Positions 1-39,605 of a stretch of 39,605 bases of DNA are shown here, in pieces (the first letter of the stretch is position 1; each line of letters opens with the position of its first letter). The stretch covers positions 1-39,605 of the forward strand of contig PAJO01000057.1 of NCBI GenBank assembly GCA_002706085.1, given 5' to 3'. The notes beneath the pieces are model-generated. The model worked only from the letters and a program-made list of their open reading frames with translations. It was not told the origin of the DNA and did no database searches. The stretch is from Alcanivoracaceae bacterium (GTDB lineage: Bacteria; Pseudomonadota; Gammaproteobacteria; Pseudomonadales; Alcanivoracaceae). Both the position numbers and the translations under genes were made by a program.

Positions 1-240
1 TGCTCAGTCTTTCAGGCTGGTTCGCAATCTAGGCGCGCTTTTGAAGGTGTATGTCCATCCATCGAAAAAGCGCAACAACGAGTGCGGGCCAGCCTGGAAG
101 ACCCGGAGGGCGTGCTCTGAAGGGCGCATCTGCTGCGCTTTGTCGCTAGGAAAGGGAACCACCCTGCCCGTCGCGACAAAACACAACATCTGCACCCTTC
201 AGAGCACGCTGAGTACGCAAGGAGTTGTTCAGAGGCTCCC
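1..240. mobile_element. MITE-like element, copy 1 (left end outside the window)
   Basis: This stretch is a diverged copy of the complete element at 828-1093; relative to that copy about 25 bases of the left terminus lie before the window. The right end, reading AAGGAGTTGTTCAGAGGCTC into CC at 240, matches the right terminus of copy 2. No transposase is encoded. It holds a perfect 15-bp inverted pair, 110-124 with 195-209, and an inner pair TTTGTCGC / GCGACAAA. It abuts the truncated histone-deacetylase gene in frame, so it was probably inserted in that gene, whose remaining part would then lie to the left of the window. That last point is inference. Confidence 0.8.
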
Positions 241-644
241 TTATCATTGAAGATGCAGAAACCGGAACCGAAATCGTAATGGGCATGGTGAGTGCCTCCG
301 GCCAGGTGACACGCGAGGCCATGCTGGAGGGCCAGCTGCGCCGTCATCAGGGTGCCCATGGGCGCAATGCAGGTGCGCTTCATCAACCCCTCGCTCCACG
401 GCAAGCCCATGCGCCGTAATGCCTTGCTCTCCAGCGTGCCATTCACCATCGCAGACACATACTGTGGACAATGGGCCTGACTTAACAACGCAGGCTTTGC
501 CCGGCCGGGACGAAATTCATTGTCGCCACGGGCAATCCCCTTGCTGCGCAGATACCCCTGCAGCAGGGAAAATTTTTCCATGGGAAAACGGTGTTTGCCG
601 GGAAAAGGGAAACTGTAGTCGGGGTGATACACCAAAGGAAGCAC
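12..644 (-). pseudogene. Histone deacetylase family protein, truncated by the MITE-like element
   Basis: The GTG at 642-644 opens a reading frame starting LPLVYHPDYSFPFPGKHRF, typical of bacterial class II histone deacetylase / AcuC-like proteins, which deacetylate acetyl-lysine or acetylpolyamines. The family His-His pair (AGGTHHAHYDFGSGF, about residues 115-129) and the FCIFND stretch (129-134) are present. Homology then stops at about 242, where the repeat element begins, and the frame continues as junk (GASEQLL and onward) to a stop at 12. Family members are about 300 residues long, and the zinc-binding Asp/His motifs that follow FND are missing, so the product cannot be an active enzyme as it stands. 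The missing 3' half may survive beyond the left edge. The gene lies downstream of and in the same direction as the efflux operon. Confidence 0.82.
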
Positions 645-827
645 GGGCTATCCGGGAACGCAGAAAGATTCCCATATTCTGTCGATTCGAGCTGCCACCG
701 GCAAACCGTATCAAAGAAAGACAGAGGGCACAGAATTTCACCTTCCCCGGTGATCTCTGTGCCCTCTTGGGTCAAGGAATCGCGAAATAACCCCCTCAGG
801 ATTCCTCCGCGGCCCGGCCCCCTTCTA

Positions 828-1093
828 GGGAGCCTCTGAATAACTCCTTGCATGCTCAGTCTTCCAGGCTGGTTCACAATCTAGGCGCACTTTTGAAGGC
901 ATGCTGATTGCCTGTCGAGAAAGTGCAACAACGAGTGTGGATCAGCCTGGAAGACCCGGAGGGCGAGGCCTGAAGCGCCCATCAGCTGCGCCTTGCCTCT
1001 TGAAAAGGGAGCCACCCTTCCCTTCGAGACAAGACACAACTGCTGCACGCTTCAGGCCACGCTGAGTACGCAAGGAGTTATTCAGAGGCTCCC
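828..1093. mobile_element. MITE-like element, copy 2 (complete, 266 bp)
   Basis: The left terminus starts GGGAGCCTCTGAATAACTCC at 828, and the right terminus is its exact reverse complement ending at 1093; the terminal inverted repeats match perfectly for 24 bp and continue imperfectly to CTCAG. There is no open reading frame for a transposase, so it is a non-autonomous element. The termini suggest mobilisation by an IS5-like transposase, but that is a guess. I see no clear target-site duplication (left flank TTCTA, right flank AGCAC). Inside, 967-977 pairs with 1048-1058. Its right end overlaps the last codons of the outer-membrane factor gene. It is about 80% identical by eye to copy 1. Confidence 0.85.
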
Positions 1094-2436
1094 AGCACCC
1101 GGTACAGCGTGACGCGGGACTGGTACTGGTTATAAATCAGCTCCAGGCTGTTCTGGCGGGCATTGTTGAAACTGCTTTGCGCACTGAGCACATCGGTGAG
1201 TTCGGTTTCACCTTCCTGATAGCGCACCTGCGCCACCCGGTAGGCTTCCTCCGCCTGGCTGTAGGCTTCCTCGCGATACTGCTGCTGATCGGCCAGCGCC
1301 TGCACATTGCTCAGTGACTGCTCCACTTCCTGCAGAGCCACCAACAAGGTACCGGTGTAGCTTGCCACCTGTTCCTCCCAGGCGGCCTTGCTCTGGTCGA
1401 TCCGGGCACCGCGGGCGCCACCGTCGAACAGGGTCTGGGCCAGAGAGACACCCAGGCTGTACACCGCATCACCGTTGAACAGTGACGACAGGGCACTGCT
1501 GGAATAACCGCCGCTACCGGTCAGGGTAATGGAGGGCCAGTAATCAGCCCGGGCCGCAGCCACGGAATAATCCGCGGCCATCAACCGCGCCTGGGCCTGA
1601 GCGATGTCCGGCCGCTGGGCGAGCACCTGATCCGGCAAGCCGGCCTGAATCTCTGGCAGCTGCAAACCGTCCAGGGTGCCTCCCCCCACCGGAAATACCT
1701 GAGGCATTTCCCCCACCAGCACGGCCAGGGCATACCGACTCTGCCGTAACTGGTGACGCAGGGACGGCAGCTGCGCCTTGGCGTTGGCCACCACGGTTTT
1801 CTGTTGGGCCAGATCCTGCGGCGAGACCGCACCGTTTTCGACTTTGGACTCGACCACATCGAGCACCTGCTGGGCGAGCTTCAGGTTTTCTTCAGACAGG
1901 GCCAGGTTGTCTTGCAGGTACAACACCTGCAGATAGGTATTCACCACGCTGGCGATCACCGTGAGTTGCACCGTATCGCGACTGAACTGGCTAGCCAGCA
2001 AAGAGGCTCGCGCCGCATCCCGGCTGTTGCGAATCTGTCCCCACAGGTCCAGCTCGTAACTGGCATTCAGCGACGCACTGTAATTGTCCGTGCTGCCGCT
2101 TTCGCCGAACACGCCACTGCGGCTGCCACCGGCGCGTAACCCCAAGGTGGGAAACAGGGCTGAGCCTGCCTGGGTCAGTTGCGCATCGGCCTGCTCCACC
2201 CGTGCGGCCGCGGCCAGCAAATCACTATTGGCGGCCAGCGCCTGATCCACCAGCTGGTTCAGTTCCTGGCTGTTGAACTGCTGCCACCACTGCGGATGGT
2301 TGATCATCGCCTCACTGGCTTGCTGCTGGTTGAGCCATTGCTCCGGCATGGCTTGCTCCGGTGCGTCAAGACCGGATGTCATGGCACAGCCGGACAGCGC
2401 CGCCACACACATCACACATATCATTTTCTTAATCAT
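1078..2436 (-). CDS. NodT/TolC-type outer-membrane efflux lipoprotein
   Basis: This 452-residue protein has a lipoprotein signal ([17 protein letters not shown]; lipobox LSGC) and the two-fold helical repeat composition of the RND/ABC outer-membrane factor family, e.g. [20 protein letters not shown] and a [17 protein letters not shown] stretch in the second repeat. It would form the outer-membrane channel of the exporter whose inner parts are the two upstream genes. Its start overlaps the macB stop by 8 bp, so the genes are translationally coupled. The C-terminus ends RVLGASE, where GASE and the TAA stop are encoded by the terminus of the MITE-like element. Only the last few native residues appear to be lost, and the channel is probably still functional. 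Confidence 0.9.
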
Positions 2437-4363
2437 TACTGAGCGCCTCCACAGGATTCAGGCGCGCGGCCTTCAGGGCAGGTGCAAAACCGAACAGCAG
2501 ACCAATGCCCGCTGCACACACAAAGGACGCAACCATCACCGGGACGGAAAACACAATCGCCATGCCTAGCAGTTCCAGCAACAGGCCGACAAGGACACCG
2601 ATCACCACACCGACCACGCCTCCCAGCGCGGATACCACGACGGACTCGGTGAGAAATTGCTGGAGAATATTTCGCTGTCGTGCGCCCGTCGCCATGCGAA
2701 TACCGATTTCATGAATTCGCTCGGTGACGCTGACCAGCATGATATTCATCACCCCGATCCCGCCGACCAACAGGGAGATGGCGGCAATCGAGCCGAGCAA
2801 CATGGTCAGGGTGTTCTGGGTTTCCGACACCATGTCCAGCAACGAGGCCATGTTGAATACACGTACATCCTCGCGACCGTGACGGGCGGTCAGCAATGCC
2901 ACCGCCGCCTTTTCGGTGGCATCAATTTGCGAGACATCCTCCACCGCCAACGTGATGGAACGCAGATAGCTTTGACCGAATAACCGGAGGGTCCCGGTCG
3001 AGAGCGGCACGATGACCACATCGTCCTGATCATCACCCCAGTCCGTCGCGCCCTGGCTGCCCATCACCCCGATAACCTGAAACGGAATGCTGTTAAGCAT
3101 CAAGAACTGGCCGATCGGATCACTATCAGGAAACAGGTTGGTCTTTACCGTTTGCCCGATCACCGCCACCGGGGCATAACTGTTCATGTCCTGCTGACCA
3201 AAGAAAATGCCCGACACGGGCTGCCAGTCACGCAGGGAAGGAAAATCTTCACTGACGGCCTGCACACTGGTAGACACATCCTTGCCGTTGGCGCGGGCGG
3301 TCACGTTACCGGAAATCTCCGGCACTGCAGTGCGAATATTGGGTAACTTTTTCAGCGCCTCGGCATCCTCCGGCACCAGTGTCGCAATCACGCCGTCAGC
3401 GACCCGTTGTTGACCCCGGTCCGGGCGGATCACCAACAGGTTGGTGCCACGGTCATTGATGCGGGCGACCACGTCCTGCTTGGCGCCTTCGCCGATGGCC
3501 AGCATCACCACCACCGCGCCAACACCAATCACGATACCGAGCAAGGTCAGCACGGTTCGCATCCAGTTGGCACGCAACGAACGCAACGCCATGATCACCG
3601 CCTCCAGCACTTCGCCAAGGTCGGGCAATGCCGACTCGCGCGGCGGGCTGGACACCGGCTGGGCACGTTCCTGCTGATGGGGTTGATGACGGGTGTCGTT
3701 GATCACATCACCATCATGAATTTCCACCACCCGGTCAGCGTGGGACGCCACTTTGGCATCGTGGGTAATCACGATCACCGTATGGCCCTGCTCGGCCAGG
3801 CTGCGCAGCTGTGCCATGACGGCTTCACCGCTGACACTGTCCAGTGCCCCGGTGGGCTCGTCGGCCAGAATCACCTTACCGCCATTCATCAAGGCACGGG
3901 CAATGGAGACCCGTTGCTGCTGACCACCGGACAACTGGTTCGGGCGATTTTCCAGACGCTCTTCCAGTCCCAGACTGGTCAGCAATGCCTGTGCACGCTG
4001 CTTGCGCTCTTCGCGGGACACCCCGGCATAAATGGCAGGCAGTGCCACGTTCTCCCAAGCGCTGGCCGTCCCGATCAGGTGATAACTCTGGAACACGAAG
4101 CCGAACATTTCCCGGCGCAACCAGGCCAGCTGTTCGTGGTCCATGGCCGTAACCGCCTGGCCGGCAAAACGGTACTCGCCATCACTGGGCTGATCCAGGC
4201 AACCCAGAATGTGCATCAGGGTGGACTTGCCCGACCCGGAGCTACCCATGATGGCAACGAATTCACCGGCTTCGATGGCCAGGTCAATGCCGTGCAATAC
4301 CTCCACATCCTGCTCCCCGGCGGGGTAGCGCTTGCGGATATTGCGCAGTTCAATCAACGCCAT
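2429..4363 (-). CDS. macB: MacB-type ABC exporter: fused ATPase and permease
   Basis: The 644-residue product begins with an ABC ATPase domain: Walker [10 protein letters not shown] at about residues 40-48, signature LSGGQQQR, Walker [14 protein letters not shown] first membrane segment follows ([20 protein letters not shown], about 270-290), then a periplasmic MacB core domain, then three C-terminal membrane segments with a FtsX-like [14 protein letters not shown] coupling helix. This is the full MacB architecture (family length about 645). MacB drives mechanotransmission export of macrolides, peptides or glycolipids through MacA and a TolC-like channel; the substrate here is unknown. The start overlaps the macA stop (TGATG). 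The name refers to architecture and not to proven macrolide export. Confidence 0.92.
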
Positions 4364-5526
4364 CAGAACAGTCCCCGACGGCGCGGGCGATCATTATCCT
4401 GCGACGGCCCCATGGCCGGACCAGCGGCCCCCAGCACCACGGTGTCACCCTCTTCCAGCCCCTCGTTGATGACGATGCGCACGCGGTTATTGATACCCGC
4501 CTGTACCGGTTGATCCTGTGGCTCACCCTTGCCATCGAGCACCTGGACTTTCCACTGCCCGCGCCCGGCACGTTTCACCGCCGCCACCGGCAGGTTCAAC
4601 ACATTTTCCGCCGCATTCACCACAAAGAAGACCTGGGCCGTCATACCGGACATGAGCCGCCCCTGATCATTGCCCACATCAAACTCTGCGGTGTACAGCA
4701 CCACATTGTTGACCACTTCCGGGGTCGGCAATACCTGCCGCAAATCGCTGTTATAGCGCTCCCGGCTATTGCCCAGGGTATTGAAATACACCGGCATGCC
4801 CGCCCGCAGGCGATGCACATCGGCCTCTGACACCTGGGTGGAAATGGTCATGGTGGACAGATCCGCGATACGCATCAGCGTAGGCGTGGTCTGGTTGGCG
4901 TTCAGGGTCTGGCCTTCGCGGGCCTCCATGCTCACCACCGTACCGCTGCGCGGGGCATAGATTCTGGCGTACCCCAGGTTCGCCTGATCCCCTTCCACAC
5001 TCGCCTGTTTCTGTCGCAGCTGGGCTTTGAGCACCTTGATCTGGGCCTGGGTGACCGTCAGCGTCGAGCGAGCACTCTGGAAAGCATCCTCACTGGTGGC
5101 GTCGGCACCACGCAGGCGCTCCTGACGCTGATACTGCAATCGCGCCAGCTCCAGTTCCGCCTGACGCTGCTCCAGCTGTGCCTGCAGGGATTCCAGCTCG
5201 GCCAGTCCGGCATCCACCTTGGTCTGTTGCACCGAGGCGTCCAGCTCCGCCAGCAATTGCCCTTCTTCTACGGTATCGCCCACATCCACATGCAGGCGAG
5301 TCAGCTGGCCAGACACCTGGGCACCCACATCCACGTAATCTTTCGGCTCGAGAGTTCCCAGTGCCGTCACCAGCTCTTCCACATCCCCCCGCTCCACAGT
5401 AGCGGTCTGCCACTGTATTTCAGGAGACGACGCGAACCCCCATCGCCATCCCATAACCAGCAACAACACAATCAGAACCAGCGACGTAACAGCCGTTTTC
5501 GGGTAACGGCGAATCCAGGCAGCCAT
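4363..5526 (-). CDS. macA: MacA-type periplasmic adaptor (membrane fusion protein)
   Basis: I chose the ATG at 5524-5526 ([13 protein letters not shown]). It puts a basic N-terminus directly before the single membrane anchor ([15 protein letters not shown]) and gives 387 residues, normal for MacA; the longer frame to 5631 adds a Cys-rich stretch unlike the family. After the anchor come the lipoyl/barrel-sandwich half ([20 protein letters not shown]), a long alpha-hairpin rich in Gln and Glu, then the second lipoyl half and the beta-barrel ([20 protein letters not shown]). The adaptor links the MacB ATPase/permease to the outer-membrane channel. It is the first gene of the macA-macB-channel operon, with a weak GGA ribosome site upstream. 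Confidence 0.9.
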
Positions 5527-5671
5527 GACATTTCCACACACCATTAATGACGGTGGGAAATATAGCCGAAAAAGGTGCAAACAATGTGGAGAGAGCGTGC
5601 AAGCCAGAGGCTGGCAAGAAGGACAGGACAAGCGACCGCGCCTGACGGCAGTCGCTGTGCGTCAGGGTCGG

Positions 5672-6352
5672 CTACAACAGCCAGCGTAAACCCAGATACA
5701 GCGCGTTGCGGGCATGCTCGGTGATCACCTCACCGTGAGACAGACACAACCGCTCCGTCGGCCAGTCCAGAATGCGAGTGACACTGGCCCGCGCCTTTTT
5801 GCGGTTCAGATACACCAGCCGCAGTAGCGGGTGCCAGCCCGGCTTTTTCCATAACCCACCCAGTTTCAGGTACCAGCGCGTCACGCCATGATCACATTGC
5901 TGGAAGTTTTCGATCAGGTCCGCCGCGATCAGGGTCTGGCTGGCCACATGGAAAAACACCGTCTCGTGAATCATGGAGCCGTCGATAAAGACCAGTTCAA
6001 AATCCTGGCCCCAGTCCGGGTGTGGGGTTTCAGACAGGGTCGCATCAAAGGTCAGGTCCTTGCGCTTGCTGACCAGCTTCGCCGGACCATGCAACAGCGC
6101 CTGCGGGTAACGGGCTTTTACCTCACCCGCATAAACATGATGGAACAGGTTAGGGCAAACGATGTGGGTCACGTCGCCCTGTGCCGCCAGCTCCTCTGCC
6201 AGGGCATCATCCACCGGAATGGGAGAATGCAGCAGCAAACCGCCAGAGGACAGTTTCACCACCGTCATGCGCGCGCCGACATGAAGCCCCATGAAGGCAT
6301 GAGGAACCGCAACGTGCCAGACGGACTCGGTAAGCGGTTGCAATCGGGACAT
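5672..6352 (-). CDS. DUF4336 family protein (metallo-beta-lactamase-like fold)
   Basis: The 226-residue product matches the DUF4336 family in its opening (LTESVWHVAVPHAFMGLHVG) and in the later segments THIVCPNLFHHVYAGEVK and ELVFIDGSMIHETVFFH. The family has an apparent metallo-beta-lactamase-like fold, but I see no intact HxHxDH zinc motif; the substrate and reaction are not known. It is soluble, with no signal peptide or membrane segment. It follows the DUF3820 gene by 91 bases on the same strand and may be the last gene of the operon that starts with the cation exporter. Confidence 0.75.
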   Translation of the reverse strand: MSRLQPLTESVWHVAVPHAFMGLHVGARMTVVKLSSGGLLLHSPIPVDDALAEELAAQGDVTHIVCPNLFHHVYAGEVKARYPQALLHGPAKLVSKRKDLTFDATLSETPHPDWGQDFELVFIDGSMIHETVFFHVASQTLIAADLIENFQQCDHGVTRWYLKLGGLWKKPGWHPLLRLVYLNRKKARASVTRILDWPTERLCLSHGEVITEHARNALYLGLRWLL

Positions 6353-6443
6353 GCTCTGTTTCCTTTTTAACGGTGTGAAAGCCCAGGGGCTAACGCCTCA
6401 CCGGGGCTCGGCATTGCCATGCAAGCATGGCTCCAGCAGTCTC

Positions 6444-6659
6444 TCAGGCGCGCAGCGGATCCAGCAGTTTTTCCGTGCCATCCATTTTCAGCATCAAGGC
6501 CAACGCCATGTAACGCCCCAGTTCGCCCTTCGGAAAACCCTTGTCGGCAAACCACAGCAGGTAAGGCTCTGGCAGGTCGATCAGTACCCGCCCCTGATAT
6601 TTGCCGAATGGCATGGTGCGCTCGACCAAGGCTTTCAGGTCTTCGTGTTTTAAATCCAT
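6444..6659 (-). CDS. DUF3820 family small protein
   Basis: This 71-residue protein carries the DUF3820 signature: MPFGKYQGRVLIDLPEPYLLWF at about residues 16-37, then FPKGELGRYM. Family members are small cytoplasmic proteins; one Pseudomonas relative was described as quorum-sensing-regulated, and no biochemical activity is established. It starts only 4 bases after the stop of the SRPBCC gene, with no strong ribosome site, so translation is probably coupled to that gene. Confidence 0.85.
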   Translation of the reverse strand: MDLKHEDLKALVERTMPFGKYQGRVLIDLPEPYLLWFADKGFPKGELGRYMALALMLKMDGTEKLLDPLRA

Positions 6660-6663
6660 GGAA

Positions 6664-7119
6664 TCAGCATTGACGATAACGGCGACGTAACCGGCGATGA
6701 CGATGCCGGAAGAATAGCTGCACCATAACGCGACTCAATCGCGGACACCAGCGAGGTGTAAACGTCAATTGATCGTGTACTACACAGCCCTGCTGGTCAC
6801 GTTCAAGCCAACGCTCGTGGCGCCACAGCACCATGCCCGTCATGGGCGAAGCTTCGACAAACCCCTTGCCTGTCATCAGCCGCTCCAGCGTCAGCATCGA
6901 TACCCCCACAGGAATACAACAAAACGCCTTGAGCGAGCTGCCAAACAGTGGCTTGCCCGGCTGCCACGCCCTATCTTCCAGACTCCTCACCCCGTCCGGG
7001 GCCCCCATGGACAGCCATGGCCACATCTCTGCATTGATCGCGTCCATGTGGGTAATATCCGACCACAGGCGCTCGGCCAGCACCGGTAGCCGGGACGAAA
7101 ACCGCAGCTCCATGTTCAT
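6664..7119 (-). CDS. SRPBCC-like (START/Bet v1-fold) family protein
   Basis: I start this gene at the ATG at 7117-7119, which shares one base with the TAA of the cation exporter (TAATG, translational coupling). The longer frame reads only antisense-like residues of the exporter. The 151-residue product (MELRFSSRLPVLAERLWSDI at the start, then WLSMGAPDG, GMVLWRHERWLE and TFTPRWCPRL) looks like an SRPBCC hydrophobic-ligand-binding protein, and the C-terminus is very basic (FFRHRHRRLRRRYRQ). The ligand is unknown. Fold assignment is by overall pattern only and is moderately sure. Confidence 0.65.
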   Translation of the reverse strand: MNMELRFSSRLPVLAERLWSDITHMDAINAEMWPWLSMGAPDGVRSLEDRAWQPGKPLFGSSLKAFCCIPVGVSMLTLERLMTGKGFVEASPMTGMVLWRHERWLERDQQGCVVHDQLTFTPRWCPRLSRVMVQLFFRHRHRRLRRRYRQC

Positions 7120-7736
7120 TAATGACATGCCCCATGAGACACATCTTCGCGATTTGCCTGCCGCAAGATCGACACCGCACTGTGGGTAAACAGGGCCGCA
7201 ATCACCCCTGCCACCAACAGGTCCGGCCAGCGACTGTCTGCCCAAATCACCAGGCTGCCAGACGCCAGCACCGCCAGATTGGCGATGGCATCATTGCGTG
7301 AGCACAGCCAGGCCGAGCGGATATTGGCATCCCCCTGCCGGTGACGCAGCAGCAACACCGCGCTGACCACATTGGCCACCAGCGCCAGCGCCGCAACGCC
7401 CATCATGGTTTCGCCCACTGGCTCACTGCCCTGCACCAGCGCCCAACCACTGTTGGCCAGCACCAGTACGCCCATTACCAGCAGGGACCAGCCCTTGATC
7501 CGCGCCGCCCGTAACCGCCAGGTGAGCGACTGGCCCAATGCCCACAGGGTCAGGCCATAGGTGCTGGCATCACCGAGAAAGTCCAGGGCATCGGCCTGCA
7601 AAGCCCGGGAATCCGCCAATACCCCGGTGGTGGCTTCCACCCCGAACATTACCGCATTGATCCATAGCACAACCCACAACACCCGACGGTATGCGGGGGC
7701 CTGGGGGGCGCTCAGATCGGTATCGCAACATGCCAT
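7119..7736 (-). CDS. Cation diffusion facilitator (CDF) family metal exporter, short form
   Basis: The 205-residue protein has about six membrane segments. It carries CDF metal-site motifs in TM2 (QADALDFLGDAST) and TM5 (SRNDAIANLAVLASG), but the C-terminal cytoplasmic domain is essentially missing. It starts MACCDTDLS: the ATG at 7734-7736 has an AAGGAG ribosome site 7 bases upstream, better than the GTG at 7758-7760. CDF proteins export divalent metals (Zn, Co, Cd, Fe) by proton antiport. The N-terminal Cys-Cys-Asp and the C-terminal HGACH end are possible extra metal ligands. A MerR-type promoter and the divergent MerR gene upstream indicate metal-inducible expression. Confidence 0.85.
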   Translation of the reverse strand: MACCDTDLSAPQAPAYRRVLWVVLWINAVMFGVEATTGVLADSRALQADALDFLGDASTYGLTLWALGQSLTWRLRAARIKGWSLLVMGVLVLANSGWALVQGSEPVGETMMGVAALALVANVVSAVLLLRHRQGDANIRSAWLCSRNDAIANLAVLASGSLVIWADSRWPDLLVAGVIAALFTHSAVSILRQANREDVSHGACH

Positions 7737-7762
7737 GCCTGTCTCCTTGTTCTGATTCACTC

Positions 7763-7800
7763 TGCCCCCATTAAATAAGCTATAGTGACTACAGGTTCAA
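7763..7800 (-). promoter_or_regulatory. MerR-type promoter/operator for the cation exporter operon
   Basis: On the minus strand the -35 box TTGAAC (7800-7795) and the -10 box TTTAAT (7775-7770) are separated by 19 bases, the over-long spacer typical of MerR-activated promoters. The spacer contains the imperfect dyad CTGTAG / CTATAG. This is the arrangement of CueR, ZntR and CadR targets. It probably also covers the start region of the divergent merR transcript. Confidence 0.75.
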
Positions 7801-7922
7801 GGCTTTTCTTTGGTTCATCGCGGGCGAGAAGAAAGGAAAGTGGCCAGCTTGAAAGTCTGACGTCTGACAACCAGCTTTTCCTAATCCGCGACGCACCTTT
7901 TCATTGTCCTGCTGGAGGCAGC

Positions 7923-8333
7923 ATGAGCACCCTGTTTTCCATTGGCACCCTGAGCAAGGTCACCGGCTGCAAGGTGGAAACCATTCGCTATTACGAGAAG
8001 ATCGGGCTGATGCCAGAGCCGGCACGCAGCGAAGGGGGGCAGCGACGCTATCAACCGCGTCACCGGGAACGGCTGGGCTTTATCCGCCACAGCCGGGAGC
8101 TCGGCTTTACCCTGGACGATATTCGCGAACTACTGGCACTGAGCGAACAGCATGGCCATGCCGATGCCATTGCCCGCCGCCACCGCCAGGCCGTGGAGCA
8201 ACGCATTCGCGCCCTCTGCGCCCTGCGCGATGAACTGGACCGAATGATTGAAGCATGCGCCCACGGCCATCAGGGGGAATGCCGCGTGATTGAAGTCTTG
8301 AGCGATCACAACGAGTGTGCGGGCGAACACTGA
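7923..8333 (+). CDS. MerR family heavy-metal-responsive regulator
   Basis: The ATG at 7923 follows a GGAGG site and gives the standard MerR beginning FSIGTLSKVTGCKVETIRYY, a 136-residue protein. It has a winged helix-turn-helix (4-75), a dimerisation helix (about 80-110) and a metal-binding loop with Cys112 and Cys120 (ACAHGHQGECRV), plus a further Cys132. A Cys112/Cys120 pair with seven residues between is CueR-like. The Cys that Zn/Cd/Pb sensors carry near position 77-79 is absent, and His77 and His79 lie there instead (EQHGHAD). It is divergent from the exporter operon and should distort its 19-bp-spacer promoter into the active form when metal binds. The metal cannot be decided from sequence. 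Confidence 0.9.
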   Translation: MSTLFSIGTLSKVTGCKVETIRYYEKIGLMPEPARSEGGQRRYQPRHRERLGFIRHSRELGFTLDDIRELLALSEQHGHADAIARRHRQAVEQRIRALCALRDELDRMIEACAHGHQGECRVIEVLSDHNECAGEH

Positions 8334-8366
8334 CTCCGCCAGTCCCACCACAAAAAGGCGGCGACG

Positions 8367-9473
8367 TCAGCTAAGCCACAGGTGGTTGTCCCACCAGCCG
8401 CTGGGCAAGTCCAGCCATTCACTGGTCACGGTGGCCCCCCGGCAATCAAAGTGCCGGCAGCGCCCCTGCCCGGAGGTCACGGCAAAGCCGCTGGGCACCA
8501 CCCCAACCCCGGCACAATCCGACATGGGGGTATCCACCACCGTCTCTGCGGTATCCAGATCCCAGACAAAGAACCGGTTCCCCCGGGGGGCCGTCATGGC
8601 CACCAACCGTTGTTCGCTGTGGATGGCAATACTCGCGGTGTACTGATTCATCATGGCCAACTGTTCTGTTGCCACCGGGAAGGTCTGGTAGGGCTGTCCC
8701 GGACGCTTGATCGCCAGTAAGGGCACACTGTCCCAGGCCGGGCCCTGGTACTGCTGGCCGGAGACCACCGTGCCATCATCGGCCACAGCCAGGTGACGAA
8801 TGCTGTTTTGGCGATGTTCGGGGGTTTCCTTGCTGAACCGTTCGCCGTGGCGATCCATGATCACCAGGCTGGGCGCCATGGCATCCAGGTTCATTTTCTC
8901 GCGGCTGTCGCTTTCGGTACGGATACCGCCGTTGGCAATGACCAGCGACTCCCCATCCGGCATCCATTTCAACTGGTGCGGCCCCACCCCATGGGTGGGC
9001 ACCTCGCCATCACGGACCAGCCGCAGAGCGTCCAGATCCAGCCGGTAGCGGCCCAGCACTCCGCGGCCGGGGTCGCTCAGATCATTCTCGGTGGCATACA
9101 GCCACTCGCCTTGCCGGTGAAACACTGCATGGCCATAAAAGTGCCGCTGCGGTTCGCTGTGCAGGGTCTGCACCAGAGTCCCGTCACGCAGGTCGATCAG
9201 ATAACTTTCCCGGGAGGGACGGCGACCCACAAACAGGGCCAGCGGCAAAAACGGATGGCGGGTAATGTCATGGCAACGCTCGCGCACCGGCGTGGCGAAC
9301 GCTTGCTTGCCATCGAGAAAATAGCCCGCGCAATAATGCTGGCCGGCATCATCGTTGCGTGCCGACAGCAGCAATGGCGACTGCCCGCGTCCCTGCCAGA
9401 ACGACCAGCCACCCACGGCAGCCACCCCGGCCAGTGCCCCGGCGCTCAATAATGTTCGTCGTGTCAGTGGCAT
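8367..9473 (-). CDS. DUF1513 protein with Tat signal, last gene of the imelysin operon
   Basis: The N-terminus TRRTLLSAGALAGVAAVGG carries a twin-arginine export motif, so this 368-residue protein is likely exported folded to the periplasm. The body is a beta-propeller-like DUF1513 domain (GHAVFHRQGEWLYATENDLS, GVGPHQLKWMPDGESLVIA, NSIRHLAVADDGTVVSGQQY). DUF1513 genes regularly accompany imelysin and di-heme oxidoreductase genes, as in the Pseudomonas icmP region, where the set is iron-regulated. Its own biochemical role is unknown. It starts 51 bases after the preceding imelysin gene ends. Confidence 0.87.
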   Translation of the reverse strand: MPLTRRTLLSAGALAGVAAVGGWSFWQGRGQSPLLLSARNDDAGQHYCAGYFLDGKQAFATPVRERCHDITRHPFLPLALFVGRRPSRESYLIDLRDGTLVQTLHSEPQRHFYGHAVFHRQGEWLYATENDLSDPGRGVLGRYRLDLDALRLVRDGEVPTHGVGPHQLKWMPDGESLVIANGGIRTESDSREKMNLDAMAPSLVIMDRHGERFSKETPEHRQNSIRHLAVADDGTVVSGQQYQGPAWDSVPLLAIKRPGQPYQTFPVATEQLAMMNQYTASIAIHSEQRLVAMTAPRGNRFFVWDLDTAETVVDTPMSDCAGVGVVPSGFAVTSGQGRCRHFDCRGATVTSEWLDLPSGWWDNHLWLS

Positions 9474-9524
9474 GACTCTCTCCCGCCTGGCCCATGGAAC
9501 CGCACCGAAAAACGTGGCGCGGAA

Positions 9525-10547
9525 TCAATCTCCGTCGTTGGCGTTAAAGCCGATCTGGATACCCAGGTCACTGGCCAGCTCGGCCTGTTGCAGGGTTTCC
9601 AGGGTATCCAGACTGCGATACAGGTCCTGGAGTAACGGCTGATTGGCCGGATCCTGTACCAGCTCGAACAACGGCGCTGGCAATGCCTCCAACTTGTCGC
9701 GGGTCTCGGCATAGGCTTGATCGATCTTGCCTGCCAGCTCGCCATCACTAACCAGTGAGCGCACCCGCTCCCACACGGCCTGGGCTCCTGCCAAAGAGGC
9801 CTGCAGGCTGGCCACCGATTGCCGGCTGCGCCAGGCCTCCGCCTGATACGGCTGGGTCACCCCCTGATTCAGGCGCCCCATGGGGGTGCCCAGTTTTTTC
9901 TTGAGCACATCCACACCGGTGATCTGCACGCGTAACACACCGCCCAGGGCTTCTTCAGCGCTGGCGTATCGGTCATTGGGGAAATCCGTTAGCTGGGCCA
10001 GCATGCCACCGGCCTCCTCCCACAGTGCCATCACCTCGCCGGACAAGCCCTGCTGGTGATGGGCAATGCCCATCAGCATCGGGCAATAGCGTGCCTTGTC
10101 CGCCTGCAGATCCACTTTGTCATCAAACAGCACGTATTCAAATGCGGTGAGCCCTTGCACCACCACACTGGCGCCATCAAGCGCCTGCTGGGTGAGCGGA
10201 TCATGACTGTCGAGCAAGGCCTCGGCCTGCTGCGCAACCATGTTGCGTTTGTCCGGGTAGAACTGCACCTGCCAGCTACGGTTGCCTTCTGACAGCGGCC
10301 CCACCATCAGCGGCTGCAGGTAAGACCAGCCCTGCTGGCTGGCCATAAACGCCTGCGCCACTGAGGCACGCTCAGCGTCGCCCTCACAGAATCCCTTCAC
10401 CGCCTGAACCAGTGCAGCATTACGGTCATGCCACTGCTGATGGGCAGGCAACAATACTTGCTGCGCCAGCTGGCTCGTCACTTCCTGTCGGGGGTTGCTG
10501 CACGCCGCCAGCAGGACGACACAGCCAAGCACAATCGCACTACGCAT
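9525..10547 (-). CDS. Imelysin family lipoprotein (second copy)
   Basis: This 340-residue protein has a lipoprotein signal ending LLAACSNPR and the imelysin (M75, EfeO-like) all-helical fold pattern. The family motif that reads GYHAIEFLLW in the other copy is here GLTAFEYVLFDD, so the His of the HxxE signature is missing. Imelysins are outer-membrane or periplasmic iron-uptake proteins, and peptidase activity is doubtful for most. It lies 10 bases after the di-heme oxidoreductase gene in the same operon. It may act as a structural or regulatory partner of the first imelysin. Confidence 0.87.
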   Translation of the reverse strand: MRSAIVLGCVVLLAACSNPRQEVTSQLAQQVLLPAHQQWHDRNAALVQAVKGFCEGDAERASVAQAFMASQQGWSYLQPLMVGPLSEGNRSWQVQFYPDKRNMVAQQAEALLDSHDPLTQQALDGASVVVQGLTAFEYVLFDDKVDLQADKARYCPMLMGIAHHQQGLSGEVMALWEEAGGMLAQLTDFPNDRYASAEEALGGVLRVQITGVDVLKKKLGTPMGRLNQGVTQPYQAEAWRSRQSVASLQASLAGAQAVWERVRSLVSDGELAGKIDQAYAETRDKLEALPAPLFELVQDPANQPLLQDLYRSLDTLETLQQAELASDLGIQIGFNANDGD

Positions 10548-10557
10548 GATCCACTCC

Positions 10558-11958
10558 TTACAACGAATTCAGGAACGCCAGCAGCGCGGCACGCTGCTCG
10601 GCATCAAAGGTCAGTACCAGGTCCCGGGACGCGGCCGCTTCTCCGTCATGCCACAGAATCGCTTCCATCAGGTTACGGGCACGGCCGTCATGCAGCAGCT
10701 GGGTATGCCCGTTGACCGCCTCGGTAAGGCCGATCCCCCACAGCGGCGGGGTGCGCCATTCCTGGCCATTGGCCAGGAACTCCGGGCGACCATCCGCCAG
10801 CCCCGGCCCCATGTCATGAAGCAGCAGGTCGGTGTAGGGGCGAATGGTCTGGTTGGCCAGCTCCGGCTCGGCGGCCTCTGCGGCGGTGGTGTAGCTGGGC
10901 ACGTGACAGCCCTGGCAGTTGGCCTGGAAGAACAGGGTCTTGCCCGCCAGCACCTGCGGATCCCCCACATTACGGCGGGCAGGCACGGCCAGGTTACGGG
11001 TATAGAAGGTCACGTTGTCGAGAATGCTGTCGCTCACCTCTGGCACGCCGCCATGAGGCAGCGCCAGGCATTCGGTCTGGCTGGGAGCACAGGAATCCGT
11101 GGGCACCAGATGGCTGGTCAGCCCCATGTCGTTGGCAAAGGCTTCCGCATTCTGCTGGCGCAGGCTGGGCTGGCCGGCCTTCCAGCCAAAGCGGCCGATG
11201 CGGGTAGTTTCAGTGGCCCGATCCCAGACCAGGTTGGCGCTGCCACTGATGCCATCGCCATCGTCATCCTCAGGATCGGCATGGGCCAGCAGGTCTTTGT
11301 CACTGATCGATTCCAGCAGCCCCAGTCCAATCACCGGTGGCGCGATACGGGCGGAAAACAAGGTAGCGGGATGCATCTCGCCGTAGGCCAGATTGCTGAA
11401 CGTCAGCTTCGGCTTGCGCAGCGATACTTCATGGCCGTCCGCAAACGTCATCACCACCGGCTCATAGTCCACCCGCACCCGACCTTCCGGTTCGATACCG
11501 GGAATCGCCGCATCCTGGAACTGGCCGCCATAGTGAGGCTCGGGTAGCAACCCACTCTGGGTCAGATCATCTGCCTCTCCGGCCGGCACCGACAAGCGCA
11601 CCAGCATGGACACCGCCTGCTTCGCGTCCGGCCCCGGCGGGTGGCCGCGGCCATCCTTGATATGGCAGTTCTGGCAGGCGTTGGTGTTAAACAGCGGCCC
11701 CAGGCCATCACGGGCATCGGTGGAGGCCGGTGCGATCACCCACGGGTTACGGAAGAAGCTGTTGCCCACACTGAAATCCAGCCTGCGGGACGGAGACAGG
11801 TTCGCCAGCGGCAACGAAAAGGCGTTGTGGTCGGTCTTGGTGACCGTGGCCTCCCCCGCTGACAGGTGTTCGCCTGGTTCAGCCTCGGTAAAGGTGGGGC
11901 CGGAATCGCAGGCGGCCAACAGGGCGATCAGGGGCAAGGTGGGCAGCAGATAACGCAA
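10558..11958 (-). CDS. Di-heme oxidoreductase family lipoprotein (thiol oxidoreductase, DUF1111)
   Basis: The 466-residue product begins with a lipobox (LIALLAACDSG) and holds two c-type haem motifs, CQNCH in the N-terminal half and CQGCH in the C-terminal half, separated by about 260 residues. This matches the di-heme cytochrome c peroxidase-like DUF1111 family. It should be membrane-anchored facing the periplasm and matured by the Ccm system. In imelysin operons this protein may change the redox state of iron at uptake; that is inference. It sits between the two imelysin genes. Confidence 0.9.
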   Translation of the reverse strand: MRYLLPTLPLIALLAACDSGPTFTEAEPGEHLSAGEATVTKTDHNAFSLPLANLSPSRRLDFSVGNSFFRNPWVIAPASTDARDGLGPLFNTNACQNCHIKDGRGHPPGPDAKQAVSMLVRLSVPAGEADDLTQSGLLPEPHYGGQFQDAAIPGIEPEGRVRVDYEPVVMTFADGHEVSLRKPKLTFSNLAYGEMHPATLFSARIAPPVIGLGLLESISDKDLLAHADPEDDDGDGISGSANLVWDRATETTRIGRFGWKAGQPSLRQQNAEAFANDMGLTSHLVPTDSCAPSQTECLALPHGGVPEVSDSILDNVTFYTRNLAVPARRNVGDPQVLAGKTLFFQANCQGCHVPSYTTAAEAAEPELANQTIRPYTDLLLHDMGPGLADGRPEFLANGQEWRTPPLWGIGLTEAVNGHTQLLHDGRARNLMEAILWHDGEAAASRDLVLTFDAEQRAALLAFLNSL

Positions 11959-12003
11959 GACACTCTTCCTTCAGGAACCAGGGGATCAGGCGGCCACAGC
12001 AAA

Positions 12004-12024
12004 GCGCCGCCCAAAGGGCGGCGC
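12004..12024 (-). terminator. Intra-operon hairpin between first imelysin and di-heme gene
   Basis: A perfect 9-bp GC stem (GCGCCGCCC / GGGCGGCGC) with a 3-base loop lies between the first imelysin gene and the di-heme gene. On the minus strand it is followed only by TTTG, so it is a weak terminator or an mRNA-stabilising stem. It would let the first imelysin be made in excess over the downstream genes. Confidence 0.5.
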
Positions 12025-12054
12025 CATCTTACCAGATCTTAAAGAGAATCGTTT

Positions 12055-13338
12055 TCAGAACTCGTGATCGGCCGTGTCCGGGTTCAACGCCTGAATGTTT
12101 AACACCAGAGCAGCCTTTTCAATGCCCGTGGTCTGGGTTACCAGGGAATCAATAGCCGCGTTCACAGTGGCAGCGCCTTGCGCATTACCCGGTGCAATCA
12201 GCTGATCGAAGTGAACGCCAGTGTTGGCACTGTCCACCAGAGCCTGGAGGGCCGCTTCACTGGCCTCAAAAGCCTGCTTCAGCTGACTGTCCACCGCCGG
12301 GTCATTGGCGGCGACCAGATCGCTCAGAGAGGGCCCGCTGAGGGTCTCTCCATTGACCTGCTGATACTCCCCCAGATACACGTTCTGGATGCCCTTGCCA
12401 TTATAGAAGTGCGAAAAGTGGGTGTTGTCACTGAAACAATCGTGCTCGTCTTCTGGGGAGTGTGCCGCCAGCGCCACCTTCATGCGCTCACCCGCCAGCT
12501 CACCCAGAGACAGGCTACCCATGCCGAACAGCATTTTGCGCAGGCCGTTTTCCGGGGTGTCCGCCAGCAATTCGGCGCGATAGTTTTCCTGTTCCGGCTG
12601 CCATACGGCCACCATGGTTTCCAGGTCGCTGATCAGCAGATCCGTCACCACCTGAAGGTAGGCACGGCGACGCTCGTTATTGCCACCGGTCGCTTCCTCG
12701 CCCAGCGCGAAGTCCGTGGCCGGACGCTCGCCCGCCCCTGCCTCGGTACCGTTCAGGTCCTGGCCCCAAAGCAAAAACTCGATGGCGTGGTAACCGGTGG
12801 CCACATTGGCCTCGGAACCGCCCAGCTCATTCAGGCTGGCCAGCAGGTCCGCATTCAGGTCGGTCAGGTCCAGACGCTCCTCACCAATGGTCAGCGACTC
12901 ACTGGCAATGATATTGGCGCGGGCACCAGGGTTGCCCATCACCGCCTGATAGCTGTCATCCACATAATCAATCAGCCCTTCATCCAGCGGCCAGGCATTT
13001 ACCTGCCCTTCCCACTCATCCACCACGCTATTGCCGAAACGGAAGACCTCGGTCTGCATGTAGGGGACCCGGGCATCACGCCAGGCGGCACGGGCCGCCG
13101 CCAGATTCTCTTCGTTCGGAGAGTCCAGCAGGGTGTTGATGGTCGTCTGCAATTCGCGGGCTTGCGCCAGGGCATCGCTGTAACCAGCCAGCGCCAGGTC
13201 CGCATAATGGCTGATCACGTCCCGAGCCTGGGCCGCTTCATACGGGGCGGCCTTTTCTTCCACCTTGGGCTCATCGCTACAGGCAGACAGGAACAGGGAG
13301 GACAGCATCAGCCCCCCGGCGGCAACACGGGTCAACAT
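12055..13338 (-). CDS. Imelysin family lipoprotein (IcmP/EfeO-like)
   Basis: This 427-residue lipoprotein (lipobox LSACSDEP) carries the imelysin signature GYHAIEFLLWGQDL, including the HxxE pair, and a second half ending with the conserved HFDQLIAPGN-type segment. Such proteins are iron-regulated and take part in ferric or ferrous iron acquisition at the cell envelope; the Pseudomonas relative was described as an insulin-cleaving metalloprotease. It is the first gene of the four-gene cluster and has a Fur box 63-77 bases upstream of its start. The length is typical of the long imelysins. Confidence 0.9.
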   Translation of the reverse strand: MLTRVAAGGLMLSSLFLSACSDEPKVEEKAAPYEAAQARDVISHYADLALAGYSDALAQARELQTTINTLLDSPNEENLAAARAAWRDARVPYMQTEVFRFGNSVVDEWEGQVNAWPLDEGLIDYVDDSYQAVMGNPGARANIIASESLTIGEERLDLTDLNADLLASLNELGGSEANVATGYHAIEFLLWGQDLNGTEAGAGERPATDFALGEEATGGNNERRRAYLQVVTDLLISDLETMVAVWQPEQENYRAELLADTPENGLRKMLFGMGSLSLGELAGERMKVALAAHSPEDEHDCFSDNTHFSHFYNGKGIQNVYLGEYQQVNGETLSGPSLSDLVAANDPAVDSQLKQAFEASEAALQALVDSANTGVHFDQLIAPGNAQGAATVNAAIDSLVTQTTGIEKAALVLNIQALNPDTADHEF

Positions 13339-13400
13339 AGAAATTCCTCAGTATGCGTGAACAGCAAAACGGGCCTTGAGCCCCCAATAGGGGCTCATAA

Positions 13401-13415
13401 TGCGAATTATTCTCA
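13401..13415 (-). promoter_or_regulatory. Fur box upstream of the imelysin operon
   Basis: The 15-mer TGAGAATAATTCGCA on the minus strand matches the 7-1-7 Fur consensus TGATAATNATTATCA at 11 of its 14 informative positions by eye. It lies at promoter distance from the imelysin start at 13338 and predicts repression when iron is plentiful. The nhaD gene starts on the other side, but 179 bases away. Confidence 0.75.
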
Positions 13416-13593
13416 TTGATTGAAAGAGGCAACGACGAAAAAATGCGCACTGCCACGCAACCAGAGGCCACTTTCATGGCAGGATTCGGGCCTATACAGG
13501 GAGTATTTTAGTGAACTGCATTCACAAACGCCCTAGAATGGCGCCGCGCTCCCCCTGCTGCCCTGCAGCCCATTACCTTGCGAGACGCCCCTC

Positions 13594-14823
13594 ATGACCA
13601 CCCTTCTGCTGATCCTGGTGGCGCTGGGCTTTGTGTCCATCGTCATCGAAGATATCGTCCATATCGACAAGGCCAAAACCACACTGTTCTTCGGTTCCTT
13701 TGCCTGGCTGCTGTTTTTTATTGCCCCGCCCGGCCACCTGAGCCATGAAGCACTGATGGAAAGCCTCAACGAAAACCTGCTGGATATCGCTACCTTGTGG
13801 CTGTTCCTGATGGCCGCCATGACGTTTGTGGCCTACCTGTCCGGCAAGGGCATCATCGACAGCATCGTCAATAAACTGCTGCCCTCGCGCATCAGTGAAC
13901 GCAAACTGATGTTGCTTACCGGTCTGTTTGCGTTCCTGTTCTCGTCCATGGCCGACAACATTACCGCCACGCTGGTGTGTATCGCCGTGCTCATGAACCT
14001 GAACCTGTCGGCCAAAAAGCTGCTGCGCTACATTGTGCTGGTGGTGTTCTCGGTGAATGCCGGTGGTACCGCGCTGATCACCGGCGACGTCACCACCCTG
14101 ATGATCTTTCTGGCGGGCAAGGTGGAAATTCCCGACTTGCTGATGCTGAGCCTGCCCGCCGCCGGTGCCGTGGCGGTCCTGGCGGTGATGCTGTCTTTTG
14201 GTCTCAGCGGTGACGTGCAGATCGAAAAGCAGAGCACCGTCATCGATCGCGGCGACAAGGTCATCGCGCTGCTGTTTTTCGCCACCATTCTTGGCACCAT
14301 TGCCGCCAATGTGGCCTTCGGTATTCCACCGGTACTGTGCTTCCTGTTTGGCCTGTCACTGATGTTCATGGTGGTGCAGTTCATGAACAAGGATGAGCCG
14401 ATACTGGAATACATCCGCAAGATCGAATTCGACACACTACTGTTCTTCCTCGGGGTACTGCTGCTGGTGGGGATGCTCAAGGAACTCGGCATGCTGGCCT
14501 ACTTCCCGGCACTGTACGACGTAATGCCCCCCGTGGCAGCCAACTTCCTGGTCGGGCTGGCGTCGGCACTGTTCGACAACGTGCCACTGACGGCTGCATT
14601 ACTGAATTCAGGGATAGAAATGACCCTGCCGGAATGGCTGTCACTGACCTATTCCGTCGGCGTGGGCGGCGCCCTGCTGGTGATCGGTTCTGCCGCCGGG
14701 GTGATTGCCATGAGCAAAGTTGAAGCGCTGACATTCACCAGCTATCTGCGTTATTTCGGCTACCTGCTCGTGGCCTATAGTGTGGGCTTCTTTGCGGTGC
14801 TAGGGCTGGGTTCGTTGGTGTAA
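13594..14823 (+). CDS. nhaD: NhaD-type Na+/H+ antiporter
   Basis: This polytopic protein of 409 residues (about 11-12 membrane segments) belongs to the NhaD branch of the ion transporter superfamily. Visible family features are VSIVIEDIVHIDKAKTTLFF near the N-terminus, SSMADNITATLVCIAV and GTALITGDVTTLMIFLAGK in the first half, and FDNVPLTAALL in the second. NhaD expels Na+ or Li+ in exchange for protons at alkaline pH and is common in marine gammaproteobacteria. The start has only a weak ribosome site. The gene stands alone, convergent with the GNAT gene. Confidence 0.92.
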   Translation: MTTLLLILVALGFVSIVIEDIVHIDKAKTTLFFGSFAWLLFFIAPPGHLSHEALMESLNENLLDIATLWLFLMAAMTFVAYLSGKGIIDSIVNKLLPSRISERKLMLLTGLFAFLFSSMADNITATLVCIAVLMNLNLSAKKLLRYIVLVVFSVNAGGTALITGDVTTLMIFLAGKVEIPDLLMLSLPAAGAVAVLAVMLSFGLSGDVQIEKQSTVIDRGDKVIALLFFATILGTIAANVAFGIPPVLCFLFGLSLMFMVVQFMNKDEPILEYIRKIEFDTLLFFLGVLLLVGMLKELGMLAYFPALYDVMPPVAANFLVGLASALFDNVPLTAALLNSGIEMTLPEWLSLTYSVGVGGALLVIGSAAGVIAMSKVEALTFTSYLRYFGYLLVAYSVGFFAVLGLGSLV

Positions 14824-14856
14824 CTGGGCCGGCGGGAACACCCCCGCGGCTGTCGC

Positions 14857-15369
14857 TCAGGCGTTGAAGGCCGGATGGTAATGCACGTCTGCATCCGGCC
14901 ATTCACCGCTTAACAGCAACGCCTGAAAATACTCGGCAGGCACACCGGGCAAACGCACCAGGGGGGTCGCGACAAAGCCGAAGCGCTTGTACCAGTTGGG
15001 GTCTCCCAACAGCACACAGCCCTGCGCTCCCCGCGCCTTGAGTTGCTGCAGCCCCGCCAGCACCAGTTCGCTGCCGATCCCTTCGCCTTGCCGAGAAGGC
15101 AACACCGACACGGGCCCCAGACCAAACCAGCCCGACGCGCCATCCGACAGGGTAACCGGGGAAAAAGCGATATGCCCGACCCGTTCATCCCCGGCATGCG
15201 CCACCAGCGACAGGGTCAGGGCTTGCTGGTCCCGCAGGGCATCAACAATCAAGGGCTCACGCTGGTCACTGTAGGGCACGTTTTCAAACGCCTGCGCCGT
15301 CAGCGAATGGATGGCAGCCACATCATCTGCCACCTCGGCCTGCACCGTAATCCCGGTCGAGGAAGTCAT
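14857..15369 (-). CDS. GNAT family N-acetyltransferase (YhbS-like)
   Basis: The 170-residue product has the GNAT fold with the acetyl-CoA pyrophosphate-binding motif RQGEGIGSEL in motif A, preceded by the strand LGPVSVLPS, and a C-terminal GDPNWYKRFGF segment typical of YhbS-type acetyltransferases. The acceptor is not predictable. It is convergent with nhaD, 33 bases from its stop. Confidence 0.9.
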   Translation of the reverse strand: MTSSTGITVQAEVADDVAAIHSLTAQAFENVPYSDQREPLIVDALRDQQALTLSLVAHAGDERVGHIAFSPVTLSDGASGWFGLGPVSVLPSRQGEGIGSELVLAGLQQLKARGAQGCVLLGDPNWYKRFGFVATPLVRLPGVPAEYFQALLLSGEWPDADVHYHPAFNA

Positions 15370-15448
15370 GCGTTTCCTGCAAATAAGGACAGCGCCCGAG
15401 CCCTGAGGATCAGGACATCAGACGCGTCAAAAAAGTATCGACGAGAGG

Positions 15449-15733
15449 CTAATTCGCCCCATAAAGATCATTGTTGAGATCCATCAGATCCCGATCCATC
15501 TGCTGCCAGTTGGTTTGGCCACCATCGTCGTCCATGCCGGCCAGTTCGTGATATTCATCAATTCGTTGCTGCAGATCTACCAACACATCCTGCAAGGCAA
15601 GACGGTGACGTTCGGCTTCGGTGTTGGTATCGCCATTGGCGCCCACCCCGATTTTTTCGATCTGCATCAATTCTGCTTCCAGTTCATCCAGCTTGCCTTT
15701 GATATCGGCAATCATGTTTTTCACAGTTTCCAT
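15449..15733 (-). CDS. Small acidic coiled-coil protein of unknown function
   Basis: I do not recognise this 94-residue protein. It is acidic and almost wholly helical; residues 1-30 (METVKNMIADIKGKLDELEA) and 40-65 have heptad-like leucines. A GGAG ribosome site precedes the ATG by 8 bases, so the gene looks real. It is divergent from another small helical protein at 15931; the two share a 197-base promoter region. Confidence 0.7.
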   Translation of the reverse strand: METVKNMIADIKGKLDELEAELMQIEKIGVGANGDTNTEAERHRLALQDVLVDLQQRIDEYHELAGMDDDGGQTNWQQMDRDLMDLNNDLYGAN

Positions 15734-15930
15734 AATCGCACTCCGTGTTTCGATCAGGATTCGATGATGAACCCGTTTTCAGAGTGACCCCATTTCATGA
15801 ACGCGGTCAACCAGTAAGGATGTAACGGCTTATTACGTCAGACAATCGGTCAGAAAAGTCATTCACAAGTTGGCCCCCCTGTCCGCTTTTCGCTACATTG
15901 AACCCACTCTCATCACCGTGACGCATAACC

Positions 15931-16242
15931 ATGAAAAAAACCCTGCAACGGGCAGAACTGCTCAAGGACATGATTCAGGAAGCCATCGAAGACGGCGCCA
16001 CCACCGTGGAAGACGTTCATCAGCATATTGCCGGCCTGCCGTTTGATGCACTGGAGAAGCTCGGATTGTTTGAAGAGCAGGCAGGTTCTTTCAAGGAGAA
16101 ACAACGCAAGACCATCGGCATGGTCTACGACACGATTCGAAAGGTAAACCAGGAAATTGGCAGCCTGATCTCCGAACAGTTTGCCGCCCTGGAAGACGCC
16201 GAAGCAGCTAACCGCAATATGGATAAAAACCGCGAAGACTAG
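15931..16242 (+). CDS. Small helical protein of unknown function
   Basis: This 103-residue soluble protein (MKKTLQRAELLKDMIQEAIE at the start, then TVEDVHQHIAGLPFDALEKL) is predicted helical with no signal peptide. It resembles conserved short proteins found in marine gammaproteobacteria that have no assigned function. The region KTIGMVYDTIRKVNQEIGSL could form a short coiled coil. There is no strong ribosome site before the ATG. It is convergent with the Omp85-like gene, 12 bases from its stop. Confidence 0.7.
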   Translation: MKKTLQRAELLKDMIQEAIEDGATTVEDVHQHIAGLPFDALEKLGLFEEQAGSFKEKQRKTIGMVYDTIRKVNQEIGSLISEQFAALEDAEAANRNMDKNRED

Positions 16243-16254
16243 GGAACCCCACCC

Positions 16255-17439
16255 TCACCAGCTTGAGCCTGCCTGAATATACCAGGCGGTCTCTTCTGGG
16301 CCTCGCGCCACATCAACCCCCATGGTCATGCCATAACGGCGAGCCATCAAATAGCGGAACCCTGCGCCATAATTATTAGCGACTTCTGCTTCGGATAATT
16401 CACTGGCACTTTCTGCCGCGCGACCACAGCCCGAAAAAGCATTGAACCGCCAGCGCATGCTCGCTTTCCAGGTGGCTTCAATTTCCGCCACCGCCACCGC
16501 CTTGCCCTGATAGCGCACCGCCGGTATACCGCGCAAATCGACAAAGGGCAACACATAGGGAGGAAGCCTCGCACTGTCACCGGCATCTACACCGTCATAC
16601 TGAAAGCGCAAGGCAAAATTGAAATGCTCATTGACGTTCCAGTAGTTCAATCCTTCCAGCGTATAACTTCCGTAGTTCAGATCGCTGCCGATACTGTCGC
16701 CATACCAGACGTAATTGGCGGCGTAATACAGCCCGTCTTGCGGCGCCATCGGGTTATCCCGGGAATCATATTCCGCCAGCACGCCCAGGCCAGAGGTACG
16801 AATCTTGTCTCCCAGGTGGTTATCCAGAAACTGGTTTACCGCCGCATTCAAGCGTGGATTGGGAAGTTGGATATCTTCCGCCAGATCCAGCTCAACCTGC
16901 CGGTAAGACTGCCGCACCCCCACCATCCACGGGCTAGCTCCCACCCGGAACTTCAGCTCCTGCAATGCAGCCGGCCCCTTGAGATTCAACTCTACCGGCC
17001 GGTCAATGGTGTGCCCGGCAAAGGTATAAAAATCCAGGTTCAGGTCCGGCACCAGAGCAAACCCCCGATAACGGATAGTGTCATTGCGCCAGAAGCCCAG
17101 GTGCCCGGCGGCCACCCCCCGGGTGCCATTCTCGGTCGCGGCAACACCCAAGATACTAATGTTGTTGGGCAGAATGGCAGGGGCATCACCGTCTACCCGC
17201 ATCGCTTTTTGTTCGTCACTCTCGTGGAAAAACACGCCGACAATGCCCAACCCATTACCCACCGCCGGCTCGGTGATAACCACAGGAACCGGCATTAAGC
17301 TCATGGGTAATTCCGACAGAAAGCGGCTGCTGTCCAACATACCGTCTTCCGGATCAATCATCTAATCGCGAAAAAAGTCGGCACTGACCGGACTAGCGGT
17401 GGTTACCATGCAGGCGATTAGCGTAATTCGCTTGAGCAT
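16255..17439 (-). pseudogene. Omp85/BamA-like outer-membrane surface antigen, interrupted by an amber codon
   Basis: The true start is the ATG at 17437-17439 with a GAGGAA ribosome site. It encodes a clear signal peptide (MLKRITLIACMVTTASPVSA) and DFFRD, then an in-frame TAG at 17362-17364. Directly after, the frame continues MIDPEDGMLDSSRFLSELP and a 368-residue beta-barrel resembling the C-terminal half of Omp85 / bacterial surface antigen proteins (GLGVLAEYDSRDNPMAPQDG; terminal YIQAGSSW with an aromatic last residue). Without readthrough the barrel would lack its export signal, since the internal ATG after TAG has no ribosome site. This is a recent nonsense mutation, a sequencing error or a suppressed stop. 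The remaining frame is intact. Confidence 0.85.
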
Positions 17440-17521
17440 TCAGGGGTTCCTCGCCGCCGGAATTGAAATTTCCTCCACACTTGGCTTTGATAATCGCAGA
17501 CTTGCCAGATAAAAACACATC

Positions 17522-19078
17522 ATGCTTTTGCCAATTCGCCACACAGCCCTGCTGCTGACAATACTGCTATGCATGGGCTGCCATGCCCATAGCCAGTTCG
17601 ATCTCACCCACCGCCCGCACAGCGTAAGCCTTCCTGCTCCACAAACTGGCCCTCTCGCTGAAGCCAACCGTGAACTGTTGGCCGGGCACCAGGGTGAAAC
17701 GGGCCTGTACCTGCTCCGCGATGGCCTGTCCGCCTTTGTTGCCAGAGTCGCCATGATTGAAGCGGCCCGCTCTTCACTTGACCTTCAGTACTACATTTTT
17801 TCCTCCGATGTCAGCGGCAGCCTTATCATCAGCAAGCTATTGGAAGCTGCCGACCGCGGCGTCCGGGTCCGCTTGTTGGTGGATGACATTGGCACACCCA
17901 TCGACAACCCCCAGGTATCAGCACTGGCCCAGCACCCCAATATTGCCATTCGTATTTTCAATCCCGTGGCTGGCCGCGCGGGGTTCTCCCGCTCGCTGCA
18001 ACTCGCCTTTGGTTTCTCCCGCACCAACCACCGTATGCATAACAAGCTCATGCTGGCAGACCACAGTGTATTGCTCACCGGCGGCCGGAATGTGGCCGAC
18101 GAATATTTCTCCAATACCGAAGTGGATTTTCAGGATATCGATATCATTGCCATGGGGGATGTGGTTCGCGAAGGCGCGGCAAGCTTTGACCAGTACTGGA
18201 ACAGCCCGGTCTCAGTGCCGGCCAGCGACCTGCTGGACGCCGACGATTCCGACCTGAATCTGGTCGAGTTACGTGCCGTTCTTGCCGACTTACTGCACAG
18301 CCAGCGCGACAGCGAGTTCGCGTTGGCACTGGCAGACTCCATGCTCGGACAAGCCATTCTCTCCGGCGAAATTCCGCTAGCCTGGGGAGAGGCGCACTTC
18401 CACGCCGACCCGCCCTCAAAAGCCTATGCCCGTGATGACACACCGGAAGAGGATTATCTGGGCAATGTACTTCGTGACGAACTGGACAGCAGCAATGGCA
18501 GAGCCTGGTTAACTTCCGCCTATTTCATTCCGGGCGACAAGGGCGTCGATTACCTGGCCAGCCTGGTAGACCGGGGCATGGATGTACGCATCCTCACCAA
18601 CTCTCTCAGCACCACCGATGTGGCCGTCGTACACAGTGGCTACAGCCGCTATCGCCGTCCGCTGCTGGAGCAACAAATCAAGTTGTGGGAGTTGCGCTCC
18701 GAAGCCGGCCAACAGCAGCGCATCCACTGGTTCAAGGGAAGCTCGCGGGCCAGCCTGCACGCCAAGACCTTCGTGTTCGATGACGACCGCACCTTCATCG
18801 GCTCAATCAACCTGGACGGCCGCTCACTGATCCAGAACACCGAGGTCGGCCTGCTGATTCATAGCGCAGCGATCAATCAACAGCTCAGTCAGGTATTCGA
18901 AGACTGGATACAGGCGTCATCGGCGTGGCAATTGAGCCTGAACGATAAAGGCGATCTTCAGTGGAAAGCGGCCAACGGCAATCAACCAATCCGCATTGAT
19001 CACGACCCGGAGACCTCCGCATGGCAACGCTTCAAGGTCTGGAGCCTTTCGCTACTGCCCATCGAATCACAGATTTAG
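17522..19078 (+). CDS. Phospholipase D-family protein (cardiolipin synthase-like), exported
   Basis: The 518-residue protein begins with a hydrophobic signal segment ending LLCMGCHA, which may be a degenerate lipobox. It has two HKD motifs, HNKLMLAD beginning at His173 and HAKTFVFD at His413, each followed by the usual GGRN or GSINLDGRS stretch. This is the architecture of PLD-family phosphatidyltransferases and lipases of about 520 residues often found as envelope lipoproteins. It could act on phospholipids at the periplasmic face; the substrate is unknown. The gene is divergent from the Omp85-like gene. No clear ribosome site precedes the ATG. Confidence 0.88.
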   Translation: MLLPIRHTALLLTILLCMGCHAHSQFDLTHRPHSVSLPAPQTGPLAEANRELLAGHQGETGLYLLRDGLSAFVARVAMIEAARSSLDLQYYIFSSDVSGSLIISKLLEAADRGVRVRLLVDDIGTPIDNPQVSALAQHPNIAIRIFNPVAGRAGFSRSLQLAFGFSRTNHRMHNKLMLADHSVLLTGGRNVADEYFSNTEVDFQDIDIIAMGDVVREGAASFDQYWNSPVSVPASDLLDADDSDLNLVELRAVLADLLHSQRDSEFALALADSMLGQAILSGEIPLAWGEAHFHADPPSKAYARDDTPEEDYLGNVLRDELDSSNGRAWLTSAYFIPGDKGVDYLASLVDRGMDVRILTNSLSTTDVAVVHSGYSRYRRPLLEQQIKLWELRSEAGQQQRIHWFKGSSRASLHAKTFVFDDDRTFIGSINLDGRSLIQNTEVGLLIHSAAINQQLSQVFEDWIQASSAWQLSLNDKGDLQWKAANGNQPIRIDHDPETSAWQRFKVWSLSLLPIESQI

Positions 19079-19095
19079 CGTGAATAGCGGCTCGC

Positions 19096-19326
19096 TCAGC
19101 GGGCCCCGTCACTCGTCTCTGCGGTACACCAGGCCAGAAACGCCTCGGGGGTTGCCTCGAAGCCACGCTCCTCGGCCAGCTCCCAGGAACGCACGCATTC
19201 TGCTACCCGTGGACACCACTGGTATCCGCCGGAGCCCAGGCAGCCGTGCCGGTCCCGGTCACCACCCGGCGGACTGAAACAGCCCGCCAGCACACTTACC
19301 AGCAGCCACACCAGCCCGGCTTTCAT
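19096..19326 (-). CDS. Small Cys-rich lipoprotein
   Basis: I start at the ATG at 19324-19326 (MKAGLVWLLVSVLAGC), which puts a basic residue ahead of a clean lipobox LAGC; the longer frame adds ten residues without improving this. The mature part of about 60 residues has a HGCLGSGGYQWCPRVAECVR motif, with paired cysteines for disulphides, seen in small periplasmic proteins with unknown role. It ends close to the stop of the PLD gene and is convergent with it. Confidence 0.7.
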   Translation of the reverse strand: MKAGLVWLLVSVLAGCFSPPGGDRDRHGCLGSGGYQWCPRVAECVRSWELAEERGFEATPEAFLAWCTAETSDGAR

Positions 19327-19523
19327 TCGGTTTATCCCTTGCACCCGCCACCTCATTCACTTTGATCCAGTCTTTGACCTGACCTGTCCCCGCGTCCTGA
19401 TGGTCAGCACACTGCCCAGCCAACCGACAGACGCATTATCATCGTACCCCTTTCCCGATTAGAATGGGCGGCTCGCCGGCGCGGCGCCCCGCCCCGGCAC
19501 CCGGTTTCATCAACGGATACTGC

Positions 19524-20288
19524 ATGCAACGGACGCACACCGCCCCACAATCCGCTCCCGCCAGCCGCCTGGTCCAGCTTCTGCAGAGCCTGGACAGCAA
19601 AGCCGTGCGCGCAGGCCATGGTGACTTCGCCGAGCGGCTGGGGCGACTGTTCGACCTGTCCGATGCCATCTCGCTGGACGGCGCCACCCGGCATACCCCA
19701 TCCGGGCCTTTCACCGCCAACGATGACCTGCCCGAACAACTGCAGGCCGACCTGCTGCGAACCCGTCGTGCACTGCTCGACTATATCGGCCGCAGCTTCG
19801 CGGGCGAAAAGGCGGCATCCATTGTTGCCCTGCCGCCCCTGCGCGAGGATGCCGGGGCCGAAAAGCGCCCCAGCTTCGGCGCCTACGAGCGGTTTTATCA
19901 GGCACACCAGCGACAACTGATTGCCGGGCTCACCAATCTGCGACTACGCTGCCGGCGCCTACTCGCCGGACACAGTGAGCCCCTGGCGCATCTGGCTGAA
20001 ATCGATGCGGTCATGGAAAGCAGCCTGACCGCCTGGGCGCGCCAGGGCTTCGCGGCCCTTTCCGGTGTGCTGGAGCAGCGCTACCGCCTGCTCTGGCAAC
20101 AACGGGACCCCTTCCACACCCCCGCGGACTGGCTTGGCCCCCATGGCTGGCTGACCCAGTTCCGCCGGGAATTGAAAATGCTGTTACTGGCCGAGCTGGA
20201 CGCTCGACAGGAACCGGTGCTCGGCCTGCTGGCCGCCGCCCGCGACGCCTGCCCGGCCAGTGTGAACGAGGAAAGCCCCACCCCATGA
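19524..20288 (+). CDS. DUF3348 protein, first gene of a motor-like operon
   Basis: I chose the ATG at 19524 (MQRTHTAPQSAPASRLVQLL); the longer frame runs through a Pro/Ala stretch upstream. The 254-residue product matches DUF3348: SRLVQLLQSLDS near the N-terminus, FAERLGRLFDLSDAISL, and YERFYQAHQRQLIAGLTNLR in the middle. It is soluble, helical and of unknown function. Its stop overlaps the next start by 4 bases (ATGA), so it is probably made together with the DUF802 membrane protein and could be a cytoplasmic partner of it. Confidence 0.82.
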   Translation: MQRTHTAPQSAPASRLVQLLQSLDSKAVRAGHGDFAERLGRLFDLSDAISLDGATRHTPSGPFTANDDLPEQLQADLLRTRRALLDYIGRSFAGEKAASIVALPPLREDAGAEKRPSFGAYERFYQAHQRQLIAGLTNLRLRCRRLLAGHSEPLAHLAEIDAVMESSLTAWARQGFAALSGVLEQRYRLLWQQRDPFHTPADWLGPHGWLTQFRRELKMLLLAELDARQEPVLGLLAAARDACPASVNEESPTP

Positions 20289-22498
20289 AACGCTTTTTGT
20301 TTGCCGTTCCCTTTGTGATCGGCGCCATCGCTGTCGTGTGGATTGCTGCCACCTTTATGCGTCACCCGGTCGCTCTGGCCGTGACCCTGATCATTGCCGC
20401 CGTCTATGCCATGGGCTTTGCCGAGTTGTTGCGATTCCGCCGCAATACCACCCGGCTGGACCAGCGCCTGGACGACTTGCCCGACAGTCGCGACAGCCTG
20501 CGCCACTGGCTGCAAAGCCTGCCGGCGTCCCTGCGTCATGCCGTGCAACGGCGCATTGATGGCCACCCCGCGCCTCTGCCCGGGCCAGTACTGACCCCCT
20601 ACCTCACCGGGTTGCTGGTGATGCTGGGGCTGCTCGGCACCTTCGTGGGCATGATCGTTACCCTGCAGGGTGCCGCCACAGCGCTGGACGGCAGCAGCGA
20701 GCTGAGCGCCATCCGCAGCGCCCTGTCCGCCCCGATCGCCGGCCTGAGCCTGGCCTTTGGCACCTCCATTGCCGGGGTCGCGGCCTCCGCCATGCTTGGC
20801 CTGACCGCCACCCTGTGCCGTCGCGACCGGCTGCTGGTCTCGCGCAAGCTCGACAGCCTTACCGATACCACCCTGCACGCCTTCTCGCTGGATCATCAGC
20901 GCGAAGCCGCCTATCAGGCGCTGCATCAGCAAGCCGAATCCTTCCCGGCGCTGGTGAACGCCCTGCAAGGGCTGGCCGGGCGCATGGAACAACTGGGTAC
21001 TGGCCTGAGTGACTCCCTGACCGGTAACCAGCAACAGTTCCACGCCAACCTGGAAGAGCAGTACCGACAACTGGCCCAGTCCGTGGGCGACTCCCTCAAA
21101 AACCCCCTGGCCGACAGCAGCCGCCTGGCAGTGGAAAATCTCCAGCCGCTCATGGAGCAATCCCTCGCCAGCCTTAGCCAGCAAGTGGAAGGGACCCATC
21201 AGCGCCTGACAGAACTGACCCAAACCCAGCTTGGCGAACTGACCCGCCAGTTCCGCGATACCACTGAAGCCGCCGCCCAGCACTGGCAGCAAGGGCTCGA
21301 TGCCCACCAGCAAACCAGCGCCCGACTGGTGACAGACATCAGCACCTCTCTGGCCGAGCACCGCGACCGTTTCCGCGATAACAGTGACGCCCTGCTCGGC
21401 GCCCTGCGCGATAGTCAGCAACAGCTGGCCAACAGCAGCGCCAGCACCCTGGAAGCCGTGGCCGATCGCTTCCAGAGCGCCAGCGAGCAAAGTCTGCATC
21501 AGTGGCAACAACAGCAAGACGAGCAACAACAGGTTGCCCGCCAGCTGCTGGAACAGACCCGCGAGCAACAACAACAACTGGCCGGTGAACAGCAGCAGCA
21601 GCTGACGCGCATCACCGACCAGTTCCAGCACAGCGTGCAGCAGGCCGCGGAGCAATGGCAGCAGCACGGCGAACAGCAACAAGCCAGCGGCAGTGCCCTG
21701 ATCGGCGAGCTGCGAGAGACCCTGCAGCAGCACCAGCAGCATTTCCAGCAAGGCACCACCACCCTGCTGCAAGGGCAGCGCGAAGGGCTTGATCAACTGG
21801 TGGCGGGTATTCGCGACGAATTGCAGGCCCTGCGCGATGCCGAGGCCCAACGGGCCGGCGCAGCCAGCGACCGCCTGGCCACCCTGGAAGCCACCGTCAG
21901 CGAGCACCTCGCCCGTCTTGGTACGGCCCTTGAAGCCCCCATGACGCGCCTGATCGAAACCGCATCGGAAACCCCCAAGGCTGCCGCCGAGGTCATCAGC
22001 CGCCTGCGCGAAGAAATGACCCGCAGCAGCGAGCGGGACAACGAGCTACTCGACGAGCGCCGCCGCATCATGGAAGAGCTGGACACCCTGCTCAGCAACC
22101 AACGCGACACTGCCGGCGCTCAACGCGATGCCATTGAAACCCTGATCACCCGCGCCAGCGACACCCTGGCCCAGGTGGGCGACACCTTCACCCGTCAGGT
22201 CAGCGAACAGAGCGAACGCCTCAACGAGGTAGCGGGCGATGTCACCGGCAGCGCCGCAGAAGTAGCCAGCCTCAGCGAGGCCTTTGCCACCGCCGTACAG
22301 CTGTTCAGCGACAGCAACGACAAGTTGCTGGATAACCTGCAGCAAGTGGAAGCCGCACTGGAGAAATCCGCCGCCCGGGCTGACGAGCAGCTGGGCTACT
22401 ACGTGGAGCAGGCCCGTGAAGTGATCGAACTGAGCATGGCGTCCCAGAAAGAGGTCATCGAGGCGCTCGGCGCCCTGTCCTCCGCCGAGGCCAGCTGA
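20285..22498 (+). CDS. DUF802 protein: MotA/ExbB-like membrane domain with a long coiled-coil tail
   Basis: The 737-residue product starts with two membrane segments (residues 1-50). A proton-channel-type pair follows at about 105-180: LTGLLVMLGLLGTFVGMIVT, then IAGLSLAFGTSIAGVAASAM. This is the TolQ/ExbB/MotA fold. The remaining roughly 540 residues are a Gln-, Glu- and Ala-rich coiled coil, without membrane segments, expected in the cytoplasm. The layout strongly resembles ZorA of the Zorya anti-phage system. The next gene encodes a MotB/ZorB-like partner. Codon bias in the Q-rich tail (CAG/CAA) creates a long antisense frame that is not a gene. Confidence 0.85.
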   Translation: MKRFLFAVPFVIGAIAVVWIAATFMRHPVALAVTLIIAAVYAMGFAELLRFRRNTTRLDQRLDDLPDSRDSLRHWLQSLPASLRHAVQRRIDGHPAPLPGPVLTPYLTGLLVMLGLLGTFVGMIVTLQGAATALDGSSELSAIRSALSAPIAGLSLAFGTSIAGVAASAMLGLTATLCRRDRLLVSRKLDSLTDTTLHAFSLDHQREAAYQALHQQAESFPALVNALQGLAGRMEQLGTGLSDSLTGNQQQFHANLEEQYRQLAQSVGDSLKNPLADSSRLAVENLQPLMEQSLASLSQQVEGTHQRLTELTQTQLGELTRQFRDTTEAAAQHWQQGLDAHQQTSARLVTDISTSLAEHRDRFRDNSDALLGALRDSQQQLANSSASTLEAVADRFQSASEQSLHQWQQQQDEQQQVARQLLEQTREQQQQLAGEQQQQLTRITDQFQHSVQQAAEQWQQHGEQQQASGSALIGELRETLQQHQQHFQQGTTTLLQGQREGLDQLVAGIRDELQALRDAEAQRAGAASDRLATLEATVSEHLARLGTALEAPMTRLIETASETPKAAAEVISRLREEMTRSSERDNELLDERRRIMEELDTLLSNQRDTAGAQRDAIETLITRASDTLAQVGDTFTRQVSEQSERLNEVAGDVTGSAAEVASLSEAFATAVQLFSDSNDKLLDNLQQVEAALEKSAARADEQLGYYVEQAREVIELSMASQKEVIEALGALSSAEAS

Positions 22499-23148
22499 TG
22501 GACGAGTTGCACGACAACGACGCCCAGGCCTCCCCGGTATGGGCCATCTTTTCCGACCTGATGGCGGCGCTGGTGGGCATCCTGGTGCTGGTGCTGGTGT
22601 GGGTCATCGGCATTCAGCTGGAACTCAGCCAGTCACTGGAACAGGAGAAAGCCAAGCGGCTGGCCGAAGAACAGCGCCGCCTGGCGCTGGAGCAGGCCCT
22701 GGCGGATCCGCTGGCGAGCGGCCGGGTTACCTTTGAAGATGGCCGTATCGGCATCAGTGGCAGCGTACTGTTCCAGCTCAACTCCGATCAGCTGCAAGCC
22801 GAGGGCGTCGCCCTGTTGCAGGACCTGGTCAAACCGCTGCAGGTGTACCTCAGTCAGCAAAACCAGATGTTGATGGTCAGTGGCTTCACCGACGACCTGC
22901 CTATTCAGCGCGGCAACCGGCGTTACGAAGATAACTGGGGGTTATCCGCCCAGCGTGCCTTGACCGTGACCCGCACCCTGATCGACCAGGGCATGCCCGC
23001 CGACCAGGTGTTTGCCGCGGCCTTCGGCCCGCATCAACCTGTTGCCCCCAATGACAGCAACGCCCACCGGGCCAAGAATCGACGGGTGGAGCTGACCACC
23101 GTGCCGCGCCGCAAAACCGACCCGGCAAACGGGGACAACGATGGTTGA
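22498..23148 (+). CDS. OmpA/MotB-like protein with one membrane segment (ZorB-like)
   Basis: The 216-residue protein has one N-terminal membrane segment, WAIFSDLMAALVGILVLVLV, with an Asp at position 20 where MotB and ZorB carry the ion-binding Asp. A short helix and a C-terminal OmpA peptidoglycan-binding domain follow (VSGFTDDLP, then YEDNWGLSAQRALTVTRTLI and NRRVEL). It therefore looks like the stator rod anchored to peptidoglycan. Its ATG overlaps the DUF802 stop (TGATG), and its end overlaps the DUF2894 start by 8 bases. Confidence 0.88.
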   Translation: MDELHDNDAQASPVWAIFSDLMAALVGILVLVLVWVIGIQLELSQSLEQEKAKRLAEEQRRLALEQALADPLASGRVTFEDGRIGISGSVLFQLNSDQLQAEGVALLQDLVKPLQVYLSQQNQMLMVSGFTDDLPIQRGNRRYEDNWGLSAQRALTVTRTLIDQGMPADQVFAAAFGPHQPVAPNDSNAHRAKNRRVELTTVPRRKTDPANGDNDG

Positions 23149-23821
23149 TACGGCAACGCTGCAGGCCCTGCTCGACCACATTGCCCAGTGGCAGGAGAAC
23201 GGTGCAGATCACTTCGACCCGGTGCGCTTTCGCTTTGTGCAGCGTCAGGGCGAACGCCTGCAGCAACAACGCCATTGCAGTGCTGCCAGCCTGGCCCGGC
23301 TGTCGGCAGCGGTGAGCGAGTATCAGCAACGACTGGACGCCGCTACCCGGGAAGCGGAAACCTGTGCAGACCGCCCGCCGGCATCGCCACAGGCGCTTCG
23401 CCATTGGCTGCGCCAACAACGTCGCCCGGATACCCGCACCCCGTTGGCCGCCCTGCGCGAACACTACAGCCAACCGGAAGCAGACAGTGGCCACCCCCGT
23501 GACCCTCTCACCGCGCTGTTACACGCTCAGGAAAGTGATCTGCTGGACGACAGCCCCGAGCCCACCCAGGCCCACACGCCCCCGCGGGAACTGAAAGCCC
23601 TCACCCGTGCCCGCCGGGGCCAGCAACAACAGCGCAAGCGCCAACGCATTGACCTGGCCCTGACCCAGACGCCCAGCGACGCCGGCCCACTCAATTCCCA
23701 TCGCCTGGTCACCAGCGCCATTCGCACCCTGCAGACCCTCTCACCGGCCTACCTGGAGCATTTCGTCAATTACGTGGAAACCCTGATGGTGCTGGAAAAG
23801 GCCGGCAAGAAACGCAGCTAG
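23141..23821 (+). CDS. DUF2894 protein, last gene of the motor-like operon
   Basis: The 226-residue product matches DUF2894 (ATLQALLDHIAQWQENGADHF at the start; SHRLVTSAIRTLQTLSPAYLEHFVNYVETL near the end, split here as the motif LSPAYLEHFVNYVE). It is soluble, with a basic Gln-rich middle (RARRGQQQQRKRQRIDLAL). Function unknown. DUF3348, DUF802, OmpA and DUF2894 genes form a conserved cluster, which I know from general genome annotation and not from any biochemical work. It could be a cytoplasmic effector or assembly factor. Confidence 0.82.
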   Translation: MVDTATLQALLDHIAQWQENGADHFDPVRFRFVQRQGERLQQQRHCSAASLARLSAAVSEYQQRLDAATREAETCADRPPASPQALRHWLRQQRRPDTRTPLAALREHYSQPEADSGHPRDPLTALLHAQESDLLDDSPEPTQAHTPPRELKALTRARRGQQQQRKRQRIDLALTQTPSDAGPLNSHRLVTSAIRTLQTLSPAYLEHFVNYVETLMVLEKAGKKRS

Positions 23822-24155
23822 GGAACCCTTTCACCTGCCAGCGCAGCAAACACTACCGCCAGCAGGCTGGCTCCCACATCCCCCCCCCACTATCAATCCA
23901 CTGTAGGAGCTATGCTTGCATAGCGATAACGAGCGTCAGCGAGGCAGGCACTCAGGCCCGGCGGCTTGCTTGCAGTGGGAAAGTCTAGTGTGCAGCAACA
24001 CTTGCCAGCGAGTGAGCCTGCCCCCCCTGTAGACACCCACAGGCGGAGCAATAAGAGTGGGAGCGGTCGTCCGACCGCGATGGCCTTGCCCGGCTTTTAT
24101 TCGCGGTGGAACCACCGCTCCCACATTGGATGGCGGCAGTTGCTGAGGCGCAGAC
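23822..24155. repeat. REP-like palindromes in a 334-base gap
   Basis: No gene is seen here. There is a hairpin GCTATGCTTGCATAGC at 23909-23924 preceded by TGTAGGA. A pair of inverted REP-like units lies at 24057-24124: the outer arms GTGGGAGCGG and CCGCTCCCAC are exact complements, and each unit has its own stem (GCGGTCG/CGACCGC and GCGGTGG/CCACCGC). This is a BIME-like unit of the kind spread by RAYT transposases. No RAYT gene is in the window. Confidence 0.7.
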
Positions 24156-24962
24156 TTACTCCTCTGCCAGGCCAGCAATATAATCCTCAAACACGAGATC
24201 CAGCCCTTCTCCCAGGCCGACCTTGATCGCCTCGTTGAACTGTCTGGCCGACGGCGTAGACAGAAAATCCAGATAGCTTTCCAGCTTGTCGGCTTCCAGT
24301 TCCCGGTACGTATGGGCAAAAGACAGCATCACCGTCTTGCGAGTCTGCTCGGTAAGCAGCGCCCTGCGTTGCTCGAAGAACGCCTCCACATCCGAGGTAT
24401 CCACGGGCTGATCCGGGTTGTGTAACTTACGCACCTGAGTCTGAGCGGCAATCAACATGCGCTTTTGCAACGCCATGTTGTAATCCGTCAGGTGGAGCAA
24501 GGCATCAAACTGCGCCGCTTTTTCCATCATCGGCTCATTCGACAACAAGGCAGTGGCATTCTGCATCATGGCCTGGCGCGACGCCGGGGAGGACGCCTGC
24601 ACTTCCATCTCTGTAATACGCTTGCCCAATGGCGACTGGAACCACAGCAGCAGGGTTTCCAGCTGGTCGTCTTGCACCGCCGCCGACACTGCCTCGAACA
24701 CCTGCTGGTAAATCACTTCAGGCAAAAACGATTCCTTCGCCACATGAAGCATCACCTCGCCGCGCTCGGCATCCACATCCTGGGCCGACTGCTGCGCCTG
24801 CTCCAGACCGGCAATCACCGAGTCGGTAAGGCCAGTAATCTGCCCCTCAGCCCCCGCCAGATTCAACAGCCTCGCGATCTTGTCATTGCGCTCATCTGCC
24901 AGCGCATGGCCAGCCAGCAGTGCCAGCATCAGCCCCCATACCCAAAACCACGGTTGTTTCAT
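24156..24962 (-). CDS. DUF2059 family periplasmic protein
   Basis: The 268-residue protein has a cleavable signal peptide (MKQPWFWVWGLMLALLAGHA, cleaved after ALA at about 22) and a helical mature domain that includes the DUF2059-like region (QVFEAVSAAVQDDQLETLLL, then FQSPLGKRITEME). The SPLGKRITE stretch is the family hallmark. It is periplasmic, with unknown function. A second similar helical segment lies near the C-terminus (LESYLDFLSTPSARQFNEAI), so the protein may contain two divergent repeats. It lies 54 bases after the transporter gene on the same strand. Confidence 0.8.
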   Translation of the reverse strand: MKQPWFWVWGLMLALLAGHALADERNDKIARLLNLAGAEGQITGLTDSVIAGLEQAQQSAQDVDAERGEVMLHVAKESFLPEVIYQQVFEAVSAAVQDDQLETLLLWFQSPLGKRITEMEVQASSPASRQAMMQNATALLSNEPMMEKAAQFDALLHLTDYNMALQKRMLIAAQTQVRKLHNPDQPVDTSDVEAFFEQRRALLTEQTRKTVMLSFAHTYRELEADKLESYLDFLSTPSARQFNEAIKVGLGEGLDLVFEDYIAGLAEE

Positions 24963-25016
24963 TTTTGCCCTTTATGTAAGTGAGTTAAACATTGATGCGG
25001 CGTTTCGAAAGGCGAT

Positions 25017-27062
25017 CTATGGGTCGCCCGGTTTGTCCGTGGCAGGATGCAGCAAGTCATCGTGCTCTGCCATCTCCCAGGGCAACTTGCCAGGGGTACT
25101 GTCCAGGAAGTGCAGGTAGTTACCAAACTGATCCAGCACATCCTGAATGATGTCGTTGCCATCATAGCCATACACATCATAGGAACGACCACCCCGGCGC
25201 AGGAACACCTCGGCCCGACAGTATTCCTTTTCCGATTCCGGCCCGGCCTTGCCCGCATAGGCAAACTCGGGGATCGGGTTGGTAATCAGGCGAATGTCAT
25301 AAATGAAGCCCACATGGCCATCGCGATTGACGACCAGCTCAGCGCGCACCAGGGATTCATCAAACTCTACCCCGGCATCCCAACCGGCCTTGCGCAATTC
25401 GTCCACCACCTCTTTCAGGCTTTCCATGGCGGTGCCGCGAATAAAGGTTTCGACTTCGTCACGAGTCGGGTAGCGAATCATGGCGGTCAAACGATGGCGC
25501 CATTGAGAGCCCGTCATATTCCGCATAGTGGCCATATGAGCCTGCAAGCTGACTTCCCGATGCTTCTCGATCACCAGCGCACGCCACATCCCCACTGCCG
25601 CCAGAATGATCACCACTGCAAACGGCAGTGCACTGACAATGGTCATGGTCTGCAGCGCACTCAACCCGCCCGCCAGCAACAGCACCGACGCAATCACCCC
25701 TTCCAGGGACGCCCAGAAAATCCGCTGCCAGGCAGGCGTTTGCAGCACACCACCCGACGCCAGTGAATCCACCACCAGCGAGCCAGAATCCGACGACGTG
25801 ACAAAGAAGGTGATGATCAACAACACCGCCAGGAAAGAAATAAACGTAGACCAGGGAAGCAGATCAAACATCTGGAACAAGGCCACAGCCTTGTCTGCCT
25901 GTACCTCTTCCACCAGCACCGTCACACCCTGGTTCATGATCATGTTGAGGGCGGTATCGCCAAAGACCGAGAACCACAAGAACGTGAAAATGGTCGGGAC
26001 CAGCATGACCCCCACCACAAACTGGCGAATGGTGCGACCACGGCTGATCTTGGCAATAAACAAGCCGACAAAAGGCGCCCAGGCGATGGTCCAGCTGAAA
26101 ATAAACAGGGTCCAGTTACCAATCCAGTCGCTGTGGGTGTAGGCCTGCAGATTGAATGTCCGCTCGACAATATTGCTCAGGTAACTGCCGGTGTTCTGTA
26201 CAAAGCTTTCCAGGATATGAATCGTCGGCCCCACCACGAACACAAACGACATCAGGGCAATCGCCAGTACCATGTTCAGAATCGACAGGCGCTTCCCGCC
26301 CTTGTCCATGCCAGCCACGACTGACGCGGTGGCAGCCAGGGTAACCAGGGCGATCGCGGTAATTTGCACCCAGGTGGCCACCGGCACATTCCATAAATAA
26401 TTCAGCCCGGCATTGATCTGCGCCGCAGACAACCCGAGGGTGGTGGCAATCCCGAACATGGTGCCAAGAATGGCGAACACATCGATGGCATGGCCTATGG
26501 GCCCATGAATCTTGTCCCCGATCAGCGGATAAAAGGCCGAACGCATGGACAGGGGCAAGCCGTGACGGAAGGCAAAATACGCCATCACCAGCCCTACCAG
26601 GCCGTAGATCGCCCAGATATGAAACCCCCAGTGGAAGAAGGCAATCTGCATGGCCTGTTTGGCGGCATCCACGGTTTCCGGGGCGCCCACCGGCGGCTCG
26701 GCGTAATGCAGCACCGGTTCAGCAACGCCAAAGAACAGCAATGCAATGCCGTAACCGGCAGAGAACAGCATGGCGAACCATTCAGGAAAGGAGTACTCGG
26801 GCTCACAATGATCCGGCCCCAGCTTGATATTGCCCCAGGAGGTCAACGCAATACCGACGATAAAGATGAAAAACAGCGCCACCACCAGCATGTAGAACCA
26901 GCCAAACGTTTCTGTGATCCAGCTTTGCGCCTGCTGGAACAGCTCGCCGGCCGCTTCCGGGTCGGTAATGGTACCGATGATCAGCAGCAGCGAAACAATC
27001 ACCGCCGGCAGGAATACCGGGACCAGAATTGTGGAGTTTCGCATTATTCCCTTCTCAGCCAT
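25017..27062 (-). CDS. BCCT family transporter (BetT-like, choline/betaine type)
   Basis: This 681-residue protein has about 12 membrane segments and the BCCT signature NWTLFIFSWTIAWAPFVGLF. There is also HWGFHIWAIYGLVGLVMAYF in the central part, and a hydrophilic C-terminal tail of about 150 residues. The tail is a feature of BetT choline transporters, in which it senses osmotic state. BCCT carriers take up choline, glycine betaine or carnitine with H+ or Na+. The ATG at 27060-27062 has an AGGGA site. No betA, betB or betI gene is in the window, so the substrate is not fixed. Confidence 0.9.
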   Translation of the reverse strand: MAEKGIMRNSTILVPVFLPAVIVSLLLIIGTITDPEAAGELFQQAQSWITETFGWFYMLVVALFFIFIVGIALTSWGNIKLGPDHCEPEYSFPEWFAMLFSAGYGIALLFFGVAEPVLHYAEPPVGAPETVDAAKQAMQIAFFHWGFHIWAIYGLVGLVMAYFAFRHGLPLSMRSAFYPLIGDKIHGPIGHAIDVFAILGTMFGIATTLGLSAAQINAGLNYLWNVPVATWVQITAIALVTLAATASVVAGMDKGGKRLSILNMVLAIALMSFVFVVGPTIHILESFVQNTGSYLSNIVERTFNLQAYTHSDWIGNWTLFIFSWTIAWAPFVGLFIAKISRGRTIRQFVVGVMLVPTIFTFLWFSVFGDTALNMIMNQGVTVLVEEVQADKAVALFQMFDLLPWSTFISFLAVLLIITFFVTSSDSGSLVVDSLASGGVLQTPAWQRIFWASLEGVIASVLLLAGGLSALQTMTIVSALPFAVVIILAAVGMWRALVIEKHREVSLQAHMATMRNMTGSQWRHRLTAMIRYPTRDEVETFIRGTAMESLKEVVDELRKAGWDAGVEFDESLVRAELVVNRDGHVGFIYDIRLITNPIPEFAYAGKAGPESEKEYCRAEVFLRRGGRSYDVYGYDGNDIIQDVLDQFGNYLHFLDSTPGKLPWEMAEHDDLLHPATDKPGDP

Positions 27063-27203
27063 CTCTCTTCCCTGTGTTGTTCATGAATGAAAGACCATGC
27101 TCGTTTCTACCCTATAGAGTTTTTTTCGAGGCTACTACCGGCCTTAACAGGATTTCATGCTTCCCGTGTTTATGCTTGAATCAGCCTCTGGGGAAAAAGG
27201 AGA

Positions 27204-28028
27204 ATGGCTGTTACTACGTCAGCAATGGACACAGACTGGCCTGGCATCGTGTTCAGCGAACAGACACAGGGCCGGATACGCGCCCTGTGCGAACGACGCT
27301 TCGGCCATACCACCGATGCGGAAATCGCCAGCGACTACGTGCTTGAACATCTGTGTGAAAGCGACTGGAAGCTGTGCCGGAAATTTACCGGCAAATCTCG
27401 CCCGGAAACCTATCTGTACACCCTTTGTAGCAACCTGGTAGAGGAATACGCCCGCAAACGCTTTGGCCGTATCCGCCCGCCCGCATGGCTGCAACAGCTG
27501 GGGGACGCCTGGCTCACGCTGTGGAAGTTCATCTGCCTGGAACGCCAACCGGTCCCGGTGGCCATCGAACGTCTGGCCGGTCAGGACGAAACGTTACGTG
27601 ACCCTGACACCCTTGAGCAGATGGTTCGCACCATCAAGGGGAAACTGCCCTGGTGTGGACAACAAACGGGCGAGGTCTCACTGGAAGAGCACTATCAGGA
27701 ACCGGACGTCAACGACACCGCATCCGCTGACACACTCGAACCCTTGCTGCTTCTGCTTCATCAACTGATTCTCGATGAAGAACCCGCCCGGCCAGCCAGC
27801 CAATGGCAGAGCACAGAGACGCTGCACGCAGTTCGTGCGGCACTGCGCCTCACCGATGAACAACGCCTGATACTGCGCATGGCCCATGTCGATGGCATCA
27901 AGTTCAGTGCGATTGCCCGCACGCTTAACCTGCCAGCCCATCAACCTGCACGACAGGCGAAACGGGCTGTGGCCCACATACGGGAAGTACTACAGGCGCA
28001 CCACTTGCTGCCGGAGGACTGGCAATGA
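27204..28028 (+). CDS. Sigma-70-like RNA polymerase sigma factor
   Basis: The 274-residue product has an N-terminal region-2-like helical part (TDAEIASDYVLEHLCESDW, then SRPETYLYTLCSNLVEEYAR). A C-terminal region-4 helix-turn-helix follows (LRLTDEQRLILRMAHVDGIK, then FSAIARTLNLPAHQPARQAK). An insert of about 100 residues lies between. This is longer than usual ECF factors and the region-2 promoter motifs are weak. The ribosome site AAGGAG sits only one base from the ATG, so the start is not certain. It is followed by a one-TM gene 61 bases downstream, typical of a sigma/anti-sigma pair. Confidence 0.75.
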   Translation: MAVTTSAMDTDWPGIVFSEQTQGRIRALCERRFGHTTDAEIASDYVLEHLCESDWKLCRKFTGKSRPETYLYTLCSNLVEEYARKRFGRIRPPAWLQQLGDAWLTLWKFICLERQPVPVAIERLAGQDETLRDPDTLEQMVRTIKGKLPWCGQQTGEVSLEEHYQEPDVNDTASADTLEPLLLLLHQLILDEEPARPASQWQSTETLHAVRAALRLTDEQRLILRMAHVDGIKFSAIARTLNLPAHQPARQAKRAVAHIREVLQAHHLLPEDWQ

Positions 28029-28089
28029 TGTCCGGTTTCTGCGTTCATCCAGGGCAACTGTCCATCTCAGTAGTCAGGGGTAAGCGACT

Positions 28090-28878
28090 ATGAAAGAACA
28101 CACATCCAGCAAACGGCAGGGGGAGTACCTGAGCCGTATTGCTCTGGCGTTATCGGAGCGCCCCACTCTTCAGGGTACGCCACCGGATGATGAGGACATG
28201 GCGGCCTTACTGGACAATTTGCTGGACCCGCAGCGCCGTGCCGAGGTCATCAGCCACCTTGCCCATGACCCTGCGTTGTACCGTCGCTGGCACCGATTAC
28301 TCAACGATCAGGACCTGTGGGTCGAGCACAACAATGCGCTCAACCTGTCGAGCGCCGCACGCAAACCTCGGCGCTGGTGGCAACCGGCCGGCGGCCTCAC
28401 CGCAGCGGCAGCCGCACTCTTTGCTGGGTGGCTGGCACTGAAACCCGGCATGGATCCGCTGACACTGGATCAGGCCTATCAGCAATTTTCTCCCGAGCTG
28501 AGCAGTTACCTGGATGAACAACCCAACATGCGCGACCTGCCCGTTGCACAAGACGATGACATCAACGAGATCCTCGCCGGAATCCACGATGGGCAGCAAT
28601 CCCAAGGCGTACTGAGCAGCTTTGCCGGCATCGGCAAGGCCCAACTGGCCCTCGCCAGCGAACACTACCGCCAGCAGTTCGGCGAACAGCTCACCGTCCG
28701 CCATGAGTGGGGCCGCTGGCTACTGCTTAGCGATGCCCTCTGCAACACGGCGCCCGACAAACTGGAACAGCTCACCCGCCCCGCAGACATCGACGGCTTC
28801 GCCCCGCTGCCGGAAAGCGTCAGTTGTGATGACGTGACCACGCAGCGCAACGAGCTTCAGCAACGGTTGACGCGATAG
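28090..28878 (+). CDS. Single-TM protein, putative anti-sigma factor
   Basis: I do not recognise this 262-residue protein by family. It has a cytoplasmic N-terminal part (1-96), a basic stretch RKPRRWWQ (91-98) that sets the orientation, one membrane segment (about 101-117) and a periplasmic C-terminal part of about 145 residues. The N-terminal region has the EDMAALLDNLLDPQRRAEVI composition seen in zinc-free anti-sigma domains. Position directly after a sigma gene suggests an anti-sigma that senses an envelope signal through its outer domain. The periplasmic part would be the site for a regulatory protease. Confidence 0.6.
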   Translation: MKEHTSSKRQGEYLSRIALALSERPTLQGTPPDDEDMAALLDNLLDPQRRAEVISHLAHDPALYRRWHRLLNDQDLWVEHNNALNLSSAARKPRRWWQPAGGLTAAAAALFAGWLALKPGMDPLTLDQAYQQFSPELSSYLDEQPNMRDLPVAQDDDINEILAGIHDGQQSQGVLSSFAGIGKAQLALASEHYRQQFGEQLTVRHEWGRWLLLSDALCNTAPDKLEQLTRPADIDGFAPLPESVSCDDVTTQRNELQQRLTR

Positions 28879-29494
28879 CACAGTCACTGCTGCCCAAGCA
28901 CAAGTAGCTCCCCGTAGGAGCGTCGCTCGCGGCGCGATCACAAGCCAGGACCAAAGCCCTTTTCACCACAGAGTTCACAGATCCACAGAGAAATTTATTG
29001 TTCTAACTCAATGATCTCTGTGCCATCTGTGGTAACAGTCGCCTTCAAGGTTTGGATTATCGCGCCGCGAGCGACGCTCCTACAGCAAGATCAGGCGCAT
29101 TTTTTGTGACTGATCCTGCCTTCCAAAAAACACGACAACACCTGCAGGAGTGATCGTTCGCTATGCCCTCCGGGTACGACCACGATTCGCGGTGGAACCA
29201 ACGCTCCCACAAAGCTGCTCCAGCTTCTCCTCGCAAGTTGCCCACCCCGCAGAAGCGTCGGTTATTCGCTGCGCCCGCCCTTCGGGCCGCCCTGCGGGCG
29301 TTCCTTCGCTACGCTCGGTGACGGCGCGATAACGAACCAGGATCTTTTCACCACAGAGGTCTCTGTGGCCTCTGTGGTGAAACTACCTTTGTTGTTTTTG
29401 TGGGAAGTTCAGCAAGCAGAATCTCCCACCGGACATCCATTTCTCCAAAGGCAAACTAAAACGTTAGGGGCAGCACATTCTCGCAATTCCGCGA
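28879..29494. repeat. Inverted-repeat-rich non-coding region
   Basis: No gene is supported in this long gap. A perfect 25-bp inverted pair, 28914-28938 and 29059-29083, begins GTAGGAGCGTCGCTCGCGGC and flanks about 120 bases containing TTTTCACCACAGAG at 28960. A 14-bp hairpin at 29346-29382 (TTTCACCACAGAGG / CCTCTGTGGTGAAA, 9-base loop) reuses the same CCACAGAG word. A REP-like TTCGCGGTGGAACCAACGCT unit is at about 29186-29210. The two repeat families (GTAGGAGCG and CACCACAGAG) are interleaved, so one may have inserted into the other. Confidence 0.7.
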
Positions 29495-29527
29495 TAAAAA
29501 AACCGCCTGAAAAGGCGGTTCTTTTTA
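29495..29527 (-). terminator. Rho-independent terminator, works on both strands
   Basis: The stem AACCGCCT / AGGCGGTT (29501-29508 and 29513-29520) with loop GAAA has A7 before it and T5 after it on the plus strand. It therefore has a T-run on either strand and can end the caspase-CHAT operon on the minus strand as well as any read-through from the sigma/anti-sigma pair. Confidence 0.85.
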
Positions 29528-29550
29528 CTTCACCATCCATTGGACGGGGG

Positions 29551-29898
29551 CTACTTGGCGGGCTCCATAGCACCGCCCTGCGTCTCATGGGCTTCACTGC
29601 TGAAGTCCAGTTTGTCATCCTTACCCATGTACTCTGGCTTGCCTGCATCACCACCTGCGTCCAGGGCATCACCTTCCAGAGAACGGGTATTAACACAGCG
29701 CTGGATGTAACAAGCCTGTCCCCAAGGGGTGCGAATTGCGCACTCCTGCAATGCAATACTCACCGCAGTAGAACGTGAGCTGGAGCTACCCCACCCCCAG
29801 GCAGAGGGGCTGGCTGCATCACAGCGCCAGGCCAGAGCAGGGCTGGATGCCAGCCCGAGTGTCGCCATAATCGCAAAGGTTCCGACCATTTTTTTCAT
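29551..29898 (-). CDS. Small secreted Cys-containing protein of unknown function
   Basis: The 115-residue product has a signal peptide (MKKMVGTFAIMATLGLASSP, cleaved after ALA) and a mature part with a short Cys-rich core: WRCDAA, then STAVSIALQECAIRTPWGQA, CYIQRC. The AxxIALQECxxxxxxGxxC pattern resembles DUF4189-like domains. The C-terminal half is acidic and low complexity (DALDAGGDAGKPEYMGKDD). A GGAAGGAAA ribosome site precedes the ATG. It is 78 bases after the caspase-like gene in the same direction and just before the terminator, so it is the last gene of that operon. It could be a substrate or inhibitor of the proteases, which is conjecture. Confidence 0.7.
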   Translation of the reverse strand: MKKMVGTFAIMATLGLASSPALAWRCDAASPSAWGWGSSSSRSTAVSIALQECAIRTPWGQACYIQRCVNTRSLEGDALDAGGDAGKPEYMGKDDKLDFSSEAHETQGGAMEPAK

Positions 29899-29976
29899 AA
29901 CATTTCCTTCCTTTTGAACATTATTTTTAACCTTGTTTTCTCACCTTAAGCACAGAAAAACCGCTCGCGATGCGGC

Positions 29977-32046
29977 CTAGTGACTGACCTGCCAGGTAAA
30001 AAGATTCAATCCTGATGACTGCGGCGGCTTGCTGCTACCGAGCCCACGGGTAGAGACATTCAGCGGTGCCTGTTGCAGATATCCCAGATTACTATTCACT
30101 CCATCACCAGGCTGACTGCTTACCAACAGGTGCTCCATACCCACGGTTTCCACATTCACATCCCACTCAAAGTTCAGCGACTCGCCGCCGTCCAAACGGT
30201 TAGGCTGACCACTTTCCGGGTACAGCTGGGTAACCCCATACTGGCTGTCCACAAACAGGATGCTGACATCCTGGGCCTGACGTCCCTTGTTCGTGACACT
30301 GAATAAAATGCGGTCACCCTCGGTCAGCACCGGCTGGCCATTCACCGGAAACTCGCTCTGCTCACCGTCATGTTCAATGCGGAAACTCACCTTGAGCTGC
30401 TGCTGGGCACCGGGCAGGTGCTGCACGCTGGACATCAAGCGGGTGACGTTCGCGATCTTGCTCAGGCCACCTTGCAGGACCGCCAGCTGGCGATCCTTGC
30501 TGTCCGGCAATGCCAGGTTGAGCAGGCGTTGCGGCAGACGGGTTTCGGCACAAACCTTGCGCGCCGCTTCTGCCAGCCGCTGCTCTTCGCAGGGCAGGCT
30601 CTGATCTGCCTGCAGGAACCACAGCTGCTCATCAAACTCGCTGACCAGAATGTCGGCGGCATCCAGTGCCGACACCTTGATCCCGATGCCAGACTTCTCG
30701 ATTTCTGCCAACGCCTTCTGCAGGCGCTTCTCGTCCTTGTTGCTCATGGAGGCGGATGGCAACAGGGCCACGTTGACCTCGGTCGTCAGCACCGGCTTGT
30801 CCAGTCGTACGTACAACGTTGCCGGCCAGTCCTTGCTTTGTTCTTCCTCCGGCATGGCCCAGCTACGCACCGGGGTAGCACCATCCAGCCTCACTGTGCC
30901 GAGCGCGTTCTTTGCCTTGCCTACCGGCGAATCGTAGATCGTCACCGTGGCCCCCGTGCCCAGCAGCGACAGGGAGCCCGCCTGAATATCCAGCTTGCCG
31001 TTCTTGAAAGTCGCAAAATAAGACGGCTCTGGCGGAGCATCGTCATTGAATACCGGCCGGCTCATGTCGCTGGCACTGAATAACGGCTGGGTCGCCTGCC
31101 ACGGCAAGCTCTGGTAGCGGGACAGCACCTGCTGGGCCAGCTGCTGATAGCTCAGCTGCGGGTTGGCCCCAAGCACTTCCATCAAGGTGTAGGTGAAAAG
31201 GCCATGAAAACGGCGGTCCGGCGCCCCGCGAGGCAGTTTCATTTCCGGTGTGGTCTCTGCACTCTGCGCCGCAGAGAAGGCAATCAGCTCACCTCGCTTG
31301 CGCGGCGGTTCATCTTCCGGCGTACCGCTGAACACCTCTCCCAGGAAACCCCGCGCCCGGGTCTCGGACACCATGGGGGAGGGACGGTGAATTAATGGTG
31401 CGTCGGGAATCCCCAGGACCGCACTGTCCACACGGCGGTACTTTACCTCCGGCATGGCCGTTGCCCCCCGGGTCATGGTGCCGGAATGACAACTGTCAAA
31501 CACCAGCCACACATCGGCCCCGCGATCACGAATACGGTCAACATAGTGGGCGATTTCATCATCCAGAATCGCGTTCTTTACCGAACCGATATAGCTGTCC
31601 CATTCCGCAGCATCGGTGGGCAAAAAGATTTCATCCAGCCCGTCGGGCTCGGTATTGTCCGTGGCCTTCGCCGGCTGGCGGCTACCATGACCGGCGAAAT
31701 GCAGGTAATAGAAATCATCTTCGCTGGCAGATGCCGCCAACCGCTCCAGCGCCGCCAGAATATTAGCCCGGGTAGGCAGGGTCTTGCCTTCTGCAGTAAT
31801 CAGCTGCTCGATATTGTCCTGCTTGAATCCGCGCTGACGCAGCATGGCTTGCACGATTTCAGCATCATGGGCAGGGCCATCCAACTGCAGGGAGGCCGGC
31901 AGATTTGGGTAATCCGCCACCCCTACCAGCAAGGCATGCCTGGCAGCCTGTACCGGTGACACCAGCATGCCACCCGCCAACATCGCGCCGCACAGCCACT
32001 TCCCGGTTCCCGATAGCGTCATTGTTCCTGCACCCATACTGTCCAT
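29977..32046 (-). CDS. Exported caspase-family protease with DUF4384-like C-terminus
   Basis: The 689-residue protein has an N-terminal signal (GKWLCGAMLAGGMLVSPVQA) and a peptidase C14 caspase fold (about 37-300). The catalytic dyad is His120 in HFAGHGSR and Cys186 in DSCHSGT. The downstream region includes LFSASDMSRPVFN-type strands, and a C-terminal DUF4384-like domain (FRIEHDGEQSEFPVNGQP, then VTQLYPESGQ). The start is uncertain: ATG at 32046, 32037 or 32022 are all possible, and only the last has a near AGGA. Caspase-family proteases cut after Arg, Lys or Asp; specificity here is unknown. It starts 57 bases after the CHAT gene ends. Confidence 0.9.
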   Translation of the reverse strand: MDSMGAGTMTLSGTGKWLCGAMLAGGMLVSPVQAARHALLVGVADYPNLPASLQLDGPAHDAEIVQAMLRQRGFKQDNIEQLITAEGKTLPTRANILAALERLAASASEDDFYYLHFAGHGSRQPAKATDNTEPDGLDEIFLPTDAAEWDSYIGSVKNAILDDEIAHYVDRIRDRGADVWLVFDSCHSGTMTRGATAMPEVKYRRVDSAVLGIPDAPLIHRPSPMVSETRARGFLGEVFSGTPEDEPPRKRGELIAFSAAQSAETTPEMKLPRGAPDRRFHGLFTYTLMEVLGANPQLSYQQLAQQVLSRYQSLPWQATQPLFSASDMSRPVFNDDAPPEPSYFATFKNGKLDIQAGSLSLLGTGATVTIYDSPVGKAKNALGTVRLDGATPVRSWAMPEEEQSKDWPATLYVRLDKPVLTTEVNVALLPSASMSNKDEKRLQKALAEIEKSGIGIKVSALDAADILVSEFDEQLWFLQADQSLPCEEQRLAEAARKVCAETRLPQRLLNLALPDSKDRQLAVLQGGLSKIANVTRLMSSVQHLPGAQQQLKVSFRIEHDGEQSEFPVNGQPVLTEGDRILFSVTNKGRQAQDVSILFVDSQYGVTQLYPESGQPNRLDGGESLNFEWDVNVETVGMEHLLVSSQPGDGVNSNLGYLQQAPLNVSTRGLGSSKPPQSSGLNLFTWQVSH

Positions 32047-32103
32047 TGCTGTTGAATTGGGATGGCCAGCGAGCCGCTTTTCGACAGCAATGAAGATTGT
32101 TTT

Positions 32104-35100
32104 TTACGGTTTCCCGAACAAGGTAAACGCAGCCCACGCTGCCGGCTCGGAATACCGTCCCCCTTCCTCAATCAGGGCCCGTTGAGCCTGGGCCATGGCA
32201 ACCAGATACCCTTCCCCGGGATATTCTCTCAGGTTGCCATAAAATTGCTCCATCAACCGGGCCGTCGCCCCGTCATCCACTTTCCAGTAGGACGCAATCA
32301 CGGTAGGCACGCTGGCCAGCGCAAACGCCCGCGCCAACGTCGCATACTCCAGACCCGGTTTGCCGATACCGGTTTCACAGGCCGACAACACAACCAGATC
32401 GGTCTGATCCAGGGTCAGACCGGCGATATCAATCACGCTGAGGCGGTAGTTATTGGCCAATAACAGGTAGCTGTCTGCCGGCACCGCCGGATCAAGATTA
32501 CCATGGGTCGCCAGATGCACCACCCGGGCATCCTGCACCGCACCCGCCAGATTCGCATAGGTGGCAGAAGCGCCCTCAAGCACGGTGGGAGCCACCAGTG
32601 CTCCCCGGGCAATCCGGCTCACTTCCTGCCGGGCCCCAGGCAAGCTGCCATCCGGATCGGCCACCATGGTCAAACCGTCACTGAAGGATTCGTTCTGCTG
32701 CAGCACCAGGCTGAGGTGATACATGGACGGAATGACACCGATGTTAAAACGCTCGGCGGCATACTCGCGCACATCGCCTTCTTTCTTGCGTAACAGCGCC
32801 GGGAACGGCAAATACGTCAATGCCCCTACCGGTGTGACCAGTACCTGCTGCTTGCCTTCCAGCTCACGCTCCACCGGCCGCAGTAACTTGTCATACAACC
32901 AGGCCAGGCTGGCATCCTGCGCATCGTCATCAGGCCCTGCCGCACGCTCCCCGGAAGCCGACAACCCGCGGTCATTGCCCGTCAGATGCGCTGCCCGGTA
33001 CCGCATGCCTTTTACCACCAGCGCACTGGCGGCCTCCAGATCCGCACGGCTAACCTGCACTTCACGAATTTGCGCGCCCTCACGGGTTACCAGCTGGATC
33101 AGCAACTTTTCCGGCGTCGGCAGATACTGCACCAGCGCCTGATCCTCACTCAGACGCTGGTGCAAGGCGGCCACTTCACGGGGGTCCAGCTTGAGCATCT
33201 GGTACAACCCCGCATGCTCTGCTTCCATGCGTGCCAGCAACGTTTCCCGCAACCGGTTCTTGCTCTTCAGTTGCTGCCGCAGACGCTCAGCACGGGGCGA
33301 ATCCGACACGCCCTTTACTGCACTGCCGGACGCCGCCGCCCCACTCAAGGTTGCAGCATCCGCCTCGGGCACCGGCTGCGCCACCCGGGTTTCCAGCTCG
33401 CGTATCTGCGCTTCCATCTGCCGGTAGCGAGCCAGCATTTTCCCGGCGTCACTGTCACCCGATATGGCAGGCAGGAAAATATCACTGAGCGCCTGTTGCT
33501 GTTGGGTGTCCTCTTCACGGAAAGCAAGCTGACCGAAATGGTTGTCATTGAGTAACGACGCCACCCCTTGAGAGTCATACAGCAACAGCCCCAGGTCGGT
33601 GCCCACATAAACCCGACCATTGCCGGCCACCGCTACCGCATGCACAGTGCGCCCACCGTATTGGCCCAGTGCGGCGTCCTCCGGCAATAACTGATTCAGA
33701 CGATCCGGGTACAGCCAGGTGCCGCCGTGATACAACAGCACCCCGCCCGCCGACGGGAACAACCAGCTATTGCTCCCCTGGAAACGCGCCCCCTCGCCCC
33801 CCAGCCACAGCAGTGGGGTCTTGTCCGCCAGTGCCTGGTAACTGGGATCGTTGAGCTCGGCAAACGACTGCCGTGCGCCCCCCGTCAGTTCACGGGCGAA
33901 GGTAGTGTTGGTGCCAATCACCGCCGTTCTGTCATCCACCGGTGTGTAGCCTGTGACAAACCAGTGTGGCGGCTTGCCCACATGCTCGAAACCGCTGCCA
34001 GTCCAGCGCAGCAACCCGCCAGACAACGACACCCCCTGATGGGTCAGATGCCCCTCATCGGATGCCACCACTTCGATCTCGCCCGCCAGGGTTTCATGCA
34101 CCCCCGCCAGCATCGGGCTACGTGACGGGAAACGTTCGCTGTCGAGCAGATAGTTGAACTCGGTGAGAGTCTCTTGGCGGTAACGGAACAGGGACGAACC
34201 GGACACCACCCACAAGGTGCCTTCGCGGTCCACCAGCATGTCGACCACGCCACCTTGCCAGCCCTTTTCTTCGACCGCAGGCCGCGCGGAGAACAACTCC
34301 TGGGGCTGATCGCTGCCGGCAGGAAAACGCAGAACCGTGTAGCCGTCATGGGTGAGGAGATTGCCGTGTTGATCCTCTGCCAGCACACGGGCATTGGCCG
34401 AAGAAAAATACTGGGCTGACTCCAGTGGCTTATCATTGCCCAGCAACAAAATGTGGTCCCCCATGGCCACATAAAGACTGTTAAGCGTCTGACTCACCAA
34501 CAGGTCGTACACCGGCGCTTGCTGCAGCTGCTGCGCGCCCTCGCCAAGCCGGGTGTACACACCCTCGTCGCTCAGCACCACCACGCCACGCGAATCACTG
34601 AAAGAGTGCCGCGGCCCGACAGCCATGCCCCCGCGTTGCTCGGCAAACGGCAGCGCCAGCGCCTCAAAATAGTGGCCCTGCAAGACATTCATGGCCCGGT
34701 CGGTACTCACCACCAACGCTTCCTCGCCACTACCCAGGTCCCACATCGACAGCCCATGAACCTGTTTTGACAGCAGCAAGTCACTGTCCGTGGCGACCAG
34801 CTCAGCATCCTGCTGCAGCCACTCCCAACGCCCGTTTTCATCCGTCACGGCATGGGCAAAGACCTGATTGCCCTCCAGCCGGTAAACCCGCATGCGCCCC
34901 ATGTCGAAGGTCATGTCCTGCCCCCGCCCCAGACTCACGGGAGCGTCACCAGACAACAACCACACCTGATGGTTGGCGCGGTAGAGCAAGGCATCGGGTC
35001 GGCCAGGCAAGCGGTAGAGCTGATCAATGGGATGAGTACCTGCCGCCGTAACGGCCTGCGGGTTCGCTTGCGCATACTCCAGCACCACCAGCCCGGCACC

Positions 35101-38100
35101 GGTCCCCGCCCATACACGGCTACCGCGTGACGTGAGCGATATGACCCGTGGCGACGGCAAACCTTCGGCCACACTCCAGCGTTTCAGGTCACCGTCGTAG
35201 TCTCCGGGAATCGCCAGCAAGCCCTTGGCCGTTCCCAGCCAGAGAATGCCATCCTCGGTTTCTGTCACGGCCAGAATGTTGGCGCGCGCATCCTGCTCCG
35301 ATAGCACTGCAGTCGCCGACAGCCGCTGCTGGCGAAAATCAAACCCGTACCAGTGCCAATAGCCTTCGCGCAGCACCGACAATCCCTGGCTGGTGGCCAC
35401 CACCACATCTCCGTTGGCACGCATCACGACCTGATGTTTTTCTGTCCCTGCCAACGCCTTGCCAAACAGCTCATGATCGCCGTACCGTTTCCAGTAAGCG
35501 GTATTGCTGAAATCGGAACGCTGTAACCGGTGGGCATCCCGAAGCAACGCCAGTGGAGCTTCATTGACTGCAGCCAGGGCTTTGCGCAACGTGGACGACG
35601 ACGCCTCCAGTTCCGCACTGCGTAACCAGTTCCAGGCCTCCGACCACTCACTGAAGGTCTCCTGCGGCAGCCCGCGCGGACGCACCTCCCGATACAGTTG
35701 ATGCAACAGCGTCACCGCCTGGGCACCCCGGTGGCGGAATGCCTTTTCACGGGAGTGGACCTGCGCGGTCGCCACAACGCCATACAACAAACGCTCGGAC
35801 TCTCCGACATAGTCAGGGTCGTCCCCTACCTGGCCGATCAAATACTTCGCCAGCGCCAGCGCTGCCTTCTGCTCCTCCGCACTGTGGTATTCGGTGTCTT
35901 CGTACTCCACCCGCAGGGCATCCACCTGTGGGTCGTTCACGCTCAGACGCGGCAACCGTTTCACATCGTGAATCCGCTTGACCTGATTGACCATGCCCAG
36001 CAGCGACTGGAACGAACGGGTGATACGCAACGCCATCTGCTGACCCTGCTCAGAATTCACCGACAGAATCTCGCCCTGCTCGTCGTACGCTACCTCCAAC
36101 ACGCCCACATCCTGCTCGACGATACGCACAGGCTTGCCCAACGCATTGTAGGTAAAGTGCAGCGTGCCCTCCGGGCTGATCAGCGTGCGGATATGGTCAT
36201 CCTTGTCGTACAGCAACGTCATGGATTGGCCGCTGGAATCTTCAATGCGGGTCAGCTGCCCGGTCTCGGTATACCCCAGGCGCATAAACGTGGCGCCCCG
36301 GGCAAAGTACAAAGGCTTGCCAAACACCGGGTGATCCTGACGCACAACCTGCTCGCCACTGGGCAGCAGAATCTCCACCCCGGGGATCTCGCTGTCGAGC
36401 TGATAAAACACCCGAGTACCATCAGCGCTAAGAGCATCACGGCGGGCCTCATCGAACCAGCGGGTATAGCGCAGTGACGCCGAGGGGCGCATGCCCGCCA
36501 CGGTGTAACGCTCGAAACTGGACAGGGAATCCCCCAGATTCCCCAGCGCCCGGCGCTGCCATTTCTTGTCCACACTCACACCGCGGGTTTCGGCATCATT
36601 GATGGCCTTGAGTGCCACAATCGAACTGCCCCCCCACAACAAATGCTTGTGCAGAAACGACGCCACCTTGCTGCTGTCGTAGGGCGATCGCGCCAGCATC
36701 CGGGCACCGTAGCCAAAGGTCTTGTCGGCTCCCAGTTCATTGGCATAACGCGCCACCAGATCATGAAAATGGCTGGTGCTGTCCTGCTGATAAGCACTGC
36801 GCTGCGCCAAGGACTGTGCCGCACAGGACTTGTCCCCCCGCGCCAGACAAAAGGCTTCCCGGTAACGCAGATAATCCATGTAATGGCCATGCCCGCGGGC
36901 AAATTCATCAAACGCCGTTTGCGCCTCACGCAAAGTCTCGCTATCCACCCGCTCCTGCCGGGTCTGGTTTTCATAGACCCAGGCGCCGTACAGCAACATG
37001 GACTGGCGGGCACTCAACCGCCCCGTGGACACGAAACGCTCATGGCACTGTTGCGCCCAATCGTGGGCCTGGCGCCACGCCTTGGCAGACACGTAATAAT
37101 CAATCAGCGCCTCACAACCAAACGTCTCCGTCGGCGCAGCGACAATCGCCGCTTCCCATAGAGCCGGCTCCTCGCCAGCACCGTGCTGCTTTGCCAATTG
37201 CCATGACGCCTTTTCCCAAGGCATGCGTTCCTGCCGCTGAACCACAAAACGTCGTGCCGATGCCTCCCCCCGTACGGCCAACAGGACGTCATAGGTCTGG
37301 CTCAGATAGTCGAGGGAATGGCCATGACGGGCCAAGCCGTCTTCCAGCAACGCCAGCGCCGAGGCCTGGCGACCCTCGGCCACGTCCTGCCGCGCCTGAC
37401 GCAACAACAGCTCACGGTCATGGGGGTAATAGGAACGGGCCTCGCGCAGTAACGCCTGGTACCTCTGGGTATCCTGCAGCGTCGCCAGATCTTCCAGAAC
37501 ACTATTGAGCAGGCTGGCAGACGGCATGCCAACCCGTTCGCGGTAACGCTCAAACACGCTAACGCCACCGCGCGGATCACCACTGTCGCGGTACGCCTGC
37601 AACCAGTCCGCCAGTTGCCCGGACGAAGGACTCTCGATCAAGGGGAAACCGGTCGCGGCCGCCGCCAGCGCCTCATCCGGTCGCTGCTCTGCCAACGCCA
37701 GACGCGCCTGCTCCATCCACAGCCGGCCCTCGTCCGGGTAACGAGCCAACGCCTCCGACAAGGCGCCCCGCGCAGCACCCTTGTCACCGTCATCCAGCAG
37801 GCCTGCCGCGTAATAACGCGCCGCGCGGGCCGGCACGCCCTCGTTTCCATACCAGCGCGCCAGGCCTTCCGCCACGCGCCGGGCCCGGTCGTGCTGACCG
37901 GTTTTAATCAACAGCTCCATGGCATCACTGCGTCCCGCATAAAACGGAAAGCGTGCCAGCCCCGCCATGTGGCTCTCGACCGCCTCTCGGTAATAGCCAT
38001 TTCCCTTGAGCGTCAATGAGCGGGCGACCAAGGCCCGACCATCGTGGGGCCAGCGCTCAAGGTAGCGCTCCACATGGGCCAGCTGATCACTGTTCTTCCA

Positions 38101-39234
38101 ACTGTGTTGCGGCACCACCGCCTGGAGATAGCCCCCCGTAAACCCGCCATGCACTGCCTCGGCTTGCGCAAATGCCGCCGCCCGCTCTCGCATCCCTGGC
38201 TGATCCAGTGCCGTCATGTTGTCGAACATCCAGGCCAGCTGCCAGTGATTGGGCGCCAGCGTAACCGCGGTTTCCAGGTAGTCGTAAAAGACCCCGAACT
38301 CACCCAGATCCCGGGCCGAATCGGCCAACTCCACCAGGGCATACACCTCACCGAGCCGATAGGTCGCAGTCGCCGGGAACGCCTTCCAGGCTTCACGGGG
38401 GGCGGCATCCACGGCCATCAGCACCTGTGGCGTTATCCCCAGAGCCTGCTTCAGGGCCGGCGACGCCTGTGTCAACGCCGCTTCCAGGGTGTCCTGGCGG
38501 CGGTGCACCGCACTCCAGATATAGGGCGCGAGAGGATGGGGATAGGAGGACTGCAAATCCTGGCCCAGGCTGGCCAGCAAAGCCGCCTCGTCACCCGACC
38601 AATAGAGGGCACTCCAGTAGCGGACGCGATCATCATCAAAGTCCAGTGTCACAACATCCCGGGAGGGCGGTGTCGGGGTAGCAGCAAGCAAAACGCCCAG
38701 TGCGTCGAACCGCCCCCAGCCAATCGCCAAATCCATTGGCGTCAGCCCGGTGGCATCCCGCTGCAGAGGTGACAGGCCGCCCTTAAGGAATCGCTCGCAC
38801 AGCGCCACCTCACCGGCCTGGGCACACCAGTGCAGTGCTGACTGCCCACCCCCGTTAAACTGATCCGGCTTCGCCCCATGACGAAGCAACCACTGGGTCA
38901 CCTCACCCCGCCCTGAAAGCATGCTGACCTGCAATGGCGTCTCGCCACTGGCAGAGCTCTGGGTCACTGGCGCCCCCGCGTCCACCAGCAGCTTCACCGC
39001 AGCCAGATCCCCCGCACGCACTGCCAACAACAATGGGGAATCACCGATCCCATCCGGCATCGACGCCAGACCAGGGTCCGCTTTGAGCTGATCGGCCATG
39101 GCATCGTGATCCGCCATCGCAAGCGCATCCAGCAAGGGTGAGGCCGCCACGGAGAGCGACGCCGTCAAAATCCCGGCAAACACCACCCCACGGACACCCG
39201 CCCTGGTCCAACCCCTAAACAGGAATGAAGTCAT
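32104..39234 (-). CDS. Giant exported CHAT-domain protease with ankyrin, helical, RHS-like and propeller regions
   Basis: Starting at the ATG 39232-39234 (MTSFLFRGWTRAGVRGVVFA, a signal peptide), the product has 2376 residues. In order: ankyrin repeats (about 60-200; GDSPLLLAVRAGDLAAVKLL), a long TPR-like helical region (about 200-900), an RHS/YD-like strip at about 950-1060 (TGQLTRIEDSSGQSMTLLYD), a two-component-regulator-like beta-propeller at about 1270-1890 (EDGILWLGTAKGLLAIPG), a coiled coil (about 1920-2020), and a CHAT domain at the C-terminus. The CHAT dyad is His2244 (HLATHG) and Cys2286 (LSACETG). The upstream TTG frame to 39324 has no support as a start; the ATGA overlap with a leader ORF favours 39234. 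Confidence 0.88.
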   Translation of the reverse strand: MTSFLFRGWTRAGVRGVVFAGILTASLSVAASPLLDALAMADHDAMADQLKADPGLASMPDGIGDSPLLLAVRAGDLAAVKLLVDAGAPVTQSSASGETPLQVSMLSGRGEVTQWLLRHGAKPDQFNGGGQSALHWCAQAGEVALCERFLKGGLSPLQRDATGLTPMDLAIGWGRFDALGVLLAATPTPPSRDVVTLDFDDDRVRYWSALYWSGDEAALLASLGQDLQSSYPHPLAPYIWSAVHRRQDTLEAALTQASPALKQALGITPQVLMAVDAAPREAWKAFPATATYRLGEVYALVELADSARDLGEFGVFYDYLETAVTLAPNHWQLAWMFDNMTALDQPGMRERAAAFAQAEAVHGGFTGGYLQAVVPQHSWKNSDQLAHVERYLERWPHDGRALVARSLTLKGNGYYREAVESHMAGLARFPFYAGRSDAMELLIKTGQHDRARRVAEGLARWYGNEGVPARAARYYAAGLLDDGDKGAARGALSEALARYPDEGRLWMEQARLALAEQRPDEALAAAATGFPLIESPSSGQLADWLQAYRDSGDPRGGVSVFERYRERVGMPSASLLNSVLEDLATLQDTQRYQALLREARSYYPHDRELLLRQARQDVAEGRQASALALLEDGLARHGHSLDYLSQTYDVLLAVRGEASARRFVVQRQERMPWEKASWQLAKQHGAGEEPALWEAAIVAAPTETFGCEALIDYYVSAKAWRQAHDWAQQCHERFVSTGRLSARQSMLLYGAWVYENQTRQERVDSETLREAQTAFDEFARGHGHYMDYLRYREAFCLARGDKSCAAQSLAQRSAYQQDSTSHFHDLVARYANELGADKTFGYGARMLARSPYDSSKVASFLHKHLLWGGSSIVALKAINDAETRGVSVDKKWQRRALGNLGDSLSSFERYTVAGMRPSASLRYTRWFDEARRDALSADGTRVFYQLDSEIPGVEILLPSGEQVVRQDHPVFGKPLYFARGATFMRLGYTETGQLTRIEDSSGQSMTLLYDKDDHIRTLISPEGTLHFTYNALGKPVRIVEQDVGVLEVAYDEQGEILSVNSEQGQQMALRITRSFQSLLGMVNQVKRIHDVKRLPRLSVNDPQVDALRVEYEDTEYHSAEEQKAALALAKYLIGQVGDDPDYVGESERLLYGVVATAQVHSREKAFRHRGAQAVTLLHQLYREVRPRGLPQETFSEWSEAWNWLRSAELEASSSTLRKALAAVNEAPLALLRDAHRLQRSDFSNTAYWKRYGDHELFGKALAGTEKHQVVMRANGDVVVATSQGLSVLREGYWHWYGFDFRQQRLSATAVLSEQDARANILAVTETEDGILWLGTAKGLLAIPGDYDGDLKRWSVAEGLPSPRVISLTSRGSRVWAGTGAGLVVLEYAQANPQAVTAAGTHPIDQLYRLPGRPDALLYRANHQVWLLSGDAPVSLGRGQDMTFDMGRMRVYRLEGNQVFAHAVTDENGRWEWLQQDAELVATDSDLLLSKQVHGLSMWDLGSGEEALVVSTDRAMNVLQGHYFEALALPFAEQRGGMAVGPRHSFSDSRGVVVLSDEGVYTRLGEGAQQLQQAPVYDLLVSQTLNSLYVAMGDHILLLGNDKPLESAQYFSSANARVLAEDQHGNLLTHDGYTVLRFPAGSDQPQELFSARPAVEEKGWQGGVVDMLVDREGTLWVVSGSSLFRYRQETLTEFNYLLDSERFPSRSPMLAGVHETLAGEIEVVASDEGHLTHQGVSLSGGLLRWTGSGFEHVGKPPHWFVTGYTPVDDRTAVIGTNTTFARELTGGARQSFAELNDPSYQALADKTPLLWLGGEGARFQGSNSWLFPSAGGVLLYHGGTWLYPDRLNQLLPEDAALGQYGGRTVHAVAVAGNGRVYVGTDLGLLLYDSQGVASLLNDNHFGQLAFREEDTQQQQALSDIFLPAISGDSDAGKMLARYRQMEAQIRELETRVAQPVPEADAATLSGAAASGSAVKGVSDSPRAERLRQQLKSKNRLRETLLARMEAEHAGLYQMLKLDPREVAALHQRLSEDQALVQYLPTPEKLLIQLVTREGAQIREVQVSRADLEAASALVVKGMRYRAAHLTGNDRGLSASGERAAGPDDDAQDASLAWLYDKLLRPVERELEGKQQVLVTPVGALTYLPFPALLRKKEGDVREYAAERFNIGVIPSMYHLSLVLQQNESFSDGLTMVADPDGSLPGARQEVSRIARGALVAPTVLEGASATYANLAGAVQDARVVHLATHGNLDPAVPADSYLLLANNYRLSVIDIAGLTLDQTDLVVLSACETGIGKPGLEYATLARAFALASVPTVIASYWKVDDGATARLMEQFYGNLREYPGEGYLVAMAQAQRALIEEGGRYSEPAAWAAFTLFGKP

Positions 39235-39305
39235 TGAATATGCCCCAGCAGCCTCAAGAAACAGTAACGACTGAGATGGCCATCCCCCACAAAATCGACA
39301 GCCAT
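39231..39305 (-). CDS. Leader ORF (24 codons) overlapping the CHAT gene start
   Basis: A GGGAGG ribosome site (39315-39320, minus strand) lies 9 bases before an ATG at 39303-39305 and 6 before an in-frame GTG. The frame (MAVDFVGDGHLSRYCFLRLL and four more residues) ends in TGA that overlaps the CHAT ATG as ATGA. The CHAT ATG itself has no good ribosome site, so translation may be coupled through this leader. It may be chance; no conservation could be tested. Confidence 0.45.
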   Translation of the reverse strand: MAVDFVGDGHLSRYCFLRLLGHIQ

Positions 39306-39408
39306 CACATGCTGCCTCCCTCAAGACAGCCAGGAATGAATGTAGGGGAATGCGGGAAGGGACTCAATGACAGGGAAAGGACCGACAAGCGTTCTTGCAG
39401 AATAAATT

Positions 39409-39467
39409 ACATAACGCCGTGTTAACTGGCCCAGCGTAGCTGGGTCCAGTTGAACACTTTGTTAGGC
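39409..39467 (-). other. Integron attC site (59 bp)
   Basis: Read on the minus strand, R'' is GCCTAAC (39467-39461) and R' is GTTATGT (39415-39409). Between them the L arms pair as TTCAACTGG with CCAGTTAA, leaving one extrahelical C in the L'' arm, the known feature that sets attC orientation, and the centre is a CCCAGC-TAC-GCTGGG hairpin. R' deviates from GTTRRRY at one position. The site follows the stop of the partial ORF at 39500, as expected for the end of a gene cassette. Confidence 0.82.
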
Positions 39468-39499
39468 TAATTGTGAGCAAACAAGCTAGAAGACCAAAA

Positions 39500-39605
39500 T
39501 TATTTGCCAGCTTCTGCAATAATCTCAAAATTATGAATGTTGTTTAGAACACCGTTATCCCAGCCGCCAACGACAAGATCATCCGCTTGGGCCTTGAGGG
39601 CAGCA
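39500..39605 (-). CDS. 3' end of an integron-cassette gene (partial)
   Basis: The frame reads 34 codons to a TAA at 39500-39502, ending LVVGGWDNGVLNNIHNFEII and AEAGK. I do not recognise the protein. It ends 33 bases before the attC R'' core and runs toward it, the normal orientation of a cassette gene. The DNA between stop and attC is clearly more AT-rich than the rest of the window. The 5' part is beyond the window. Confidence 0.6.
   Translation of the reverse strand, partial: AALKAQADDLVVGGWDNGVLNNIHNFEIIAEAGK

Follow-up and report, generated by a model that had tools for sequence, protein, structure and literature searches.

We found that two caspase-type proteases are apparently exported to the envelope of a marine oil degrader, under a dedicated switch composed of a sigma factor and a membrane inhibitor. 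The minus strand between positions 29551 and 39234 of the window, i.e. the whole stretch of 39,605 nucleotides that was analyzed, carries three genes, whose products are a CHAT protein (2376 aa), a metacaspase-like C14 protein (689 aa) and a small protein (115 aa); all three are present as described in the initial annotation. That annotation interpreted them as an exported clan-CD pair accompanied by a small secreted protein, which stands, but it overlooked the promoter-like elements and a sigma pair, formed by the ECF sigma factor P0005 and the membrane anti-sigma-like protein P0004 (27204-28878, plus strand), which is convergent with the protease genes. This pair lies beyond the region then described, and is part of the system. 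Together with the promoter-like elements, it makes the proteases appear to be regulated products of a switch devoted to them, and we consider it fairly probable (about 60%) that they are the output of an envelope-located module run by its own ECF sigma factor and membrane anti-sigma factor. This model is based on features that were all computed: the genes and dyads, the N-termini resembling export signals, the linkage, the promoter-like elements and the exchange of the cassette. The features of the region are the following:

27204..28028, plus strand: ECF-type sigma factor P0005, 274 aa (TIGR02937 profile).
28090..28878, plus strand: membrane anti-sigma-like protein P0004, 262 aa (profiles, context, transmembrane segment by eye).
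28903..29974, no strand: segment without a match in the A. profundi locus, containing the small gene; exchange cassette (DNA comparison).
29501..29520, minus strand: terminator-like hairpin with T-run 3' of the small gene (scan and fold).
29551..29898, minus strand: small Cys-containing protein with signal peptide, 115 aa, type A (ORF, family comparison, signal-peptide rule).
29977..32046, minus strand: metacaspase-like C14 protein P0002, 689 aa (ORF, profile, alignment, model, signal-peptide rule).
32060..32086, minus strand: ECF-type promoter-like element TGTCGA-N15-CCATCC, 13 bp before Met1 and 37 bp before Met9 of the caspase (motif search).
32104..39234, minus strand: CHAT protein, 2376 aa (ORF, profile matches, dyad alignment, signal-peptide rule).
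39274..39300, minus strand: ECF-type promoter-like element TGTCGA-N15-CCATCT, 39 bp before the CHAT start (motif search).

The CHAT domain (PF12770, residues 2108-2374) scored 183.6 bits against a cut-off of 24. The dyad proposed for it in the initial annotation, His2244/Cys2286, is invariant in 8/8 orthologues and aligns with residues that are also His and Cys in Csx29 (8d9h), the solved structure that matches best in sequence (E 2.7e-4). Judged by its domain and conserved dyad, the CHAT protein is a putative protease. Its N-terminus is signal-peptide-like and is followed by ankyrin (~45-170), TPR-like, YD/RHS-like (~988-1043) and Reg_prop propeller (~1319) regions. The ankyrin and propeller regions noticed earlier hold up; the RHS repeat exceeds the NCBIfam YD cut-off (24.5 versus 15.8) but stays just under that of Pfam (21.6 versus 22), and the TPR matches are under the Pfam cut-off.

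The C14 domain of the caspase-like protein (PF00656) scored 69.0 bits against a cut-off of 21.4. As the initial annotation had supposed, its dyad is His120/Cys186: these residues align with the dyad of solved metacaspases, including the PDB entry titled Yca1 C276A, and both are given as invariant in an alignment of 29 sequences (28 homologues plus P0002). Equally invariant in this alignment are Asp61 and Asp184, which may be acidic-pocket residues as in Arg/Lys-specific metacaspases. The best structural match of the predicted model (pLDDT 80.5, pTM 0.72) is AtMCA9 (E 1.2e-16), a caspase fold, and about 350 aa extend beyond the C14 domain at the C-terminus. The translation start is probably Met9 (32022), with AGGA just upstream. 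A search of plasmids returned distant caspases only (57 records, all below 60% identity).

The signal peptides assigned earlier to the three proteins were examined with a simple rule that demands a positive N-region, an uncharged hydrophobic stretch and a small-x-small site, and that leaves the cleavage sites uncertain. All CHAT proteins (8/8), caspases (8/8) and small proteins (6/6) passed, compared with 0/4 sigma factors and, within the CHAT and caspase proteins, 7/356 internal Met starts and 21/1600 random internal starts. These N-termini suggest that the CHAT and caspase proteins are periplasmic.

Genes for the CHAT protein, caspase, anti-sigma and sigma factor occur together in eight loci of Alcanivorax, Marinobacterium and Pontibacterium (~6 lineages). 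The CHAT-caspase order is kept in these relatives (8 loci, 3 genera), and the claim that two clan-CD proteins with export signals and intact dyads lie side by side is borne out. The sigma pair is convergent with the CHAT and caspase genes in the window and in seven close relatives, and divergent only in three distant genomes of the same bacterial family (G032, G033 and G037), where its head-to-head neighbor is a CHAT orthologue and the caspase gene is 10-26 kb away. In G037 (locus L024), the CHAT orthologue is supported by a profile match and the sigma orthologue scored 35.1 with TIGR02937, below the cut-off of 42.9.

Another reading is that the two proteins are housekeeping periplasmic enzymes serving ordinary envelope maintenance, with the sigma pair as a chance neighbor. 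Consistent with it, related caspases are widespread, and several adjoin CHASE2 proteins without this sigma pair. The best 80 of 191 relatives (79 loci) were examined, all by profile scan, in which two loci (L042 and L069) gave no ORF match, and the gene lists of five further loci (L034, L035, L040, L043 and L055) were inspected. No such sigma pair was found within the fetched flanks of the related caspases of two Vibrio loci, a second Pontibacterium locus, Amphritea and Marisediminitalea. However, the caspase is present in only 4/17 genomes of the genus, and the P0004 family tracks it, being found in 7/8 caspase-bearing genomes of the bacterial family and in 0/38 others (Fisher 1.5e-7, uncorrected for relatedness). 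Moreover, the sigma pair keeps to the CHAT gene where the locus is rearranged, and the promoter-like elements connect them. We therefore regard mere envelope maintenance as very unlikely.

P0005 scored 46.4 bits with TIGR02937 (cut-off 42.9), and the Pfam models for sigma regions 2 and 4 stayed under their cut-offs. Its gene is separated by 61 bp from that of P0004, which consists of an N-terminal anti-sigma-like region, one transmembrane segment (~100-118, by eye) and a C-terminal part of ~140 aa that is presumed to be periplasmic. Matches of the P0004 family to known anti-sigma models are weak: zf-HC2 in 6/9 members (best E 0.021) and RseA_N in 3/9 (best E 0.0099), with P0004 itself at 15.4 versus 22.2 for zf-HC2 and 16.6 versus 100 for the NCBIfam antisigma model; one member also matched EAD1, and a Foldseek comparison of the P0004 model with the PDB gave nothing below E 2. 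Three distant matches of the P0004 profile, in other families of the class, all lie directly behind an ECF sigma gene (3/3), whose products scored 97.2, 96.2 and 92.6 bits with TIGR02937 against 42.9.

The window contains exactly two copies of the motif TGTCGA-N15-CCRTCY, against an expectation of 0.01, and 0/100 shuffles reached two. The whole genome contains nine exact matches, two of them at this locus, which disfavors a wide sigma regulon, strictly defined; genus-mates without the operon contain 0-5 matches each, and operon-bearing genomes 5-9. A matrix built from five Alcanivorax training sites, picked by eye, finds similar sites in genera kept out of the training: L028/L029, L031 and L033 have one before the CHAT gene, and in L031 and L033 the caspase gene is preceded by one as well; the matrix scan found no element before the caspase gene in L028, L029 and L030. 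The spacing between element and CHAT start is 37-45 bp in 8/8 loci, a downstream Met having been chosen by the analyst as the CHAT start in L031 and L033. No clear element precedes the distant CHAT gene of G033 (p x n 0.14), the sole distant one scored, with G032 and G037 left out. Upstream of the sigma genes no clear copy was seen, with a weak one in L031 only, and the element is absent upstream of the CHASE2, S230 and C1375 genes elsewhere in the genome (starts chosen by the analyst). Taken together, these data suggest that P0005 reads the TGTCGA-N15-CCRTCY sites as candidate promoters.

In the switch model that we prefer, P0004 would bind P0005 and hold it inactive at the membrane, with the C-terminal half of P0004 in the periplasm. 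An envelope event would remove or displace P0004, and the freed P0005 would transcribe the CHAT and caspase genes from separate TGTCGA-N15-CCRTCY promoters, one per gene, and read-through from the caspase gene would cover the gene of the small secreted protein. The CHAT and metacaspase-like proteins would be exported and act in the periplasm, where sensing would probably involve the ankyrin, TPR-like and propeller regions of the CHAT protein. The proteolysis, trigger and targets of the module are presumptive parts of this scheme.

The proteases might also be both activator and output: an exported CHAT protein or caspase would cut the periplasmic part of P0004 and so start a regulated proteolysis that would free the sigma factor, mirroring the Csx29-Csx30-CASP-sigma system inside out. 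Such a feedback loop, which we consider improbable, fits with the three distant genomes, where the sigma pair stays with the CHAT gene and not with the caspase gene, and with the C-terminal part of P0004, which, if periplasmic, would be within reach of the exported proteases. The match to Csx29 is weak, however (E 2.7e-4; NCBIfam Csx29 20.6 bits versus 300), and a cleavage site in P0004 is hypothetical. DegS belongs to a different protease class from the CHAT and caspase proteins. It is DegS that serves as the site-1 protease of RseA according to the excerpted text of PMC10028731, which argues against the loop; the same text favors it, as Csx29, the best solved sequence match of the CHAT domain, is described there as cleaving Csx30, thereby relieving the inhibition of an ECF sigma factor (CASP-sigma) whose motif occurs within its own locus.

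The third gene was read closely in the window and seven other loci (L027 to L033). A stable hairpin plus T-run follows the small gene (called on the plus strand in the scan and on the minus strand in the fold), in agreement with the terminator initially annotated. The claim of a three-gene unit stands in part: a small secreted protein is usually the third gene (6/8 loci), but a uniformly conserved three-gene operon is ruled out, because the small gene belongs to two unrelated Cys-containing secreted families, type A in the window, L029 and L033 and type B in L027, L031 and L032, or was not found (L028 and L030). Outside 28903..29974, the A. profundi locus is 98.8% identical to that of the window. 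In three locus pairs, homology breaks shortly before the caspase gene ends, at distances of 2, 4 and 10 bp; the break between L031 and L033 is weak evidence because these two loci share just 70% DNA identity. Caspases that are 99.6% identical precede two unrelated small proteins. In these comparisons, the small gene behaves like a cassette that is swapped between close relatives. Since two unrelated families, or none, lie behind near-identical caspases, the small protein is disfavored as a fixed partner. The earlier proposals that one protease might activate the second, and that the small protein might serve as their substrate or inhibitor, are conjectural.

Such swapping could indicate a conflict or cell-death system. 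In this reading, the caspase would release or control the small protein, which would confer specificity as an interchangeable part and could be a bait substrate, an inhibitor or a secreted effector. The alternation of the two families, with homology ending at the end of the caspase gene, points in this direction, and so does their rarity, each having its match in 1/390 genomes sampled from the order and inside this operon. The invariant Asp61/Asp184 of the caspase and the repeated Lys/Arg-Gly sites among the invariant residues of type B also agree with it. On the other hand, near-identical caspases in front of unrelated partners argue against a tight protein-protein fit, two of the eight loci lack a detected small gene, one of the breaks is weak, and PADLOC matched only a caspase model for the caspase and only the Ankyrin, PDC-M72A and MzaA models for the CHAT ankyrin segment. 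A conflict system is thus possible but doubtful, and the sigma-driven envelope module remains our preferred reading.

Judging by its genes, the module is of the known CHAT/caspase-plus-sigma type, apparently relocated to the envelope. A literature search gave no description of this arrangement among the matches listed, which offered partial coverage and mostly beginnings of abstracts, and the excerpts of PMC10028731 and PMC8195603 describe no exported protease for sigma-linked CHAT or caspase systems. With its export signals, membrane anti-sigma-like protein, candidate promoter and swappable gene, the module offers a way into an envelope role of such proteases, and the swapped cassette provides natural variants for finding a substrate or inhibitor. 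A bolder version, which we think decidedly unlikely, is an inside-out Craspase: the exported CHAT and metacaspase-like proteins would sense envelope attack or damage and cleave their own membrane anti-sigma factor in its periplasmic domain, thereby turning on an ECF sigma factor that yields more of these proteases along with the exchangeable secreted protein. If true, this would amount to a caspase alarm that operates in the periplasm, amplifies itself and exchanges its specificity part from strain to strain.

Like the type III-E Craspase, as far as the excerpts describe it, the module combines a CHAT protease that bears repeat domains with an ECF sigma factor, its presumed inhibitor and sigma motifs in the locus; it differs in its export signals, the membrane nature of the presumed inhibitor, a second (C14) protease and, usually, small secreted protein, and membership is ruled out by the Csx29 score given above. 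It shares with the EACC1-associated caspases (NF047832) a caspase near an ECF sigma factor; in the partial descriptions available, a sensing role is proposed for those, some of them bear CHASE2 domains that are described as extracellular, and the sensor domain may lie outside, but no exported caspase is described, whereas the present module additionally has a CHAT protein and a membrane anti-sigma-like protein. Assignment to that group is ruled out (35.2 bits versus a cut-off of 140). As in RseA-RpoE, a membrane protein with a presumed periplasmic domain, here a putative inhibitor, adjoins its ECF sigma factor, but the likely output here consists of CHAT and C14 proteins, and P0004 matches RseA_N and zf-HC2 weakly. 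The caspase shares the C14 fold, dyad and Asp61/Asp184 with the metacaspases GSU0716 (3bij), Yca1 and AtMCA9, and differs from them in its signal-peptide-like N-terminus, ~350 extra C-terminal residues and ECF-type promoter element. The arrangement appears to resemble known bacterial alarm systems, but to be sited outside the cytoplasm.

The initial annotation described genes for a CHAT protein, a caspase-like protein and a small protein followed by a terminator. These frames are present in the window, and a hairpin with a T-run located 3' of the small gene closes the three-gene stretch. A putative sigma/anti-sigma pair points towards the protease genes from the opposite strand. The features are as follows:

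39234 to 29551, minus strand: CHAT protein (2376 aa), C14 protein (689 aa) and small protein (115 aa)
27204-28028, plus strand: P0005, ECF-type sigma factor (TIGR02937, 46.4 bits; cut-off 42.9)
28090-28878, plus strand: P0004, one-TM protein with an anti-sigma-like N-terminus
39274-39300: copy of TGTCGA-N15-CCRTCY, 39 bp upstream of the CHAT start
32060-32086: copy of TGTCGA-N15-CCRTCY, upstream of the caspase gene

Both the CHAT and the C14 domain score far above the profile cut-offs, and the catalytic dyads originally assigned to them are borne out by alignment. The best solved structure for CHAT by sequence is Csx29 of Craspase (E 2.7e-4), which has His and Cys at the positions aligned with His2244/Cys2286, a dyad unchanged in 8/8 orthologues. 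The C14 dyad His120/Cys186 lines up with that of metacaspases, among them 4f6p (Yca1 C276A), whose aligned cysteine is an alanine, and both residues are among the invariant columns of an alignment of 29 sequences. The predicted C14 model (pLDDT 80.5) matches metacaspases in structure comparison (AtMCA9, E 1.2e-16), and about 350 residues lie beyond the matching part. Asp61 and Asp184, presumably specificity-pocket residues, are also invariant in the 29 sequences, which suggests that the protease may be specific for Arg/Lys.

Signal peptides had been claimed for both proteases. A first version of our export rule gave the best candidate cleavage site for every protein and had no control; a stricter version was run with controls. 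By the stricter rule, export signals are predicted for CHAT (8/8), the caspase (8/8) and the small proteins (6/6), with cleavage sites uncertain, and the claim is thus upheld at the level of prediction. Among the controls, 0/4 sigma factors passed; of starts inside the CHAT and caspase proteins, 7/356 at Met codons and 21/1600 chosen at random did. The first 44 residues of CHAT are 18-42% identical to those of the window, the near-identical Alcanivorax profundi copy excepted, versus 67-85% for the CHAT domain, so that the export feature is kept and its sequence is not. The N-region of the window caspase is weakly charged when read from Met1.

P0004 reached none of the curated profile cut-offs. 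Within its family, zf-HC2 is weakly matched in 6/9 members and RseA_N in 3/9, and one also matches EAD1. The P0004 profile has three distant matches in other families of the class, all directly behind a gene scoring above the ECF sigma cut-off (97.2, 96.2 and 92.6 bits). In its model (pLDDT 72.9), helices flank a poorly modelled middle, and a Foldseek search with it gave no meaningful match. In P0005, the matches to region 2 and region 4, both weak, are separated by an unusually long stretch of about 125 aa, and a distant sigma orthologue (L024:775-1698) has extra insertions there. A DUF2059 protein is encoded at 24156-24962; its homologues occur close to the sigma gene in three other operon-bearing genomes of the genus (86% in G006, ~37% in G005 and G010), and in the window and G006 a BCCT transporter gene separates the two.

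Loci were collected by a caspase-profile scan (one genome per species, best 80 of 191 relatives), and their neighbourhoods were then scanned with profiles. Among these best 80, CHAT, caspase, anti-sigma and sigma genes occur together at 8 loci: the window, A. profundi, A. nanhaiticus, Alcanivorax sp. DP30, Marinobacterium lutimaris, M. mangrovicola, an uncultured Marinobacterium and Pontibacterium granulatum. Two pairs are close kin, leaving about six lineages. The caspase is present in 8/46 genomes of the family and the P0004 family in 7/46, every one among those 8 (Fisher 1.5e-7, shared ancestry not corrected for). In three of these genomes (G032, G033 and G037), a CHAT orthologue (2496-, 2762- and 2771-aa frames) and the sigma pair are arranged head to head, and the caspase lies 10-26 kb away. 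Since the caspase is found in 4/17 genomes within the genus, the module is accessory there.

The element TGTCGA-N15-CCRTCY was derived by eye from compared upstream regions. The window contains exactly two copies versus 0.01 expected (0/100 shuffles with two), and its whole genome contains nine. A caspase start at Met9 (32022), closely preceded by AGGA, would put the element spacing at 37 bp. A matrix was trained on five Alcanivorax sites, chosen by us, as were two start codons. Upstream of CHAT, held-out sites were detected in the relatives' loci L028/L029 (p x n 0.033), L031 (0.002) and L033 (0.015); upstream of the caspase, they were detected in L031 (0.007) and L033 (0.003). Counting against the element, the matrix search found none before the caspase in L028, L029 and L030, or before the CHAT gene of G033, the only distant CHAT scored. 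The element-to-CHAT spacing is 37-45 bp in 8/8 loci. Also against it, genomes of the genus contain 0-5 matches without the operon and 5-9 with it, and our choice of training sites and of two start codons is a further weakness.

As for the three genes forming a unit, the linkage of CHAT and caspase stands in the 8 loci, whereas the third gene varies. The gene behind the caspase encodes a small secreted Cys-containing protein, which is of type A in the window, L029 and L033 (52-54% identity to the window's) and of an unrelated type B in L027, L032 and L031; profiles found neither in L028 and L030. Across CHAT and caspase, the window shares 98.8% identity with A. profundi; the match stops two bases before the caspase gene end and restarts 24 bp past the anti-sigma stop. 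Between L028 and L029 (89% identical there), the break is four bases before the gene end and the match returns ~0.1 kb into the next gene; the break between L031 and L033, ten bases before it, is weak since identity is 70%. A screen of 390 genomes sampled from the order found type A solely in the genome of the window, and type B solely in Alcanivorax sp. DP30. The third gene thus looks like an exchanged cassette, as with specificity or immunity genes. Because type B proteins have conserved Lys/Arg-Gly sites and Asp61/Asp184 suggest a matching specificity, the small protein could be a caspase substrate. Between the convergent units is a REP-like, perfectly complementary 25-nt inverted pair (28914-28938 and 29059-29083) whose arms are separated by 120 nt; a similar copy lies at 29315.

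Related caspase loci of Marinobacterium, Pontibacterium, Vibrio, Amphritea and Marisediminitalea, among the same best 80 of 191, encode at least one of the following neighbours: a CHASE2 membrane protein, a 1700-aa WD40-C14 protein, a 1375-aa WD40-C14 protein and a 225-aa protein. In the three Marinobacterium loci (L028:12071-19878, L029:12600-19414, L031:13414-19386), the 1700-aa gene shares the strand of the sigma/anti-sigma genes, and its product is a third clan-CD protein of the locus; it comes after the anti-sigma gene in M. lutimaris and M. mangrovicola, and before the sigma gene in the uncultured Marinobacterium. The 225-aa protein belongs to the S230 family, whose members occur next to caspases in Vibrio, Pontibacterium and Amphritea. 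In the window's own genome, contig 22 encodes a CHASE2 membrane protein, a 270-aa protein and a 225-aa S230 protein (L117:8873-11887), and contig 9 contains a ~1400-aa frame of the 1375-aa WD40-C14 family, another clan-CD protein, in a stretch with some N (L118:9850-14043). One Vibrio cluster (L043:36-18136) combines a 2360-aa CHAT, a 222-aa protein, caspase, CHASE2 and WD40-C14 proteins; no sigma pair was seen within the fetched stretch.

Given the promoter-like elements, CHAT and caspase are probably the output of P0005, which would transcribe both genes. P0004 would be its putative membrane inhibitor, and release of P0005 could be brought about by a host site-1 protease, or by the CHAT or caspase protein itself. 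The earlier observation is confirmed, and enlarged by the sigma pair and linked features. That CHAT/caspase proteases are tied to ECF sigma factors is already known. According to PMC10028731, Csx29 cleaves Csx30, relieving the inhibition of CASP-sigma, whose motif is within its own locus; this is the nearest precedent for the protease-triggered sigma release proposed here. EACC2-caspase systems, which occur with an ECF sigma (PMC8195603), are another. Judged by predicted signals and gene content, what appears new is the move of such proteases to the envelope, with an anti-sigma-like membrane protein and a secreted protein that can be exchanged alongside them.
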